From NCBI RefSeq assembly GCF_019654955.1, contig NZ_BPEV01000004.1:62001-126000 (forward strand): a DNA stretch of 64,000 nt, read 5' to 3'. Below are positions 1 through 64,000 of this stretch, piece by piece. This DNA is from Shewanella sp. KT0246 (GTDB lineage: Bacteria > Pseudomonadota > Gammaproteobacteria > Enterobacterales > Shewanellaceae). The notes beneath the pieces are model-generated. The model searched no databases. It was not told the DNA's origin and saw nothing but the letters and a program-made list of their open reading frames with translations. The translations under genes and the position numbers were made by a program. Each line of letters begins with the position of its first letter. The first letter of the stretch is position 1.

Positions 1-256
1 TGACAGTGCCTTCGTCAGCTTCAGTAATTGTGTAAGATGTGCCGATAGTACCTGTAGACCAAACATAGGTAATGGTGTCTGCTTGAATTCCATCAGCATC
101 AGTAGCTGCTGCAGAGATTGTTTCGCCAGCGATAAAATTGCTTCCGGTTATTGCTATACTACCGCGAGTATTACCATCGAGTTCAGCACCGTCATCACCA
201 CCACAACCTAATAGGCCTGTCGCAATGATGAGCGGTATAAGAGATTTATTATTCAT
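1..256 (-). CDS. Lipoprotein with Ig/cadherin-like repeat, partial (C-terminus off the left edge)
   Basis: The reading frame is open from an ATG at 256 to the left edge, so only about 85 N-terminal residues are seen. The start has a good Shine-Dalgarno (GGAG, 8 nt upstream). Residues 1-18 form a lipoprotein signal peptide ending in the lipobox LLGC, followed by GGDD, so the mature protein is lipid-anchored, probably in the outer membrane. The rest (SNFIAGETISAAATDADG, then ITYVWSTG) resembles an Ig/cadherin-like repeat as found in surface carbohydrate-binding or lyase lipoproteins. It lies 64 bp downstream of the TonB-dependent receptor on the same strand, so they probably share a transcript. 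A role in polysaccharide capture is inferred from context only; the catalytic part, if any, is outside the window. Confidence 0.75.
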   Translation of the reverse strand, partial: MNNKSLIPLIIATGLLGCGGDDGAELDGNTRGSIAITGSNFIAGETISAAATDADGIQADTITYVWSTGTIGTSYTITEADEGTV

Positions 257-320
257 TTTTATGACTCCAAAAAGATTCTTTTTCCAAATTTAGCTTGTTT
301 TATTTAAGTACTAGACTTGG

Positions 321-3300
321 CTAGTACTTAAAGCTGACACCTGCGAACAGGCGAGGACCGTAATCACTTACTTGACCCAAGTTACCTTGGGTATAGAAGT
401 CATCACTGCGAGGCTCACTGAACAAGTTAATTGCTGAAACTTTAATGCGAAGGTGTTGATTGATTTTGTAAGCAGCACGAGCTTCCCAAATACCTGCCTC
501 ATCAACATAACGCAGTCTTGTGCCGTTAGAAGTGTATGGTTGGAAGTATTCACTACGATACTTGTAGATAAGAGCTGTATCAAAATCGCCTATTTGGTAG
601 TAAAGCTGTCCATTGAATACATGCTCAGAAAATCCAGGTACTGAGGCAGGTGGAACAATACCTGCGGTAAGCTGACTGGTTACACCGTCTAAATCAGTAG
701 TAAAGGTATTACCGTAGTTACTGTCTTCAAACTCATAGGTTGTGTCCGCGTAGTTATAACCAAACTTCACACCAATGCCTAAATCCCAACGATACGAGAA
801 TGTCGCTTCGAAACCATAAAGGTCACTGTTTTCGTCAGTAGTGACTGAATTAGTAATAGGTAAAGAAACTTCCACACCGTCAACGATAAAATTCTCTAAC
901 TGTGTTTGCTGTTGGTAACCGCCATTGAATTGCTTGTAGTAAACACCTAGCGCTACCATAGAGTCATCGCTTGGATACCATTCAAAAGCAACGTCATAGT
1001 TCCAAGACATTAATGGTTGAAGATCAGGATTACCTGAACCATTAACACCAACCAACAAGTCTTCAACTGATTCAGGGTCATCCGAGTCATCGGTTACGAA
1101 TGTGCGGCTATAACTTAGATCAGATGGATCTGCACGTGACATACCTCGGTAAATACCGGCCCTTAGGAGAATATTGTCATCATAATCAACGACTAAGTTA
1201 AAGCTTGGTAGTACTTCAGTGTAGTCACCACCACTTTCAATTTTTTCAATACTTCCGTTTGGTACCAATTCGACGATACCTGTCGCCGGATCAGTGACAA
1301 CGTCGAAACCTTCTCTAAAGCCAATAGAGGTAACGTCAGTATCCACTACACGAACACCAAAGTTACCACGAATATACTTACCAAACATTTCAGTGTCGTA
1401 ATTAAGCATGGCGTAAGCAGAGGTAGTTTGTTCTGTTACGTCAATAGTACCCGCATTCTCGTATGTAACCTCTGGGTATGCGAATTCGCCGCCGTTTGAT
1501 GCTGCTACTGCTTGAGAGAAACACTCGTTATTGTAAGTTGCCCACGAAGCGCCTGTACCGCTTTCTACAACATTACCTGAACTGTCAACATGGGTGATAA
1601 TATCACCGTCAGAAACACTGGATAAAAAATCAGTCTCAGGGAAGGCTATTTGGCAACCTTCAAGTACATCGATGGCCGATGTTGCAGATTCATCTAAATT
1701 ATATGTAGTTCTTGAGCCATTACCGTTCGTGCCACCAAATTGAACAAATGTTAGCTCAGAAACGCGAACGCCAGCTTGAACGCTACTAAAAAAATCACTG
1801 TCTAGAATATAATCAATATCAAGGCGTGCACCCATAATTTCGTTGTCGCGGACATTTTCTCTGTCGATACGAGTACGAAGGCTATCAGTAAAATTGGAAA
1901 TATCAGTCACATCAAAATCAGTCACTGTGAAATGAGGAATATATTCACCTAAATCCCAAGATAAGAAAGGACGAGAGCTCGTTCTTCCTCGGTTTGTTAT
2001 TTGTAGTTCTTCACGGCTGGTTTTTGAATAGCCAAGGTCAAGACTAATCTTTAGATCATCAGAGAAAAAATGTTCAACGTTCAAGCCATATCCACGATAT
2101 TTTTCTTCACGCGAAAATTGCTCGCCCGCAGACTCGATGCGTTCTTCACCTTCCCAATGTAGAATACCGCCAACATCGTTTGTGATCAGATTTTGTCCCG
2201 TTACACCCGGTGTAACGCGCTTTTGTAAGAAAATTAAATCATGACGCGCTTCTGCTTGGGTACGATCTGAAATTTGCGCGTCAAAATTGATATCCCATTT
2301 ATTTGAGGGTTGGTATTGTAAAGCAAAGAATAAAGCGTCTCTTTCATCAGATGTTTCATTTTGACGGAAGCTTCGGCTTGAGCCAGTCCATGCGTATTCT
2401 CTACCATCATCTACTGCAAGACCTGTGTCTGGATCAATATCATTATTATAACCTTGGTTATTTGAGCCAACAATTTCATCTTCACAATCGCCCGCTGAGC
2501 TACGGAAAAAACCGGTATTGGTATCGGTTGGATCATTCAAACATGCCCACAAAGATGAACCCGTTGGGCTTGAGCTTCTATATTCAGCTTCTGGCTGACT
2601 AATATCTTGACGCTGCAAACCTACACTCAAACCAAATGCTTGACCGTTATCAAACTCAAATTGATCAACATAACTTAGTGTTCCACGGTAGCCCAAATCA
2701 CCTTGAAGTGAATTGTCAACGTTTGCTTGGTCTGGGTTGTAGTTACCTTTTACTTCAGCCTGAAAACGTTGCTTACCAAAATCTAAAGGCTTAAGTGTCT
2801 CCAGAGTAATAACACCGGCAACCCCACCTTCAATCATGGAAGCGTCTTGTGTTTTATAAATAGCGACTTTCTGCATCAACTCTGATGGGAACTGAGAAAA
2901 GTTAACTGAACGGTCACCACTACCATTGGTCGCTTCACGGCCATTGATGTTAGTGGCACTTAAGAATGGACCTAAACCACGAATACTGATTTCAGTAGCA
3001 CCACCATTTTCACGGTGAGATGATGCACCCGTTAATGTTTCTAGCGCCTCACCAATTGAAAGTGCAGGTAAATCACCAATATCTGAAGCAGATAAACCGT
3101 CAACAACAGTGGTAGATTCACGCTTTATTGAAATTTGGTCTTGAATTGTTTTACGTGTACCAGTAACGACAACAACTTCTATATCATTATCAACTTTATC
3201 TAGATTTTCAGTTTCGGCTTCTTGTGCTATTGCCGAAAATGCAAAAGAACTGGTTACAGAAGTAAATGCAGCAAGCTTCATCCATTTTGCTATAGGTGAA

Positions 3301-3359
3301 AGCTTGAACTTCCCTATTTTATGGATGGGTTTTGTTTTTTTACTTAACTTCGTCGACAT
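321..3359 (-). CDS. TonB-dependent receptor, carbohydrate-type
   Basis: A 1012-residue outer-membrane receptor that would import a ligand using TonB energy. After a signal peptide with a long n-region (cleavage probably after SAIAQ, about residue 46) comes a TonB-box-like stretch (EVVVVTGTR). The plug domain follows, with the typical ISIRGLGPFLSATNINGREA segment region and EGGVAGVITLETLKPLDF. The 22-strand barrel ends in an aromatic residue (LFAGVSFKY). Length and plug motifs fit the large proteobacterial TonB receptors (TIGR01782 type), often found in polysaccharide-use loci. It sits between the PL7 lyase gene upstream and a lipoprotein gene downstream, so uptake of alginate oligosaccharides is the natural guess, but the substrate is inferred. 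Its upstream region carries a striking array of palindromes (see 3383-3657). Confidence 0.93.
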   Translation of the reverse strand: MSTKLSKKTKPIHKIGKFKLSPIAKWMKLAAFTSVTSSFAFSAIAQEAETENLDKVDNDIEVVVVTGTRKTIQDQISIKRESTTVVDGLSASDIGDLPALSIGEALETLTGASSHRENGGATEISIRGLGPFLSATNINGREATNGSGDRSVNFSQFPSELMQKVAIYKTQDASMIEGGVAGVITLETLKPLDFGKQRFQAEVKGNYNPDQANVDNSLQGDLGYRGTLSYVDQFEFDNGQAFGLSVGLQRQDISQPEAEYRSSSPTGSSLWACLNDPTDTNTGFFRSSAGDCEDEIVGSNNQGYNNDIDPDTGLAVDDGREYAWTGSSRSFRQNETSDERDALFFALQYQPSNKWDINFDAQISDRTQAEARHDLIFLQKRVTPGVTGQNLITNDVGGILHWEGEERIESAGEQFSREEKYRGYGLNVEHFFSDDLKISLDLGYSKTSREELQITNRGRTSSRPFLSWDLGEYIPHFTVTDFDVTDISNFTDSLRTRIDRENVRDNEIMGARLDIDYILDSDFFSSVQAGVRVSELTFVQFGGTNGNGSRTTYNLDESATSAIDVLEGCQIAFPETDFLSSVSDGDIITHVDSSGNVVESGTGASWATYNNECFSQAVAASNGGEFAYPEVTYENAGTIDVTEQTTSAYAMLNYDTEMFGKYIRGNFGVRVVDTDVTSIGFREGFDVVTDPATGIVELVPNGSIEKIESGGDYTEVLPSFNLVVDYDDNILLRAGIYRGMSRADPSDLSYSRTFVTDDSDDPESVEDLLVGVNGSGNPDLQPLMSWNYDVAFEWYPSDDSMVALGVYYKQFNGGYQQQTQLENFIVDGVEVSLPITNSVTTDENSDLYGFEATFSYRWDLGIGVKFGYNYADTTYEFEDSNYGNTFTTDLDGVTSQLTAGIVPPASVPGFSEHVFNGQLYYQIGDFDTALIYKYRSEYFQPYTSNGTRLRYVDEAGIWEARAAYKINQHLRIKVSAINLFSEPRSDDFYTQGNLGQVSDYGPRLFAGVSFKY

Positions 3360-3382
3360 ACCGTACTTCCCCTTAGTATTTT

Positions 3383-3657
3383 AATAAGCATGTTAATGCC
3401 ATTTATTGGTATATTTTTTTTGCAAGCAGGTTACTGCCATTTACTTCTTATATTTATTATTGCAAGCAGGTAACTGCCTTAAATTCTTATATTTATTATT
3501 GCAAGCAGGTTACTGCCATTAAATTCTTATATTTATTATTGCAAGCAGGTTACTGCCATTAAATTCTTATATTTATTATTGCAAGCAGGTGACTGCCTTA
3601 AATTCTTATATTTATTATTGCAAGCAGGTGACTACCTTAAATTCTTATATTTAAATT
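3383..3657. repeat. Tandem 39-40 bp repeats, each with a GCAG-N4-CTGC palindrome
   Basis: Six clear units start (TGCAAGCAGG) at 3421, 3461, 3500, 3540, 3580 and 3619, spaced 39-40 bp. A decayed seventh unit lies at 3383-3420. Each unit contains a palindrome GCAG-N4-CTGC. In the decayed copy it has become GCAT-N4-ATGC, so both arms changed together, while the last unit has one broken arm (CTAC). The array fills most of the gap between the PL7 lyase and the receptor, directly upstream of the receptor start. It looks like a multi-site operator; there are no unique spacers, so it is not a CRISPR array. Confidence 0.9.
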
Positions 3658-3779
3658 AGAGTTATATTAATTTCAACAAACGAAACCCAAACAAAATTTT
3701 TAACCTATTAATTTAAATAAAAATACAACCAATAATTGTAGTTACGAGTTACGAATTTTAAATTGATGTATTAACTGCG

Positions 3780-4769
3780 CTAAAATTTATACCCTTTATG
3801 CATGTTATGAATATGATAGAAAGTAGCTTGCACATAATCACCATCAGCGCCGCCATTGTTTTGGTTATAAACACCCGCTTTAAAATACATATACTGGTTA
3901 CTAGTACTGTAACCACTATCTTTCATATCAAAGTACTTAGTAATATTAGGCTTACCTTCCCTGATTATAGTGACGAACAACACTTCATCTTCGACGGAAA
4001 TTTTATAAGAGAACTTTTCGTTTAAGGCGATGCCGTCATCAGGATCTGATAACGTATGTGAACGTGAGCCAATCATATTTATCCAAATATCATCACCATC
4101 ATTTATTTCATGGGCAAAATAAATAGACCCTTTCGAGTTGCCAGGTAATTTTCGGTAATATAAACGGATGGGTTCGTCATCAGTGGCATGAATTTGGCCG
4201 ATGATCACGCGTCCGACCTTTTTTTCATCACCAGTGGTAGATACTCGGTTTATTGCCAAAGTCCCTTCCAAACTGCCTTCAACTCCCCCAGACTTAGCTT
4301 TCGCCGAACCATGCGCATTGCTGAAAACCCAGTTATTTTTAGTCAGGCCACGCGTTTTTATTCGACTATTACCTCTACGTAGCATTTCGCGTAGTTCGGT
4401 TCTCGCATATTTTGTATTTTTTGAGGTCTTGGCACCTACGTTTGGGCAAGCGAATACCAAGCCACCATCATCTGCTGTATAAAAAAATGGCTTTAAGTTA
4501 AAGCCTTTACTTAATGATTTCTCATAGACGGTATCAGCTTTTTTATCTTCGTTGAGATCGGTTGGCAACGTTAATGACCAATCGAGTAAGTCAAAGTTTT
4601 CACCTGGCTTTTTAAGCGGATCGAGTTTTGACAAATCCCCCAGTAAAACACCTTCAGCAAGGCTAGTGTGTGACTTAGGAATAAGCGTATTCCCCTCAAT
4701 TTCCTGAGCATTGAGTGATGCGCTAAAAACAGCTAAAGCAAAAAATAGCACAGCGAAAACGTCACACAT
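3780..4769 (-). CDS. Alginate lyase, polysaccharide lyase family 7
   Basis: A secreted protein of about 330 residues that would cleave alginate by beta-elimination. All three PL7 signatures are visible: RTELREML (RTELR block), GQIHA (QIH block) and YFKAGVYNQN near the C-terminus. These supply the catalytic Gln/His/Arg/Tyr residues of the family. A hydrophobic signal segment (FAVLFFALAVFSASLNAQE) precedes the domain. The ATG at 4769 gives a signal peptide without positive charge and without a good ribosome site. A better-looking N-terminus starts 13 codons upstream at an ATC (4808), preceded by AAGGA at ideal spacing and adding HKSYRHFQKK. The substrate preference (polyM, polyG or polyMG) cannot be read safely. 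It lies on the same strand as the TonB receptor, upstream of the palindrome array. Confidence 0.9.
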   Translation of the reverse strand: MCDVFAVLFFALAVFSASLNAQEIEGNTLIPKSHTSLAEGVLLGDLSKLDPLKKPGENFDLLDWSLTLPTDLNEDKKADTVYEKSLSKGFNLKPFFYTADDGGLVFACPNVGAKTSKNTKYARTELREMLRRGNSRIKTRGLTKNNWVFSNAHGSAKAKSGGVEGSLEGTLAINRVSTTGDEKKVGRVIIGQIHATDDEPIRLYYRKLPGNSKGSIYFAHEINDGDDIWINMIGSRSHTLSDPDDGIALNEKFSYKISVEDEVLFVTIIREGKPNITKYFDMKDSGYSTSNQYMYFKAGVYNQNNGGADGDYVQATFYHIHNMHKGYKF

Positions 4770-4815
4770 TTTCTTTTGAAAATGTCGGTAAGATTTATGC
4801 GTGTTGATATTGAAA

Positions 4816-4820
4816 TCCTT
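4816..4820 (-). promoter_or_regulatory. Ribosome binding site pointing to a non-ATG start of the PL7 lyase
   Basis: AAGGA on the minus strand, 7 nt before an in-frame ATC codon (4806-4808). No such site precedes the first in-frame ATG (4769). The intervening codons complete a normal signal-peptide n-region. Either ATC serves as a weak start or an ancestral ATG has mutated. Confidence 0.5.
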
Positions 4821-4833
4821 TATAATTTACGCT

Positions 4834-4991
4834 CTCTTTGTTGTATATGTGCAGCATATAGTGGCGCACCTACACATGAACTTAACGACCCCTGAAAAAC
4901 GTAATAAAAATAGGTAAATCTTTGCTTCTAATTAACACCAAAAATTATCTAATTTCGTTGTAAAAAGAAGCAGAACTCTTTGTTGTATATG
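4834..4991. repeat. 16-bp exact direct repeat upstream of the PL7 lyase
   Basis: CTCTTTGTTGTATATG occurs exactly at 4834-4849 and 4976-4991. A looser inverted copy (TACACAACAAAAAGA) lies at 5216-5230. The first copy lies in the lyase leader, just upstream of its ribosome site. Probably regulator-binding sites. Confidence 0.6.
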
Positions 4992-5145
4992 ATCAAAGAG
5001 CTATGATTAATTGCTACCCATAGAATCATACATAACTTACCCAATACAGCTGCATGGTTAACAATTTACTCACAACTGTAACTTTATATTAAACAAAATA
5101 TAACCATCACAACACATCATTGTCAACCAAAATAGAACCTAAAGT

Positions 5146-5408
5146 ATTACCAAAAACCAAAATTGGTAGTAATCAGAGTATAAAAAAGACTAACGCATTG
5201 GCTTGACACATTCTCTACACAACAAAAAGAAGCAAAATAAACAATAGCTTACGAAAATAACGAGCTATTTTTGTTGAATAGTTTTTATATTCACTACCAA
5301 TGAATATGGCAACATTACCAAATAACAGAACAAAGTTAGTCAGCGGCCAAAATGTATTACCAATTTGCAAGCCTGATCATTACCAATTTAAATATAGGCA
5401 TTACCAAT
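5146..5408. repeat. Array of ATTACCAAT boxes
   Basis: ATTACCAA-like boxes start at 5146, 5293 (ACTACCAAT), 5314, 5356, 5379 and 5400, with an inverted one at 5162-5170. From 5293 on the spacings are 21, 42, 23 and 21 bp, that is, near multiples of two helical turns. No gene is seen in 4809-5481 apart from these repeats; the stretch is AT-rich control DNA for the minus-strand alginate genes. Confidence 0.5.
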
Positions 5409-5481
5409 AGGTGATGTAATGAGATTACAGTTCAGAACTAATATGCAGATAATAAGCTGTACGATAATTCGTATTGATTGT

Positions 5482-5663
5482 GATTTATCATTAATGCTCT
5501 TGTTGAACGAAGCTACGCTGTCAGGCGCATTAGTGCTTATTTCGATGCATGTCCTAATAACCTTTCAACCGATGATTTGAAGCGCTACTTTGCCAGTTTG
5601 ATTGCCTTACATTCGTGGAGCACCGTGAAACTCGACCGCAATGGGTTGCACATTCACTTGTAA
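5482..5663 (+). pseudogene. Fragment of a tyrosine recombinase (integrase), N-terminal core-binding region
   Basis: An open frame without a start codon reads RSYAVRRISAYFDACPNN, then LSTDDLKRYFASLIALHSW and STVKLDRNGL, and stops at 5661. The pattern matches the SAM-like N-terminal domain of tyrosine recombinases found in Shewanella and Vibrio. The catalytic domain is absent. The homology ends where the transposase fragment begins, so this is a decayed insertion junction. Confidence 0.6.
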
Positions 5664-5692
5664 ATAGGTCTATCGACATGTCCTTGACCAAC

Positions 5693-5875
5693 AATGGCAA
5701 ACACATCCGTCAGTTCAAGAATGAGTGATTCAATCCATCCTCGTCAGTGGTCATAGTTGTTACCTGTGTATTTATCATCACCACATAAGAAGGCGCGGCG
5801 AACCACGCGGCTACAGCAATGATAATAAGGGGTGTCTTCAAGGCTAATTTGGCTTCTACGAGGGCGCGGCATCAT
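5693..5875 (-). pseudogene. Truncated Y1/RAYT-like transposase, copy 1
   Basis: From an ATG preceded by AGGAGG, the minus strand reads MPRPRRSQISLEDTPYYH, then CCSRVVRRAFLCGDDKYTGN and NNYDH. A TGA at 5744-5746 then interrupts, and the frame continues RGWIESLILELTDVFAI. This is the N-terminal part of the HUH single-strand transposase family (Y1_Tnp, REP-associated type). The stop looks like a CGA-to-TGA change, since relatives have Arg there (recalled, not searched). The C-terminal half with the catalytic Tyr is missing. Confidence 0.65.
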
Positions 5876-6128
5876 AACCTCCTTGTTTAATGCTCAAATC
5901 AAGCCTAGTAGGAAGTCACGACTGATGCCATTAACTATGGGTGTCTACGTATTTTTTAAGAAAGCGCGGCGAACCACAAGGCTACAGCAATGATAATAAG
6001 GGGTGTCTTCAAGGCTAATTTGGCTTCTACGAGGGCGCGGCATCATAACCTCCTTGTTTAATGCTCAAATCAAGCTTAGTAGGAATTCACGATTGATGCC
6101 ATTAACTATGGGTGTCTATGTATTTTTT
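5786..6128. repeat. 171-bp tandem duplication of the 5' end of the transposase
   Basis: Bases 5786-5956 and 5957-6128 match with an offset of 171 bp and only a handful of differences. Each copy holds about 80 bp of leader plus the first ~90 bp of the transposase frame. In copy 2 (start codon at 6041-6046) the frame runs into the leader of copy 1 and stops at 5945, giving a 30-odd residue stub. Few differences imply a fairly recent duplication. Confidence 0.85.
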
Positions 6129-6295
6129 TGGTTGACTGCCAAAAGTCGCAATTGTTTCATTATATTCATGATGAAAACATGCGTCGAACTCCAACGTGCT
6201 TTCACACATTATTGTTTCGCTCACTTTTGCACTCGCGAATTTAAAAACGTTTTTATTGGGCGAAGGCTTACGTAAATTCCTTATATACATGTACA

Positions 6296-6348
6296 AAAAC
6301 CTCGAGCAACACCAGTACATTTAGTGTACTGGTGTTGCTCGAGGTTTT
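6296..6348. repeat. Perfect 24-bp inverted repeat with 5-nt loop
   Basis: Arms 6296-6319 and 6325-6348 are exact reverse complements around the loop TTTAG. The outer ends are AAAA/TTTT, so it could act as a terminator on either strand, though no intact gene ends nearby on the plus strand. Its place beside HUH-transposase debris also allows a REP-like or transposon-end hairpin. Nothing else recognisable lies in 6130-6401. Confidence 0.85.
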
Positions 6349-6401
6349 GTTAAATTTGTCAGACTATGGTTATCTTATGTCAATGTATGCTTTCAGTGAC
6401 A

Positions 6402-6986
6402 TTATTCATGACCCCAAGGCGTTGGCGGCAGTGCCACTGGTTTAGTTAAATCAAAGTCGACTCTAAAGTCACGATTTTCACGGGTTAAGCGATAAGTGAA
6501 TACGTTTGGTTCAATATACATGTGCCACACGTTAGTTACTGACGCCGTTAAGCCGTTTTCATTAAAGTTATCAATAGACTCTTGGTCGACTGGAAATGAT
6601 TGCTGAGTGGCGGTGCCCATGTCAGCAGTATCGCCGCCATACATAGTGACTTTATCTTCAGTGCCATCTTCATGACGATGATCATGCTTTAGACGCAAGC
6701 CTGTTTCTGTTTTGGTAATCACCCAAGTACGTGAATGGTCATCACCTACATGGAAAGGAACTTTAAGCTCTGTGTCGCTACATTCACGCACATGCATCAC
6801 TAATGCTTTATTGCTGAATGCTGAATCTGCTTCATTGCCAGCAGTGACTTTACCTGCAAAAGCTTTACCGCAATAAGCTGCGATAGCATCAAAATATTGA
6901 TGTTGCGGGTTTTCTTGAGGGGCATGTGCCATTGCAATAGCTGGCGCCATGCTGCTGATTACACCAGCGACCAATATTTTTTTCAT
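6402..6986 (-). CDS. Conserved exported protein of unknown function
   Basis: 194 residues with a clear signal peptide (MKKILVAGVISSMAPAIAMA, cleavage about residue 20), so the mature protein is periplasmic or secreted. The mature part has two Cys (AYCGKAF near 39 and RECSD near 69), which could form a disulfide, and several His (HDHRHEDG near 100). I see no catalytic motif of a known family. It stands alone: a terminator (7065-7090) separates it from the upstream YgiQ gene, so it has its own promoter. I do not recognise its function. Confidence 0.75.
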   Translation of the reverse strand: MKKILVAGVISSMAPAIAMAHAPQENPQHQYFDAIAAYCGKAFAGKVTAGNEADSAFSNKALVMHVRECSDTELKVPFHVGDDHSRTWVITKTETGLRLKHDHRHEDGTEDKVTMYGGDTADMGTATQQSFPVDQESIDNFNENGLTASVTNVWHMYIEPNVFTYRLTRENRDFRVDFDLTKPVALPPTPWGHE

Positions 6987-7064
6987 TATTATTCCTTTTG
7001 GTATCGATCAATTAACTTTTACTAACAAACCACAGTAACAGTGATTGTTTAATTTAACCTGAAA

Positions 7065-7091
7065 AAAAACCGCCTATAAAGGCGGTTTTTT
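7065..7091 (-). terminator. Rho-independent terminator of the ygiQ gene
   Basis: Stem ACCGCC/GGCGGT with a 6-nt loop and A/T runs on both sides (7065-7074 and 7081-7090). It lies 55 bp past the stop of ygiQ and upstream of the next minus-strand gene. Confidence 0.85.
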
Positions 7092-7145
7092 ATTAAAGCG
7101 TATTTCGGTTAACTTAAGCAAAAAATAAGTGCGAATAAACTGGTA

Positions 7146-9518
7146 TTATTTTGCCTTAGCAGGACGTTTACCTTGCTTATTGTTTGAATTACCAGAAGTT
7201 TTAGCTCCAAATGGCTTTTTATTTTGCGACCAACCAATTTTAGATTTACCAGAACCATTGCTATTCGACGCTTTGCCATTACCTGCAGGTTTACTTTTTC
7301 CACCAGCATTACCAGCGCCATTACCTTCAGCGGCTGCCTTAGCTTTATTGGCAGTGGTCGGTTTCTTACCCGAGGATTTTCTATCATCGAACTGGTTACC
7401 CGAGAAACGAGTGAAAGCTTTTTTACTGCCATCATTCTTACCGCCCCCCTTACCGTTTCGATAACCTTGACGCTCGTTGCGCGACTCTGGCGGCACGATG
7501 TGCTGCGCACCATTACCAATTAAGTGTTCTTTGCCCATAGCAACCAGCGCTTCACGAATAAGCGGCCAACCTGCTGGGTCATGGTAACGCAGCAATGCTT
7601 TGTGTAAACGGCGCTGACGACCTTTTTTAGGTACGGTAACTTCTTCACTGGTGTGTTTTACATTTTTCAACGAGTTCAGTTCAGTGTGGTAAATCGTAGT
7701 GGCATTCGCCATTGGCGATGGATAGAAGTTTTGTACTTGATCCAGTTTGAATTTCTCTGACTTTAGCCACAATGCCAAATTCAACATATCTTCATCAGTC
7801 GTGCCCGGATGTGCCGAGATAAAGTACGGGATCAGGTATTGCTTTTTACCCGCTTCTTTCGAGTAAAAATCAAATAACTCTTTGAATTTATGATAACTGC
7901 CCATACCCGGCTTCATCATCTTACTGAGTGGGCCATCTTCGGTATGCTCTGGGGCAATTTTTAAATAGCCGCCTACATGATGCTTAGCCAGCTCTTTAAC
8001 ATAGCGTGGATCTTCAGTGGCTAAGTCATAACGTACACCAGAGGCAATCAATACTTTTTTAATGCCCGGTACGTCACGTGCTGCACGGTATAAATCAATG
8101 GTGTGCTTATGGTCTGTCCCCAAATGGCCACAGATACTTGGATAAACACAAGATAAACGACGACACGTGGTTTCCGCTTTTACACTGGTACAACCTAAAC
8201 GATACATGTTGGCTGTTGGGCCGCCAAGATCTGAAATCACCCCAGTAAAGCCTGGTACTTTTTCTTGAATATCTTTAATTTCTTTGATGATTGATTCTTG
8301 TGAACGACTCTGAATAATTCGCCCTTCATGTTCGGTAATAGAACAGAACGAACAACCACCAAAACATCCACGCATGATATTAATCGAGGTTTTAATCATG
8401 TCGTAAGCTGGAATGACTGCTTTACCGTAGCTTGGATGTGGCACACGCTGATACGGTAAATCGAATACTGCATCCATTTCATCAGTATTTAATGGCCATG
8501 CTGGCGGGTTTACCCACACCGAGCGGTTGCCTTGAGCTTGAAATAACGCACGGGCACAACCCGGATTTTGCTCTTGATGCAAAATACGTGAAGCATGGGC
8601 ATATAAGAATTTATCCTCAGCCACTTTTTCATAAGCTGGGAGCAGCACATAGGTTTTTTCCCATGGCTTAGGTCTAGCAGGCTGCACACTAATCGCTTTA
8701 GGTGCATCATTATCAAAAATCTTTTTATCGGTTGGCCCTGACAACTTTTCACAGCCAACATCATCAGCCCCATAAGGGTTGGGGATAGGATCGATTTTAT
8801 GAAGTTGGTCGAGCTTACGAGAATCCATGCCTTTCCAACCCGGCAAAGGCTCATGACGAATGACGGCTGTACCACGAATATCGTGCAAGTCAGTCATTTT
8901 CTCACCGTTAGCAATACGATGTGCCACTTCCACCAGCGGACGCTCTGCATTACCGTAAATTAAGATATCGGCTTTGGCATCAAAAATAACACTGCGACGC
9001 ACTTTATCAGACCAATAATCATAATGAGCGATACGACGTAAGCTTGCCTCAATACCACCAATGACGACTGGCACTTCTTTAAAGGCTTCTTTACAGCGCT
9101 GGGTATAAACCGTCACAGCGCGATCTGGGCGTTTACCACCTTCATCATTTGGTGTGTAAGCATCATCACTACGAATACGGCGATCTGCGGTGTAGCGGTT
9201 GATCATCGAATCCATGTTGCCGGCTGTCACCCCAAAAAATAAATTCGGGCGACCGAGCTTCATGAAGTCATTTTTATTTGACCAATCAGGCTGACAAATG
9301 ATCCCCACTCGAAACCCTTGCGCTTCAAGCATACGACCGATGACTGCCATACCAAAACTTGGATGATCCACGTAAGCATCACCACTGACGATAATAATAT
9401 CGCAGCTATCCCAACCAAGTTGATCCATCTCCTTGCGAGACATAGGAAGAAACGGTGCCGTGCCATAGCATTCGGCCCAGTATCTTGGGTAATTAAATAA
9501 CGTGGATTCAACTTGCAT
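7146..9518 (-). CDS. ygiQ: YgiQ family radical SAM protein
   Basis: A 790-residue member of the YgiQ family (UPF0313). The N-terminal DUF3362-type/B12-like region begins with [12 protein letters not shown] and [17 protein letters not shown], typical of YgiQ. The radical SAM iron-sulfur motif is CFGGCSFC, with Cys 385, 389 and 392. Radical SAM enzymes cleave S-adenosylmethionine through a [4Fe-4S] cluster; the substrate of YgiQ is not established. The last ~100 residues are a low-complexity, basic Lys/Gly/Asn/Ala tail, common in marine homologues and variable in length. Single gene: no close neighbour on the same strand upstream, terminator downstream. Confidence 0.95.
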
Positions 9519-9731
9519 GAGATTTGCCTACAATAAACATCATCATTATGGTGAATTGAACTACATAAAGTTTAGTCCAACTCACCCAACTTTTTTATGG
9601 AGGCGGAGTATAGCAGTTACACCACACTAAGTGTGACTAAAAAAACAGCAAAATAAGATTTTTAAGGTATTTAATTCGCCTTATAACCTTATTAAAAACA
9701 ATGACTTTACTTATTACTTTTGGCTATAAGT

Positions 9732-10136
9732 TTATAAACCAATAAAAAAGCCAATATTAACAACCGCTAAGCCGATGACCACTAACCAAGTCAGTAACAC
9801 ACCCCATTTACGGCCAAAATGTATTCCGCCCTTGCCCACAGTCAGCCCAATTGCGTGCAATAACCTAGCAACTATCCAAATGGTGCCAAAGCAATGCAAT
9901 ATTGCAGGTGATAAGCCATTAAATTCAGCCAGCATAAATAAAATCAGCGCCATGGGTGCATTTTCAAGTAAATTCTCATGGACTCGTTTTGCGAGGGCTA
10001 AATCAGAATTTCCACCAGTCCCAATACCAACTTTATTGATTCGACGCTGCTTTATGACTCGAATAGATAAACCTATCGCAAGTAGCGCGGTTAAGCTGGC
10101 GTAAAATCCTGAAATCATCAATGACATGTGTTGCAT
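9732..10136 (-). CDS. MAPEG family membrane protein
   Basis: 134 residues with four predicted membrane helices, as in the MAPEG family (eicosanoid and glutathione metabolism, bacterial YecN type). Typical features are the loop ALAKRVHENLLENAPMAL, with the family's conserved R-x-H-x-N-x-x-E pattern, and ARLLHAIGL before the last helices. Bacterial members are small inner-membrane proteins, some with glutathione transferase activity; whether this one is active is unknown. It is a lone gene. No terminator is obvious in the 213 bp between it and ygiQ. Confidence 0.9.
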   Translation of the reverse strand: MQHMSLMISGFYASLTALLAIGLSIRVIKQRRINKVGIGTGGNSDLALAKRVHENLLENAPMALILFMLAEFNGLSPAILHCFGTIWIVARLLHAIGLTVGKGGIHFGRKWGVLLTWLVVIGLAVVNIGFFIGL

Positions 10137-10332
10137 TTCCTTATTGTTATTTTCTGCAGTAAGCCATAAATTGACTACAATGGAGTATTCATTCTATACA
10201 CATTACATCAAAATGGAATTATCACATTTTTAACATAAATTTGATGAATTGAAGGTATTCAGCCAACCCCATTTCGGTTACTATTCGCGCCAATGAACCA
10301 CTACCCAAATAGACTAGAGTGATACACGCCTA

Positions 10333-11556
10333 ATGAACGATTCCAGCTTCATTGAAAAACGCAGATTTATCATAAGATTAGGCAAAGCCCTGCATAAATT
10401 TGGAACCCCTGCATATCGACTAGAGTCGCACCTGCAAACGGTGTCATCTACTCTTGGAATCGAAGGGTATTTTTTGATTTCACCCACTTCGATGACCTTT
10501 GTGCTCCAGCACGATACTGAACAAGAATACAATCATGTTGCCCGCGTTAAACCTGGCGACTTAGATTTAGGCTCTCTTGCCCGCACCTTTGATTTGGTTG
10601 AAGAGCTCAGCACAGGCCAACGTACCCTAGCAGAATCCCTAGAACGATTAGAAGAAATAGCCAACAAGCCTAACCCTTATGGTCACGGTTTAACCTTAAT
10701 GTCATTTGGCATCAGTGCTGGCGCTTTTGCCATGCTAATGGACACCAGCTGGAACGATGTTTTTTGGTCTGGCATGTTAGGTTTATTAGTTTACGGTCTA
10801 GTTTTTTGGGCTGAAAAATCTAAGCGAGTAGCAGAAATGCTCGAGCCGTTAGCTGCAGTGGTTTGCGCCATTTTAACCTGTGGCATTGCTGCAGGCATTG
10901 ACCCCAGTATTAATATCCCGGTGGTGATTTTATCGGGCATCATTATCTTTGTGCCGGGTTTAGCACTAACCCTTGGCCTTGCTGAACTGGCTGCGCGAGA
11001 TTTAATATCCGGCACCGCGCGCATCATGGATGCGATAATGCTGTTATTTAAGTTGTATTTTGGCGCAGTACTTGGGATGACACTGGGTAAAGTGATGTTT
11101 GGTGAGTCAGTATATATTGAGCCAGATGCTTTACCTCGTTACGCCTCTTGGGCTGCGGTGCCTCTGCTTTCAATGGCACTCGTTATCATCTTTAAAGCAC
11201 GTATCAAAGATTCACCTTGGGGAATTTGCGCAGGCATTGTGGCGTATTTCTCCGCTATGCTTGGCGGCCTTTATTTAGGAGAGTCGATTGGTATTTTCGT
11301 CGGTGCATTGGCCGTAGGTATATATTCAAACCTCTATGCTCGGTGGATGAAAGCCCCTGTATCTATTGCCCTGCTACAAGGTATTGTTATCTTGGTACCG
11401 GGAAGTAAAACCTACATTGGATTAAATGCGATGATTTCGGGTGAAACGATGCTCAATCAAGCTCATTTAGGTACCCAAGTATTCTTGATTTTCATGTCAC
11501 TGATTGCAGGACTGATTTTTGCCAACGTTATTGTGCCACCACGAAGAAGCCTATAA
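10333..11556 (+). CDS. Threonine/serine exporter family protein (ThrE type)
   Basis: 407 residues combining both halves of the ThrE family in one chain. The N-terminal DUF1212-like part is RRFIIRLGKALHKFGTPAYR to about residue 250, and the C-terminal DUF3815-like part follows. About ten membrane helices are visible, and each half carries a VPG motif between helices (FVPGLALTLG, LVPGSKTYIG). In Corynebacterium ThrE exports threonine and serine; in enterobacteria the two halves are separate (YjjP/YjjB). Export of small amino or organic acids is likely, but the substrate is not certain. Single gene ending in a strong terminator. Confidence 0.9.
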   Translation: MNDSSFIEKRRFIIRLGKALHKFGTPAYRLESHLQTVSSTLGIEGYFLISPTSMTFVLQHDTEQEYNHVARVKPGDLDLGSLARTFDLVEELSTGQRTLAESLERLEEIANKPNPYGHGLTLMSFGISAGAFAMLMDTSWNDVFWSGMLGLLVYGLVFWAEKSKRVAEMLEPLAAVVCAILTCGIAAGIDPSINIPVVILSGIIIFVPGLALTLGLAELAARDLISGTARIMDAIMLLFKLYFGAVLGMTLGKVMFGESVYIEPDALPRYASWAAVPLLSMALVIIFKARIKDSPWGICAGIVAYFSAMLGGLYLGESIGIFVGALAVGIYSNLYARWMKAPVSIALLQGIVILVPGSKTYIGLNAMISGETMLNQAHLGTQVFLIFMSLIAGLIFANVIVPPRRSL

Positions 11557-11582
11557 CTCAACGAGCGATTAAATCTTTCAAT

Positions 11583-11609
11583 AAAAAAGGAGCCTAAGGC
11601 TCCTTTTTT
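11583..11609 (+). terminator. Rho-independent terminator of the ThrE-like gene
   Basis: AAAAAAGGAGCC, a 3-nt loop, then GGCTCCTTTTTT: a perfect stem with a T run, 27 bp after the stop codon. The rest of 11610-11912 is AT-rich promoter DNA for the next gene with nothing else recognised. Confidence 0.92.
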
Positions 11610-11912
11610 ATGCGCGACAACAATCATTATTGGTTTTTTAATAAAATATCCTGCCGTTTTTTAAAATTAGCGCCATACTTAAATCAATCAAAGCAAACAA
11701 AACGCTACAAGATAAATCGCTATTGACTCAACAGCTTAAAAACACTTTTAGCTAATATAGCCTTGATGAATTAAATCCAAATAAGCTTAATTAACGTATC
11801 GAATATAAAGCGAATTGATAAGTATCTAATACAAGGTCTAATTGCAGAAATAATAATAGAACTAACAAAAACCTAATAAGAACACTAGTTAGAGCACTAG
11901 CAAATAGGAACG

Positions 11913-13607
11913 ATGAATATGACCATTTGCGCTATGGTAATCATTTTCGTCGTCACAGTTATATTTCCTTCGATTGCTCAGGCAGAAGTGCCCAGCAAAC
12001 AACAACCAGCGGCAAATAAAGTGGTTGTCAGTACAATCGAATCAACCGAAATATTGACACCGACGACCACAGATAATCAAGGTCCCATGACCGTTGATAA
12101 TATTGTGGTGGTCAGTAATGCTATTTTTGATGAAAGCGACCCTGATGCCTTTTTCATTCATCACTGGGCTAATTTCCTCCATATCAATACCACTGAACCC
12201 ACCATTCTAGACAAGCTTACTTTTGCAGAAGGGGATGCTGTCACCCAAAAAACCTTTGCTGAATCACAACGACTTTTGCGCGCAGAACCCTACTTACGAG
12301 ACGCTAAAATTTACGCGTCACAAAAAGCCCCTGACTCAGATACCAATGAACAAACAGTGGTGGTCGAAACCTGGGATAACTGGTCATTACTGCCGACGTT
12401 TAGTTTAAGTTCCAGTGGCGGCGAAACTAAATACTCAGTAGGGATTAAAGAAGATAATCTGATGGGTTTAGGAATAAAAACACGCCTAAAATACCAGTCT
12501 AATGCTGACAGAACGGGCTATAAATTTGGCATTACCGCGCCCCTTAAAATTATTCAACACGCCACGGTTTCGGCCAACATCTACGATAACAGTGACGGGC
12601 AAGCGACCCACCTTTATTTCAACAAACCGTTTTACTCACTGGACACTAAAGATCAGTATTTTGCAGAGTACTTAACTGATCAACGTATTGATACTTTGAG
12701 ACAAAATGGTGAGGACGTTAATGAATTCGAACATAACGTTGATTATGCAGCCCTGTCTTTTGGTTGGTTATTAGATAAAACAGACGCTGATCTTTCAAGA
12801 GTAACACTCGGTATTACCCAGGATAAACATCAATTTGGACCAAGCGAAACCTTTCCTGACAGCCCGCTACCTCAAGATAGAGATTTTATCTATCCGTGGA
12901 TCGGTTTTGAATACCTGCAAGACGACTACAAAGTTTTTACCAATATTCACCTGATCAACAATAATGAAGACTTCAATTTAGGTTGGCGTCATTACGGCAG
13001 AGTCGGCTTTGAAACCAATGACGTTGCTGAAGGCAGTGAGCTAGGTTATCACCTTAATTTGAGCACCAGTCGAGGCTATCAACAAGGTGACAACTTAATC
13101 TTGTTTAACTTTGTAGGCCAAGCCAGCTTTAATACTACCCAAAAGGATTTTTATAATGTTAGCGCTCAAGCTGAGTACTTTTATAAAATTCACCCCAAGT
13201 GGGCTGCATATGCCAAAACCCGTCTCGCGGCCTCTAAAAATAACTACCTCGATAAACCTTTTGCATTAGGTGATGAAACAGGTGTGCGCGGTTACCCAAA
13301 TGATTATCAATATGGTGATAATCAATGGCTGGTGACAGGTGAAGTGCGCTATTACCCCAACATTAATTTATACCAGTTAGCAGAGTTGGGGTGGGCGACC
13401 TTTGTGGATGTGGGGCAAGCTTTTGGTGGGCCTGACGATAATAATGAAGTCAACTCTCCCATCGGCAGTATTGGCATTGGCGCGCGAGTTTACTCGTCAA
13501 AATCAAGCTATGGCAGTGTCGGTCATATTGATTTAGCCGTACCTTTTACCAATGGAGAAAATGTCGATGACTGGGAATGGCGTTTTCAGGTAAAAAACCG
13601 CTTCTAG
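11913..13607 (+). CDS. Omp85-like outer membrane protein (POTRA plus surface-antigen barrel)
   Basis: 564 residues. After a signal peptide (cleavage after IAQA, about residue 23), residues about 60-150 form a POTRA-like module (LTFAEGDAVTQKTFAES, LLRAEPYLRDAKIYA). A C-terminal 16-strand barrel of the bacterial surface antigen type follows, ending in Phe (WRFQVKNRF), the usual signal for barrel insertion. The motif GVRGYPNDY matches the conserved VRGY/F loop (RGF/Y) of Omp85 barrels. With one POTRA it is too short to be BamA; it may be a TamA-like or unassigned transporter. Two ATGs are possible: 11913 has AGGA only 3 nt away, while 11919 has ideal spacing, so translation may start at 11919. 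Confidence 0.85.
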   Translation: MNMTICAMVIIFVVTVIFPSIAQAEVPSKQQPAANKVVVSTIESTEILTPTTTDNQGPMTVDNIVVVSNAIFDESDPDAFFIHHWANFLHINTTEPTILDKLTFAEGDAVTQKTFAESQRLLRAEPYLRDAKIYASQKAPDSDTNEQTVVVETWDNWSLLPTFSLSSSGGETKYSVGIKEDNLMGLGIKTRLKYQSNADRTGYKFGITAPLKIIQHATVSANIYDNSDGQATHLYFNKPFYSLDTKDQYFAEYLTDQRIDTLRQNGEDVNEFEHNVDYAALSFGWLLDKTDADLSRVTLGITQDKHQFGPSETFPDSPLPQDRDFIYPWIGFEYLQDDYKVFTNIHLINNNEDFNLGWRHYGRVGFETNDVAEGSELGYHLNLSTSRGYQQGDNLILFNFVGQASFNTTQKDFYNVSAQAEYFYKIHPKWAAYAKTRLAASKNNYLDKPFALGDETGVRGYPNDYQYGDNQWLVTGEVRYYPNINLYQLAELGWATFVDVGQAFGGPDDNNEVNSPIGSIGIGARVYSSKSSYGSVGHIDLAVPFTNGENVDDWEWRFQVKNRF

Positions 13608-13688
13608 CCATGCCGCTAATTTATCATTAGACTTTAACGCTCAACTGTTAGCGGTATGACTTTTGGGTTTAAATAACGGCTTTATTGA

Positions 13689-14120
13689 TTACTCTTTGCC
13701 TGAAAACGACTCAATTTTCTGACGAACTTGCTGCTCTTGTTCTTTACTTTCAATACGATAAATCTTCTTAATCTGGGTTCTTAGCTTTGGGTTTTCGTCT
13801 GTCGCTACCGAGTCAAATCCCACTGTGACTTTGCCCATTCTTGAAGACACCAATAACGCTTTAGCAAACTTTAAATTACTATCAACACCATTGAGCACTA
13901 GCAGGTAAGTCTCGCGAGGACGGCTATCCACAAACACAGTGCGATTATCCATAGTGCGCCAACCATCCATACGGAAATTATCAATGGTCGTCACTTCAGT
14001 TAACTCATCAAATTGATAAAGCGCTGCTTTTTGCTTGGCTGCTTCAGATGCACTGCAACCCGCAATTAATAAGATGAAACCAGCTGTAATCAATGTTTTC
14101 AAGGTGTTATTTAATCGCAT
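13689..14120 (-). CDS. DUF6491 family lipoprotein
   Basis: 143 residues with a lipoprotein signal peptide ending in the lipobox IAGC (Cys 22). The mature domain (TTIDNFRMDGWRTMDNRTVF, then RETYLLVL) fits the small DUF6491 family of proteobacterial lipoproteins, whose function is unknown. A final charged stretch (KEQEQQVRQKIESF) looks helical. It stands alone and converges on the Omp85-like gene; the 81 bp between them hold a long imperfect hairpin (CATGCCGCTAA with TTAGCGGTATG), probably a shared terminator. Confidence 0.8.
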   Translation of the reverse strand: MRLNNTLKTLITAGFILLIAGCSASEAAKQKAALYQFDELTEVTTIDNFRMDGWRTMDNRTVFVDSRPRETYLLVLNGVDSNLKFAKALLVSSRMGKVTVGFDSVATDENPKLRTQIKKIYRIESKEQEQQVRQKIESFSGKE

Positions 14121-14348
14121 GCCATATACCTTTATTTGTGATTATTAGTTGTGAAGTGAAGCAAATCAGTCATAAGACTTAATAATAACTATAACCATCA
14201 AAAGGATATATTGACCAATTAATTTTTAAAGACAGACAGCCCCAGTTCAGCTAACCAAAGCCTCCTATTAAATTCAGCTGACTTAATAGGTGAACTAGAG
14301 AGAATGTTGCGACAGTCAAACATCAGTATTCACTCACAGATTTACACA

Positions 14349-16286
14349 TCAGTTTATCGTGAATTTATCACTCGCTGACTTAAGGTGGGAACTCAAACAT
14401 GACAGTCCCTGACATTGTTCAGCAACTTCATGGGCAATAGTCCCCACATACTGTCCTACTTCATCTATGATTGCTAAGCCCTCGGTTAATTCTGATGTAG
14501 CTAGAGCTTGCTCTCTATTTGCCTGAGCAATAAAATGCTGCTGTTCGGCAGAGAAACTCATATGTTCAACAATCTCATGGAAGGATGTCGCCGTTTGCTC
14601 TGCAATCATATTGCCTTCAGTCATTTTCACTAATGATAGCTGTGTCAGTTTTACAGTTTTAGCTGCAGCTTCTGCGCTTCTACTTGCTAAATTTCGCACT
14701 TCATCTGCAACCACAGAAAAACCACGGCCAAATTCTCCAGCTCGGGCGGCTTCAATTGCCGCATTTAACGCAATTAAGTTCGTTTGCTCGGCAATCTGAG
14801 TAATTTCACGCATGATATTAGCGATTTGCTCACCTGAAATTTGAATTTCTTGTAAAGATATCGTCAAAGCCTGCATTCTCTCATTACCCGCTTTTGCTTC
14901 TTGATAGGCTGACTGCCCTTTAATATTCATGTCATCAGATGCTGAAGCTGTCACTTGAATCTGACTATCAATTTCTTGAAGCGCTGCACTAATCGAACTC
15001 ACCGAAGCCAGTTGTTCAGAGGCACTGTCAGCTAAGCTATGACTGTTACTATTTAACCCCGTTGTTGCTGTAATGATTTCCTGAACATTACTCTGAACTG
15101 ACGTAGCTAAAACGGTGAGATTATTAACCATCTCCACTAGAGCATGACCAAGTAAATCTCGCTCGCTTGCCACATAAGGGATACAGGTAAGGTCACCTGC
15201 TGCAATGGTTTCAGCCGCAATGACTTGTTTTTGCTGCATGGTAATGAGGGATAGCATTGACTGACTCATCTGCCCCAATTCATCCTGCCGTTTTAATATT
15301 GACTGCCATTTATCTTGGTTTAAATGGGTAAGTTGTATATCGCCAACAGAAAGGTCATCCACCGCCGTCACTATAGTACTTAACCCCTTGGTTATTGCGT
15401 TAACTAACAGCACAATGATTAATACCACAACCGAAAGTGACAGTAGCGCGACCACGCTACTAATTGTGATTAACTGGGACTGGCTCGTTTGCATCACTTT
15501 TTTGTTAGTCGCACTGACAACAATCCAGCCGGTATCTGCTTGCTGCCTGATAAATCCTAAGTACTCATTACCGTTCTCACTAAATTCAATCAATCCATTT
15601 TTTTGCATACAAATAGGCGCATGGGATGCACGATCAACTTTACTATGATCTATACCCAATCCAATTGATGAATGTGCAATCAGTTCACATTGTGCTGATA
15701 AAATAAATGCATAGCTATGCTCATCAAATTGGCTGACATCGACATGTTTTTGATAAAAACCGTCTAATGGCACACTGGCAAATATCACCCCTAAACCATT
15801 TACTTGCTGCGCAATGGTCACCAATAGTTTGCCATCGACTCGACTCACTCTAGGGTCAGATACCACAATATAGCGACTGCCCATTGCCTGTTTTACATAA
15901 TCCAGTTGCTGATAATTTTTCCCTATTCTTTGTTGGTTGCTTGCTGCGATGGCTATGCCTTGTTGATCTAACAAAGCTAAATTACGAAATTCAAATTGCT
16001 GTGCTAACGCTAAAAAGTGTGCTGAAAGCTGATTATTACCCTCTTGTTGACCCGTTAGCTCATGTAACACAAAAGGACTTTTTGCCAGTGATTCAATAAT
16101 TTTTTGGTTATAACTTATCCAGCTTATAATGTTTTTTTCAAGCAATGCACTGTTACCACTGACGGTATTTTCTGAAGTTGACTTCATCGTCCCTAGGCTT
16201 AAAAAAATGGTAAAAGACGCCAGCACAAAAAAGCCAAAAACGACTGTAGGAACAAGCAGTAAATTAAATTTATTACGTAATTTCAT
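14349..16286 (-). CDS. Methyl-accepting chemotaxis protein with dCache sensor
   Basis: 645 residues. A membrane helix at about 8-30 is followed by a periplasmic dCache-type sensor (to about 270), a second helix ([19 protein letters not shown]), a HAMP region and a cytoplasmic signalling domain. The conserved tip is [20 protein letters not shown], followed by [18 protein letters not shown], which contacts CheA and CheW. The sensor reads [16 protein letters not shown], like small-molecule (often amino or organic acid) dCache domains; the ligand is not known. There is no CheR-binding pentapeptide at the C-terminus (ends SDKFTIN). Single gene, no chemotaxis neighbours. Confidence 0.95.
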
Positions 16287-16446
16287 AGAAACATATTCTT
16301 ATTATTGAGTGCATTATAGTTATTACGAATTCAATCAATAATAATGTATTCAAATGAAGTAAATAATGACCAACCTCACAAAAGTTACGAGCTAATCTTA
16401 CAAATTGTATTCGTTCTCCTTAGTAATATATTTAAATATTCCATAA

Positions 16447-16470
16447 AAAAGCCGCATCAAAGAATTAATG
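16447..16470 (-). terminator. Rho-independent terminator of the subtilase gene
   Basis: GCCGCAT and ATGCGGC pair around a 10-nt loop; on the minus strand the stem is followed by a T6 run. It lies about 30 bp beyond the stop of the 16501-20334 gene. Confidence 0.85.
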
Positions 16471-16500
16471 CGGCAATTGGGAACACACTATAAATAAATG

Positions 16501-19500
16501 TTATTTACGACGTCTAAAGCCAAGTAAGCCAGCCAATAAGACTAATACGCCCATAGCTCCACCACTCGAATCAGACTTTGGCTCAGGCGCTGGTGCAATA
16601 TATTCAGCGACAACTGCGATTGATGCTGTTGCTGCCACTGCCGTTTTAGTTCCATTACTAACAGTCAGCTCAATCACAGCTGAACCATCGGCATCTACAG
16701 CTGGTAGAGTCAGCTCTGTGGTTTGCGCAGTATCATCAGCAAATGTCACCACTGGACCCGATACTTGTACCCAAGAGTAGCTAAGCTCATCATCCATATT
16801 CGGTGCAGTACTTGCTGCTGCAGAAAGTGTTACAGTCGTTGCTTCATCAGCAGTTATTGCAACTGACGGCTCACCGTTGATTAATGCGACTGGAATACCT
16901 TCCAACATTACAGGTGTTAACGACTCGGTATTACTCATATCACCTAAAGTATGAGATACACTGAAATTAAGAGATTGCGACATAACTAAATTTTGAGTAT
17001 CCATTGCTAGCACAATAGTTTGCCCAATTTCATTAGCTGCTTGCACCATTTCCCACGTTACGGTATCTGCTTCTAGTACACCTTGATGACTATCACTGTC
17101 GATAGTTAACCCTACAGGGATTGAAGTCGACACGGTTATAGTTCTTTCTTCATCGGTGTCATTATCAGCCAGTACAATTGACAGGGTGACCATATCGCCA
17201 GTATCAATAGCTTCAACATCCACACTGCTTTGCGCGTAAGTAGCACTGCGATAAAGCTCGATAGGCATTAACCCCACATTATCTTTAGCATCTGCGCCAG
17301 TGCCGATTTCAAGCACTGTGGTGTATAAAGTGTCCGATTTAAGCTGTTTATCCCAGTTCAATACTAAATCAATGTCTTCGTTTCCGGCCACTGCTGACTT
17401 AAAGTCTACTGTGATACTTTCATCATCCTTGCCGATAATCGCCAATTCAAACGTGAGATCATCTTCTATATCCGATGGTGCTGAAGTATCACCATAGTTA
17501 TGCACAGTGATATAATAAGAACCAGCTTGAGGGTCATTGATCTCACATGATTCATAAGCTGTTTCCGTCGCACTCATACATGTTAATGGATCCATTTCCA
17601 TTGCGTTATCAGGCTGACCGTTATAGTTGTCATCTCGACCGATGTACAAATCTAAATCAGGTGATGTTGTATGCTTCACTCTTGCAATTATACGCTTGGT
17701 ATTTGGCGTCACATTAATTAAACGAGAGTAGAATTTACTGCTGTCGTTATACACATTTGTTGGCCAAGATGCGGTATCGCTATCATCACGTGGGATTGTA
17801 GTTTCAATCACTTCGACTTCAGCGAGCTCAAACACCCCTATCTGGATATCACTAGAACCCACTGTGGTTATGCCTTCAATGTCAGCACTCCCACGGTCTT
17901 GTCCTGTAGTTAACATCACATCATCAGGAAAGCTACCTGCAACAAAAGTTCCCACGACAGGCATCTTTGATGTAGTCAACGCAGCGTTCTCTGGCGTTAA
18001 CACTAGATAACCCATGCCATACTCAGAACTAAAGCCTTCGCTAATCGCTGCAGTGATATCTAAACTGATACTTTCGCCTGCACTCAAGGTAAAGCTAGAT
18101 GGTGAAGCTGTGATCGATAACCCTGTGGTATCGGTCATATCACTTACAGTCCAAGTTGAAGCAGCTGTCGCTGTGAACGTGCGAGTCCAAGAACACTCCA
18201 TCATGCATTCATTCATCAATGCAGAAGGTAAGTTCATGTTTTCAGGAGTACCCTCAAGATTTGGATTAGCATTAACATATTCGTCATATGTCACGTCCAT
18301 GACTAAACCAGCGTTAAGCGCACTGGCAATTCGAGCGCTACCTGCGCCACCGGTAAACAAACTAGATGGTGTTACGCCATCATCCATTAAAGTATCAGTT
18401 TCAGCACTGAGCATTAATGCTGATTGCGCCTCTGCTGGTGACCACTCAGGTTTTAAAGCTGCAATTAAAGTGTAAGCGCCAGCAATATGCGGACTCGCCA
18501 TCGAGGTACCGCTCATAAAGGTAGTTGGTGATTCAGATTTATCTACGTCAGATCGCCAAGGTTGATATTCGGTATTGGCACCATAGATTTCTACCCCTGG
18601 AGCTGAGATGTGCGGCGTTAACCAACGGTTCATTATCGACTCGGGGCCTCGAGACGTAAATGAAGCGGCAATATCTGCCTTAGCAGGATCGCTTTCTAGT
18701 ACAGAGGCATTAAAACTTGCAGTATGATCAGAACCAGATGCTAACCAATCAGTCAACATTGCACCTTGAGTGGCGTCTAAATGCACTGCTGGTAGCACAT
18801 GTAAATCTGCATCAACGGTTTCATCCCCGCCATCCGTGTTGATTAAAACAAGCCCTATTGCACCACCAGCAAGCACATTGCTGCCTTTAGCAACTCGAGC
18901 AATATCACCACGATCACAAACCACAATTTTGCCTGTGAAAGTATCTGCTTCAAATGGGTCTAAGCATCCAGCTTGGCCAAAATCTGCAGCGCTAACAATC
19001 TCACCTGTAATACCGCTTGTCGCCCCTTTACCTGTGAGCATATCAAGATCATAATCGCCGCCAGTAAAGGTGACTTCCTTGTCTGTGAAGCTGCGATCAT
19101 GTGTATAAGCTGCCACCGTGGTTAACCAAGGTGCATTTCCTGGTGAACCGACTGTTTCGGCGCCTGGACCATCGTTACCTGCAGCAACGGCAACATGAAT
19201 ACCTGCTTCGCGTGCAGCAAGAAAGGCCAGCGCGTCAGTGTCACTCCAAGGGTCACTTGCACCACCTCCCACTGAGTAGTTAATCACTTGCACGCCGTTG
19301 GCGATAGCATGTTCAACAGCTAAAGCTGTCACATCAGTCCAACAACCAGCATCAGCGGCACACACTTGATAAGACACAATATTGGCATGAGGAGCAACAC
19401 CACTGATTTGACCAAAACTGAACTCAGCTTCGTCGCCTACAGCGTTGTAAACCGTCACATCTTTAACGATGTTACCTGCTGTGGTTGAAGCAACATGAGA

Positions 19501-20334
19501 GCCATGACCATTATGGTCAATACCAATTCGATCATCACCTTCTGGGGTGTAATCATCTAAAATAGCTTCATGCGCCCAAATACCAATCAGTTTGTCATTA
19601 CAGTAATGAGCTAATTCAGAATCGCTACAATGACCTAAGTAAGTGCCCTCGCCGAGCGGATTCACGTGGTCATAACCGTCGCCACCAATATCAGCAAAAG
19701 AGGCACTTGTATGGTTAATTCCGGTGTCCATGATTGCGACGATGACACCTTCCCCCATACTACCTACGCCCGTTGCAGAGCCATCCCAAGCACTTGGTGC
19801 TTGGATATGCTTTGGGCCTGAATCGGTATTAAGATGACGCAGTTCGACTTTTTGAACGCTTTTTACACCCGCAACAGAGGCCAGCATTTGCGCTTCTTTT
19901 TCTGATAATTCAGTACTAAAGCCATTTAATGCAATGTGATAGTCAGCGTGGATAGTTAACTGACGACTTAATCGAGATTTAGCTTGAGCTAGCGTCTTAC
20001 TGCGCTGACTACTAAGGTATTGAACATATTGCTGACTAACTGCACTGTTAACGTCTAAGGTGCCGCTTTTAGCCGCCTTATTACTTGGATTAGATAAAAT
20101 ACTGGTTGCTTTAAGGTTGCCTTGATCACCGTGATACGTTGCCAAAGGCTGATCATCAAGTAACACCATATACAGGTTTTCAATATGACGCTGTTTGATT
20201 GGAGAAGGCTGATTAGTGCGTTGGCCACTGTCGGTATCTAAACCTCGAGTATCAATAACATTAGCACTTAATGTCGGAGTTAAAGCTAGCGATAATGCAG
20301 CTGCAATGATGCTTTTTTTATATATCGATGTCAC
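16501..20334 (-). CDS. Subtilisin-like serine protease, surface-sorted (GlyGly-CTERM)
   Basis: 1277 residues. Domains in order: signal peptide (to about 24), I9-type propeptide (about 50-165), S8 catalytic domain and a PA insert (about 430-560). Fn3-like and pre-peptidase C-terminal (about 860-980) regions, then a PKD/REJ-like domain (about 1170-1250), follow. The triad is complete: Asp203 (IMDTGIN), His277 (NGHGSHVAS) and Ser611 (MSGTSMASPH), with oxyanion Asn in AAGNDGP. The C-terminus (SSGGAMGVLVLLAGLLGF, then RRRK) is a GlyGly-CTERM tail, cut by rhombosortase in Shewanella and Vibrio to release or anchor the protein at the cell surface. Role: degradation of extracellular protein. It is divergent from the pseudo-subtilase at 20885 across a 550-bp shared control region. 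Confidence 0.95.
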   Translation of the reverse strand: MTSIYKKSIIAAALSLALTPTLSANVIDTRGLDTDSGQRTNQPSPIKQRHIENLYMVLLDDQPLATYHGDQGNLKATSILSNPSNKAAKSGTLDVNSAVSQQYVQYLSSQRSKTLAQAKSRLSRQLTIHADYHIALNGFSTELSEKEAQMLASVAGVKSVQKVELRHLNTDSGPKHIQAPSAWDGSATGVGSMGEGVIVAIMDTGINHTSASFADIGGDGYDHVNPLGEGTYLGHCSDSELAHYCNDKLIGIWAHEAILDDYTPEGDDRIGIDHNGHGSHVASTTAGNIVKDVTVYNAVGDEAEFSFGQISGVAPHANIVSYQVCAADAGCWTDVTALAVEHAIANGVQVINYSVGGGASDPWSDTDALAFLAAREAGIHVAVAAGNDGPGAETVGSPGNAPWLTTVAAYTHDRSFTDKEVTFTGGDYDLDMLTGKGATSGITGEIVSAADFGQAGCLDPFEADTFTGKIVVCDRGDIARVAKGSNVLAGGAIGLVLINTDGGDETVDADLHVLPAVHLDATQGAMLTDWLASGSDHTASFNASVLESDPAKADIAASFTSRGPESIMNRWLTPHISAPGVEIYGANTEYQPWRSDVDKSESPTTFMSGTSMASPHIAGAYTLIAALKPEWSPAEAQSALMLSAETDTLMDDGVTPSSLFTGGAGSARIASALNAGLVMDVTYDEYVNANPNLEGTPENMNLPSALMNECMMECSWTRTFTATAASTWTVSDMTDTTGLSITASPSSFTLSAGESISLDITAAISEGFSSEYGMGYLVLTPENAALTTSKMPVVGTFVAGSFPDDVMLTTGQDRGSADIEGITTVGSSDIQIGVFELAEVEVIETTIPRDDSDTASWPTNVYNDSSKFYSRLINVTPNTKRIIARVKHTTSPDLDLYIGRDDNYNGQPDNAMEMDPLTCMSATETAYESCEINDPQAGSYYITVHNYGDTSAPSDIEDDLTFELAIIGKDDESITVDFKSAVAGNEDIDLVLNWDKQLKSDTLYTTVLEIGTGADAKDNVGLMPIELYRSATYAQSSVDVEAIDTGDMVTLSIVLADNDTDEERTITVSTSIPVGLTIDSDSHQGVLEADTVTWEMVQAANEIGQTIVLAMDTQNLVMSQSLNFSVSHTLGDMSNTESLTPVMLEGIPVALINGEPSVAITADEATTVTLSAAASTAPNMDDELSYSWVQVSGPVVTFADDTAQTTELTLPAVDADGSAVIELTVSNGTKTAVAATASIAVVAEYIAPAPEPKSDSSGGAMGVLVLLAGLLGFRRRK

Positions 20335-20884
20335 GGAATCTTCCTCGTTCTAATTATTATGTCTCTCGCCTTTTTATCTGTTGTCGTTAGCAAAACTACC
20401 GTTACAGATCGCAGCGTTATGCTGCTCTAGCGATGGCTATAACCTTGATACTCGAAAGATTTAATCACTGGCAAATATACAGCGACTATTCCATTTCATT
20501 TAAGCTTCAATTTTATTTCAATTACTTATTTTTCAATTATTTATAAATACAACCTGTATCTAAATGTATCAACAATAAGTCTTTCTCTCAAAATGAGCTC
20601 TATATCATCGATTTATGACTGGATGATGATTTACCTCATCATATCGATGGCAAAACAATAAACCTATCTCATTGTTTTAAAAGAAAATGAAAACTTAATG
20701 AAAGATAAAAGAAACAAAATCAACAGCCATTTACTTGAGGTTTTGTTGGGTTTCACTGAAAACCTTATGTACGAGTCCTTAAGTACAAGTGTTGAGCAGA
20801 TAACTCACCTGACTTAATAAGCCCCAGAGTCAGGCGACTCAAGTGAAACAAAAACAATAAAACGATAAATTGAAGGGAAAGCCA
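20335..20884. promoter_or_regulatory. Shared control region of two divergent subtilase genes
   Basis: 550 bp without a gene. It holds an AT-rich promoter zone for both genes. On the right side a small hairpin (CTGACT/AGTCAG, about 20809-20836) and a distant partly complementary pair (GGTTTCACT near 20750, AAGTGAAAC near 20841) suggest a structured leader for the rightward gene. I recognise no specific operator. Confidence 0.4.
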
Positions 20885-23800
20885 ATGTCATTTAAAAAGT
20901 CAAAATTAGCGACGTGTATTGCACTCGCATCCATCATGCCTGCCGCTGTTTATGCAACCAACCAAACGGATGTATTGTCCACCTATTCTTCATCAGTAAA
21001 ACAAACTGAAAACGCTACCTTGTTTGTTTACTTATCTGATACTGGCTCATTAACCAAAGCAACTATCAATAACAAAGCCAAGTTCGCAAAAAGCCTACAA
21101 CAGGTAGAAGCAAGCCAAAAAAATGTGATCAGTGATATTTTGGCGCTTGATGGCAATATCAAGACGCTTCCTGGTTCCAAACTCGTAAGTAACTTTATTC
21201 GAGTACAAGCCGACAGCAGCTATATTGAAAAAATTAAACAACTTGATGGTGTACAAGCCGTTGTTGTCGCTACAGCACCTATTAGTGTGCCAACAAATGC
21301 ACTTCGTACAGCAACAAGCCCTTCGGTTAACTCTATCACTCCAGCATCTGCGCCTGCTTTATCAGATGATATGACTGCAGGTGAAGGTGTTAAAGTCGCT
21401 ATCATTGGTAGTGGTGTGGATTACACCCACACAGGGCTAGGTGGCGACGGCAAGACAGAAACCTATGCCGCAGCAATGGAAAATTCAATTAATGCTTTTG
21501 ACGGATTCCCAACTGATGTGGTTGTTGAAGGGATGGATTTAGCCAGTGATGCAGGCTGGGGGCTCGATCCAAATCCAATCGATCAGAATATCTATTTTAC
21601 CCGTGATTACGACGGAGCTACCCATAATACTGGTCACGGTACTCGCCTTGCCAGTGTTGTTCATGCTCTTGCTCCTGCAGCAAAAATTGCTGCTTACAAA
21701 ACCTCGAATGTGTCAGATCCATATGGTTATGGCTATAGCTTGTCATCAGAAACCTCAAGCACTTTTATGATGGCATTAGAATATGCTCTCGATCCAAACC
21801 AAGACGGTAGCTTTGATGATCGAGCAGATATCATCGTCGTAGATTCATTAGGTGGTAATGCATTTTATGCTGAACATGATGATGGTGTATCAGGTGCAGT
21901 AATTGAAGCTTATGCGATTGAAATGGCTTCGGCATTAGGTAGCTTAGTGGTGGTTAACGCTGGTAATGGCGGAGAATGGTACGACAATAGTTTTAATATG
22001 ACATGGCGCGGCGCCGCGCCGAGTGCATTAACGGTTGGTGGCATGGTTGCTGACGAAGAAGGCAATATGATGGTCACAGAAAAGACCCCATATGGCCCAG
22101 TTCGTGGTGCATCAACATTCAGTAAACCTGATATGGTCAGCTACGCTGAAGATATCGAAGTCGCCGTTGTGGGTGGTGGTGATGAAATGGACACCCAATC
22201 TGACACTGTCATGGCAGCAGCCCGCATGGCTGCTGCCGCTGCGGTATTAAAATCAAAACGCCCTTCATTGTCTATGGCTGAAATCAAAGCACTGCTTATG
22301 AATACTGCCAACAACAAAGTCATGGACCTAAACAACAAACAAGGCGAATTAACGCTTATTGGTAGTGGCGCTGAAAACCTTGAAGACGCATTAGCTTCTG
22401 CAGCCGTAGCCTGGGAAAAAGGCTCATATCAGCCTAACCTCAGTTTTGGCTTTTCAGAAGGCACTGGCACGCAGCGTTATACCAAAGAAGTGCAGTTAAA
22501 AAACCTTTCAGAAGAAACCGTCACATACGATGTTGCCCTAACAAGCATGGGCAAAGATGGCGACATGGCGCTGACTTGGGAGCATCCAGCCAATATTAGC
22601 ATTCCAGCAGGACAAACGGTCGTCTTCCCTGTCACTATGGTTGTTGATTACACCAAACTGGCTAACTGGCCGATGAAAATGGGCAGCGATTTATCCATCG
22701 ACAACTGGCAAAAAATCGAGCTTTCGGGGCAGCTACAATTGATGGCTGAAGAACTACCAACACTGAGTGTGAATTGGCTTGCCAAACCACGCGCGAAAAC
22801 TTCTATCACCCGTCACTTTGATACGTATGAAGAAATATACGGTACTGAGTTTACTCAAAAATTTAGCGAAACAGCTGGTGCTTATGCACAGCAATTTACC
22901 AATGACAGTGAAACAGAAACAACGTTTGCCGTATTTCCTGCCATGAAACATCAACCCAACATCAATGTTGGTAAAGAGCATACCAAAGGTAATATGCTCA
23001 ACACGGTTGCTGGTGGTATTTATGATGAAGCGATGTGTTCGTCAGGTAAAAAAATGGTTGTTGCTGGCCGCTTCTTTGAACCAAATGATGTCGGGATGGC
23101 GAACCATTTCGACAAAGCGGGCGCTGCACTTGTCTATTGGAGTACTTACCAAGAGCAGTTTGTTATCGACAACGAACTCGATAAAGCAGTCAATGGCGAC
23201 CCTTATGCTTGGGATGAAGCGACTCAAATGGTCATGAGTGGTTTTATTGAAGTTGATGAAAATGGTCAGCCACATGCGTACTACATTGATTTTAATAAAG
23301 AGTACGACTGGACAGATCACTATGGTCGCTACACAAAATCAAGCTTACCAACGTATGTCACAGGTCATGGCCAAAACTTTATCGCGCAATACTGTGTTGA
23401 TGAGTTATATCACGGCGAAAGCATGGCAAGCCTAGAGGACTTTGACCAAAATCAAGGCTGGCTTTTTGGCACCGACCGCGACGCTTTGGCTAACCTTGGT
23501 GAACCCATTATTCTGTTTAATCCAGTCCAATATGGTAAGACAACCACAACTGAGTATTTCGACTGGTTTACCGGCGAAATGGTCGAAACACAAAGTAAAG
23601 ATGGTGGACTACCATTAATCTCTCGCTTAGTGGAAGAAGGTGAAGCCAAAGATTACAGCCCGATGGTCACTCTAGCCGCTGGCGAAACAGCCGAACTTGC
23701 GATGGCAAGTGAGTGTAATTTCTCTTTCGGTTTTGGTGGAGGTGGCTGTCAAAATGACGGTATGTTACTCATAAGTCTTGAAAATAACTGGGCAATGGCG

Positions 23801-24538
23801 ACGCCTATGGGCCAAGGTGATTATGCCTTTATTCCACATCCAAAGGACGGCCAAAGTCACAGCATAAATGAAGATGCAGAGATGGGTGAAGTGGTTGCCC
23901 ATGTTGAACTCGATGCAGAAACCTTTTTTGCTAATGGTCAATACGAAGCTGAATGGTCCCCATATACACTGGCATTAGCACAAGCAATTCCAGGCGATCC
24001 TTTCTCGATTGCAAATAACGGAGAAATCACCGTCAACAACCCTGATGCTATCGACTATGATGCAGGCCACATGAGCTATGACTTAGAAGTCATTGGCTAT
24101 CAAGGTAACGCATACACTGCGGTATCGACAGTGACGATTAACATTAATAACGTTAATGATATTGCGCCAGTAATTGTCGCTGAAATGCCAGCAGTCACCA
24201 TGGAGGATCAACAATCGGCTGAAATTGATGCCTCAATGTATTTCAGCGACGCTGAAGGTGATGCACTGACATTTAGCGCGACGGGTCTACCTGAAGGCAT
24301 CAGTATCGACAGTAAAACAGGTATGATTACTGGTACTGCAGCTGCTGGGACTTATGAGGTGGTTGTAACAGCTGATGACATGGTCAATAAAACCGAAGCC
24401 AGCTTTACGATGACCATTAATGCACCAGTTGTAGAAGCCGCACCAGAGCCAAATAATGACGATGATGGCGGTAGCTTAGGTTTCTTAAGCTTAAGTTTAC
24501 TGGCATTACTTGGGTTTAGACGCAAAATGAATAAATAA
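20885..24538 (+). CDS. Subtilase-like pseudo-protease with Ig repeats and GlyGly-CTERM tail
   Basis: 1217 residues from the ATG at 20885 (AAGGGA ribosome site; an in-frame TTG at 20870 is less likely). Signal peptide to about residue 25, I9-like propeptide, S8 fold, then a cadherin-like segment and a He_PIG Ig domain (FSATGLPEGISIDSKTGMIT), and a GlyGly-CTERM tail (DDGGSLGFLSLSLLALLGF). The fold keeps His251 (NTGHGTRLASVVHALAP) and an oxyanion-type Asn361. But the catalytic Asp position is Gly175 (AIIGSGVDYTH), and the nucleophile position is Val442 (QSDTVMAAARMA in place of GTSMA). The frame is otherwise intact over 3.6 kb, so this is a maintained inactive homologue, perhaps a binding protein, inhibitor or chaperone, rather than a decaying gene. 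Alternative: an unusual hydrolase with other catalytic residues. Confidence 0.88.
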   Translation: MSFKKSKLATCIALASIMPAAVYATNQTDVLSTYSSSVKQTENATLFVYLSDTGSLTKATINNKAKFAKSLQQVEASQKNVISDILALDGNIKTLPGSKLVSNFIRVQADSSYIEKIKQLDGVQAVVVATAPISVPTNALRTATSPSVNSITPASAPALSDDMTAGEGVKVAIIGSGVDYTHTGLGGDGKTETYAAAMENSINAFDGFPTDVVVEGMDLASDAGWGLDPNPIDQNIYFTRDYDGATHNTGHGTRLASVVHALAPAAKIAAYKTSNVSDPYGYGYSLSSETSSTFMMALEYALDPNQDGSFDDRADIIVVDSLGGNAFYAEHDDGVSGAVIEAYAIEMASALGSLVVVNAGNGGEWYDNSFNMTWRGAAPSALTVGGMVADEEGNMMVTEKTPYGPVRGASTFSKPDMVSYAEDIEVAVVGGGDEMDTQSDTVMAAARMAAAAAVLKSKRPSLSMAEIKALLMNTANNKVMDLNNKQGELTLIGSGAENLEDALASAAVAWEKGSYQPNLSFGFSEGTGTQRYTKEVQLKNLSEETVTYDVALTSMGKDGDMALTWEHPANISIPAGQTVVFPVTMVVDYTKLANWPMKMGSDLSIDNWQKIELSGQLQLMAEELPTLSVNWLAKPRAKTSITRHFDTYEEIYGTEFTQKFSETAGAYAQQFTNDSETETTFAVFPAMKHQPNINVGKEHTKGNMLNTVAGGIYDEAMCSSGKKMVVAGRFFEPNDVGMANHFDKAGAALVYWSTYQEQFVIDNELDKAVNGDPYAWDEATQMVMSGFIEVDENGQPHAYYIDFNKEYDWTDHYGRYTKSSLPTYVTGHGQNFIAQYCVDELYHGESMASLEDFDQNQGWLFGTDRDALANLGEPIILFNPVQYGKTTTTEYFDWFTGEMVETQSKDGGLPLISRLVEEGEAKDYSPMVTLAAGETAELAMASECNFSFGFGGGGCQNDGMLLISLENNWAMATPMGQGDYAFIPHPKDGQSHSINEDAEMGEVVAHVELDAETFFANGQYEAEWSPYTLALAQAIPGDPFSIANNGEITVNNPDAIDYDAGHMSYDLEVIGYQGNAYTAVSTVTININNVNDIAPVIVAEMPAVTMEDQQSAEIDASMYFSDAEGDALTFSATGLPEGISIDSKTGMITGTAAAGTYEVVVTADDMVNKTEASFTMTINAPVVEAAPEPNNDDDGGSLGFLSLSLLALLGFRRKMNK

Positions 24539-24610
24539 CCGATTAAGTATCTAGGGTATGTTGAGTCAGTCTTTTTAGCTCAATCTAGAGTCTGGATTTA
24601 TCATTAAAAT

Positions 24611-24648
24611 AAAATGCGCTAAGAATTAAAAACCTTAGCGCATTTTTA
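24611..24648 (+). terminator. Rho-independent terminator after the pseudo-subtilase
   Basis: AAAATGCGCTAAG (24611-24623) pairs with CTTAGCGCATTTT (24634-24646), with a T-rich tail. It sits about 75 bp past the stop. The rest of 24649-25011 is promoter DNA for the next gene; nothing else is recognised. Confidence 0.85.
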
Positions 24649-25011
24649 TTGATTTTTATCTGCCGATAGATACTTCCACTTGAGAGCTTTAAAATTGGCA
24701 ATAATGCCACTAGCCAAGTGAGTATTTCCGCCCACAAAAGATACAAATTGAAACAATAATTTAACAAACCACAAACAAACCATAACCACTTGAATCTTAA
24801 TAAAAAATCCCATCACCACCTCATTTATTGGCTTATTCCAAAACTCATAGCTTGTTCACTTAATCAATAAATCAGTTATGTTAGCTATCGACTATATACC
24901 GATGCCTATCATGCATTAGTCCGATATTTCGCAGGTTTACACTACAACAAACGCTATATTCAACTGAAAACATAATAATAAAAACAAAACTCAGGAGTTT
25001 ATTCTGCAGCA

Positions 25012-27087
25012 ATGATTTCACTTCCTCATCAACGATATCAACTTGGTCAATGTGTCATTAATTGTTATGACATGACTATTACAGCTCAAAATAACACCGT
25101 TTCCTTGCCAGCCAAGGTGTTCGAGTTTTTAAAATTGTTGATTCAGCACCCTGCTCAAACCGTGACTAAAGAACAAGCTATCGAACAGGTTTGGCAAGGT
25201 AATATTGAGGTAGGAAAGCGTGGGACAGGCAATGCCATATGGCAACTAAGAAAATCATTTTCTGAACTCGGAGAACAGCCTGAGGACTACTTTAAAACCG
25301 TCAATAAAGTCGGTTACCAATTACTTATCTCCCCTACTCCTATAACGTCAGCAACCATTAAAAGCCAACAAAAGAGTGACCATAAAAAGCCCGCTTTTAT
25401 CGCGCTTACAGTGCTATTTATAAGTTGTTTAGCTTTTTTTATTAACCAAAAAGCGACGGAATTAACCACGCCACCAACAAGAATCAATGTCGCACCTGAA
25501 AGAATTACTAATTTTGAAGGTGTTGAAGAGCGGCCAGCTATTTCGCCTGATGGTCGATTAATGGCTTTTCAGTGGCGCAAAGAAGGTGCTAAAGGACATT
25601 TGTACATCAAAGATTTACAAGATGAGTCAGCACCATTAAGACAGATATCAATGAGTCATGACACAGAAGCGGTGCCAAGCTGGTCTCCTGATGGACAATC
25701 ACTCGCCTACCTTCGAACCACCAGCGATAACCAGTGCTTTGTCCATGTAAGGGATTTAATCAGTAATCAAGACAAACAGCTCGACTCAGGATGTGTTAGT
25801 AAAGGGTATTTGCATAGCCTTGAATGGTCACCAGAGGGCAGCACTTTAGCGTATTCAAAGGCTGTTGATGATCGCTCTGTTATTCACCTGTATCATTTTA
25901 ATAGTAATGAAGTGCAAGCTTTAACATCGCCATCCCCTGGAGAGCATGACTTAATGATGACGTGGTCAGCAGATGCTTCACAATTGGCTGTAATGCGTTC
26001 TCAAGAGAATATGATTGCAAAAATTTTACTCTACTCACTCTCAGATGACAGCGAAACCACCATTATCAGTGACGAGACATTAGTCATCGGCTTAGATTGG
26101 GAGCACAGCAGTAATCAACTGTATTTTACCGCGCTCAGAGAAGCTGATTTCGTCATCCAACAATATAATGTTGAGTCACAAGCGTTAACAAGCTTTCATC
26201 AAGATGAAACCATCAGCAGCATTACAATAAGTGAAACTAGCAATAGCCTGTATTATGCGCGTCATATCTCGCAGGAACATATCACTCATCGCTCGCTGAT
26301 AGATGGCAGTATTATCAGGCAACTTATCTCTTCATCTCGGGATTTATACGGTCAATACTTACCTGCCACTGATGAGCTGCTGTTTCTATCAAACCGCTCA
26401 GGTGATTGGGAGCTGTGGTTAAAGCAGCAAAGTGACAATATCATGCTCACCGATAATATTGGCATGGTAACCATTCCTGCGCCTTCGCCAGTTAGCTCGT
26501 TATATGTAGCACCCATTAGAACCAAAGGGCTTGAATATAATGAGCTATATCTGGGTGACACTCAAAACAACTCCTTAGCTAAAATAGAGCCTGTCAAAGG
26601 CAATGTTCGTTATGCTTCTTTTTCTACCGATGGCAACAACATCTATTACTCATCTTTTGTTGATGGAGATTGGGGGTTATACAATTACAATTTAGCCACC
26701 AATAAAGTTGAGTTATTACTGAAACAAAACATCAAATACGCCATTGAAGATGATAATAATGGCCTGTATTACACCTTAGATAATGTGTCGGGGATCTATT
26801 ATTGGAACCGACAAACGAATCAACACGATAAAGTGAATGACAGCCTGCGAGCAAAAGACTGGGGCAGCTTTTTCTACCAAAATAACACCTTATATTTCCT
26901 TGAGCGAAGTGATGAAAATGACCTTATCCGAGCATTAGATTCACAAGGTATAGTCACCACAGCCTTTAAGCTCCCTGCAATGAGTATTCGTAATGAACGC
27001 AGTTTGGCATCAGGTAAAGACGACAGTTTAATTGTCAGTATGCAAGGGATCAATGACGCCGACATCTACCGCATTCCACTTCAATAA
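25012..27087 (+). CDS. Membrane-bound winged-helix regulator with beta-propeller sensor (CadC-like)
   Basis: 691 residues. Residues about 8-105 form an OmpR/PhoB-type winged helix (LPAKVFEFLKLLIQHPAQTV, GTGNAIWQLRKSF, YFKTVNKVGYQLL). One membrane helix follows at about 128-145 (PAFIALTVLFISCLAFFI). The large periplasmic part consists of PD40/TolB-like repeats (AISPDGRLMAFQW, PSWSPDGQSLAYL, LEWSPEGSTLAYS), that is, a beta-propeller. Like CadC and ToxR it could bind DNA directly in response to a periplasmic signal. Its propeller resembles that of the S9 peptidase encoded next (27246), 158 bp downstream on the same strand, so it probably controls peptidase or protease genes here; that is inferred. 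AGGAG precedes the start. Confidence 0.9.
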   Translation: MISLPHQRYQLGQCVINCYDMTITAQNNTVSLPAKVFEFLKLLIQHPAQTVTKEQAIEQVWQGNIEVGKRGTGNAIWQLRKSFSELGEQPEDYFKTVNKVGYQLLISPTPITSATIKSQQKSDHKKPAFIALTVLFISCLAFFINQKATELTTPPTRINVAPERITNFEGVEERPAISPDGRLMAFQWRKEGAKGHLYIKDLQDESAPLRQISMSHDTEAVPSWSPDGQSLAYLRTTSDNQCFVHVRDLISNQDKQLDSGCVSKGYLHSLEWSPEGSTLAYSKAVDDRSVIHLYHFNSNEVQALTSPSPGEHDLMMTWSADASQLAVMRSQENMIAKILLYSLSDDSETTIISDETLVIGLDWEHSSNQLYFTALREADFVIQQYNVESQALTSFHQDETISSITISETSNSLYYARHISQEHITHRSLIDGSIIRQLISSSRDLYGQYLPATDELLFLSNRSGDWELWLKQQSDNIMLTDNIGMVTIPAPSPVSSLYVAPIRTKGLEYNELYLGDTQNNSLAKIEPVKGNVRYASFSTDGNNIYYSSFVDGDWGLYNYNLATNKVELLLKQNIKYAIEDDNNGLYYTLDNVSGIYYWNRQTNQHDKVNDSLRAKDWGSFFYQNNTLYFLERSDENDLIRALDSQGIVTTAFKLPAMSIRNERSLASGKDDSLIVSMQGINDADIYRIPLQ

Positions 27088-27093
27088 TTAAAA

Positions 27094-27121
27094 GAATGTG
27101 TCAGTCATTACTGACACATTC
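27094..27121 (+). terminator. Perfect 12-bp hairpin after the CadC-like regulator gene
   Basis: GAATGTGTCAGT and ACTGACACATTC pair exactly around CATT. The tail (CTTTGC) is a poor T run, so this is a weak terminator or a regulatory hairpin between the regulator and the S9 peptidase. Confidence 0.6.
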
Positions 27122-27245
27122 CTTTGCAAACCCCCATCATCTATTCAGTAAAATCAGGTGCATATCTGGACAATATTTGACACACTGTATGGCTAAAAAT
27201 TGGGTTTATATTCAAGCAAAGAATTAATAACAACAAGGATGCCCC

Positions 27246-29708
27246 ATGAAAGCACTTTCACTGGTTTGTGCCAGTATCGCTTTGGCGTTTTCAGGATTCA
27301 GCCACAGCGCAGAAATCGACCATAGTCATATTCAACAATTTGGCCCTGTCGCCATTCCCACCTCACAATCTTTATCGGCTGGCAGTCACAGTGATGCTCT
27401 AAGAGCCAACCTTGCATCAAGCTTGTCTGCTAATAGTGATATCGATATTTTTGGTAAAAGCTACCAATGGCAAGCTGTTGATACTAAAACAGCAGCCGGT
27501 TGGGTTGGCTATAAAGTCCAGCTTAGTGCAGAGCGATTTACCCGAGGTACATTAACGGTTTCAGGCCTTAATGAGCCGCAGATATACCTTAACGGTGTGC
27601 TACTTGAAGCATCTGCTAAAGCTGAAATCGCACTGCAAAGTGGCGATTATCAATTCATGATTTTAGCCGATGGCAGTGATGATGAATCTGAGTTCAGTAT
27701 TGACTGGCAAGGTAAGTCAGATGTTGATAATCCGAGTTTTACAGCAACTAAAACCCATCGAGTGTCTCCTGAGCAGTTGTTTGACTCTGAAGTCGTCACG
27801 AGTCTGAACCTATCACCAAATGGCAAATACTTACTCCAAAGCAAAAGCCATTATCCGGCCAATAATGACAATAAACCTGTCAGTGTCACCGAGTTAATCA
27901 GTACCTCAAGTAAAGATGTGCTTTATCGTTGGCAGCACAGTGCTCCAGCAAGTGCCGCTTGGGCAAATAACAGCAAACAATTGGCTTTTGTTGCCGACAA
28001 TCAAATACAACTGCTCACTGTAGATGGCATTAACCTTGATATCCTCGCTAATGACATGGAAAACGTCTCGGGCCTTCAATGGTACGGCGATAACTTACTA
28101 TTTAGCTGGGAGAAGCCCTATAAAGCAGACGAGAAAGCAACCAATAAACGCTTCCAAGCCCTGCAAGATAGATGGAGTTACTGGCGTAACAACAGCCAAA
28201 TTTATCAATTAGATGTTAAATCAGGCTTCATTCGCCAGTTAACCAATGACAAACTCAGCAGCTACTTGCTCGACAGTCATGCCGATAAAGAAACACTACT
28301 GCTGACTCGTTCACCTGTTGATTATAAAGAACCTGCTCATGGGTTAACTCAACTGGTTGAGCTCAATATAAAAGACCTATCTGAAAAGCTCATTGGTGAA
28401 TACCGTACTTTCAATTCAGCCACTTATACTGATGATGGAATGTACATCATGGCCGGGCCTGATTTTATGAACGGTCTAGGGGTTCAAGACACTAGCGTGG
28501 TTGTCAATAACTATGATGGTCAGCTTTACTGGCGTAGTAACGAAGGTAAAGTCACCGCTCTCAGCAAAGACTTTGATCCTGCTATTGGCGGCGCAGCAAA
28601 ACTGAGTAATGATGACTTAGTATTGCGCGTTGGCGAAGGCGACCGTGGCCAATTATATTTGTTCGATATTAGCAAAAAGCGCTTTAATAAAATTAATGCA
28701 GGCATGGATATGGTTAATCGCTTCAGCGTAGCCAGCGACTTATCAAAACCTGTTATTGCTTATGCTGGCACCTCTGCCACCGTGCCACAAAAAGCTTACT
28801 TGATGAAATCGGGTAAAAAGTCACTGCTATTTGATAGCCAAGCAGCCAGTTATGCTGATACACGCTTAGGTGATATTCAAGATTTTGATTTTACCAACAA
28901 ACATGGCCATTACATTGATGGCCGTGTCTATCTGCCTGTTGATTTTGACGCCAATAAACAATACCCAGCACTTGTTTATTACTATGGCGGTACATCGCCA
29001 GTAACCCGTAACTTTACTGGTCGTTGGCCATTTAACCTATGGGCTGCGAAAGGTTATGTCGTGTATGTACTACAACCCAATGGTGCAACAGGTTACGGTC
29101 AAGCGTTTAGTGGTCGTCACGTTAACGCTTGGGGCGACTACAGCGCTGATGACATTATCGAAGGTACACAAGCCTTCTTGAAGGCACATAACTTTGTCGA
29201 CCCTAAACGTGTGGGTAACATGGGCGCCTCTTACGGCGGCTTTATGACCATGTATTTAGCCACTAAAACTGACATTTTTGCCGCTTCAATGGCACATGCT
29301 GGGATCAGTAATTTATCAGCTTACTGGGGCCATGGTTGGTGGGGTTACGGTTATTCGGGCGTTGCCAGTAAAGGCAGTTTCCCTTGGAATAACCGTGATT
29401 TGTATGTTGAACACAGCCCGCTGTATAACGCAGACAAAATCAACACGCCAATGTTACTGCTGCACGGCAATGCTGACACCAACGTTCCTGTAGGCGAAAG
29501 CCACTACATGTATACCGCATTAAAGATGCTTGATAAGCCCGTTGAACTGATAGAGTTCAACGGCCAAGACCACCATATTAATGGTCGCCAAGCACGTTTT
29601 GATTGGTGGGATGCAACATTAGCATGGTTCGATTTACACCTTAAAGATGAACCACAATGGTGGAACAAGCTTTACCCTGAAACTGCTTCATCTGAAGCTG
29701 AAGAGTAA
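27246..29708 (+). CDS. S9 family prolyl-oligopeptidase-type peptidase, exported
   Basis: 820 residues with a signal peptide (cleavage about residue 21, SHSAE), so it acts in the periplasm or outside. An N-terminal propeller-like part (about 170-540, e.g. LSPNGKYLLQSKS) leads to an alpha/beta-hydrolase domain. The catalytic Ser is in GASYGGFMTM, the Asp in GNADTNVPV and the His in GQDHHING. This is the DPP-IV / acylaminoacyl-peptidase branch, which trims peptides produced by proteases such as the nearby subtilase. A terminator follows closely, so it is monocistronic or linked only to the regulator gene upstream. Confidence 0.93.
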   Translation: MKALSLVCASIALAFSGFSHSAEIDHSHIQQFGPVAIPTSQSLSAGSHSDALRANLASSLSANSDIDIFGKSYQWQAVDTKTAAGWVGYKVQLSAERFTRGTLTVSGLNEPQIYLNGVLLEASAKAEIALQSGDYQFMILADGSDDESEFSIDWQGKSDVDNPSFTATKTHRVSPEQLFDSEVVTSLNLSPNGKYLLQSKSHYPANNDNKPVSVTELISTSSKDVLYRWQHSAPASAAWANNSKQLAFVADNQIQLLTVDGINLDILANDMENVSGLQWYGDNLLFSWEKPYKADEKATNKRFQALQDRWSYWRNNSQIYQLDVKSGFIRQLTNDKLSSYLLDSHADKETLLLTRSPVDYKEPAHGLTQLVELNIKDLSEKLIGEYRTFNSATYTDDGMYIMAGPDFMNGLGVQDTSVVVNNYDGQLYWRSNEGKVTALSKDFDPAIGGAAKLSNDDLVLRVGEGDRGQLYLFDISKKRFNKINAGMDMVNRFSVASDLSKPVIAYAGTSATVPQKAYLMKSGKKSLLFDSQAASYADTRLGDIQDFDFTNKHGHYIDGRVYLPVDFDANKQYPALVYYYGGTSPVTRNFTGRWPFNLWAAKGYVVYVLQPNGATGYGQAFSGRHVNAWGDYSADDIIEGTQAFLKAHNFVDPKRVGNMGASYGGFMTMYLATKTDIFAASMAHAGISNLSAYWGHGWWGYGYSGVASKGSFPWNNRDLYVEHSPLYNADKINTPMLLLHGNADTNVPVGESHYMYTALKMLDKPVELIEFNGQDHHINGRQARFDWWDATLAWFDLHLKDEPQWWNKLYPETASSEAEE

Positions 29709-29727
29709 ATAGCAAGTGATGCCTCAA

Positions 29728-29753
29728 GCCCCGCAAACAGCGGGGCTTTTTTG
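29728..29753 (+). terminator. Rho-independent terminator of the S9 peptidase gene
   Basis: AGCCCCGC, loop AAACA, GCGGGGCT and a T run; 19 bp past the stop codon. Confidence 0.95.
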
Positions 29754-29913
29754 TAATTTATTTTTACACTTGCATTTAAATTGAGGTTTAAAAGACCAAG
29801 GACAGGCTAGCATTAAGGACATTTTAGTCCATAATAATTGGTCGTTATGTCTCTTTTTCAACATACACAAACACGTCATTATGGCTCCATCGAACAGACA
29901 TTGGAGCTAAATA

Positions 29914-30933
29914 ATGAAAGCCATCGGATATCAACACAACCTACCCGTCACAGATATTAACTCACTACAAGATATTGAGTTAGCGACTCCCACAGTGAGT
30001 GGTCACGACATTTTAGTAGAAGTGAAAGCCGTGTCTGTTAACCCTGCCGACTATAAAGTTCGCCTAAATAAACCTGCTGAAACTAACGAGTGGAATGTGC
30101 TCGGTTGGGATGCTGCTGGTGTTGTTAAAGCTGTAGGCGATAAAGTCAGTTTATTTAAAGCGGGAGATAAAGTTTGGTATGCAGGAGATGTGACTCGAAC
30201 AGGCAGTAACGCTGAGTATCAATTAGTTGATGAACGCATTGTGGGTCATATGCCCCACTCACTTTCATACCCAGAAGCAGCAGCTTTACCGTTAACCACA
30301 ATTACTGCTTGGGAATTGTTATTTGACCGTTTGCAGATAGCGCAATCGCTCGCCGGTACATCATCTAAAAAACGTATCTTAGTTATTGGCGCAGCGGGTG
30401 GTGTCGGCTCTGTGATGGTTCAGCTTATAAAGCAGTTAACCAACCTTGAAGTTATTGCGACCGCATCTCGACCTGAAACTGTTTCATGGTTAGAAGATTT
30501 AGGTGCAGACCATATTATCAATCATCGCAACCCATTAAGTGATGAATTTACAGCTTACTCACTACCTGCTGTGGATTATGTTGTCAGTCTTAATAATACC
30601 GAGCAGCACCTCGTCGAAATTGAGAAAGTACTTAAACCTCAGGGTAAATTTGGCTTGATTGATGATCCTGCAACGCTCGATATTGTGCCATTTCAAATGA
30701 AGTCGATTTCAGTGCATTGGGAGCTAATGTTTACTCGTTCACTGTTTCAAACTGAAGATATGCAAGCCCAACATGAGTTACTCAATGCTGTCGCAAAGCT
30801 CATTGATGACAATGTATTAAAAACGACTGTTGGCAATAACTTTGGCAAAATTAATGCTGAAAACCTTCGCAAAGCGCATCAGTTACTCGAGACCCGAACA
30901 GCCAAAGGTAAGATTGTATTAGAAGGTTTTTAG
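29914..30933 (+). CDS. Zinc-type alcohol dehydrogenase-like / quinone oxidoreductase family protein
   Basis: 339 residues of the medium-chain dehydrogenase/reductase superfamily. The N-terminal GroES-like half (VSVNPADYKVRL, NVLGWDAAGVVKAVGDKVS) lacks the zinc-binding Cys/His set. The Rossmann half has ILVIGAAGGVGSVMVQLIKQ, the NADPH-binding motif of quinone oxidoreductases. Members reduce quinones or enones with NADPH. It is followed 89 bp later by a double-ABM protein, a pairing seen in redox-stress operons, and the LysR gene at 31667 converges on them. A GGAC-N6-GTCC palindrome lies upstream at about 29817-29830. Confidence 0.9.
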   Translation: MKAIGYQHNLPVTDINSLQDIELATPTVSGHDILVEVKAVSVNPADYKVRLNKPAETNEWNVLGWDAAGVVKAVGDKVSLFKAGDKVWYAGDVTRTGSNAEYQLVDERIVGHMPHSLSYPEAAALPLTTITAWELLFDRLQIAQSLAGTSSKKRILVIGAAGGVGSVMVQLIKQLTNLEVIATASRPETVSWLEDLGADHIINHRNPLSDEFTAYSLPAVDYVVSLNNTEQHLVEIEKVLKPQGKFGLIDDPATLDIVPFQMKSISVHWELMFTRSLFQTEDMQAQHELLNAVAKLIDDNVLKTTVGNNFGKINAENLRKAHQLLETRTAKGKIVLEGF

Positions 30934-31022
30934 AACTCCTTATCGGTATAACTTTGACACTTCACCCAATATCCCACAAACGCCGTACTAGTATGCTTAT
31001 TATGCGGCGATAGGAGCAGACC

Positions 31023-31649
31023 ATGTTAAATCAAATCATAAAGTTCACTGTAAAACCAGAATACCAAACTGAGTTTAAAGCAGCCTTAGTGACTAATAAA
31101 CGCGGCACGACCAATGAGGCTGGCAATATAGAAATGTCCATATTTGTGGATAATAACAACCCAAATGTCTTTTTTGCTTATGAGCGCTGGGCAAACCAAC
31201 AAGCATTAGAACAACATATGGCCATGCCTTATACTGCTGACATGATTGCGTTATTTGACTCTGCACTCGATAAGCCTGTTGAGCTGTTTAATTTGGGTGA
31301 AACAAACCCAGTCCCCGTTGCTCTAAAACCAGCAAATCCAGAAGATGAGGTGTTTATTATCATCTTTATTTTCAAAATAAATCCACAAATGCGTCAGCAA
31401 TTACTGACTCAATTTGAGCAACATATTAACCATACTCGAACTGAGCCAGGTAACTTACTATTTGATTTATACACTGTAGAAGGTGATGACAATACGATTG
31501 CTGTGTACGAGCATTGGCGCAAAGAGTCTGACGTTTGGGATATCCATTTTAACCAACCATACTCAAAAGTGACGGGGGCATTAATGGAACAAGCAGTAGT
31601 GGGTGACATGAATCAATACATGAACTTTGTCACTGAAATTAACGCATGA
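31023..31649 (+). CDS. Putative quinol monooxygenase with two ABM domains
   Basis: 208 residues made of two antibiotic-biosynthesis-monooxygenase (ABM, YgiN-like) domains in tandem. The first spans about residues 1-95 (NIEMSIFVDNNNPNVFFAYE) and the second about 110-205 (GNLLFDLYTVEGDDNTIAVY). Single ABM proteins dimerise and oxidise small aromatics or quinols without cofactor, so this fusion mimics a dimer. AGGAG lies at a good distance from the ATG. Probably co-transcribed with the quinone-oxidoreductase-like gene, suggesting a quinone or electrophile detoxification pair; the substrate is unknown. Confidence 0.85.
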   Translation: MLNQIIKFTVKPEYQTEFKAALVTNKRGTTNEAGNIEMSIFVDNNNPNVFFAYERWANQQALEQHMAMPYTADMIALFDSALDKPVELFNLGETNPVPVALKPANPEDEVFIIIFIFKINPQMRQQLLTQFEQHINHTRTEPGNLLFDLYTVEGDDNTIAVYEHWRKESDVWDIHFNQPYSKVTGALMEQAVVGDMNQYMNFVTEINA

Positions 31650-31666
31650 ACTTGGTGCTGATTTAA

Positions 31667-32614
31667 TTATTTATACATATTTTTAAAATCAGGCACATGA
31701 TCAAGCCAAAATGGCGGTGTACCAATATATTCTTGCACCGCCTTAATAAACTCACTGACTAATAAGGTCTGTTTTCGATGTGGGTATACCGCATATATGC
31801 CTGTATCCATCGTTGATAAACCATAGTTAGTCAGTAATGGTACTAACTTAGATTGCGCGATAGGCTCTTCTAAATTAAACAAATCAATCAAGCTGTAACC
31901 GAGTCCAGACTTAACTGCATCGATTAACGTTCGCACATCACTGACTTTATAATTACCACGCATTTTATACATTTTATACAAATCGCCATGGGGTGTTTCA
32001 GTTAAGCACATCTGATCTAAATTCACGTTACCATTGCCGTAGACCACTGCGGGCAGTTGAATTAGCTCTTCTGGTGTCATAGGCATGCCATGTTCTTGAA
32101 TAAAACATTCTGACGCCACAATGGCAAAGTGAGTTTTAGCAATTTTCCGTGCAATTAGATTCGACTCAGTGAGTTTGCCAACTCGAAATGCCACATCAAA
32201 ATGATCAGAGATGATATCAGTGCGTTTATCATCTAAATTTAAAGTCACTTTTACCTCAGGGTATCGCTTCATAAAACGAGATATCACTGGCTGCAAATAC
32301 AATTGGCCAAAATAGATCCCAGAAGTGATTCGAATTATCCCTTTAGGCTTTGACTGGTATGAATCTGCAATATTTTGAATTTGCGATAAGGTATCGGTGA
32401 GTTGCAGCGCTTGGGCTAGAATCTCTTCTCCAGCAGAGGTTAATGAAAACGAACGTGTTGAACGATTCAATAACTGCACACCAAGTTCCGTTTCTAATTT
32501 TTTAATCTGTTTAGACAGCAACGAATTGTCCATGTCATGCAAAGTTGCAGCCTTGGTAAACGAGCCTTGCTGAACGACATCAACAAATAGCGCCAATTGT
32601 TTGGTTAAAGACAT
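31667..32614 (-). CDS. LysR family transcriptional regulator
   Basis: 315 residues. The N-terminal helix-turn-helix is typical (QQGSFTKAATLHDMDNSLLS, KQIKKLETELGVQLLNRST), followed by a substrate-binding LysR domain from about 90 on. It converges on the quinone-oxidoreductase/ABM operon. Upstream of its own start lies an inverted repeat GACTAAT-N9-ATTAGTC (32644-32666), and the half site TTAGTCCA recurs upstream of the oxidoreductase gene. Control of that operon and of itself is therefore a reasonable guess. Confidence 0.93.
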   Translation of the reverse strand: MSLTKQLALFVDVVQQGSFTKAATLHDMDNSLLSKQIKKLETELGVQLLNRSTRSFSLTSAGEEILAQALQLTDTLSQIQNIADSYQSKPKGIIRITSGIYFGQLYLQPVISRFMKRYPEVKVTLNLDDKRTDIISDHFDVAFRVGKLTESNLIARKIAKTHFAIVASECFIQEHGMPMTPEELIQLPAVVYGNGNVNLDQMCLTETPHGDLYKMYKMRGNYKVSDVRTLIDAVKSGLGYSLIDLFNLEEPIAQSKLVPLLTNYGLSTMDTGIYAVYPHRKQTLLVSEFIKAVQEYIGTPPFWLDHVPDFKNMYK

Positions 32615-32643
32615 GAAATTACCGTTAATTTAATTCGATGTGT

Positions 32644-32666
32644 GACTAATAATGACCTAATTAGTC
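32644..32666. promoter_or_regulatory. Candidate LysR operator (GACTAAT-N9-ATTAGTC)
   Basis: Perfect 7-bp inverted repeat 30 bp upstream of the LysR start codon. The centre spacing of 16 bp suits LysR-type sites. A related half site TTAGTCCA lies at about 29824-29831 before the oxidoreductase gene. Confidence 0.45.
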
Positions 32667-32811
32667 CAACTTAGGGAGTCAATTTATAAAATGTTCTGGA
32701 ATGAATAACCTTAGCAAGTATAAAAAAACCACAACTAAATGAGAATAATATTTATTTACGTTGTAAATTTTGCTATTTTATCATCAAGTCCATGACGTAG
32801 TAGGCATTACA

Positions 32812-33234
32812 GTGAGTTCAAAAAGCGCGCTAAAAAAGCTAAAGAAGAAGTCAAAAAAATTGACCAATAAGTCATTAAAGCAATTGAATGCGTTAACGGC
32901 AAACACCAGTAAAGTCACCTTGCTTAATCCGCAACTAAAGCAAGAGCTTAATCAGTTGTCAGGACAAGTTGTTGGTAATGTTGTATCGGAACTTATTCAG
33001 CCACTCAATCCAGTTTTATCATGGTTTAATGACAGTGGGCAGCCATCTCATATTGCGCCTGTTAGCCGCGTAAAAATGCCTATCTCTACAGCAAAACCAG
33101 CAGCGACAAACGCCGTCCAAATTCAGCCACGTTCGATTGCGCAACTGCCGCTAAAAACGCCACCTTGTAAACGCTGTCCAGCACTCGCTGGGGGGAATTG
33201 TAAATGTGCGATGAAAAAATTTAATCTGAATTAA
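32812..33234 (+). CDS. Small lysine-rich protein with a Cys-cluster tail, unknown
   Basis: About 140 residues if started at the GTG at 32812; a TTG at 32770 is an alternative, and neither has a strong ribosome site. The N-terminus is very basic (KSALKKLKKKSKKLTNKSLK). The middle is a phasin-like amphipathic stretch and the tail ends with a CxxC-x7-CxC cluster (CKRCPALAGGNCKC), suited to bind a metal ion. It converges on the HMA-like gene at 33242, with 7 bp between them, at the edge of the Fez-like cluster. It may belong to that system, but I do not recognise the family. Confidence 0.6.
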   Translation: MSSKSALKKLKKKSKKLTNKSLKQLNALTANTSKVTLLNPQLKQELNQLSGQVVGNVVSELIQPLNPVLSWFNDSGQPSHIAPVSRVKMPISTAKPAATNAVQIQPRSIAQLPLKTPPCKRCPALAGGNCKCAMKKFNLN

Positions 33235-33241
33235 TAACCCA

Positions 33242-33601
33242 TTAAACGCTTAGAATGACGCGGCTGATTGATGGCCCAACGAGGCGAGATAATGCAATAC
33301 CTGCCATTCCTTTTACTAGCGTTTTAGTACCCGCAATAACAGCACTCTCAACGAATGATGACTTACCGCTTTCAACTAGCCAATCATGACTTTCTAGAAT
33401 TTCTAACAAGCTTTCACAATCAAGCTCATTATCATCAAAGGTAATTGCAACTGAACCAGCATGGCATTGGTGTTTAATATGTTTGATAGCATCAATTTCA
33501 TTTAGCTGCTCAATAAGCTCAACAACTTGATCTTTATTGTGGCGAATATATTCAGATCTCACTCTTAATCTTTGCTTTGTTTTATGAACATAAACACTCA
33601 T
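33242..33601 (-). CDS. HMA-like small protein, divergent from the Fez-like operon
   Basis: 119 residues. The first ~75 form a ferredoxin-like HMA-type fold (QRLRVRSEYIRHNKDQVVEL, then AGSVAITFDDNELDCESLLE) without the CxxC metal motif. A hydrophobic C-terminal segment (GTKTLVKGMAGIALSRLVG) could be a membrane helix with small residues. The pattern resembles the N-terminus of the P-type ATPase and the 33959 protein. An exact Fur box starts 17 bp before its ATG, so it should be iron-repressed. Function inferred: membrane-associated partner of the iron compartment. Confidence 0.75.
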   Translation of the reverse strand: MSVYVHKTKQRLRVRSEYIRHNKDQVVELIEQLNEIDAIKHIKHQCHAGSVAITFDDNELDCESLLEILESHDWLVESGKSSFVESAVIAGTKTLVKGMAGIALSRLVGPSISRVILSV

Positions 33602-33617
33602 CGCACACCTCTATAAT

Positions 33618-33632
33618 TGATAATCATTATCA
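33618..33632. promoter_or_regulatory. Fur box (exact 7-1-7 consensus)
   Basis: TGATAATCATTATCA is a perfect inverted repeat and equals the Fur 7-1-7 consensus (TGATAAT-N-ATTATCA). It lies between the divergent HMA-like gene (start 33601) and the operon beginning at 33959. The rest of 33633-33958 holds no credible gene; a TATAAT box sits at 33947-33952. Confidence 0.88.
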
Positions 33633-33958
33633 TTACACTAATGTTATCACTGACAGCAATTGTACGTAAAGCACTCGATCACATTTTTGACCTTCAAACA
33701 TTATTTCTTTATCTCTGTTCTGCTTGCTTCAATAACACACCCCTTTTCCGCACAATCTTTACAAAACTTACAAAACCAAGTTTGTTTCAGCATAAATTGA
33801 TTAAAGCATTCAATATCATCAACTTAATACCACTCCCTACAGCACTTTTTCGCTCAACTTCAAATTTAAACGGATGATAAACGATCCCTGCCATAAAAAT
33901 TCACTCAAACGTGATCTCAAACAAATAACTCAAGATTTTCGGTTCGTATAATGCTCGA

Positions 33959-34291
33959 ATGGACAAATATCTAAACAAAGTTATCAAAATGAGACGCTGG
34001 GTCATGATAGCTCATCATATTCCCGGCCGAATTCGTCTCAAATACAAGCTTGGGATCATGTCACACCTGATGCAGTTTAATTTGCAAAATGTTGACGATG
34101 TGATTGCTCAAGTACCCGCTTTTGTCAGTTATAAGATCAATAAATCGACTGGTAGCATCGTCATTGAATACAACGCCAATCTCGTCAAACCTGAGCTGGT
34201 TGATGATCTTTTCGCAGGAACAGATGAGCAGGCAGAACACGCTTATTTCGCCCTTGCTCAGTACTTAAATGCCGAAGGAATTAGAACATGA
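33959..34291 (+). CDS. HMA-like protein with HIPGRIR motif, first gene of the Fez-like operon
   Basis: 110 residues from the ATG at 33959; starts at 33989 or 34004 are equally possible, since none has a ribosome site and a TATAAT box ends only 7 bp before 33959. Starting at 34004 gives MIAHHIPGRIRLKYK, which matches the N-terminus of the ATPase (MIPLRIKHHIPGRIRFKL). The domain lacks the CxxC of classical heavy-metal domains (HMA_2-like). Its last 4 bp overlap the next start (ATGA), so it is translationally coupled to the His/Met-rich gene. Probably an accessory or membrane-docking protein. Confidence 0.78.
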   Translation: MDKYLNKVIKMRRWVMIAHHIPGRIRLKYKLGIMSHLMQFNLQNVDDVIAQVPAFVSYKINKSTGSIVIEYNANLVKPELVDDLFAGTDEQAEHAYFALAQYLNAEGIRT

Positions 34292-35169
34292 GCCATAAAT
34301 ACACATCCGAGGGTTATGCCCCACAGTATGCTCAACAAGGCGACAATCAAAGCGTCCCTCAACAAGAGCAAAATCCGCAAGCTCAGCCACAGCAGGCTCA
34401 AGTACCACCAGAAATGAATCCTTACCAATCACATATGCCTCCAGGTTATGGTTACGGTATGCCGCCAAATGCAGGCTACCCTCACATGCAACACCCTCAT
34501 GCTCATATGCATCCGGGCATGCATCAAGGCATGCAGCATAACCATCCGCATATGCACCCAGGATTTAATGGCCCACACGGGCATCCACACTATCACTCAC
34601 CCTATGCGCAACATCATCCAATGTGGTCACAACCGCACATGATGCCCCCCGCATATTATCCTCACCCTAACATGCCACCTCAGTCAGAAGCTGACGCAAA
34701 TGCAGAGCAAAACGATCCATTTATGGAACAGGCGCAAGCCATGCTCGAACAAGCATTAGGTGAAGACGCAGGCATGTTTAAAGACATATTAGGAAGCTTA
34801 GGTATGAACGATAAAGAATTTTGGAAAGGCGCAATGATTGGCGCTGCAGCCGCATTATTACTTAGCAATGATAAAGTCCGTGGCAAGTTAATGGACGTAG
34901 TATCTGGCGCAGGTGACATGCTCAAAACGGGTGGCGGTAAAGTAAAAGAAACCGCAAGCCAAACAGCGAGTAGCGTTAAAGAAAACGTGACTAACAGCAG
35001 TGAAATCTTTAAAGACACCTACAGTGCGGGTAAAGAAGGTTTTCAAGCATCGGTAGAGCGTCATTATCAAGCACCAGCTGAAGAAGCGACTGCTGAAGCA
35101 GAGCCAGCTCCAACTGAAGAAGCACCAGTGCTAGCAACGCAATCATCAGATGAAATGAAACCAGCATGA
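34288..35169 (+). CDS. His/Met/Pro-rich protein with glycine-zipper (YtxH-like) segment
   Basis: 293 residues. Residues 1-45 are Gln/Pro-rich; about 45-130 are extremely rich in His, Met, Pro and Tyr (HPHAHMHPGMHQGMQHNHPH and similar), a likely metal-binding region. Residues about 140-175 are acidic and helical. A short hydrophobic segment follows (FWKGAMIGAAAALLLSNDKV) with small-residue packing, then an amphipathic Ala/Lys/Thr helix and an acidic Ala/Pro/Glu tail. AAGGA precedes the ATG; the start overlaps the previous stop and the stop overlaps the next start. Role inferred: membrane-associated iron-binding or scaffold protein of a ferrosome-like compartment. Confidence 0.82.
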   Translation: MSHKYTSEGYAPQYAQQGDNQSVPQQEQNPQAQPQQAQVPPEMNPYQSHMPPGYGYGMPPNAGYPHMQHPHAHMHPGMHQGMQHNHPHMHPGFNGPHGHPHYHSPYAQHHPMWSQPHMMPPAYYPHPNMPPQSEADANAEQNDPFMEQAQAMLEQALGEDAGMFKDILGSLGMNDKEFWKGAMIGAAAALLLSNDKVRGKLMDVVSGAGDMLKTGGGKVKETASQTASSVKENVTNSSEIFKDTYSAGKEGFQASVERHYQAPAEEATAEAEPAPTEEAPVLATQSSDEMKPA

Positions 35170-35471
35170 GTAATACATACAGCCAACTAAGCCCTGCCAG
35201 CCGTGCTTTGCTTGTCGGTGCCATGGTAGGCGGTGGCGCCTCGGTCGCTACCCAGTGGAAATCTTACAAACAAGGTGAGATAGAAGCAGAAATGATGGTG
35301 TCTAAGGCGACTAAATCAGCCATTCAAGCGGCGGCAATCAGTGGGCTCACCACTTATGCTGCTGGTAAAATGGCTGGCCGTCCAGTCTTGTCATTAATGA
35401 CGATTTTGGCTGCAGGCGCAGCGGGACTTTACCTCGTCGATCAATTTTCAGGAAAAAATCACCATGAATAA
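35166..35471 (+). CDS. Small glycine-zipper membrane protein
   Basis: 101 residues with two or three hydrophobic segments rich in Gly and Ala (ALLVGAMVGGGASVATQW, AIQAAAISGLTTYAAGKMAG, LMTILAAGAAGLYLVDQF) and a short His-containing tail (GKNHHE). Such small-residue helices pack tightly and can curve or tile a membrane, as proposed for magnetosome and ferrosome proteins. It overlaps its neighbours on both sides in the operon. I cannot assign a named family. Confidence 0.75.
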   Translation: MSNTYSQLSPASRALLVGAMVGGGASVATQWKSYKQGEIEAEMMVSKATKSAIQAAAISGLTTYAAGKMAGRPVLSLMTILAAGAAGLYLVDQFSGKNHHE

Positions 35472-35778
35472 TTATCCTCCTTATGGCTATGGTTACGGTT
35501 ATGGCCCAGCAGGTCAGGCTCAACAGGCACAGTCTGCTCCGACTGAAAACGCTGCACCATATAAAGCACAAAACACCAAAACCCACTTTATGATGGGATT
35601 AGCCGCAGGCGCTGCCGTGGCGTATTTGATCAGCAATAAAAAGGTGCAACAAAGCGTGGCATCAACCGGCGAAAAAGCCTGGTCTACAGTTCGCGGAGAA
35701 GTTGAAGAGCTTAAAGAGCGCTTAGAAGACACCCAAGCTGAGTTAGATTATTACCGTAATCTGCATAAAGGTGAATAA
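35464..35778 (+). CDS. YtxH-like small membrane protein
   Basis: 104 residues. The N-terminus is Tyr/Gly/Pro-rich (NNYPPYGYGYGYGPAGQAQQ), like a short form of the His/Met-rich protein. The hydrophobic segment (HFMMGLAAGAAVAYLISNKK) shares the pattern GAA-x4-L-(L/I)SN-x-KV with that protein at 34288, so the two are probably related by duplication. A charged coiled-coil-like tail follows (GEVEELKERLEDTQAELDYY). AGGA precedes the ATG; the stop overlaps the ATPase start. Confidence 0.78.
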   Translation: MNNYPPYGYGYGYGPAGQAQQAQSAPTENAAPYKAQNTKTHFMMGLAAGAAVAYLISNKKVQQSVASTGEKAWSTVRGEVEELKERLEDTQAELDYYRNLHKGE

Positions 35779-37859
35779 TGATCCCGTTGCGAATTAAGCA
35801 CCATATTCCGGGTCGTATACGCTTCAAGCTCAATCGCGCAACCAAGCTTGAAGATACTGGCGAGTGGATCAAAAAAAGCGTCATGGTGATCCAAGGCGTC
35901 AGTGCTGTGCGGGTCAATGAAGCCGCTCACTCGATTGTGATTGATTACGATGACAACTTGCTTGAGCCTCACACTATCGAGGCTAGGCTAACCCAGATTG
36001 ATCTTAGCGAAGCTGAGCTTGAAGAGTCTGAACACCAATTTACTCGTGGTGACATTGCCATGAATGTCATTGGTACTTTATCAGCGGCTTTGCTGCCTAA
36101 TAAATGGGGGGCTTTGACCACTGCCACTCTGATAGCACCGACCCTTGCTGAAGGCATTTCAGAGCTGAAGCAAAAACGTGTATCAGTTGAAGTGCTTGAT
36201 GCTATCGCCGTAGGTTTATCAGCCTATCGCGGAGATTATCGCACTGCGATGATGACCCAAACGCTGATTAGTCTTGGCGAATTCATGGAGCAAGAAACCT
36301 GTCGTAAAAGTGACAAGTTGCTCGCTGATTTGATGATCCCACAAGAGTCTATCGTTTGGCAGATCATGCCTGATGGCACTCGCTTGCAGGTGAGCTCAAC
36401 TGAACTTGCGGTGAACGACATTATCGAATTAGTTCCAGGTGACCCTGTTCCGATTGATGGCGTTGTCATTGATGGCGCTGCGCTAATTAATCAGTCAGCG
36501 TTGACGGGTGAAAGTGTTCCTATTCGACGAGAACTCGATGCCGTTGTGTATTCAGGTTCTAGCGTGCATGAAGGCACGATTAAGGTCAGAGTTGATAAGG
36601 TCGGTAGTGAAGCGACTACAGCTAAAATTGCCCAACTGATTTACGACTCTCTGAGCGAAAAAAGCGAGATCCAGCAAGTCACCCAAGACATGGCGAATCG
36701 CCGCGTAAAAATTACCTTAGGGATCGGTGCTGCAGTATTTGCACTGACTCAAGATATTAATCGTGTCGCATCTGTCTTTTTGGTCGATTACTCCTGTGCG
36801 CTAAAACTCAGTACACCAGTGACGTTCAAGTCCATTATGTACCGCGCCGCTCAGCAAGGCATCTTACTCAAAGGCGGTAGCGCCATTGAAAAGCTAGCCG
36901 AAGTCGATGTGTGTGTATTCGATAAAACTGGCACCTTAACCCATGGCGATATGGAGGTCACCGACGTGGTGCCATTCAATTGCCAAGGTGAACACTGCGC
37001 TCGAGATTTATTGGCCATTGCCGCATCAGTTGAAGAACACAGTAACCACCCGCTTTCACAAGCGGTAGTGAATGCTGCCAAACATCATCAACTACCCCAT
37101 ATTGATCACGGTGAAGTCGAATATGTCATTGCTCATGGTCTTAAAAGTACAGTCAATGAACACTGCCTTGTTATGGGCAGCCGTCATTTCCTAGAGTCAC
37201 ATGAAAACGTCAACTTTGAGATCTATGAAGAAGAAATTCGTCAATATGAAGCCAAAGGGCGTCATTTAATTTTCATCTCTCATCAAGGCGAACTGATGGG
37301 AATGATTGGCCTTAGAGATCACTTACGTGAAGATGTTCATCAAACCCTTGAGGACTTAAGGCAACTTGGTATCAAGCATTTAATGATGATTTCTGGCGAC
37401 AGTGTTTATAAAGCCAATATGCTGGGCGATGATCTTAAATTAGATAAAGTGTTTGCCGAAGCGACACCTGAAACCAAGTCCACCATCATTGAGTCTTTAC
37501 AACAACAAGGCCATAAAGTGATGTTTGTGGGTGATGGCGTCAATGATGCTCCAGCCCTGACCAAAGCTAACGTTGGTGTAGCCATGTGCAAAGGCACAGA
37601 GCTTGCCAGACAAGCTGCCGATGTCGTGTTACTGCAAGATAGGTTATACGGTGTTGCTGAAACCTATCAGCTGTCTCAAATCGCAATGAAGATGATCAAC
37701 AGCAACATAAAAGTCGCTGAATACGTCAACAGTGGCATTATGCTCGCTGCTGCACTTGGCTGGCTTAATCCAACCATGAGTGCTTTATTGCATAACGGGA
37801 CAACGTTAGGGATTCTGGCTCGTTCGGTCGCCATCAAGAATGGCCCGCGGATCGGCTAG
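35778..37859 (+). CDS. fezB: P1B-type metal ATPase, ferrosome FezB-like
   Basis: 693 residues. The N-terminal HMA-like domain (HHIPGRIRFKL, residues 8-18) lacks CxxC. Few N-terminal membrane helices are present. Then come TGES (243-246), the transmembrane metal motif SCALKLSTP (339-347) in place of the usual CPC, DKTGT (phosphorylated Asp382), the HP motif in SNHPLSQA, and GDGVND (585-590). Length and topology resemble mycobacterial CtpC. SCA-type motifs and the HxPGRxR start fit the P1B-6 group that includes FezB, which loads iron into ferrosomes in Shewanella putrefaciens and others. It is the last gene of the overlapping operon and is followed by a terminator. The gene symbol rests on recall and context, not on a search. 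Confidence 0.8.
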   Translation: MIPLRIKHHIPGRIRFKLNRATKLEDTGEWIKKSVMVIQGVSAVRVNEAAHSIVIDYDDNLLEPHTIEARLTQIDLSEAELEESEHQFTRGDIAMNVIGTLSAALLPNKWGALTTATLIAPTLAEGISELKQKRVSVEVLDAIAVGLSAYRGDYRTAMMTQTLISLGEFMEQETCRKSDKLLADLMIPQESIVWQIMPDGTRLQVSSTELAVNDIIELVPGDPVPIDGVVIDGAALINQSALTGESVPIRRELDAVVYSGSSVHEGTIKVRVDKVGSEATTAKIAQLIYDSLSEKSEIQQVTQDMANRRVKITLGIGAAVFALTQDINRVASVFLVDYSCALKLSTPVTFKSIMYRAAQQGILLKGGSAIEKLAEVDVCVFDKTGTLTHGDMEVTDVVPFNCQGEHCARDLLAIAASVEEHSNHPLSQAVVNAAKHHQLPHIDHGEVEYVIAHGLKSTVNEHCLVMGSRHFLESHENVNFEIYEEEIRQYEAKGRHLIFISHQGELMGMIGLRDHLREDVHQTLEDLRQLGIKHLMMISGDSVYKANMLGDDLKLDKVFAEATPETKSTIIESLQQQGHKVMFVGDGVNDAPALTKANVGVAMCKGTELARQAADVVLLQDRLYGVAETYQLSQIAMKMINSNIKVAEYVNSGIMLAAALGWLNPTMSALLHNGTTLGILARSVAIKNGPRIG

Positions 37860-37900
37860 TTCTCGCCAATCCGCGATCTAAAACATCCTGTTTTAACCAC

Positions 37901-37929
37901 AAAAAAGCCCGGTGTAACTGGGCTTTTTT
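37901..37929 (+). terminator. Rho-independent terminator of the Fez-like operon
   Basis: AAAAAAGCCC and GGGCTTTTTT pair around a 9-nt loop, about 40 bp past the ATPase stop codon. Confidence 0.92.
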
Positions 37930-38146
37930 ATTGGCACCTATTGTCCAATACCACTTAGTTTTTAACTGATATAAGACTAATTCATCGACCGCCTGCCTTG
38001 TAAAAAACTGCAAAATTAAATTCTCCTTTCGGACTGACACTACGCTCCAAGCAGCTTCACCAACCTATTTCAAAACCATTCCTGAAATACTCTTCTAAAA
38101 ATAATTATTTTATTTTTTCATAGCCTTAGGAAAATAACCCCACCAA

Positions 38147-38187
38147 TTTGAACAATTGTTCAAAATAAAACTTGAACGACCGTTCAA
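38147..38187. promoter_or_regulatory. Two TetR-type operators upstream of the AhpD-like gene
   Basis: TTTGAACAATTGTTCAAA (38147-38164) is an 18-bp perfect palindrome, and TTGAACGACCGTTCAA (38172-38187) is a perfect 7-2-7 inverted repeat. The second closely matches a repeat before the TetR gene (42547-42560). The remainder of 37930-38303 is promoter DNA with no gene seen. Confidence 0.75.
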
Positions 38188-38303
38188 TTCATTCTATATT
38201 TTAACCAAGCCAAGCAAATGTACGCCAACAACATGGTGTATTACTGCTAATAATATTTGAATTAATTAAACACATTTGAATGATATAAATTCTGGAGAGC
38301 ACC

Positions 38304-38858
38304 ATGAGCAAGTTTACTATCCACAACCTAGCAACAGCACCTGAAGCAAGTAAAGATTTCTTAGCGCAATCTAAAAAAGCTAACGGCATGATCCCCAACC
38401 TACATGGTGTGCTGGCTGAGTCTCCTGCAACATTTGAGGCATATCAAGAGCTGCATAAACTATTTACTAACTCATCATTTAACGCCGAAGAGCTTACCGT
38501 AGTGTGGCAAACCATTAATGTTGAGCATGGCTGCACATATTGTGTCCCAGCACATACCGCTATTGCAGGAATGATGAAGGTTGATAGTGGATTAACCGAA
38601 GCACTAAGAAACCGCACTGCTATGCCAACTGAAAAGTTACAAGCACTGCACGACACCACATTACTCATGGTTCGTAAACGTGGTTTATTGTCCGATGCAG
38701 AAATGGACGCCTTCTTTGCGGCAGGTTATGGTCAACAACAGTTACTGGAAATTATTCTAGGTTTGTCGCAAAAAGTGATCAGCAACTACGTTAATCACAT
38801 TGCACATACTCCAGTAGATGCGCCATTTCAGCCATTTGCATGGCAAGATAACAAGTAA
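38304..38858 (+). CDS. Carboxymuconolactone decarboxylase family protein (AhpD-like)
   Basis: 184 residues of the CMD/AhpD fold. The redox motif is visible as HGCTYCVPAH (Cys-x-x-Cys plus His), the AhpD-type disulfide centre, so an alkylhydroperoxidase or thiol-redox role is likelier than a decarboxylase. A second conserved block is LLEIILGLSQKVISNYVNHI. GGAG precedes the ATG. A DsbA/FrnE-like gene follows 72 bp later on the same strand. The promoter carries two TetR operators, so the pair is probably induced by an electrophile or oxidant. Confidence 0.9.
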   Translation: MSKFTIHNLATAPEASKDFLAQSKKANGMIPNLHGVLAESPATFEAYQELHKLFTNSSFNAEELTVVWQTINVEHGCTYCVPAHTAIAGMMKVDSGLTEALRNRTAMPTEKLQALHDTTLLMVRKRGLLSDAEMDAFFAAGYGQQQLLEIILGLSQKVISNYVNHIAHTPVDAPFQPFAWQDNK

Positions 38859-38930
38859 AACATAGCACTAGCGAAAGCACTATCTGCTTTCGCTGGTTTG
38901 CGTTTCATCACCACAAAAACAAGGCTAAGC

Positions 38931-39584
38931 ATGTCAGATAAAATTAAACTCGATATCGTGTCAGATGTTGTTTGTCCATGGTGCATTGTTGGTTATCAAA
39001 GCTTACAACAAGCGATTCGCGAGCTGGATATTGCAGATAAAGTCGATATTGAGTGGCAACCGTTTGAACTTAACCCAAACATGCCACCAGAAGGTGAAGA
39101 GTTACGTGCTCACGTGGCACGCAAATATGGTTCGAGCCGCGAAGAGAGTGACCAAGCCCGCGCCAATATTACCGCTCGTGGCGCCGAGTTAGGTTTTGAA
39201 TTTAACTTTGGCGATAACATGCACATAGTGAATACCTTCGATGCGCACATATTGTTAGATTATGCCAAACAATTCGATAAGCAAACCCAGCTCAAGCTAA
39301 GATTATTTTCTGCCTACTTCACTGAACATAAAGATATCTCAGACAGAGCAGTGTTGGCTAAAGAGTTAGCCGCTGTCGGTTTACAAGTTGATGAAGCAAT
39401 GGCGCTACTGGATAACCCTGAGGTGCGAACGCGCATCAACATGGAAAAAGGCCGATGGACAGCGGCGGGTAGTTCATCTGTTCCCACTGTGGTATTTAAC
39501 CGCACCAGCGCGCTAAACGGTGCGCACCCTGTTGACTCTTATAAGCAAGTGCTGGCTCAGTTACTTGAAGAGTCCGCTAACTAA
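38931..39584 (+). CDS. DsbA family oxidoreductase (FrnE-like)
   Basis: 218 residues from the ATG at 38931 (an upstream in-frame start at 38898 is unlikely). Thioredoxin fold with inserted helical domain. The active site is CPWC (SDVVCPWCIVGYQSL), and the cis-Pro region is SSVPTVVFNRTSALNGAHPV. No signal peptide, so it is cytoplasmic, like FrnE of Deinococcus and Shewanella homologues, which act as disulfide isomerases in oxidative stress. It follows the AhpD-like gene and probably shares its TetR-controlled promoter. Confidence 0.9.
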   Translation: MSDKIKLDIVSDVVCPWCIVGYQSLQQAIRELDIADKVDIEWQPFELNPNMPPEGEELRAHVARKYGSSREESDQARANITARGAELGFEFNFGDNMHIVNTFDAHILLDYAKQFDKQTQLKLRLFSAYFTEHKDISDRAVLAKELAAVGLQVDEAMALLDNPEVRTRINMEKGRWTAAGSSSVPTVVFNRTSALNGAHPVDSYKQVLAQLLEESAN

Positions 39585-39758
39585 CTTGTCATCGTTACTC
39601 TACATGACGTCTGTGTTCGGCAAATCTATTGAGCGACAAAAAGTTATATAGATTTGCCTTCACGGTTTATATTCAAATCCTTGTCTCAACGCTCGCGCTG
39701 ACTGGCAATACCTCGAATCTGAAATCTTGAACTATAATTAATTCATTGAAAAAGCATA

Positions 39759-40751
39759 ATGGGTTTATCAATGAATAAAAAAAAACCAATATTTGATCCC
39801 AAAACATTCCTTCTTGATAATCCTAATGAGCTCATATCATTAGATAAGTGGCAGAAAACGGTCAACTTACTTGCTAAGGTATTTCATGCTCCTGCCGGTT
39901 TTTTAGTTCAGTTTACCCCTGATGATGGCTTTCAAGTCACTATCTCAAGTCAGCAAGACAGTAATCCCTATGCAGCAGGCATTGTCATAGAACCCGAAGC
40001 CAATATTTTCTGTCGCCGTATCGTTGAAACTGGCAATCCGCTATATGTGCCCAATGCCCCGATAGACCCTTGTTGGGATACCAACCCAGAAGTCCACAAC
40101 GATGGCTTTACGTCTTATTTGGGCGTCCCCGTTTTTTGGCCTGACGGGCACCCTTTCGGAACATTCTGTGTCATGGATTATAAGCAAACAGAATATGAGG
40201 ACAGTTACTTAGAGCTTATTGAACAATTAAAAGACATTCTTGAATCTGATCTCGCCTTAATCGATTTATACGGCCAAATGCAGCAACTGGCGATTACAGA
40301 TCCTTTATCAGGCATTAATAATCGCCGTGGCTTTGAAACCCTGAGTCAGCAACGTATTGCGCTAGCCAAACGTAACCAAGCTAAGCTGGGACTTTGCTAC
40401 TTAGATGTCGATAACTTTAAGCTTATTAATGACCAATATGGCCATAAAACGGGTGACGATATGATTAAGCACATTGGCACAGTATTACAGAATACCGTGC
40501 GTCAAAGTGATGTGATTGGCCGTATTGGCGGGGATGAATTTGTCGCACTAGTTATGTTAGAGCGTGAATCCGATCTCGTTGCCTTCAAGCAACGTTTAGA
40601 AGTTGGTTTTTGCTGCGCGAAACGCGCGAAACATTTACCTGAGTATTCAGTCTCTATTGGTAGTATCGAAGTCGATTTACATGCCAGTTTTACTGATTTA
40701 CTCGATAAAGCCGATCAAGAAATGCTTAAAAATAAAAAGCGAGTTGCTTAA
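39759..40751 (+). CDS. GAF-GGDEF diguanylate cyclase
   Basis: 330 residues. A GAF-like sensor spans about residues 20-165 (FLVQFTPDDGFQVTISS, YLGVPVFWPDGHPFGTFCVM). A GGDEF domain follows to the end: DPLSGINNRRGFE, LCYLDVDNFKLIND and the active-site motif GGDEF. An RxxD inhibitory site lies five residues before it (RQSD-VIGRI-GGDEF), so product inhibition by c-di-GMP is expected. No membrane helix, so cytoplasmic. Starts at 39759 or 39771 (MNKKKPIFDP) are both possible. The signal is unknown; the family often senses with heme, chromophore or small molecules. Confidence 0.93.
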   Translation: MGLSMNKKKPIFDPKTFLLDNPNELISLDKWQKTVNLLAKVFHAPAGFLVQFTPDDGFQVTISSQQDSNPYAAGIVIEPEANIFCRRIVETGNPLYVPNAPIDPCWDTNPEVHNDGFTSYLGVPVFWPDGHPFGTFCVMDYKQTEYEDSYLELIEQLKDILESDLALIDLYGQMQQLAITDPLSGINNRRGFETLSQQRIALAKRNQAKLGLCYLDVDNFKLINDQYGHKTGDDMIKHIGTVLQNTVRQSDVIGRIGGDEFVALVMLERESDLVAFKQRLEVGFCCAKRAKHLPEYSVSIGSIEVDLHASFTDLLDKADQEMLKNKKRVA

Positions 40752-40770
40752 TTCTACTAAGGCTTCAATT

Positions 40771-40956
40771 ACTATCAGTTATTTTATTTACTATCAGTTA
40801 TTTTATTTACTACCAGTTATTTTATTTACTACCAGTTACTTATTACCAGTTACTTATTACCAGTTACTTATTACTAGTTACTTATTACTAGTTACTTATT
40901 ACTAGTTACTTATTACTAGTTACTTACTATCAGTGACTTATTATCAGTGATTATCG
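40771..40956. repeat. Minisatellite switching from a 19-bp to a 14-bp period
   Basis: A core A(C/T)CAGTTA recurs at 40774, 40793, 40812 and 40831 (period 19), then at 40845, 40859, 40873, 40887, 40901, 40915, 40929 and 40943 (period 14). The shorter unit equals the longer one minus 5 bp. The array fills the 262-bp gap between the convergent GGDEF and HAD genes. No coding or spacer structure. Confidence 0.9.
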
Positions 40957-41013
40957 TATATTACTCGTTAATAACAACCTAGTTATCAGCTCGCTTACGA
41001 GTTAGCTTTGCAC

Positions 41014-41724
41014 CTATTTAACACACTCGTTAACTGCAGAATCAAGCAGCTGTAAATCAGCAACAATCACGTTAGGCTGCATTTCCCACGGGTCAAATAC
41101 AGCGCCTTCAGTTCGCTTAATCCATGCCGCTTTAAGCCCCGTCGCTATTGCACCAATCACATCAAACGGATTACTTGATATCAGCCAAGTATCACTTGCC
41201 TTCGACTCAGTTGCCTGTAAAAAGTGTTGGTAAATATCTGGGTTAGGCTTAAACGTTTTTATCTCGTCAGCACTGACGACCCCTTCAAACAATGCATCTA
41301 TTCCCGCAGCATGCAGTAATGTTTCAACGGCACGCTTAGTGCCATTTGAAAAAGCAAACATACGATAACCCTGGGCTTTCAATGCTATCAAGGCAGGCTT
41401 AACATCTTCAAAGCTGGGTAAGGTTTTATAACACTCCATCAGCGCATTTTTTTGTTCAGTAGATAAGGAAATTTGATAATAATCGCAGGTATATTCAAGT
41501 GCTTGGCGGGTACAGTCACTAAAAGGAACATAGTTTTTCATCAACCCGCGACGAAAGGAATACTCTAATTGCTTTTCACGCCAACGAGTGGAAAAGGCTT
41601 TAGCCTTGTCGCCTATCATTGTCTCGAGCAGGATTAACACGCCATGAGTATTAATTAAGGTGCCATACACATCAAAAGCCAAGGTGATGTCTGGCCGTTT
41701 TAGATTTTCTTTCACCTTCCTCAC
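41014..41724 (-). CDS. HAD superfamily hydrolase, haloacid dehalogenase type II
   Basis: 236 residues. HAD motif I is FDVYGTLINT (nucleophile Asp), motif II MFAFSNGTKR and motif III a Lys in TFKPNPDIYQHFL, with the terminal acidic motif in WLISSNPFDVIGA. The spacing and cap fit (S)-2-haloacid dehalogenases; many such proteins act on other small phospho- or halo-acids, so the substrate is open. It lies 91 bp downstream of the TetR gene on the same strand and may share its transcript. Confidence 0.85.
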   Translation of the reverse strand: MRKVKENLKRPDITLAFDVYGTLINTHGVLILLETMIGDKAKAFSTRWREKQLEYSFRRGLMKNYVPFSDCTRQALEYTCDYYQISLSTEQKNALMECYKTLPSFEDVKPALIALKAQGYRMFAFSNGTKRAVETLLHAAGIDALFEGVVSADEIKTFKPNPDIYQHFLQATESKASDTWLISSNPFDVIGAIATGLKAAWIKRTEGAVFDPWEMQPNVIVADLQLLDSAVNECVK

Positions 41725-41815
41725 TCCTTACCCTTTAATGACATGTATTCAGTAAATAGCTGAGCTTTTCATAACAGCACCTTCAATAACATCGCTTCAA
41801 CGATGAAAAGTCCTA

Positions 41816-42412
41816 TTAACTCTGCATGGCTAAAGGCGGATTACTGAAAATTGCGTCGATAAAATCCTGAATCGTATTATCGTCGCTGTTGGCATGGGCA
41901 TACGTACGAATACCAATAATCTGTATTTGTAAAAAACGTGCCAGTGCTTGAGGTGTCTGCTGAGTGTCTACTTCACCTTGCACTTGTGCTTGCGCCAATA
42001 ACTCGGCAAATGCTGTCTCAACCATCACTAATGACCGCTTTGCTTGTTCAAGTAAATCTGCATTTTCGTCAGTCAATTCCGCCACCGTTTTAACAAGCAT
42101 ACACATGCCACTCGGGGCACAATTACGATTAGCCAGCACAGCAGTTTCAACAAATTGTTTAAGCGCTGCAATAGGAGAATCATTATCGGCGATACACTGG
42201 TTTAACTGAACAATACCTGATGTTGCATAGTGCTGTAGTGCTTCTTTAAATAGCCCTTCTTTGCTACCAAAGCTTGCATAGATACTGCCAGGACGCATAT
42301 CAATCACTTCTTGAAGGTTACGCATCGATGTAGCGTGAAAGCCTTTTTGCCAATATAAATTGGCCGCTTTTTGAATGGTCTCTTCACGGTTAAATTTGGC
42401 AGGTTTACTCAT
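41816..42412 (-). CDS. TetR/AcrR family transcriptional regulator
   Basis: 198 residues. The N-terminal helix-turn-helix is typical (ETIQKAANLYWQKGFHATSM, RPGSIYASFGSKEGLFKEAL), followed by a C-terminal ligand and dimer domain. An isolated Cys pair in NCAPSGMCML could sense electrophiles, as in NemR-like regulators. The repeat TGAACGACTGTTCA lies upstream (42547-42560) and recurs before the AhpD-like gene, so autoregulation and control of that operon are predicted from sequence alone. Confidence 0.93.
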   Translation of the reverse strand: MSKPAKFNREETIQKAANLYWQKGFHATSMRNLQEVIDMRPGSIYASFGSKEGLFKEALQHYATSGIVQLNQCIADNDSPIAALKQFVETAVLANRNCAPSGMCMLVKTVAELTDENADLLEQAKRSLVMVETAFAELLAQAQVQGEVDTQQTPQALARFLQIQIIGIRTYAHANSDDNTIQDFIDAIFSNPPLAMQS

Positions 42413-42546
42413 AATACTTTTCTCAGCGCAATTAATGGGTGGCAGTTAGTTAAAGGCCGACAAAGACAAAACAACACCTTAAGCACAATACGTCCTTACA
42501 ATGGGATGATTACATGGCGCATAAAGCACCTAATTCAATTTTACAA

Positions 42547-42560
42547 TGAACGACTGTTCA
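42547..42560. promoter_or_regulatory. TetR-type operator before its own gene
   Basis: TGAACGACTGTTCA is a near-perfect inverted repeat, one base different from TGAACGACCGTTCA at 38173-38186. It sits 135 bp upstream of the TetR start. The remaining gap 42413-42723 shows nothing else. Confidence 0.7.
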
Positions 42561-42723
42561 AGTCTAGATTGAGGCGGTGCCCTTCACACGACTCAATGGC
42601 TTTAACCATAATGAGACGCTTGGTTTCTCTTTAACAATAGTCAAGATTAAGTGAGTTGGCAGTAGAGCACTAAGTGATAGTAAATAATCACTTAGTGTTT
42701 GAAATCAGACTGAATAAGAAGGG

Positions 42724-43443
42724 TTAACTATGACTTTCTCTGAAATCTGATTCAATCTTTTGCAAAATATCTAAAAAGTCTTTTAAGTGAAAATGCATTA
42801 GCTTCTCAGCAGTATCACCATCTTTATTGATCACAGCTTGAACCAAATCATCATGCATACCTGCTGGATGAATCTTGTCTGTATCAGGTTGAAATTTATG
42901 TGCAATCCTCCCAACCAACTGAATCAAAGATTTATCAATTGCAGTCAAAAAACGATTGCCACACATGTCAGCCAGTATGTAGTGAACTTGGCTTCTTAAC
43001 AGCACCGTTTCAGGATATTGTAATGAGTCACTTTCGTGTGCACAGGCATCTAACAACAAGGCTTTATGCTCTTCAGTACAATGCTCAGCTGCCAAACGGG
43101 CCACCATTGGCTCAATTTCAAGCCTCGCTTCGCAAATTTCCCTAAACGACATTTGGTTAAGAAAAAACAAATCTTTCGTCGCCGAGGTTAAGCGCTCAAA
43201 GGTCATTTGTTTAACAAATGCGCCACCTGTTGCCCCTTGTTTAATTTCAATCAAACCATTGGCTTCTAACGCTTTAAATGATTCCCTAATGACCGTTCTG
43301 CTAACACTAAAGGTTTCAATCAGCTCTCGCTCTGAAGGTAGCTTGTCACCAGCACAATACTGACCATCAAAAATGGCAGATTTTAATTGATTGAAAACCT
43401 CATCAGAGGCCTTTACTTGCTTGATTGGTTTAAAGTTACTCAA
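42724..43443 (-). CDS. GntR family regulator, FadR/FCD type
   Basis: 239 residues. The N-terminal winged helix is GntR-like (DKLPSERELIETFSVSRTVI, RESFKALEANGLIEIKQG) and the C-terminal all-helical FCD domain starts about residue 95 (RLEIEPMVARLAAEH), with metal-binding His/Asp positions suited to organic-acid ligands. It is divergent from the flavoprotein/cytochrome operon across 425 bp, so it most likely controls that operon in response to its carboxylic substrate or a derivative. Confidence 0.92.
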   Translation of the reverse strand: MSNFKPIKQVKASDEVFNQLKSAIFDGQYCAGDKLPSERELIETFSVSRTVIRESFKALEANGLIEIKQGATGGAFVKQMTFERLTSATKDLFFLNQMSFREICEARLEIEPMVARLAAEHCTEEHKALLLDACAHESDSLQYPETVLLRSQVHYILADMCGNRFLTAIDKSLIQLVGRIAHKFQPDTDKIHPAGMHDDLVQAVINKDGDTAEKLMHFHLKDFLDILQKIESDFRESHS

Positions 43444-43698
43444 GACAAACCCTTAAAATATTTTAATGATTAATAGTATCACACCCATTGTTATTGAGCA
43501 GTGTTCTCAACCGCTTATCCCACTATCAATATTGTTACTAAGTGAGTACTTCCTACCCAGTTGTGTTTATAAAAACAACACCCTAACTCCAGTTAATGTT
43601 AATCAAATTTTATTTTAGTGAACTCACACTGAAAAAAACTGAATCTGTGACCCTTTTTACAACTTTAACTCAACATTATGTACTTACAAAATTAAATA

Positions 43699-43731
43699 TC
43701 ATACATTTCACCAATCAAACGTCATACATTT
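43699..43731. promoter_or_regulatory. Direct repeat in the GntR / flavoprotein intergenic region
   Basis: TCATACATTT occurs at 43699-43708 and 43722-43731, 23 bp apart. It is the clearest repeat in the 43444-43868 gap and a candidate binding site; the second copy ends in a TTGACA-like -35 sequence (43730-43735). Confidence 0.4.
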
Positions 43732-43868
43732 GACAATTGGTAAAGCGGAAAGAAGTTTGGCCAATATCAAGCTACCGCAAACCCTAATTCACTAAGCAGG
43801 TAGAAGTTCAAGTGCGCTGTTAGCGGTGTGGTCATCACCCTAAGCCGCTAGGGCAAAGGAGTAGGAAA

Positions 43869-45548
43869 ATGAGTAAAAACAAATCACCAGAAACCAAAGT
43901 CATGGATCAATATACGAGTCACGTTTTGCAGCATGGTATTTCGCGCCGAAGCTTTCTGTCCCGAGCAGCAATGGGAACTGGTGCAGTCGCATTTACGGGT
44001 TTATCAAGTGCTAGTGCGGAAGCAGCCACGGCGAGTGATACAGAAAATCTCGCAAAAAGTTCTGATGGTGGTGCTGTTCTAGACTTCATGCCGAAGCCAA
44101 AACCAATCAAAGATAGTCAAATTTCTTCTACACAAACATTCGATGTTGTTGTTGTCGGCGCTGGTGCTTCAGGTGTACCTGCTGCGCTATCGGCTGCTGA
44201 GAATGGCGCTAAAGTTGCGGTACTACAAAAACAATCCATTGTTGTTTCTCAAGGGAATACTGGCTCAGGCCTTGATTTGGCGAACTGTGATAAAGCAGGT
44301 GTTGAAGCTATGGTTGCCCGTCTTATGAGTGACAGTGCACATCGCTGCAGCCCAGAGCTATTAAGAGAGTGGGCTTATAACTCAGGCGAAGCCGTATCTT
44401 GGGTTATTGATCGCGCTAAAAAGGGCGGCGCACAAGTTGTCGATCAAGGTACTGGCCCACAGCATGGTATTCATGGTGTAACTGAACACAAACTTAACTT
44501 TGTGACCTCATATTTTGGGCCTAAGCCATACACCACTGGTGACGGCATGCGTGATCTTGCTAAGACAGCCGAGAAAGCAGGAGTAGAGTTTTTCTTCAAT
44601 ACGCCAGCAAACCAACTGATCCAAGATGCATCAGGCAAGGTGATTGGTGTCATCGCTCAGAATCGTGACGGTTCTTACCACAAGTTTATGGCTAAAAAAG
44701 GCGTGATTTTGTCTGCTGGTGACTACCAGAACAACAAAGCAATGTGTGACTTCTTTATCCCTGACTTAAAGAACTTTGAACGTAAGCAAATGGATCGTAA
44801 CGGTGATGGTTTCTCTATGGCCTATTGGGCTGGCGGCGTAATCGAGCCTGTAGGACACACTAAAATGCTGCACGATTTTGATGCAGGCCCAGCTTCAATG
44901 TGTGATATGCCTTTCCTTGCGGTTAACCGTAAAGGCAATCGTTTCGTCAATGAAACCGTAGCAATGTCATTGATGAACAACTACTTACGTGATGAAGAAA
45001 ATGCAGGTCATTACTCGCAAGTATTTGACGCTAACTACATGGAACAAGCTGCTGATTGGCCGGGCAAACTTTATTCTCCAGAGCAAATGAAAAAATACAT
45101 GCCTGAAGACCCAGCCGAGAAAAAAGGGGTTTACGCCTCACTCACAAACACTTACTCAGCAAATACATTGGAAGAGTTAGCAGTCAAACTGGAATGTGAT
45201 CCTAAAACATTCGTTGCCAATGTTAAGCGTTATAACGAGCTATGCAAAACAGGGCAAGATGACGATTTTGGCAAACCTTCATCTAAAATGCTGCCGATTG
45301 TTAAAGCTCCTTTCTATGGCATTCACCGCCGTATGCGTGTTTCCACCATTTGCTCAGGAATGTTAGTCGATAAAAACCACCAGGCACTAGATGCTGACGG
45401 TAACAAAATTGGTGGTCTATTCGTCATCGGTAATTTAGGTGGCGGCTTCTACGGTGGCGTTGATTACCCACTCACTGTTTTCGGTCTATCACTTGGTCGC
45501 TGCTACACCTTTGGTTATTTAGCAGGCAAATACGTTGCCAAGCTATAA
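43869..45548 (+). CDS. Tat-exported FAD-dependent reductase (flavocytochrome c-type flavoprotein subunit)
   Basis: 559 residues. A Tat signal is seen at the N-terminus (SRRSFLSRAAMGTGAVAFTG), so the protein is folded with FAD before export to the periplasm. The FAD_binding_2 domain starts about residue 93 (DVVVVGAGASGVPAALSAAE) and ends in the family's closing motif (GLSLGRCYTFGYLAG). It lacks its own heme domain; the tetraheme cytochrome is encoded next, as in methacrylate-reductase-type split systems. Near the C-terminus it reads GGGFYGGVDYPLTVFG, where fumarate reductases have an Arg-containing motif, so fumarate is unlikely as substrate. Probably a terminal reductase for an unsaturated acid or steroid/ketone-like compound. 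Confidence 0.9.
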   Translation: MSKNKSPETKVMDQYTSHVLQHGISRRSFLSRAAMGTGAVAFTGLSSASAEAATASDTENLAKSSDGGAVLDFMPKPKPIKDSQISSTQTFDVVVVGAGASGVPAALSAAENGAKVAVLQKQSIVVSQGNTGSGLDLANCDKAGVEAMVARLMSDSAHRCSPELLREWAYNSGEAVSWVIDRAKKGGAQVVDQGTGPQHGIHGVTEHKLNFVTSYFGPKPYTTGDGMRDLAKTAEKAGVEFFFNTPANQLIQDASGKVIGVIAQNRDGSYHKFMAKKGVILSAGDYQNNKAMCDFFIPDLKNFERKQMDRNGDGFSMAYWAGGVIEPVGHTKMLHDFDAGPASMCDMPFLAVNRKGNRFVNETVAMSLMNNYLRDEENAGHYSQVFDANYMEQAADWPGKLYSPEQMKKYMPEDPAEKKGVYASLTNTYSANTLEELAVKLECDPKTFVANVKRYNELCKTGQDDDFGKPSSKMLPIVKAPFYGIHRRMRVSTICSGMLVDKNHQALDADGNKIGGLFVIGNLGGGFYGGVDYPLTVFGLSLGRCYTFGYLAGKYVAKL

Positions 45549-45620
45549 GCGCCATAACGACAACAAAGTGAATGCCTGTTATTCAGGCAGCCTTCCAAAA
45601 TGAAATCATGGAATAAAGCA

Positions 45621-45974
45621 ATGAAAAACTTAACTATCCACAACATTATATTTTCTCTTGCATTCAGCTTCTTGGCCAGTAATGCAATGGCTAATGACGC
45701 GCAACTACTAGAAGTCACCCACAAAAATGCAGGGCTTGTGTGTAATGATTGTCATGCCAAAAGTAAGAAAGAAGAAGTTCGCATAACTAAGTGCTTAGCA
45801 TGTCATGACACTGCTGATTTAGCAGAAGCAACGGCTGACTTTGAGCCAACAAACCCTCATAAAAACCGTCACTTCGATACCGAAACGAACTGTAATTATT
45901 GTCACCACCAACATAAAGAGTCTGAGAACTACTGCGAAGGCTGTCATCAACGTTTTGACTTCGTCACGCCTTAA
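45621..45974 (+). CDS. Periplasmic tetraheme cytochrome c
   Basis: 117 residues from the ATG at 45621, with a signal peptide (cleavage after NAMA); the ATG at 45600 is a weaker choice. Four CxxCH heme sites are seen: CNDCH, CLACH, CNYCH and CEGCH, with extra His for the second ligands. This is the fumarate-reductase heme-domain type (Fcc3 N-domain, Cytochrome_C14-like) as a separate protein. It would pass electrons from the quinol pool (CymA-type) to the flavoprotein encoded 52 bp upstream. Confidence 0.92.
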   Translation: MKNLTIHNIIFSLAFSFLASNAMANDAQLLEVTHKNAGLVCNDCHAKSKKEEVRITKCLACHDTADLAEATADFEPTNPHKNRHFDTETNCNYCHHQHKESENYCEGCHQRFDFVTP

Positions 45975-46027
45975 TCGAAATCAATGAATATCGGCAAAAA
46001 TTAAACCAATAAACATGGATGATAAAT

Positions 46028-47272
46028 ATGAACACAAAACTACTACCAGTAGTCGCAGCTTGTTTAGCGGCTAGCCCAGCCTTTGCAGCAGAGCCTATTG
46101 CAAATTTATTCAACGATGCAACGTTCAAAGGGCAACTACAGTTATTTGATTTTCAGCGCGATTTTGATGGCGAAACCGCTGATAGACGTGACACCTCTTT
46201 TGGCGGACTTTTTTACCTACGTTCAGGTGAATCAAATGGGGTCAGCTTTGGGGGTTCATTCGCCTCTGCAAACCCAATTTGGGATAGCAACGATGCCATT
46301 TATGGTCTAGTGGGTGGCGGTGCTCCGGGCACTTCAAACGAGCGAGACTCAGTTAACCGCTTGCAAGAATACTTTGTCAGTGGCAACTGGTACGACACAA
46401 AAATAACCCTTGGTGCACAAGAACTTCGCACGCCAATGATGAACCCGTTTCCATTAAGAGCGATCCCTTTCACTTACCGTGGCGCGAGTGTTAAAAATAC
46501 ATCAATCGACAATTTAGCCATTTCAGCTTTATATATCACTGATTACATGGGCTGGACCGATGAAGAGTTTGCCAATGCTTCTGATGGTGTAAAGGGGGAG
46601 TTTGCTCGTAAAGGTGTTATCGTTGATGTTGAAGATAACCCAATGTTGGCTCTAGGTTTTGATTACACCTTACCGTTTGAAAAGGTGAAAACGAAAGCAA
46701 GCCTTTGGCACTACAACATGGAAGACGTATACAAACAAACCTATTTCAAACTTACGATGAGCGGTGAGTTAGGTGCGACAAACTGGTACTTCAAGCCATC
46801 TTATTTAAAACAAGATTCCCAAGGGAGTTTAAGTAGCACCGAAGCACAATTCGATACCTATCAAGCTGGTTTTCACCTTGGTATGAAATGGAATGGCTTT
46901 GATGCAACAGTTAAATACGTTGAAACGGGTGATGGCGATATTGTGGCACCGTTTGGCGATGAAAAAGTGGTTATTCAACAAGTTGTTCAATCTGGCCGCG
47001 CAAATGAAGATGTGTATGCTGCGCAACTTGCCTACCGCTTTGCACCAAGCTCAGCACTTAATGGCGTTAGCGCATATCTAAACTGGGCAAACTACGAAGT
47101 CGATGGTGACGCGAGTCAAGACATTGATGAAACTGATATTTCTGTACGTTACGACCTGAAAGAATATGTAGAAGGACTCAGTCTACGAGCTCGTCATGCC
47201 ATTGTAAATTACAGCACTGGTGACGATTTAACGGATACCCGTTTCTACGTCTACTATAAATTTGAAATCTAA
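46028..47272 (+). CDS. Outer membrane porin (OprD-like)
   Basis: 414 residues from the ATG at 46028 (MNTKLLPVVAACLAASPAFA is the signal peptide). The mature part alternates beta strands (FKGQLQLFDFQRDFDG, YFVSGNWYDTKITLGAQELR) and ends with a strand (DTRFYVYYKFEI). OprD-type porins take up small carboxylic acids. Being third in the operon after the reductase and cytochrome, it probably admits the reductase's substrate. A terminator follows. Confidence 0.85.
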   Translation: MNTKLLPVVAACLAASPAFAAEPIANLFNDATFKGQLQLFDFQRDFDGETADRRDTSFGGLFYLRSGESNGVSFGGSFASANPIWDSNDAIYGLVGGGAPGTSNERDSVNRLQEYFVSGNWYDTKITLGAQELRTPMMNPFPLRAIPFTYRGASVKNTSIDNLAISALYITDYMGWTDEEFANASDGVKGEFARKGVIVDVEDNPMLALGFDYTLPFEKVKTKASLWHYNMEDVYKQTYFKLTMSGELGATNWYFKPSYLKQDSQGSLSSTEAQFDTYQAGFHLGMKWNGFDATVKYVETGDGDIVAPFGDEKVVIQQVVQSGRANEDVYAAQLAYRFAPSSALNGVSAYLNWANYEVDGDASQDIDETDISVRYDLKEYVEGLSLRARHAIVNYSTGDDLTDTRFYVYYKFEI

Positions 47273-47298
47273 GCTCTATTTACATCATCTCTAAAATA

Positions 47299-47329
47299 AA
47301 AGGGCCGCCTCCCCTATAGGCCCTTTTTT
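47299..47329 (+). terminator. Rho-independent terminator of the flavoprotein operon
   Basis: AAAGGGCC and GGCCCTTT pair around a 12-nt loop, followed by T6. It lies 27 bp past the porin stop. Confidence 0.92.
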
Positions 47330-47363
47330 CTTTTTAAAACAATCAATACAACTGGAGTTTCTC

Positions 47364-47465
47364 ATGAAGATGAAACTAAGCACTGTTGCGCTTTCTATTA
47401 CCTTATCCTTTGCATTAAGCGGCTGTAATAGCAGCGATGACGATACAACAAGCCTTCGACATTAA
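47364..47465 (+). pseudogene. Truncated lipoprotein gene (signal peptide only)
   Basis: 33 codons starting at an ATG with a GGAG site 9 nt upstream: a complete lipoprotein signal (LSTVALSITLSFALSGC) followed by NSSDDDTTSLRH and a TAA. This is the usual start of a secreted lipoprotein, cut off after 14 mature residues. The next 17 bp lead into the 3' end of the RND gene, so the body of the gene was probably lost by deletion. It could also be a genuine tiny lipoprotein. Confidence 0.55.
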
Positions 47466-47481
47466 TTAACCGGCTGCATAA

Positions 47482-50400
47482 TTAATTAGTCGCTGTGGCC
47501 TGATAAGGGATCCGAAATGCGATGGTGTACGCCACAGGTAAAACAATCAATGTCAAAATCGACGCAAAGCCCAAACCAAAGATAATAGTAATTGCCATCG
47601 AGCCAAAAAAGGCATCACTTAACAGCGGGATCATCCCCAACATGGTGGTAATTGCCGCCATTAACACTGGTCGTACGCGGCTAACCGACGAGTCCACTAC
47701 CGCTTGATAAGGGTCTTTGCCCTCTCTGAGCTCTACGTTGATTTGGTCCACCAGCACGATGCCATTTTTAATGATCATCCCAGTTAAACTGAGTAACCCA
47801 AGTAGCGCCATAAAGCTAAAGGGCGCATCAAATAACAATAAGCCGGACACCACACCAATTAATGCTAGCGGCACGGTAAACCAAATCACTAACGGTTGTC
47901 TGACAGAGTTAAACAATAAGACCGTAATTAAAAACATGGCTAAGTAACCTAATGGCAAAGAGCTAAATACCGACTCTTGTGCTTCAACAGAGACTTCATG
48001 CTCACCGCCCCACTCTAGCTCATAGCCTGCTGGTAATTCGATAGCTTCAATTGCTGGGCGAACTTTACGAAATACTGAATCAGCGGTTTCGTCTGTACCG
48101 TTAACTGGGTCAGCCAAAACAGATAGTACTCGTTTGCGATCACGGCGCATCACCAAAGGGTTTTCCCATTCAGTATCAAACCCTGATACCACCTGTGTTG
48201 CTGGCACGAATGTGTTATTTTCAGAGCTCCACACTTGCAGCTTCCAAATGCTTTCAGCATCTAAACGTTCACTCGCTGGTGCGCGTGCCACTATAGGTAA
48301 TAAGTGACTGTTTTCGCGGTAAACGCCCACTTGCTTACCACTGAAGTTAGTCAATAACGCATCATCTAAATCTGTCTTGCTAATGCCTGTTTCACGGGCC
48401 TGCGCTAATGCTAATTGAGGGCGGATCATCGGCACTTGATTGCGCCAATTATGGCGAACGCCCACTGCCGTTGGTTCTGCTTTTAAAATCGCTTCGGCTT
48501 GCACTGCCAATTCACGCAATATTTTAGGGTCTTCACCATAAAAGCGGGCTTCAATTTTAGCGGCTGGACTCGGGCCATTTTCCATATATTTAAAACGGTA
48601 TTCAGCTTCAGGAAAGCGCTGACTTAACTCTTTCTCAAGCGTACGCATATAGCTGTTTACTGTGGTTAAATCAGTCATTTCGATCAAGAGCTGACCGTAT
48701 GCGCTGTAGCCCTTTTCCGGTACGTAAGGTAAAACAAAACGCTGTGCACCTTGGCCTAATACTGTGGTTAAGTTAACCATCCCGACAGCTTTTTCTGCTT
48801 GCTCGGCTAACAGATTGGCCTCTATTTTATGTAAGAAGGCTTCAGTCGCTTTAACATCTGTGCCTTCTGGCATCCACACATCCACAAAGAATATCGGTGT
48901 ATTTGATGCAGGGAAAAACACGTTCTTTACATAGCCAAAGCCATATAACGAGCTCAGCAATGCAGCGATAATCAATACGATTGTCACACTACGAAAACGC
49001 ATAGCGAGATTTAAGCTGCTTCGATAGCTTTGAAATAACCAACCTTTATAAGGATCATCTTGGCTTTCGTCTGCACTGATTTCACCATCTTTAAACATCA
49101 TATTGCAAAAGAACGGCGTCAAGGTCATTGCGGTAATCCAACTGATAAATAGTGAGATTAATAGCACTTGGAATAGCGACACACAAAACTCACCTGTCGC
49201 AGTATCCGACAAACCAATTGGCGCAAAAGCAATGATGGCAATAATGGTGGCGCCCAGCAGCGGCCACTGAGTTTGGCTCACGACTTCTTTGGCGGTTTCA
49301 AGGCGAGTTTTACCTCGTTTGATACCAATCAATATCCCCTCGGTAACCACAATGGCATTATCCACCAACATCCCCAATGCAATAATCAGCGCACCCAGTG
49401 ATATCAGCTGCAATTCAATGTTAAGCACTTTCATCACGATAAAGGTGCCCAAGATTGTCAGCAGGAGTACTAAACCAATTAATACGCCAGAGCGTACGCC
49501 CATAAATATCAGCAATACACCAATCACAATGGCGATGGACTCAGCTAAGTTAATCAAAAAACCATTGACGGTTTGATCCACCATTTTGCTTTGGTCATAA
49601 ACGGTTTCTAGCTGCATACCTATGGGTAATTCGCCATTAAGCTCAACCATTCTCGCATTAACAGCTTCACCCACTTTAACCACGTTAACACCGCTCGAAA
49701 ACGAGATACCAATTGATAGCGCATTCTTGCCATTAGCGTGGTACACATTGCTTGGTGTTTCTTCGACATCCTTATATACATCGGCAATATCGCCTAAATA
49801 GACTAATTTAGCGCTGCCTGGGGCACTGACCATTAAGCGTTTCATTTCACTGACGTTATCAAACTCACCAGTGGGATGAATACGAATACGGTTATCACCA
49901 ACACGAATACTGCCGGCATTGGATACCACATTTTGGCTGTTAATTAGCCCATAAATATAATCTTGATCTAATCCAAGGGCATTTAGCTTCTGCTGTGAAA
50001 TTTCCACGACGACTTGTTCGCTAATTTGACCTGCAATGGTAACTTTTTTAATCCCATCTACCAGTACCAATTCACGACGTAAAAAGTCAGCATAATTTTG
50101 CAGTTCACGGTTGCTATAACCTTCACCACTGACATTGAGTAAAATGCCGTAAACATCGCCAAAATCATCAATAACACTTGGGGTATAAGCACCAGGTGGC
50201 AGCTCGCCAATTTTGTCATTCACTTTACGGCGCACTTCATCCCACACTTGTGGCAAAGCGTCTTTGTCGTATTGCTCTTTAATCTCGATTTCGATTTGAG
50301 ACAGGCCAGCACTATTTATCGAAACAATATGCTTAATTCCATCAAGCTGCTGTAAAGCATCTTCCAGCGGTAAAGTGACTTCTTCTTCCACTTGCTCAGG

Positions 50401-50565
50401 CGATGCGCCTGGGTATGCGGTCACCACTAAGGCATTTTTAATGGTGAACTCAGGAAACTCCAACTGCCCTAAACTAAAAAATGAAAAACTACCGCCAACC
50501 AACAACAGTAACGCGAACATCCAGCTGATCACCTTATGAGTGATCGAATACTCTGCAAAATTCAT
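47482..50565 (-). CDS. RND efflux transporter permease (AcrB family)
   Basis: 1027 residues, typical of the hydrophobe/amphiphile efflux RND family. It has 12 membrane helices in two halves and two large periplasmic domains, with conserved helix-4 Asp residues in LISLGALIIALGMLVDNAIV and the repeat element LLGLLSLTGMIIKNGIVLVD. It exports drugs, solvents or detergents using the proton gradient. It follows its adaptor gene by 3 bp. The sequence is closer to AcrB-like pumps than to CusA metal pumps, since the Met metal relay is not evident. The outer membrane channel gene is not in this operon. Confidence 0.95.
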   Translation of the reverse strand: MNFAEYSITHKVISWMFALLLLVGGSFSFFSLGQLEFPEFTIKNALVVTAYPGASPEQVEEEVTLPLEDALQQLDGIKHIVSINSAGLSQIEIEIKEQYDKDALPQVWDEVRRKVNDKIGELPPGAYTPSVIDDFGDVYGILLNVSGEGYSNRELQNYADFLRRELVLVDGIKKVTIAGQISEQVVVEISQQKLNALGLDQDYIYGLINSQNVVSNAGSIRVGDNRIRIHPTGEFDNVSEMKRLMVSAPGSAKLVYLGDIADVYKDVEETPSNVYHANGKNALSIGISFSSGVNVVKVGEAVNARMVELNGELPIGMQLETVYDQSKMVDQTVNGFLINLAESIAIVIGVLLIFMGVRSGVLIGLVLLLTILGTFIVMKVLNIELQLISLGALIIALGMLVDNAIVVTEGILIGIKRGKTRLETAKEVVSQTQWPLLGATIIAIIAFAPIGLSDTATGEFCVSLFQVLLISLFISWITAMTLTPFFCNMMFKDGEISADESQDDPYKGWLFQSYRSSLNLAMRFRSVTIVLIIAALLSSLYGFGYVKNVFFPASNTPIFFVDVWMPEGTDVKATEAFLHKIEANLLAEQAEKAVGMVNLTTVLGQGAQRFVLPYVPEKGYSAYGQLLIEMTDLTTVNSYMRTLEKELSQRFPEAEYRFKYMENGPSPAAKIEARFYGEDPKILRELAVQAEAILKAEPTAVGVRHNWRNQVPMIRPQLALAQARETGISKTDLDDALLTNFSGKQVGVYRENSHLLPIVARAPASERLDAESIWKLQVWSSENNTFVPATQVVSGFDTEWENPLVMRRDRKRVLSVLADPVNGTDETADSVFRKVRPAIEAIELPAGYELEWGGEHEVSVEAQESVFSSLPLGYLAMFLITVLLFNSVRQPLVIWFTVPLALIGVVSGLLLFDAPFSFMALLGLLSLTGMIIKNGIVLVDQINVELREGKDPYQAVVDSSVSRVRPVLMAAITTMLGMIPLLSDAFFGSMAITIIFGLGFASILTLIVLPVAYTIAFRIPYQATATN

Positions 50566-50568
50566 CGT

Positions 50569-51651
50569 TTACACACCTCGTTGCCAACGTAAAGGTTTAA
50601 CAGCTTGCGCTTCAGCAAGGTACTGCACACCAGCGACAACAACTTGATCACCAATATTGATGCCTTCAATAATTTCTATACCTTGGGTTGTAACATTACC
50701 TATGGTCACTAGGTGCTGATTCACCGTACCCGTTTCGTCACTGTATAACCAAACAACATCTTGACCATCTGCATCACGCTTAAACACAGCATTGGCAGGA
50801 ACAATTGCAGTGATAGAGCTTGGCTCTGTCCCAGTCACATCAATACTCACCTCAGCGCTCATGCCAGGTAAAACAGTGATAGATTGCGGCCGTGGCAAGG
50901 TAAATACCACTTCATAGGTTTGAGTGCCTTGCGTAATTTGCGTTGCATGTTCTTTCAATTTTACTGGGTATGCTTTTTGAGGATTATTAGCAAAGCGCAC
51001 CTGAGGAATAAAACTAGAATTAGGATTAAATCTCGTTACCGTGCTCGCTAATGATTCAGGTACTTGAATCACCACATCAATGTTGCTGTCTTTTTGCAGA
51101 ACTAAAATGGCTTGGTTCGCTTGTACCATCTGATAGTTGTCCATATCAATTTTGGCAATTGTGCCTGTGTATGGCGCTTTCAAAACTGTGTAACTTAATT
51201 GATCTTTTGCATTCGCAAGATTCGCTTCAGCTGATTTAAGCTGGGCCTTTGCTAAATCATACTCAGCGGCAGAAATAAGCTCACGTCTTAATAACTCACC
51301 TTTGCGCTTGAAGTCAGCTGCCGCAAGCTCATGATCGGCTTCGCGGTTTAATAACGTGTTACGTGCATCTCGATCATCAAGGCGTGCAAGTACAGCCCCC
51401 TTTCGCACTTGCTGCCCTTCAAATAACGACAACTCAACTAAATGACCTGAGACTCGAAAAGCAAGGTTAGCTTGTTTAGTCGCAGCGACCTTTGCTGGGA
51501 AAGCGCGAATGGAGCCAGCATTAACATCTGTCACTGTTAGCAATTTCACTGGCCGAATTGTCGGTGGAGGCGTTTCAATAGACTCAGCAGTACAACCCGA
51601 TGTCATCAGAATGAACAATAAAAGTGAAAATGGTAGTAGGAGGTGTTTCAT
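50569..51651 (-). CDS. RND efflux periplasmic adaptor lipoprotein
   Basis: 360 residues with a lipoprotein signal (lipobox TSGC, Cys about 20). Barrel-sandwich/lipoyl halves flank a helical hairpin: FRVSGHLVELSLFEGQQVRK and YTVLKAPYTGTIAKIDMDNY on either side of RDARNTLLNREADHELAAAD and the helices after it. A membrane-proximal domain closes the chain. It bridges the RND pump and an outer membrane channel. First gene of the two-gene operon; a LysR gene diverges from it and an inverted repeat lies between. Confidence 0.95.
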   Translation of the reverse strand: MKHLLLPFSLLLFILMTSGCTAESIETPPPTIRPVKLLTVTDVNAGSIRAFPAKVAATKQANLAFRVSGHLVELSLFEGQQVRKGAVLARLDDRDARNTLLNREADHELAAADFKRKGELLRRELISAAEYDLAKAQLKSAEANLANAKDQLSYTVLKAPYTGTIAKIDMDNYQMVQANQAILVLQKDSNIDVVIQVPESLASTVTRFNPNSSFIPQVRFANNPQKAYPVKLKEHATQITQGTQTYEVVFTLPRPQSITVLPGMSAEVSIDVTGTEPSSITAIVPANAVFKRDADGQDVVWLYSDETGTVNQHLVTIGNVTTQGIEIIEGINIGDQVVVAGVQYLAEAQAVKPLRWQRGV

Positions 51652-51746
51652 TTTCGAATTCCCAATAGCGAAACAAAGTCATGTAACCTTGATGTAAACA
51701 GGGCGCAAAGATATCAGTGATTATGGTTGAATAAAATGGAATGATT

Positions 51747-51763
51747 TGGAACTACAGGTTCCA
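51747..51763. promoter_or_regulatory. Inverted repeat between the RND operon and lysR gene
   Basis: TGGAAC-TACAG-GTTCCA is a perfect 6-5-6 inverted repeat, with another TGGAA half site at 51738. It lies in the 229-bp divergent promoter region and is the best candidate operator for the LysR protein encoded at 51881. Confidence 0.5.
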
Positions 51764-51880
51764 TTAAATGAAACTATATTCGCTTGCTATATACTGAATT
51801 GTGTGTGCAAACTGATAATAGATAGTCAGGACTTTGTTAACACTATGGATAAGTTAAATACAATTTAAAGAGTCATCTAG

Positions 51881-52825
51881 ATGAAAACTGAAGATATTTC
51901 GCTGTTCCATAGAATCGTTGAAACCGGCAGCCTTGTTGAGGCTGCAGACATTTTGAACTTACCTAAATCAACCTTGAGTCGACGCTTACAGGCATTAGAA
52001 GATGAATTATCGGTAAAGCTTTTTCACCGCCAAAGCCGCTCAATGACATTAACGGCATCGGGCAGTCACTTTTACGATAAAACCACTTCAATGATGTCTT
52101 CATTAGAAGAAACCTTGTCAGAACTGACTAATGAGAAAACCGATGTCGGTGGTCATTTACGAATTCTTGTCTTCCCTATTCCTGAGTTATTGCAAATAAC
52201 CCAAGGCATTTTACATTTTATGTATCTGCATCCTTCCATCACAGTTGAAATTATTGTCAGCGCCGAACCTCAAGATATGATCCGCAACAATATTGATTTG
52301 GCGTTTATGTTGGAAGATTCATTTAATGAAAATGAAATGGTTGCTAGGCACATCATGAGCGAGACAGTACATTTTTTTGCAAGCCCTGAATACCTTGCCC
52401 GAGCTGGAACGCCCCAAACCCCTGAAGAAATTAGCGAGCACAATTCAATTTTATTTCGATACCCAAATGGACGAATATTTAATGAAGTCCCATTCGGCCA
52501 AGACATGGTTTTATCAGTAAAAGGGAATTTATGTGTCAACAACCTCTCTGTTTGCTTAGAAGCCACTTTAGCAGGAGCAGGTATCGCCATGATGCCATTA
52601 CCTTTTTGCCAAGATTATGTCAAAACAGGTCAATTAGAAATGCTATTCAAAGACTCAGCCCCTTATGAAGGAAAGTGCTATTTAGTCTACCCATCGAGAC
52701 GATACATTAGCCTTGCCAGCCAACGTTTTATTGATCATATGCTCATCGAACTAGAAAACTGTTCACAAACGGGAACCTGTAACCAAATTGCTAAGATTCG
52801 TGGTGCGATTAAACCGTTAATCTAA
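51881..52825 (+). CDS. LysR family transcriptional regulator, divergent from RND pump
   Basis: 314 residues. The N-terminal helix-turn-helix (ETGSLVEAADILNLPKSTLS, RRLQALEDELSVKLFHRQS) is standard, followed by a periplasmic-binding-protein-like effector domain (AEPQDMIRNNIDLAFMLED, LEATLAGAGIAMMPLPF). Its divergence from the RND adaptor gene suggests it controls pump expression in response to a pump substrate. Confidence 0.94.
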   Translation: MKTEDISLFHRIVETGSLVEAADILNLPKSTLSRRLQALEDELSVKLFHRQSRSMTLTASGSHFYDKTTSMMSSLEETLSELTNEKTDVGGHLRILVFPIPELLQITQGILHFMYLHPSITVEIIVSAEPQDMIRNNIDLAFMLEDSFNENEMVARHIMSETVHFFASPEYLARAGTPQTPEEISEHNSILFRYPNGRIFNEVPFGQDMVLSVKGNLCVNNLSVCLEATLAGAGIAMMPLPFCQDYVKTGQLEMLFKDSAPYEGKCYLVYPSRRYISLASQRFIDHMLIELENCSQTGTCNQIAKIRGAIKPLI

Positions 52826-53047
52826 GTAAGTTAAATAATCAAAATTGGCACCTAAAACCTAACAATAATAAGACGCTAAATCGCCTTTATCTACTGGCGG
52901 TTAGCGACTAATTCTGCTTTAATCGGCTAGCTTAGATATCAATCTAGCCATCAATAAACCAATAAGCATGAGCCAACAGAGAAACATAAACTGACCGATA
53001 AGTCTTATCAACAGCGCTCTTTGCGAGTCGCTAATTCACCATCATCA

Positions 53048-53476
53048 ATGACGCTACTTATTGTGTTATTGGTACTCTTGTGTCAGTTTTCCACTAGTAG
53101 TGCGGCTTTTTCAGTGCAATACCCTCATGGTGAACACCCATCAGGTAGTCAGGTGAATCATCATCATGGTCATTTTTCTCACGAAGATAACGAACACGCA
53201 AATTCACCTATCCACCAGCATTCGCACCAAGGCGAATTACGCTTTAATGCGACTGAAACTCAACAAGATATTCTTGAATCTACTGCCACCGATACAGTTT
53301 TGCTCGATAGTACACAAACCGATCACGAACACAGTAGCCATTCACACGCTCCATCACACCCTCCTATAGAGTCTGTATTTGTGGCAGAATTTACTCATAC
53401 CAGCACCATTAGCGATAATAAAACGGCTTATGCTACCGTGCATTACGCGCCACCAATCCCACCACCACATCAATAA
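53048..53476 (+). CDS. Exported His-rich protein, unknown
   Basis: 142 residues from the ATG at 53048 (a TTG at 53021 is possible; neither has a clear ribosome site). A signal peptide (LLIVLLVLLCQFSTSSAAF) is followed by clusters of His (NHHHGHFSHEDNEH, HQHSHQG, DHEHSSHSHAPSH) and a Pro-rich end (PPIPPPHQ). This composition suggests a periplasmic metal-binding or metallochaperone protein for Ni, Zn or Co. It precedes a HupE/UreJ-like membrane protein, a family tied to nickel/cobalt uptake. Exact function unknown. Confidence 0.65.
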   Translation: MTLLIVLLVLLCQFSTSSAAFSVQYPHGEHPSGSQVNHHHGHFSHEDNEHANSPIHQHSHQGELRFNATETQQDILESTATDTVLLDSTQTDHEHSSHSHAPSHPPIESVFVAEFTHTSTISDNKTAYATVHYAPPIPPPHQ

Positions 53477-53629
53477 GTCGATAGCCGTTTTAAACGAATC
53501 ATGAGTGTGTATCGAATCAAGGTTAAATAACCTCGATAGCTTTCACTCATTTGTGCTGTATCACGTCTAGATTAAGCTGAATTTATCGGCCGTTTACGTA
53601 GATACTCAATGACTTATTGGAGTAACACA

Positions 53630-54325
53630 ATGAGCCAAATTTTGGCGAATACCTTAAAGATATCTTTGATATTGCTAGGGTTAATGACATCATTTTCAAT
53701 TTATGCCCACGGAGTGGATGAAACTACTCGACAGTTTTTAACTCAAAACCAAGGGGTATCAATTCTGCCCTTTATCTATATTGGCGCTAAACATATGGTG
53801 ACGGGTTACGATCACTTACTGTTTCTTGTCGGGGTGATTTTCTTTTTATACCGCACCAAAGATGTATTGCTGTATGTCAGCCTATTTACCTTAGGCCACA
53901 GTGTTACCTTACTCTGGGGCGTATTTAACGACATCAATATTAATGCTTATCTCATTGATGCCATTATCGGATTTTCTATCATCTATAAAGGGTTTGATAA
54001 TCTTGGAGGCTTTAAGCGTTTAGTGGGATTTCAGCCTAATACCAAACTCGCTGTGCTGATATTTGGTTTATTCCATGGCTTCGGATTAGCGACAAAAATT
54101 CAAGAATTTAACCTGCCACAAGAAGGCCTTATTGAGAATATTATCGCGTTTAATGTTGGTGTAGAAATAGGTCAGTTTATGGCATTGGGGTTGGTATTAA
54201 TCGCCATGAGCTTTTGGCGACGTAGTCCCAGCTTTACACGGTTTTCCGTCGCGGCCAACACTGCACTGATGAGTGGCGGCGTCATGCTAGTCGGATTTCA
54301 GTTAACAGGCTACTTCGTTAACTAA
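53630..54325 (+). CDS. HupE/UreJ family membrane protein
   Basis: 231 residues from the ATG at 53630 (GGAG 8 nt upstream; the ATG at 53609 has none). A signal-like first helix ends in SIYAHG, followed by about six membrane helices with His motifs typical of HupE/UreJ_2: GYDHLLFLVGVI, TLGHSVTLLWG and GLFHGFGLA. The family is linked to nickel or cobalt transport for hydrogenase and urease, but no such enzyme is nearby; in Shewanella such proteins are also found alone. Likely a metal permease working with the His-rich protein upstream. Confidence 0.88.
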   Translation: MSQILANTLKISLILLGLMTSFSIYAHGVDETTRQFLTQNQGVSILPFIYIGAKHMVTGYDHLLFLVGVIFFLYRTKDVLLYVSLFTLGHSVTLLWGVFNDININAYLIDAIIGFSIIYKGFDNLGGFKRLVGFQPNTKLAVLIFGLFHGFGLATKIQEFNLPQEGLIENIIAFNVGVEIGQFMALGLVLIAMSFWRRSPSFTRFSVAANTALMSGGVMLVGFQLTGYFVN

Positions 54326-54362
54326 CCAATAAGAATAAACAGACAATTTGAAAGGATTTACC

Positions 54363-54974
54363 ATGCAACATTCTGACAATAATGACGTGCAAGTGCAGTC
54401 AACCGCAACGTTAATTAAAGCCTGCGTTACAGCAACTTTAATTGGCTCTGTAGTTCTTTTGATAGCCATATTACCGGCCGAATACAATATCGATCCTACA
54501 GGGTTAGGTAGCGCAGCGGGGCTAACTAAAATAGCTCAAGCTGCCAATTATAAAAACGGTAATGTGCCCGAGATGACTCAAAGTAAAGACATTGAAAAAT
54601 TAGTGATTATTGATGCGCCAACCGTAAGCGAAATTAAACAAAATCGCATCGACGCTGGCACTCGTGCTGATGTCATCGACATTACCATTCCAGCGAATAA
54701 AGGCTTGGAATATAAACTGTTATTAAATCAACATGGTCACTTTGAATATGAGTGGAAAACTGATGGCACAGCATTATTTTTTGACTTCCATGGTGAGCCA
54801 CAAGGTGACACCACTGGCTATTACGAAAGCTATGCGATTACGACATCGAATCAAATGAAAGGCTCATTAGTCACCCCATTTGCAGGCAACCATGGTTGGT
54901 ACTGGAAGAACAACACCAGCAGCCCAGTCACAGTGACCTTAACCACGAAGGGCACCTATAAAATTAAGGGTTAA
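54363..54974 (+). CDS. Membrane-anchored periplasmic protein of the HupE-like locus
   Basis: 203 residues from the ATG at 54363 (AAAGGA site, 6 nt; an in-frame upstream start at 54348 is less likely). One membrane helix at about 20-40 (TATLIGSVVLLIAILPAEYN) anchors a periplasmic domain, which contains GLEYKLLLNQHGHFEYEWKT and ALFFDFHGEPQGD. The fold is likely beta-rich; I do not recognise a family with known function. It lies 37 bp after the HupE-like gene on the same strand and probably works with it. Confidence 0.8.
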   Translation: MQHSDNNDVQVQSTATLIKACVTATLIGSVVLLIAILPAEYNIDPTGLGSAAGLTKIAQAANYKNGNVPEMTQSKDIEKLVIIDAPTVSEIKQNRIDAGTRADVIDITIPANKGLEYKLLLNQHGHFEYEWKTDGTALFFDFHGEPQGDTTGYYESYAITTSNQMKGSLVTPFAGNHGWYWKNNTSSPVTVTLTTKGTYKIKG

Positions 54975-55024
54975 TTAGTTAGAGGAATTTGCACTTATAA
55001 ATAAGATCAATTTAGTGGCAATAA

Positions 55025-55054
55025 AAAGCCCTGCTTATTGCTAAGCAGGGCTTT
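55025..55054. terminator. Bidirectional terminator between the HupE-like and CpdB-like genes
   Basis: AAAGCCCTGCTTA and TAAGCAGGGCTTT form a perfect 13-bp stem with loop TTGC. It serves both convergent transcripts. Confidence 0.92.
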
Positions 55055-55120
55055 GTCGCTTCAGTTAAATGTTTCTAGTATCCATTTAACGTCAGTTGAT
55101 AAATTTCTGTCTGCTAAATA

Positions 55121-57250
55121 TTACTTAGCTGCACAGTTGAACTCACCGTTGTAGTCAAAGTTAAAGTTGTAGATAGTGAAACCAGGTGAACCTTCTTTAG
55201 TGCCTTCTTCTTTATCAGTTGAAAGACCAGTAATTTCGTTGGTCGCACAACGGAAACCTTCTTCAACAGTTGCAGAAGCAAATGACACGCTAGTAGTATT
55301 TGGCGCTTCAAGCTGGAATACTTTCGCGTTAGGGAAAGCAAGCTCAGTGCCTTCTTGTTCAGCTAAACGGTCAGCTAAGTAGAACTGAACTAATTCACGG
55401 TTAACAAACGCAGCTTCTTCTTTTACAAGAGTAGCATTATCAACACCAGGCATGCTTGTATTAGATGCACGGTAATTGTTGGTAATTACATAGATTTCTG
55501 CATCATCAGCAATTTCAACACCGCCGTAAGTCAGGCTTGTTAACTGCTCATTTTCAGTTTCTGTGAAGCCAGAGTCTTCAATGATAAACTTAGACTCATT
55601 TTCAACGTTAACAGTGTACTTAAGTAAACCTTCACCCTCTTCGCTGAATCCACCAAAGAATGCGTCAAAGTTATAACCAGGGAATTCTTCTACTAAGAAG
55701 GTTTCACCAGCAGATAAAGGTAGGCTACGGTAGGCATTAGAGTTAACCCACTCGATCCAACGCTTCATATCTGCACCAGTCATTTTTAAAACGGCTGGAG
55801 TGTTGTTATCAAATACATAGATATCAGCAACAGATGCGTTAGTTAGCTCACCTTCTTGAATGTTGGTGTAGTCTTCAGGGCCGTTACGACCAGACTTAAA
55901 TGGCGCTGATACTGATAGGAATAACGCATCTTCAGATGCATCAGCAAACTCACCTTCAGCTTTCCACTTGTTTAGTTGATGAAGCTGAGCTTCATTCACT
56001 ACTTGAATTGATAAATCAGGCACTACTTGTGGGAAGAAGCTGTTCATGTTGACGTCGATTTCTGCAATCGTTTCAGCCATAAACTCAACTGTACCTTCAT
56101 GTTCAGTGACAACTAAATCTTCAATTGCACCATCAGAACCTTCAACTAAAGAGCGAAGCTCTGCCGTTGAATGGTTATGATCTACAGACCAAGTTTCACC
56201 ATCATCATTAGAGGTAAGTTTTAAATCAATAACACCTAGTTTCGCGCCCCAATAACCAGGCATAACAGCAGGAATGCCATTAATTAGACCTTTTTCAGCG
56301 TCAACACCTGGGATATCACCGTATTCACCAGTTGAGTTAGGGAAGTCACGATGATCGTGGCCGAACATAATGGCATCAATATCGTCAACATGCGCTAAAT
56401 GAAGAGAAGCATTTTCAGCAAACTCATCATCATTGTTGTTCAAACCTGAATGCGGGATTGCAACAATCACGTCTGCGCCTTCAGCTTTCATCATTGGTAC
56501 ATAATATTCAGCTGTTTTCTTAATATCAGAAACAACAACATTACAGACTAAGTGAGATGCATCCCAACCCATGATATCTGGTGGAGTGAAACCAATCACA
56601 CCCACTTTTACAGTATGTGCTTGACCATCATCTGCTATGAATTCGCGCTCTAAAATCACGTATGGGTCATATAAACCTTCAGCTTTATCGTAGAAATCTT
56701 CTGTAATGCGAACTTCACACTCATCAGTTGCATTGCTCACTTTTTCTAACGAGTCATCAGTTTTCCAAACGTTGGCAGCAACATATGGGAACTCTGAACC
56801 TTTAAGTGCTTCATCTAAGTATTCAAGACCATAGTTAAATTCATGGTTACCTAAGTTAGCAGCGTCATACTCTAAGTGGTTCATTGCTTTGTAAACAGGG
56901 TGAGTTTCACCTTTAAGGTGATCAGCCCCAAGCGCCGCCATGTAATCGCCCATTGGGCTACCTTGGATTAAGTCACCGTTGTCAAACAACATGCTATTAG
57001 CCACTTCTTTGCGCGTTTCTGCAATCACTAAAGAAGTACGTGCTAAGCCCCATTCAGGTAAGTTAGCTTCGTTATCAGCTTGGCTAACAAAGTAATTGTA
57101 AGGCATTACGTTTGTATGGATATCAGTGGTTTCCATTAAACGAAGATCGATACTAATAGTATCTTTTTTATCGTCAGATGAATTACTACAACCAACTAGT
57201 GCTGCTGCAACGCTTGAAACAAGAAGAAGCTTCTTAGCATTAAATTTCAT
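55121..57250 (-). CDS. 5'-nucleotidase / cyclic phosphodiesterase family lipoprotein (CpdB-like)
   Basis: 709 residues from the ATG at 57250, which has a GGAG site (an in-frame upstream ATG at 57283 is not needed). Lipobox LVGC, Cys about 21. The N-terminal metallophosphatase domain begins LMETTDIHTNVMPYNYF (metal ligands Asp, His) and contains NLGNHEFNYG and MFGHDHRDFPN. The C-terminal nucleotide-binding domain is of the 5'-nucleotidase C type. The ETTDIH start is typical of CpdB (2',3'-cyclic nucleotide phosphodiesterase) rather than UshA. Role: recovery of phosphate and nucleosides from outside nucleotides. The C-terminus has one Cys pair (Cys in EGFRCATNE and EFNCAAK). Confidence 0.92.
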   Translation of the reverse strand: MKFNAKKLLLVSSVAAALVGCSNSSDDKKDTISIDLRLMETTDIHTNVMPYNYFVSQADNEANLPEWGLARTSLVIAETRKEVANSMLFDNGDLIQGSPMGDYMAALGADHLKGETHPVYKAMNHLEYDAANLGNHEFNYGLEYLDEALKGSEFPYVAANVWKTDDSLEKVSNATDECEVRITEDFYDKAEGLYDPYVILEREFIADDGQAHTVKVGVIGFTPPDIMGWDASHLVCNVVVSDIKKTAEYYVPMMKAEGADVIVAIPHSGLNNNDDEFAENASLHLAHVDDIDAIMFGHDHRDFPNSTGEYGDIPGVDAEKGLINGIPAVMPGYWGAKLGVIDLKLTSNDDGETWSVDHNHSTAELRSLVEGSDGAIEDLVVTEHEGTVEFMAETIAEIDVNMNSFFPQVVPDLSIQVVNEAQLHQLNKWKAEGEFADASEDALFLSVSAPFKSGRNGPEDYTNIQEGELTNASVADIYVFDNNTPAVLKMTGADMKRWIEWVNSNAYRSLPLSAGETFLVEEFPGYNFDAFFGGFSEEGEGLLKYTVNVENESKFIIEDSGFTETENEQLTSLTYGGVEIADDAEIYVITNNYRASNTSMPGVDNATLVKEEAAFVNRELVQFYLADRLAEQEGTELAFPNAKVFQLEAPNTTSVSFASATVEEGFRCATNEITGLSTDKEEGTKEGSPGFTIYNFNFDYNGEFNCAAK

Positions 57251-58261
57251 GTTTACTCCAAAGGATTGTTTGATTTCTTTCACTCAAATCATTACCGCCT
57301 ATTTAAGAATTAACTAATTTCCAAATAAAGCAGTAACTATTAACTAATTTTGTTGACGCTATTAAAAACGTCCATAAATTAAATAAAATTAATAAACAAG
57401 TAAAGAGAACAACGAATCTAAAAAAGAAGTAAATTAACAATAAATCACCCAATTAATTCCACAATAGCTTTTAATAAAGAAATAAAAGCAAAATATAAAA
57501 CTACATAAAAAGCACAAATTACAGTCAATAAAATCCACCAGTAAAGTTACAAAAATATTAAACCAAGTAAGAATAATTTATTAAAAATGACGTAAAGATG
57601 TTTTTAAAGTTAAATCTATCTGAGTTAGCCATAAAATCTTAAGTATTCACAAAAGGATAAATATCGACCAACAGCCAGTTTAATGTCCCCCTGAATGAAC
57701 ACACCCACAAAGAAGGCAACAAAAACCAAAAAAAACATAATGATAAATAGGAACGCAGAATTTAAAAGTTACATAAAATTTAGTTTATAGTAATTTTATT
57801 TTTCTCAAAATAATAAAGAAACATCATTTGCAGATATTTTAAACAATAAATATTGGGGCGAAAGATAGAAATGATCATTAACTTTCAGTTCTGACTGAAT
57901 CATTAACGATTGTAAAAATTGAATTGGGCCAAATTCAACAGTATAAATAACAGAATTTAGATTATTTAATTTTTATATAACACGCAGCTTTAACATTGGC
58001 ACAAAGTAAACTCTGCACACAAAAAACCAGTAGAAAACCTTTTGGCAACATTTCACTATAAAAATCAAAATAATATATGCCATTTTTATTTCAAGTTTAA
58101 TAGCCAATGTCGAACATGAAAAATTAATCATTATAATATTATTATGTTCTCATATTTACCTTTCGAACAAATGCAATAAACTAAAAACTAAAACTAACAA
58201 TCCATAATTAAGAACACTGTTATCATAGAAGGAACTAAAGAGTAAATAAGAGTTGAATGAC
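57251..58261. other. AT-rich intergenic stretch without recognised genes
   Basis: About 1 kb of very AT-rich DNA upstream of the CpdB-like gene. It contains a direct repeat TATTAACTAATTT near 57308 and 57337 but no open frame with coding features, no strong hairpin and no known operator that I can see. The promoter of the CpdB-like gene must lie at its left end. Confidence 0.6.
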
Positions 58262-58301
58262 ACAAAAAATAAAACCACTACTAAATAGATTAATAGTGGC
58301 T
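58262..58301 (-). terminator. Rho-independent terminator of the DUF3144 gene
   Basis: Minus-strand stem GCCACTA and TAGTGG flank a loop of about 13 nt, followed by TTTTATTTTTT. Confidence 0.7.
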
Positions 58302-58350
58302 TTATATATTAAGTTAGCGACAGGTTTAACGCACTAACTTAAATAGGGTC

Positions 58351-58656
58351 TTACTTTTGTGTTTTGCGGTATTGGTCGAAATTAGCAATATAGTCATCCA
58401 TATTACCTTCAAGCATCTTGCGATACTCTTCAACGTAATATTCCATCATTTCTGATTTTTTCTGCTGCATTTGTTCTGCCGAAGAAAAACCTGTTGAACC
58501 AAACCAAGCATTATATCGAGTTAATGCATACATAAATGAAGCACTAATTTCACCAGTCTTAGTTTCAGGATCTTGGTTATGGTTATTGGCAACTTGAATG
58601 ATTTCGTTAGCGCGATCGAAAAAAGCCTTATTTGGCATTTGGTTTGATTCTGACAT
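58351..58656 (-). CDS. DUF3144 family protein
   Basis: 101 residues from the ATG at 58656 (AGGGAC site upstream; the open frame extends further but without one). Helical, with conserved segments ANEIIQVANNHNQ and SASFMYALTRYNAWFGSTGF, as in the DUF3144 family of small cytosolic gammaproteobacterial proteins. Function unknown. Monocistronic. Confidence 0.9.
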   Translation of the reverse strand: MSESNQMPNKAFFDRANEIIQVANNHNQDPETKTGEISASFMYALTRYNAWFGSTGFSSAEQMQQKKSEMMEYYVEEYRKMLEGNMDDYIANFDQYRKTQK

Positions 58657-59002
58657 GCTTAGGTCCCTAATAATGAGATAGTAATAAGACAATAATGAGC
58701 CGACATATTTCCGGCGAGCCATATCTTTAGTGAGATTAACCTACGTGCTTTTACGCCTTCAAACCGTAATATTGTTCACACTCTGCAGTTGTAAGGGTTG
58801 ATAACTGTGACCCGCATCATTTTGTTGGCAATCAATCTCTATTTTACTCAGTTTACAACCCTGAATTTCAACTACCACAAATCAAGCTTAAGCTGTTGAT
58901 CATATCAGGCAATTCAGAATGAACTGAGTTTTCATAAACCAGCAACTAAAGTTAGTGACAAAGGTTAATAGCAAAGATTAGTTGCTTAGACTAACCACTC
59001 GT
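58657..59002. other. Intergenic gap between DUF3144 and patatin genes
   Basis: 346 bp holding the promoter of the DUF3144 gene (reading leftwards) and the region beyond the stop of the patatin gene. I see no gene, clear terminator or repeat here. Confidence 0.5.
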
Positions 59003-61339
59003 TTAAAAGGTTTTACCTAAAGTTAAATAGACTGTTTTATGATGCTGATCGTTAAAGCCTATTCCGAGTACTGCAGGTCCGAATTCTGTTTCAGTGCCAA
59101 TAAAAATACTCGACGCATATATCAAATCATCTAAATCGCGCTCATTTTTAAATTGCCAAACATTACCAGCTTCAGCCGATGCACCGATATAAATAGGTAT
59201 AGCTTTCCCCCCTATCCCATGCCAGTCAATTCGGTATTGATATACCAGTGAACCGTAAGCAAGTTGTGACCCTACAAGCGCATCATTATGTAAGCCTGAT
59301 AAATTGAGAAAACCACCGAGTTTTTGGGTATGTATAAGGCTAATTTGATTGCTATCAGTTCCACTAAGATTGACTTTACCGATGACAGTATGCTGATTAA
59401 TACTTTGAGCATGTTTAAGGACAAAATCATAATTGAACAGTTCAGTATCACCTAACACCTCCCCTAATAAAGGAATAATGACAGGATCTAACTGATCTTT
59501 GTTAAAGGCACCTTTCAAGTAAAGCAAAGTACCTTCACTCGGAAAACTATAACTGTCTAAAGAATCATAACTTATCAGCGCAAAGCTTGAATAGGTATCA
59601 TAGTCGATATCTAATTTAAGCGACGAAGCCCCCTCAATACTGCCGGTTTCAGCCGAAAATCCGAGTTCAAAAATCATGTTGTTAGCCACATTAAACCCAA
59701 GTGCCATACTCAGGTTATGAGCAGTATTATCGGTGCTTAAACCGCGTTCATTGTCCCAGTAATAGAGTTGCTCTTCTTGGGTAAGTTGATAGCGAGTTTT
59801 CCAATAATATGTATCTAAGTCATCTAATGGTAAACGGTATTCTGCAGCCAAGAGTTTTTCGCGACCTGAAGTAAGCTCCAAACGTAACTGTCCATCGGTG
59901 CCTGCGACGTTATTCATCGAATACATCAAATCAAGTTTGAGATCCGACACCTCAGCAAAGTCTTCTTCCCAGGAAAAACCGATATCAAAAAAATTGGGAC
60001 CCCAGCTTTTTCGCTGTGTTTTTAGTATCAACTCTTTGCCATCATTTGCATGATCTATCGTTTCTACTTCTACCCGCTCAAACTCATTTAGCGCATACAC
60101 TCGGTCAACTGCCGCTACAATATCCTCAGTATCAGGGTTATCGCCAGCTGAAACGGCTAAAGCGGACTCGATTTGTTTCGTGTTCACTTTACTGTTATTC
60201 ACGAGTGTCACTTGAGTAATAGGTTGCTGCTGAAAATCCAGTAAAGCATGCTTATAGGCTAAACGCTGTGATTGATACTCTTGATAATATTCAGCGCTTA
60301 ATTGAAGTGGTAATAATTGCTGCTTTAAAGAGGTAGCCGCTTGCTCACCTTTAATAAACCCAAGGGGCATAGTGCTGAAATCCGTAGTGTCTAACTCACT
60401 GATGTCAGGACGAATAAGAATATCTTGGGGTTGAAGGTTGTCGATTTGCTCTAGTGCATTCGCGCGAGTCATAATCGTCGATAACTGACCGAGTATGGCA
60501 AAGCTGTCTTTTAGCTGTTCCTTTGGCGCAAGTTCAGCGCCGATATCAATAGCAATCACGACATCTGCGCCCATTTCTCTGACTGTATCAGCAGGCATGT
60601 TACTTACCATTCCTCCATCGGCAAGGTACTTACCGTCGATTTCAACGGGCTGCAAAATACCCGGCACAGAAGCCGATGCATGCATTGCAGTGAGCAAATT
60701 ACCCGACTCAAGCACCACCGCATTACCTGTACTGATATCTGTCGCAATCGCTTTAAATGGAATAGCTAACTCATCAAACGACTTCTGCTGAGGCACTACC
60801 CCTGCGGAGCGAATATATAAATTCCCCATCGTTTGCCCACGCAGTACCCCCTGAGGCATGAGGAGTTCCCCATCTAACGAGCCAAACTCGAAGGGTAAAT
60901 TAAAGCGGTCAAAATCCTGTTTATCATGATAATTTAGCGCCTTGCGAGGCACGTTGTCGTCAAAGCCACTAGTCCAATCTAAGCCTAACATGATGTTTTC
61001 AATATCATCGGCGCTATAACCCAATGCGTATAACCCGCCAACATATGCACCAATGCTGGTTCCTGCAATGTAATCTATCGCTATGTTATTGGCTTCTAAG
61101 TAACGCAGCACACCAACATGTGCAGCCCCTTTAGCACCACCGCCACTGAGCGCCAGCCCCACTTTTAATCTAGGTGTAACGGATGAACCCAGTAAAGGAG
61201 GTTCAGCTTGAGATATAGAGTTATTAGCTACCACTTCAAGCTCTTGGCCAGATACTTGCGGTAAATAACAACTAAAGACCAAAACTATACATTTTGTACA
61301 AAGGGCTAATGCTTTTTGCCACCAAGAAATTTGTTTCAA
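59003..61339 (-). CDS. Patatin-like phospholipase autotransporter (PlpD type, Vd secretion)
   Basis: 778 residues. A signal peptide (cleavage about residue 31) precedes a patatin domain at about 57-260: oxyanion motif SGGGAKGAAH, nucleophile GTSIGAYVGG and catalytic dyad Asp in YLADGGMVSN. A POTRA-like module follows (about 390-450: ALAVSAGDNPDTEDI, YALNEFERVEVETI), then an Omp85-type 16-strand barrel ending FNDQHHKTVYLTLGKTF. This order is that of PlpD, a lipase that carries its own secretion barrel. Predicted phospholipase A activity at or beyond the cell surface. Confidence 0.95.
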   Translation of the reverse strand: MKQISWWQKALALCTKCIVLVFSCYLPQVSGQELEVVANNSISQAEPPLLGSSVTPRLKVGLALSGGGAKGAAHVGVLRYLEANNIAIDYIAGTSIGAYVGGLYALGYSADDIENIMLGLDWTSGFDDNVPRKALNYHDKQDFDRFNLPFEFGSLDGELLMPQGVLRGQTMGNLYIRSAGVVPQQKSFDELAIPFKAIATDISTGNAVVLESGNLLTAMHASASVPGILQPVEIDGKYLADGGMVSNMPADTVREMGADVVIAIDIGAELAPKEQLKDSFAILGQLSTIMTRANALEQIDNLQPQDILIRPDISELDTTDFSTMPLGFIKGEQAATSLKQQLLPLQLSAEYYQEYQSQRLAYKHALLDFQQQPITQVTLVNNSKVNTKQIESALAVSAGDNPDTEDIVAAVDRVYALNEFERVEVETIDHANDGKELILKTQRKSWGPNFFDIGFSWEEDFAEVSDLKLDLMYSMNNVAGTDGQLRLELTSGREKLLAAEYRLPLDDLDTYYWKTRYQLTQEEQLYYWDNERGLSTDNTAHNLSMALGFNVANNMIFELGFSAETGSIEGASSLKLDIDYDTYSSFALISYDSLDSYSFPSEGTLLYLKGAFNKDQLDPVIIPLLGEVLGDTELFNYDFVLKHAQSINQHTVIGKVNLSGTDSNQISLIHTQKLGGFLNLSGLHNDALVGSQLAYGSLVYQYRIDWHGIGGKAIPIYIGASAEAGNVWQFKNERDLDDLIYASSIFIGTETEFGPAVLGIGFNDQHHKTVYLTLGKTF

Positions 61340-61897
61340 TTGAACAACACCTTAAAAATTTGAAGGCGCTATTTTACGAGAGAACATGATGAGGAAATAA
61401 GGAGTGTTTACGAGTTTTATTGTCTCGATAATCAATACAATAAATGCGACATGCTGTTATCTAAAGCTCACACTTTACTATTAGATAGTGAACTTTGCGG
61501 ATTGATTACCTATTCAATAATGAGTGATACGAGTAAAACCTGCAAAATAGTCTTAATACATATCACATTTAGGACAAGCAAAATTAACAAGCGTACTGTT
61601 TAAGCACAAATTCAGCTTTAATTTCTGGCTCTTTATTACAGTCTAGCTTGGTATGACAAAAATACTTCACTATGAAAGCCACCAGCCAACACCAAATAAA
61701 AAATACATTATTTACAGTAAGATAAAGTTATAATTTAATTTACATTTGGCGACCGATAGCATTTACATATCTCTATTTAAGTAATTTATCTTCGTTAACG
61801 TATTATTTATTTTAATAGTGAGATCTAGAACACTAGAACTGAGCGAACACATGTACTCATAATACTTCATTAGCAATATTGACCATTGGAGTTTGTA
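61340..61897. other. Divergent promoter region (patatin / TM2 genes)
   Basis: 558 bp AT-rich. A 40-codon open frame without a good start reads WCWLVAFIVKYFCHTKLDCN on the minus strand (stop at 61584); it is not strong enough to call. Otherwise nothing recognisable. Confidence 0.5.
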
Positions 61898-62230
61898 ATG
61901 CCTCAGATAGCTTGTTCACAATGCAGCCAAAAAATCGATTCTAACCACATTACCTGCCCTCAATGTCAGGCGATTCAGGGGTTAGAAGCACTTTCAGGCA
62001 TTGACCCCAATATTCGTATTAAGAATCAAAAGTTTGCAATATGGTTTGGTTTCTTATTCGGCGGCTTAGGTTTGCATAAGTTCTATTTAGGCCAACATCT
62101 AAAAGGCAGCCTTTACTTAGTGTTCAGTTGGACTTTAGTGCCAATGGTCATGGGCTGGGTTGATTCAATTCGCACTATGAAGATGAGCTCATTTAATTTT
62201 GAACAGCGGTACAGCAAACGGGCTATTTAG
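61898..62230 (+). CDS. Zinc-ribbon TM2 domain protein
   Basis: 110 residues from the ATG at 61898 (TTGGAG site 6 nt upstream). Residues 3-25 form a zinc ribbon with two CxxC pairs (ACSQCSQKIDSNHITCPQC). A TM2 domain follows: two membrane helices with LFGGLGLHKFYLGQHLKGSL and a D-x-x motif in GWVDSIRTM. TM2 proteins are widespread small membrane proteins of unclear function. Monocistronic. Confidence 0.9.
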   Translation: MPQIACSQCSQKIDSNHITCPQCQAIQGLEALSGIDPNIRIKNQKFAIWFGFLFGGLGLHKFYLGQHLKGSLYLVFSWTLVPMVMGWVDSIRTMKMSSFNFEQRYSKRAI

Positions 62231-62470
62231 CTCATTGTTTTTAAGCTTTTTAGTTAGCACTCATTTGCATCAACTGTCATCAACGCCTTGTTAAAAACTA
62301 ATGAGGCGTTTTTAATCTTCACTGTATTAAAGCACCCTTCTTTACCCGCATATTTTTTGCTACCTAGATCGCTAAACCATTCAAACTTATCCCTTTGTGA
62401 AACTTCATAGTGCTATAGTGACTTTAGCTTTAAAGCAAAGAGTTTCAATTAACCATTTCAAGGATTGCCT

Positions 62471-62728
62471 ATGTTAAATGAGAATCACGCACTTATTTTC
62501 GACTTTCCAGAGTTTAAGAAAGACATTGTTTACTTGAACCATAAAGACAAAGAGTTTGAAGCTTTATCAAAACAGTATCATTTACTGGATTATGAAATAC
62601 GTGAGTTAGAAGTTGAAGGAAGCCCAACCGATGACGAGCATATGCACCAACTAAAAGTACAACGTGCAAATTTGAAAGATGTGTTGTTTCAAAAATTAAA
62701 ACAACATCACGATCAAGAATCGAGTTAA
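62471..62728 (+). CDS. YdcH-like DUF465 protein
   Basis: 85 residues from the ATG at 62471 (AGGA 7 nt upstream). An all-helical coiled-coil protein with FKKDIVYLNHKDKEFEALSK and LEVEGSPTDDEHMHQLKVQR, matching DUF465/YdcH. Function unknown. Followed by a hairpin (62750-62772). Confidence 0.88.
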   Translation: MLNENHALIFDFPEFKKDIVYLNHKDKEFEALSKQYHLLDYEIRELEVEGSPTDDEHMHQLKVQRANLKDVLFQKLKQHHDQESS

Positions 62729-62749
62729 CCACTTTCAGTTACATCTATT

Positions 62750-62776
62750 ATAAGGGGATAACTTCCCCTTATTGTT
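62750..62776. terminator. Hairpin terminator after the YdcH-like gene
   Basis: ATAAGGGGA and TCCCCTTAT pair around a short loop and are followed by TGTTT. It lies between convergent genes and can serve both. Confidence 0.75.
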
Positions 62777-62811
62777 TAAAGTATAAATCCAGTTCAAATA
62801 CCAAGTATACT

Positions 62812-63747
62812 TTAAACAGTCCTTTCGTTTGTAACCTCTGCTCGATAAGGAATACCCCGCTGCGCACCATGGCGAGTAACAGCAATAGCCGATGCTTTAT
62901 TGGCGAAAATAACAGCCTCCTTAATAGAACACCCTTCATCTAACGCAACCATTAAGCCACCATTAAACGTGTCTCCTGCCGCAACGGTATCTATTGCAGT
63001 TACAGCAAATGCAGGGATTAGCTCACTCACTATTTCTTTGGTGGTTTGCACACTCAAATATGCGCCTTGGCTGCCCAAAGTAATCACAACAGTATTGATA
63101 CCATATCCATGTAATTGCTCAGCAGCTTTGGCTGCTGATGCTGTATCAGTCACCTTGATGTCTGTTAAGGCTTGGGCTTCAGTTTCATTCGGCGTGATGA
63201 TATCCACAAGTGATAATAAGGCTTTAGGTAAATTAGCAGCAGGTGCGGGATTTAAAATAGTGGTGCAGTAATGTTCCTTAGCCAATTTTAACGCTGCTAA
63301 AACGGTATCTAGCGGTGTTTCAAGTTGAATTAACAAGTAACTTGCTTGAGCAAATTTGTCTTGTTGCTCTGTTATATGTTCTGGCGACAAACAGGCATTG
63401 GCTCCCGCGACTACACCAATACTGTTTTCTCCTGAACTACTGACAAAAATCATCGCTGTGCCTGTGCTTTGCTCAGCGATGCCGTAGCAACCAGAAAGCT
63501 CAAGCTCATCTTTTTGCCAAGCTTTGCGCATCAATTCGCCATTGCCATCATCACCCAATGCACAGATAAAATCGACCTGTTGAGTTGATGATTTAAGTCG
63601 AGTTGCGGCAACAGCTTGATTAGCCCCCTTGCCACCCAGTTCAAGGCGATAATCCCGACTCAGCAAGGTTTCACCTGCTTGAGGTAATGAATAAAATGCC
63701 AAGACATGATCTGCATTTGCGCTACCAATCACTAATAATTTATTCAT
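62812..63747 (-). CDS. rbsK: Ribokinase
   Basis: 311 residues of the PfkB carbohydrate kinase family. Signature 1 is GGKGANQAVA and signature 2 (with catalytic Asp) DTVAAGDTFNGG; the substrate pocket NADHVLAFYSLPQAGET is ribokinase-like. It phosphorylates D-ribose to ribose 5-phosphate. The upstream gene on the same strand encodes the end of a nucleoside hydrolase, which releases ribose, so the two form a nucleoside salvage operon. Confidence 0.93.
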   Translation of the reverse strand: MNKLLVIGSANADHVLAFYSLPQAGETLLSRDYRLELGGKGANQAVAATRLKSSTQQVDFICALGDDGNGELMRKAWQKDELELSGCYGIAEQSTGTAMIFVSSSGENSIGVVAGANACLSPEHITEQQDKFAQASYLLIQLETPLDTVLAALKLAKEHYCTTILNPAPAANLPKALLSLVDIITPNETEAQALTDIKVTDTASAAKAAEQLHGYGINTVVITLGSQGAYLSVQTTKEIVSELIPAFAVTAIDTVAAGDTFNGGLMVALDEGCSIKEAVIFANKASAIAVTRHGAQRGIPYRAEVTNERTV

Positions 63748-63819
63748 AGCTACCTTTAATCCGGTTGCAAACGATAGTATGCAACCGAAGTTAATCTGAC
63801 TCGACTAATAGTCATTTAC

Positions 63820-64000
63820 TTAATACTTTTCTAAACAGTCTACGATAAAGTCGACAAACCCGGGGCGATCAATATTAAACAGCACTTTAGCGTTATGAGG
63901 GTTGCTAGTAAGTTGGTATCTATCAACCACCGTCATACCTTGGGTATATTCACCTTTAGTTTCTATTCCCACCCAACAATCTGTCGTTGTAAAGAGCTCT
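63820..64000 (-). CDS. Inosine-uridine nucleoside hydrolase, partial (C-terminus only)
   Basis: The last 60 codons, ending at 63820. They read [20 protein letters not shown], preceded by [10 protein letters not shown] and followed by [19 protein letters not shown], which matches the C-terminal part of IUNH (RihA/B/C-type) nucleoside hydrolases. These cleave ribonucleosides to base and ribose, and the ribokinase gene follows 72 bp downstream. The catalytic Asp cluster is outside the window. Confidence 0.8.

Follow-up and report, generated by a model that had tools for sequence, protein, structure and literature searches.

Ferrosomes are iron-storing membrane organelles that have been characterised recently. 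A basic PGRxR motif at the N terminus of the ATPase FezB and its companions is a trait of Fez clusters, and six-gene fez operons occur in Shewanella putrefaciens and Rhodopseudomonas palustris (RPA2333-2338), whereas S. oneidensis MR-1 is not known to carry fez genes. Six-gene operons in another Shewanella genome (G075), in genomes G613 and G649 and in Azospirillum brasilense have HMA_2 proteins, a YtxH-like protein and FezB, as well as a small protein gene just upstream of the YtxH-like gene. Clostridioides difficile is described (PMC12574912) with FezA and FezB, both repressed by Fur.

The window analysed here is a stretch of 64,000 nucleotides from the marine Shewanella sp. KT0246 (contig NZ_BPEV01000004.1, positions 62,001 to 126,000). 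A gene cluster within it is read as a ferrosome (Fez) cluster under Fur control, belonging to a marine subtype found in Gammaproteobacteria, with a probability of about 0.8. The Fez-type assignment is supported at the level of the genes: its FezB shares a clade with ATPases from other fez-like operons, and an iron-regulator box is present. The first-pass annotation had proposed a Fez-like cluster from architecture and motifs, and the proposal is borne out by the FezB clade and by a gene content of HMA_2, YtxH-like and small Gly/Ala-rich proteins. The MamC homology of one small protein, a Cys-tailed extra gene, the Fur box and the lack of a FezC-like gene nearby had all been missed.

Layout and conservation of the cluster

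A divergent hmaR gene is followed on the plus strand by the genes for hmaF, HMrich, a 101-residue protein, a YtxH-like protein and FezB (Table 1), with successive frames overlapping by 4, 4, 8 and 1 bases. Five overlapping plus-strand genes and a divergent second HMA-like gene had been described earlier, and the frames, coordinates and HMA_2 matches confirm this. The HMA-like, His/Met-rich and P1B ATPase parts of that description stand; its extent does not, as the conserved module begins further left, at p32812, a gene absent from the earlier list and added here as a module member. The likely terminator is a by-eye reading of the sequence and is absent from the output of the computed scan. An Rfam search of the window gave no match at the gathering threshold.

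Table 1. Features of the cluster and its borders, in window coordinates
Feature	Coordinates	Strand	Description
p32812	32812..33234	+	140-aa lysine-rich protein, predicted helical; convergent with hmaR
hmaR	33242..33601	-	119-aa HMA_2 protein, KQRLRVR N-terminus; PF19991 9.3e-10
Fur-box palindrome TGATAATCATTATCA	33618..33632	.	16 bases upstream of hmaR start codon
hmaF	33959..34291	+	110-aa HMA_2 protein, HHIPGRIRLK motif, first operon gene; PF19991 7e-8
HMrich	34288..35169	+	293 aa; N-half His/Met/Pro-rich, C-half EFWKGAxxGAAA
MamC-family 101-aa protein	35166..35471	+	NF038051 (MamC) 3.3e-7; two-helix hairpin by analogy with MamC
YtxH-like 104-aa protein	35464..35778	+	YtxH 0.0051, under cut-off
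FezB	35778..37859	+	P1B ATPase; HMA_2 N-terminus with HHIPGRIRFK; TM4 YSCALK
Likely intrinsic terminator AAAAAAGCCC...GGGCTTTTTT	37901..37929	+	ends operon; read by eye

All 21 named loci, which come from Shewanella, Vibrio, Veronia, Photobacterium and Endozoicomonas, keep the order from hmaR through to fezB, so the cluster is more than a chance grouping. One of these loci (L017) is cut inside hmaR, leaving that gene partial, and in another (L025) HMrich and fezB lie in two frames. Shewanella fidelis and S. electrodiphila are among the carriers of the module. The p32812 gene adjoins the cluster in 19 of the 21 loci and is missing from the other two because their contigs end, inside hmaR in L017 and 52 bases beyond it in L020. 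Its start, GTG at 32812, was set from homologues (the longest open reading frame begins at 32770). The protein has no Pfam match above cut-off. Its C-terminal tail, PPCKRCPALAGGNCKCA, carries four cysteines that do not vary across 52 aligned rows, of which 50 come from the 120 homologues listed. A family confined to fez clusters was considered and rejected, as small Lys-rich proteins with this Cys tail at their end are also encoded in genomes that gave no FezB match.

The first 150 residues of HMrich include 28 prolines along with many histidines and methionines, and the C terminus of the YtxH-like protein, EVEELKERLEDTQAELDYYRN, is nearly invariant within the subtype. These two proteins had been put forward as new organelle parts, an idea that is not sustained: both have counterparts in distant fez clusters, those of HMrich lying in L068, L069, L071 and, weakly, L070. 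Of the two small Gly/Ala-zipper membrane proteins described earlier, the genes hold up; a 19-residue hydropathy scan finds one segment over 1.3 in the 101-residue protein and none in the YtxH-like protein or HMrich, and so lends membrane helices weak support. The alignments (A1, 17 rows; A3, the YtxH-like protein, 14; A4, 16) omit near-copies. L017 was left out of all cluster protein models and L023 and L025 out of that for HMrich, and the L025 YtxH row is without a start codon.

The FezB ATPase and the Fur box

The ATPase begins with MIPLRIKHHIPGRIRFK, and its N terminus, like hmaR and hmaF, matches HMA_2 (PF19991) above cut-off. An HxPGRxR start and SCALKL in place of CPC had been noted from the letters, and both are confirmed: the protein carries HIPGRIR, alongside the basic motifs of hmaF and hmaR, and YSCALKL in TM4, where Escherichia coli CopA and ZntA carry CPC, the hallmark of CPC-type Cu/Zn P1B ATPases. 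The exact HxPGRxR-type pattern tested occurs in 12 of 23 fez-type FezB rows, and canonical rows vary it. FezB is 37% identical to its counterpart in G075.

A tree was built from 32 selected P1B sequences. It places all 23 fez-type FezB rows in a single clade (support 100/98), apart from six CPC-type Cu/Zn pumps (100/99), and in the proposed comparison with CopA/ZntA-type pumps it supports the fez reading. The 13 window-type rows group together at 100/100, and three long-branch pumps that lack CPC (Deinococcus, Gloeothece and Priestia) fall outside the 23. The fez references are operons of non-model organisms; G075, with its six-gene operon, served in place of S. putrefaciens FezB, the tree holds no CtpC row, and near-copies and L072, whose frame has a stop, were omitted.

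The region between hmaR and hmaF holds a Fur box that is a perfect palindrome and the sole match in the window at up to one mismatch, with 0.05 expected. The 4.85-Mb genome has three perfect sites. The second precedes two bacterioferritin genes (TIGR00754, 2.6e-49 and 1.9e-67), and the third precedes a gene for an FbpA-type Fe3+-binding protein (PDB 1q35, 3.5e-121). Across 23 intergenic regions the box is perfect in 7 and scores at least 12/14 in 13, and several rows from Vibrio and Photobacterium have only a weak one. Among nine other fez upstream regions scored, a strong box is present only in Arcobacter (13/14) and G545 (12/14); a tenth, a 1.7-kb stretch in L095, reaches 11/14. The box was rejected as a trait of canonical fez operons, with none in G075, G613, G649, Azospirillum or Cereibacter.

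A metal-efflux or detoxification system for Cu, Zn, Mn or Ni, working at the inner membrane with metal-binding accessories and no organelle, would account for some of these features. P1B ATPases are mostly exporters, FezB exceeds the NCBIfam cut-offs of a generic heavy-metal model and a Cd subfamily model, and histidine and methionine account for 20 and 14 of 150 residues in the N-terminal half of HMrich. The metal specificity of FezB is not fixed by sequence, and the Met/His-rich arm suits copper too. Efflux is nevertheless quite improbable given SCAL rather than CPC in TM4, the grouping of FezB with fez operons and the Fur box in the divergent region.

The 101-residue protein and magnetosome MamC

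By profile comparison, the 101-residue protein is a homologue of MamC/Mms13 of magnetosomes. In hhalign, its family aligns with magnetosome MamC (9 of the 10 rows extracted from 13 loci over cut-off) at 97.4% over 77 ungapped columns with 36% identity, in the helix-loop-helix core; two other cluster proteins, used as controls, reach 0.8% and 0.2%. All 17 aligned relatives match the MamC model NF038051, and the window protein itself, at 30.5 bits, is under the curated cut-off of 100 bits. Among 398 genomes, the three with sub-cut-off MamC matches below 1e-5 are the three with window-type FezB, and 14 control genomes gave no match to the model.

The proteins at position 4 of canonical fez operons are connected less directly. 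Direct homology to MamC or to the window type was rejected (hhalign 5.3%, 3.4% and 2.1%): they have no NF038051 match, and the window protein reaches only E 54 with the model of the canonical proteins. A fez protein of Arcobacter is matched by all three models, with 1.5e-9 for MamC, 9.4e-9 for the window type and 2.2e-8 for the canonical type; the best reversed-ORF controls gave 0.16, 0.13 and 0.38. The precomputed label PF26373.1, from outside the Pfam copy searched here, is common to P0121 and the 120 MamC-like proteins listed, with P0122 unlabelled. The Arcobacter intermediate and this label together link the window protein to the canonical position-4 proteins.

Convergence of Gly/Ala-rich helix hairpins would explain the likeness without common descent. 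Both proteins are small and Gly/Ala-rich, and the canonical position-4 proteins give no direct match. The AlphaFold model of the 101-residue protein, which has three helices, is of low confidence; two models (pLDDT 55, for this protein, and 66; pTM 0.28 and 0.26) were set aside as unreliable. A PDB search with the MamC-like profile gave no match. The long ungapped alignment beside near-zero controls, the confinement of the genomic matches to window-type FezB carriers and the Arcobacter protein that matches all three models make convergence unlikely, and homology is preferred.

Homology to MamC also raises the thought of a magnetosome-related locus, the homologue being a remnant or relative of a magnetosome island. 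Besides the profile match, 10 of 120 orthologues listed carry the public name 'magnetosome protein MamC'. Glu66 and Asp70 are placed in the magnetite-interacting loop of MamC (PMC6584501). With numbering by spacing, the column equated with Asp70 has Asp in 9/9 MamC rows and 0/17 of the window type (Lys in the window), and that equated with Glu66 has Glu or Asp in 10/17 window-type rows (Met in the window). Arcobacter retains this aspartate, which has been implicated in the binding of magnetite, whereas the window protein has lost it. The remaining cluster genes are of Fez type, and judged by the genes of the cluster a magnetosome locus is very improbable.

Proposed function and comparison with known systems

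From the observed gene content, homology, conservation and Fur box we infer a course of events that takes in membrane insertion, each biochemical step and the organelle itself. Under low iron, Fur would leave the divergent promoter region. FezB would then load vesicles formed from the inner membrane by pumping ferrous iron across the membrane, while the two HMA_2 proteins could carry or pass on metal, or use their basic stretch to bind the membrane. HMrich and the YtxH-like protein may insert via helices rich in glycine and alanine and form a coat on the vesicle or give it its shape; the His/Met-rich arm would bind metal. Within the vesicle membrane, the MamC-family protein would touch the iron deposit, as is thought for MamC and magnetite. 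The p32812 protein could be an adaptor, soluble and Cys-tailed, or else a redox or metal protein.

A MamC relative in a fez cluster hints that the ferrosome and the magnetosome have a part in common. If true, it links these two iron organelles, both bounded by a membrane, at the level of sequence and offers a direct handle on how the ferrosome treats its mineral. A wider proposal, still tentative and put at slightly under even odds, is that ferrosomes of Gammaproteobacteria, Alphaproteobacteria and Campylobacterota regularly include a MamC-family protein, seated in the vesicle membrane and in contact with the mineral. It would be common to both organelles: either magnetosome MamC gained the acidic residues that template magnetite, or some of the Fez branch lost them. 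The marine subtype would have dropped the FezC cytochrome and would combine the MamC-family protein with a coat rich in His and Met and an adaptor with a Cys tail. The subtype predicts ferrosomes in the marine Vibrio, Photobacterium and Shewanella species bearing the cluster. It also separates exchangeable from kept Fez parts: the FezC-like gene is absent, and the MamC-family, EFWKG, YtxH-like and FezB proteins are kept.

Neither the window cluster nor the surroundings of the other window-type loci yielded a gene for a FezC-like (DUF4405) cytochrome. DUF4405-like proteins are encoded elsewhere in the genome, so a FezC-like protein may be encoded away from the cluster. FezC, known from clusters of the Desulfovibrio magneticus type, is not universal, going by the description of C. 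difficile with FezA and FezB.

Relative to MamC/Mms13 of alphaproteobacterial magnetosomes, the window protein is colinear and ungapped over 77 residues; it differs in scoring under the curated cut-off, in having Lys for a MamC-invariant Asp and in lying among Fez genes rather than mam/mms genes. The likeness to C. difficile fezAB, drawn from its description (PMC12574912), lies in a FezB-type ATPase with a membrane protein under Fur control, in a system with fewer genes than the window cluster. The six-gene fez operons share with the window cluster HMA_2 proteins, small Gly/Ala-rich proteins, a YtxH-like protein and FezB, and in both a gene for a small protein of the MamC superfamily directly precedes the YtxH-like gene. 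They have FezC-like genes (a weak Pfam match in G075; those elsewhere were recognised by eye and with a model made from these sequences) and, in place of the large His/Met-rich protein, one of 80-90 residues (119 in Azospirillum), whereas the window cluster has one HMA_2 gene inverted, p32812 added and no FezC-like gene.

Layout, conservation and predicted iron control of the module

The reading frames proposed in the first-pass annotation are borne out: hmaR on the minus strand and, on the plus strand, hmaF, HMrich, a gene for a 101-aa protein, a YtxH-like gene and fezB, successive plus-strand frames overlapping by 4, 4, 8 and 1 bases. With the window proteins as tblastn queries, all 21 named loci show these six genes with order and orientation unchanged. 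The plus-strand gene p32812 was detected in 19; it is invisible in L017 and L020 because these loci are cut short, inside hmaR and 52 bases beyond it, respectively. Six window genes from the flanks, also used as queries, have close matches next to the module in L005 and L006 only, and weak LysR-type matches (26–32%) lie beside it in L016, L019, L021 and L024. Because the six genes are conserved together and the flanks mostly are not, the cluster, judged by sequence comparison, behaves as a unit across loci. Within the genus Shewanella, FezB is found at E ≤ 1e-100 in 12 of 129 genomes; among five further loci of the window type (the marine subtype to which the window's cluster belongs) from the genus, G085 and G109 gave no match to p32812, and G109 none to hmaR either.

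Individual loci add detail. In Vibrio sonorensis, fezB and HMrich each occupy two frames in the assembly, either a real feature or a sequencing error. In L028 (genome G071), HMrich (7765–8694 of that locus) carries tandem PGMQ/PGMY repeats, and the module is flanked by ORFs that by eye resemble transposases. The replicon pTHAF190c_a of Vibrio sp. THAF190c, 1.7 Mb long and classed as a plasmid in its record, carries a window-type FezB (72.6% identical) in a stretch without annotated genes.

Predicted sites flanking hmaF to fezB, in window coordinates
Feature	Positions	Placement	Basis
Fur box, TGATAATCATTATCA	33618-33632	between hmaR and hmaF	pattern scan
Likely terminator	37901-37929	behind fezB	read by eye from sequence

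Allowing one mismatch, the Fur box is the sole match in the window, where 0.05 would be expected; it is also among the three perfect boxes of the 4.85-Mb host genome, in which a control pattern, the Fur box read backwards, matches once per strand. The other two perfect boxes precede two bacterioferritin genes and the gene for an FbpA-type ferric-iron-binding protein, an assignment made from structure matches, with NCBIfam giving only sub-cut-off matches to other ABC binding proteins. In the 23 intergenic regions compared, 7 boxes are perfect and 13 score at least 12/14, and 18 regions have their best match 14–18 bases away from the start of hmaR (measured from the other end in L028); several Vibrio and Photobacterium rows score no better than shuffles. 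FezA and FezB of Clostridioides difficile are described as Fur-repressed (PMC12574912).

The p32812 protein has 144 homologues at E ≤ 0.001, and no Pfam domain or functional name appears among the 120 listed. Residues invariant over 52 aligned rows read CKxCPA...CxCAxK. In the predicted model the first helix and the tail block are confident, the second helix is weaker, and the linker is disordered. Across the order (345 genomes), 11 genomes match strongly (E ≤ 7.3e-24), and each of these also encodes full-length FezB. Another nine, all lacking a FezB match, reach 1.4e-12 at best, and in eight of them the match covers just the C-terminal part. Small proteins in L084–L092, mostly Lys-rich, end in the p32812 Cys tail (CKxCPAL..G.CKCA) as well; their gene neighborhoods vary and, L090 apart (G367, which also holds the fez module), their genomes have no FezB match. 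No name was found for the motif in these proteins or p32812. In G367 (L073), other ORFs separate the p32812 homologue from hmaR, about 4 kb away.

FezB and the other fez operons

The window FezB shares 95% identity with that of Shewanella sp. TC10 and 92% with that of S. electrodiphila. The protein has an N-terminal HMA_2 domain, a HIPGRIR stretch and YSCALK in TM4. Across 23 fez-type rows TM4 reads (Y/F)(S/A)C(A/G/P)(L/I/V)K, with Arg replacing Lys in Endozoicomonas, and the exact N-terminal pattern tested is present in 12. TM4 carries CPC in Escherichia coli CopA and ZntA, three plasmid pumps and the genome's other P1B pump, and is of neither kind in pumps from Deinococcus (SCVLK), Priestia (ICGIK) and Gloeothece (GTGIR). 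The claim that the ATPase stands apart from Cu/Zn pumps is upheld by a 32-row P1B tree, whose rows include neither CtpC nor any named S. putrefaciens FezB: it places the 23 fez-type rows in one clade (100/98) and the six CPC pumps in another (100/99), with the three remaining pumps on long branches outside the fez-type clade. Nested within that clade are the 13 window-type rows (100/100); the canonical FezB proteins, from G075, G613, G649, Azospirillum and Arcobacter, also form a clade (100/99). Both types occur in Shewanella (window type in G000, canonical in G075), and Shewanella rows are interspersed among Vibrionaceae, a pattern suggestive of horizontal transfer, although the forks concerned are weakly supported.

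The canonical operons of G075, G613 and G649 have six genes: two for HMA_2 proteins, the first of which is FezC-like with a DUF4405-like end, two for small proteins, one for a YtxH-like protein, and fezB. The Azospirillum brasilense operon is laid out likewise. The FezC-like protein of G075 matches DUF4405 (0.0033) and HMA_2 (0.0073), both below cut-off. Rhodopseudomonas palustris CGA009 is described as making ferrosomes from six fez genes (PMC12016538), and FezC as a heme-b cytochrome (PMC10979944). Two more distant loci, L068 and L069, encode hmaF-like, Pro/Tyr-rich (ending in EFWKGAxxGAAA), YtxH-like, FezB and hmaR-like proteins, and one that by eye is FezC-like; the FezC-like genes have no NCBIfam match. 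Because L068 and L069 hold counterparts of HMrich and the YtxH-like protein, and G075, G613 and G649 a YtxH-like protein, the proposal that these two are new organelle parts does not stand. Searching with a model of six FezC-like ends returned those six and, behind Arcobacter fezB, an 83-aa gene (4.6e-6); the best score across the window, the 21 named loci and the other window-type loci is 0.026.

Two plasmids carry further clusters. The one from Cereibacter azotoformans (L096), typed as conjugative, has a FeoA gene, a TonB receptor and a sigma factor/FecR pair in the vicinity of a distant fez cluster. In the other, from Arcobacter sp. DSM 115972 (L098), a DUF2202 gene, of a ferritin-like family, is annotated inside the fez operon (1836–2519 of that locus), two genes upstream of a MamC-family gene.

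The 101-aa protein and MamC

The 101-aa protein matches the NCBIfam MamC model NF038051 at 3.3e-7 (30.5 bits; cut-off 100), as do all 17 aligned orthologues. Its profile aligns with a magnetosome MamC profile, built from nine sequences from loci over the cut-off, at 97.4% probability (E 1.6e-11) over 77 ungapped columns with 36% identity; as a control, the MamC profile gives 0.8% with the YtxH-like profile and 0.2% with that of p32812. Of 398 proteobacterial genomes, 28 match NF038051 at E ≤ 0.01: 13 over cut-off, twelve at 0.002 or weaker, and three between 2.1e-7 and 4.5e-6 (G457, G000 and G367), which are the three with window-type FezB. Neither five genomes with more distant FezB, at 0.01, nor 14 control genomes gave a match. 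Among the 345 genomes of the order, a MamC-like protein at E ≤ 1e-4 occurs in ten, all among the 13 with full-length FezB; seven further FezB matches, about 1e-120 to 1e-127, cover the ATPase core only. Of the other three, G545 encodes behind FezB a MamC-family protein that is divergent (NF038051, 1.1e-6), and G613 and G649 have instead the canonical position-4 protein, the small protein encoded just upstream of the YtxH-like gene.

What links the MamC family to the canonical operons is a protein of Arcobacter sp. DSM 115972, encoded directly before the YtxH-like gene. This protein (NF038051, 9.4e-7) is matched by models of magnetosome MamC (1.5e-9), the window type (9.4e-9) and canonical position-4 proteins (2.2e-8), for which the best scores among 2929 reversed ORFs are 0.16, 0.13 and 0.38. 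The window protein escapes the canonical model (E 54), and the G075, G613 and G649 proteins escape the MamC and window-type models (E 4.4 or worse). Combining the window type with four MamC rows gave a mixed model that matches the Arcobacter protein at 9.8e-13; its weak matches to canonical proteins were set aside because one reversed ORF reached 0.0018. The precomputed Pfam label PF26373.1 is common to a near-identical copy of the G075 position-4 protein (P0121) and the 120 MamC-like proteins listed. Compared directly by hhalign, canonical position-4 proteins gave no match to MamC or to the window type.

Ten of the 120 orthologues listed are named "magnetosome protein MamC" in public records, the names shown without fez. 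Among the papers listed for ferrosomes, fez operons and MamC/Mms13, a set with Grant 2022 outside it, no listing ties MamC to fez, and passages from two papers mentioning both ferrosomes and magnetosomes draw no such link.

MamC (12.4 kDa), predicted to have two transmembrane helices and a loop in contact with magnetite, is described as conserved in most magnetotactic alphaproteobacteria, and a single mamC deletion as leaving crystal size and shape without defect (PMC3905215). For a membrane hairpin in the 101-aa protein, hydropathy and a low-confidence model point neither way. Within the MamC loop, an iron-templating role is discussed for Glu66 and Asp70 (PMC6584501). The Glu column holds Glu or Asp in 10 of 17 window-type rows; the Asp column holds Asp in all nine magnetosome MamC proteins and in none of the 17; the Arcobacter and G545 MamC-family proteins have Asp at the aligned place. 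The loss of Asp would fit a non-magnetite deposit in the window-type cluster.
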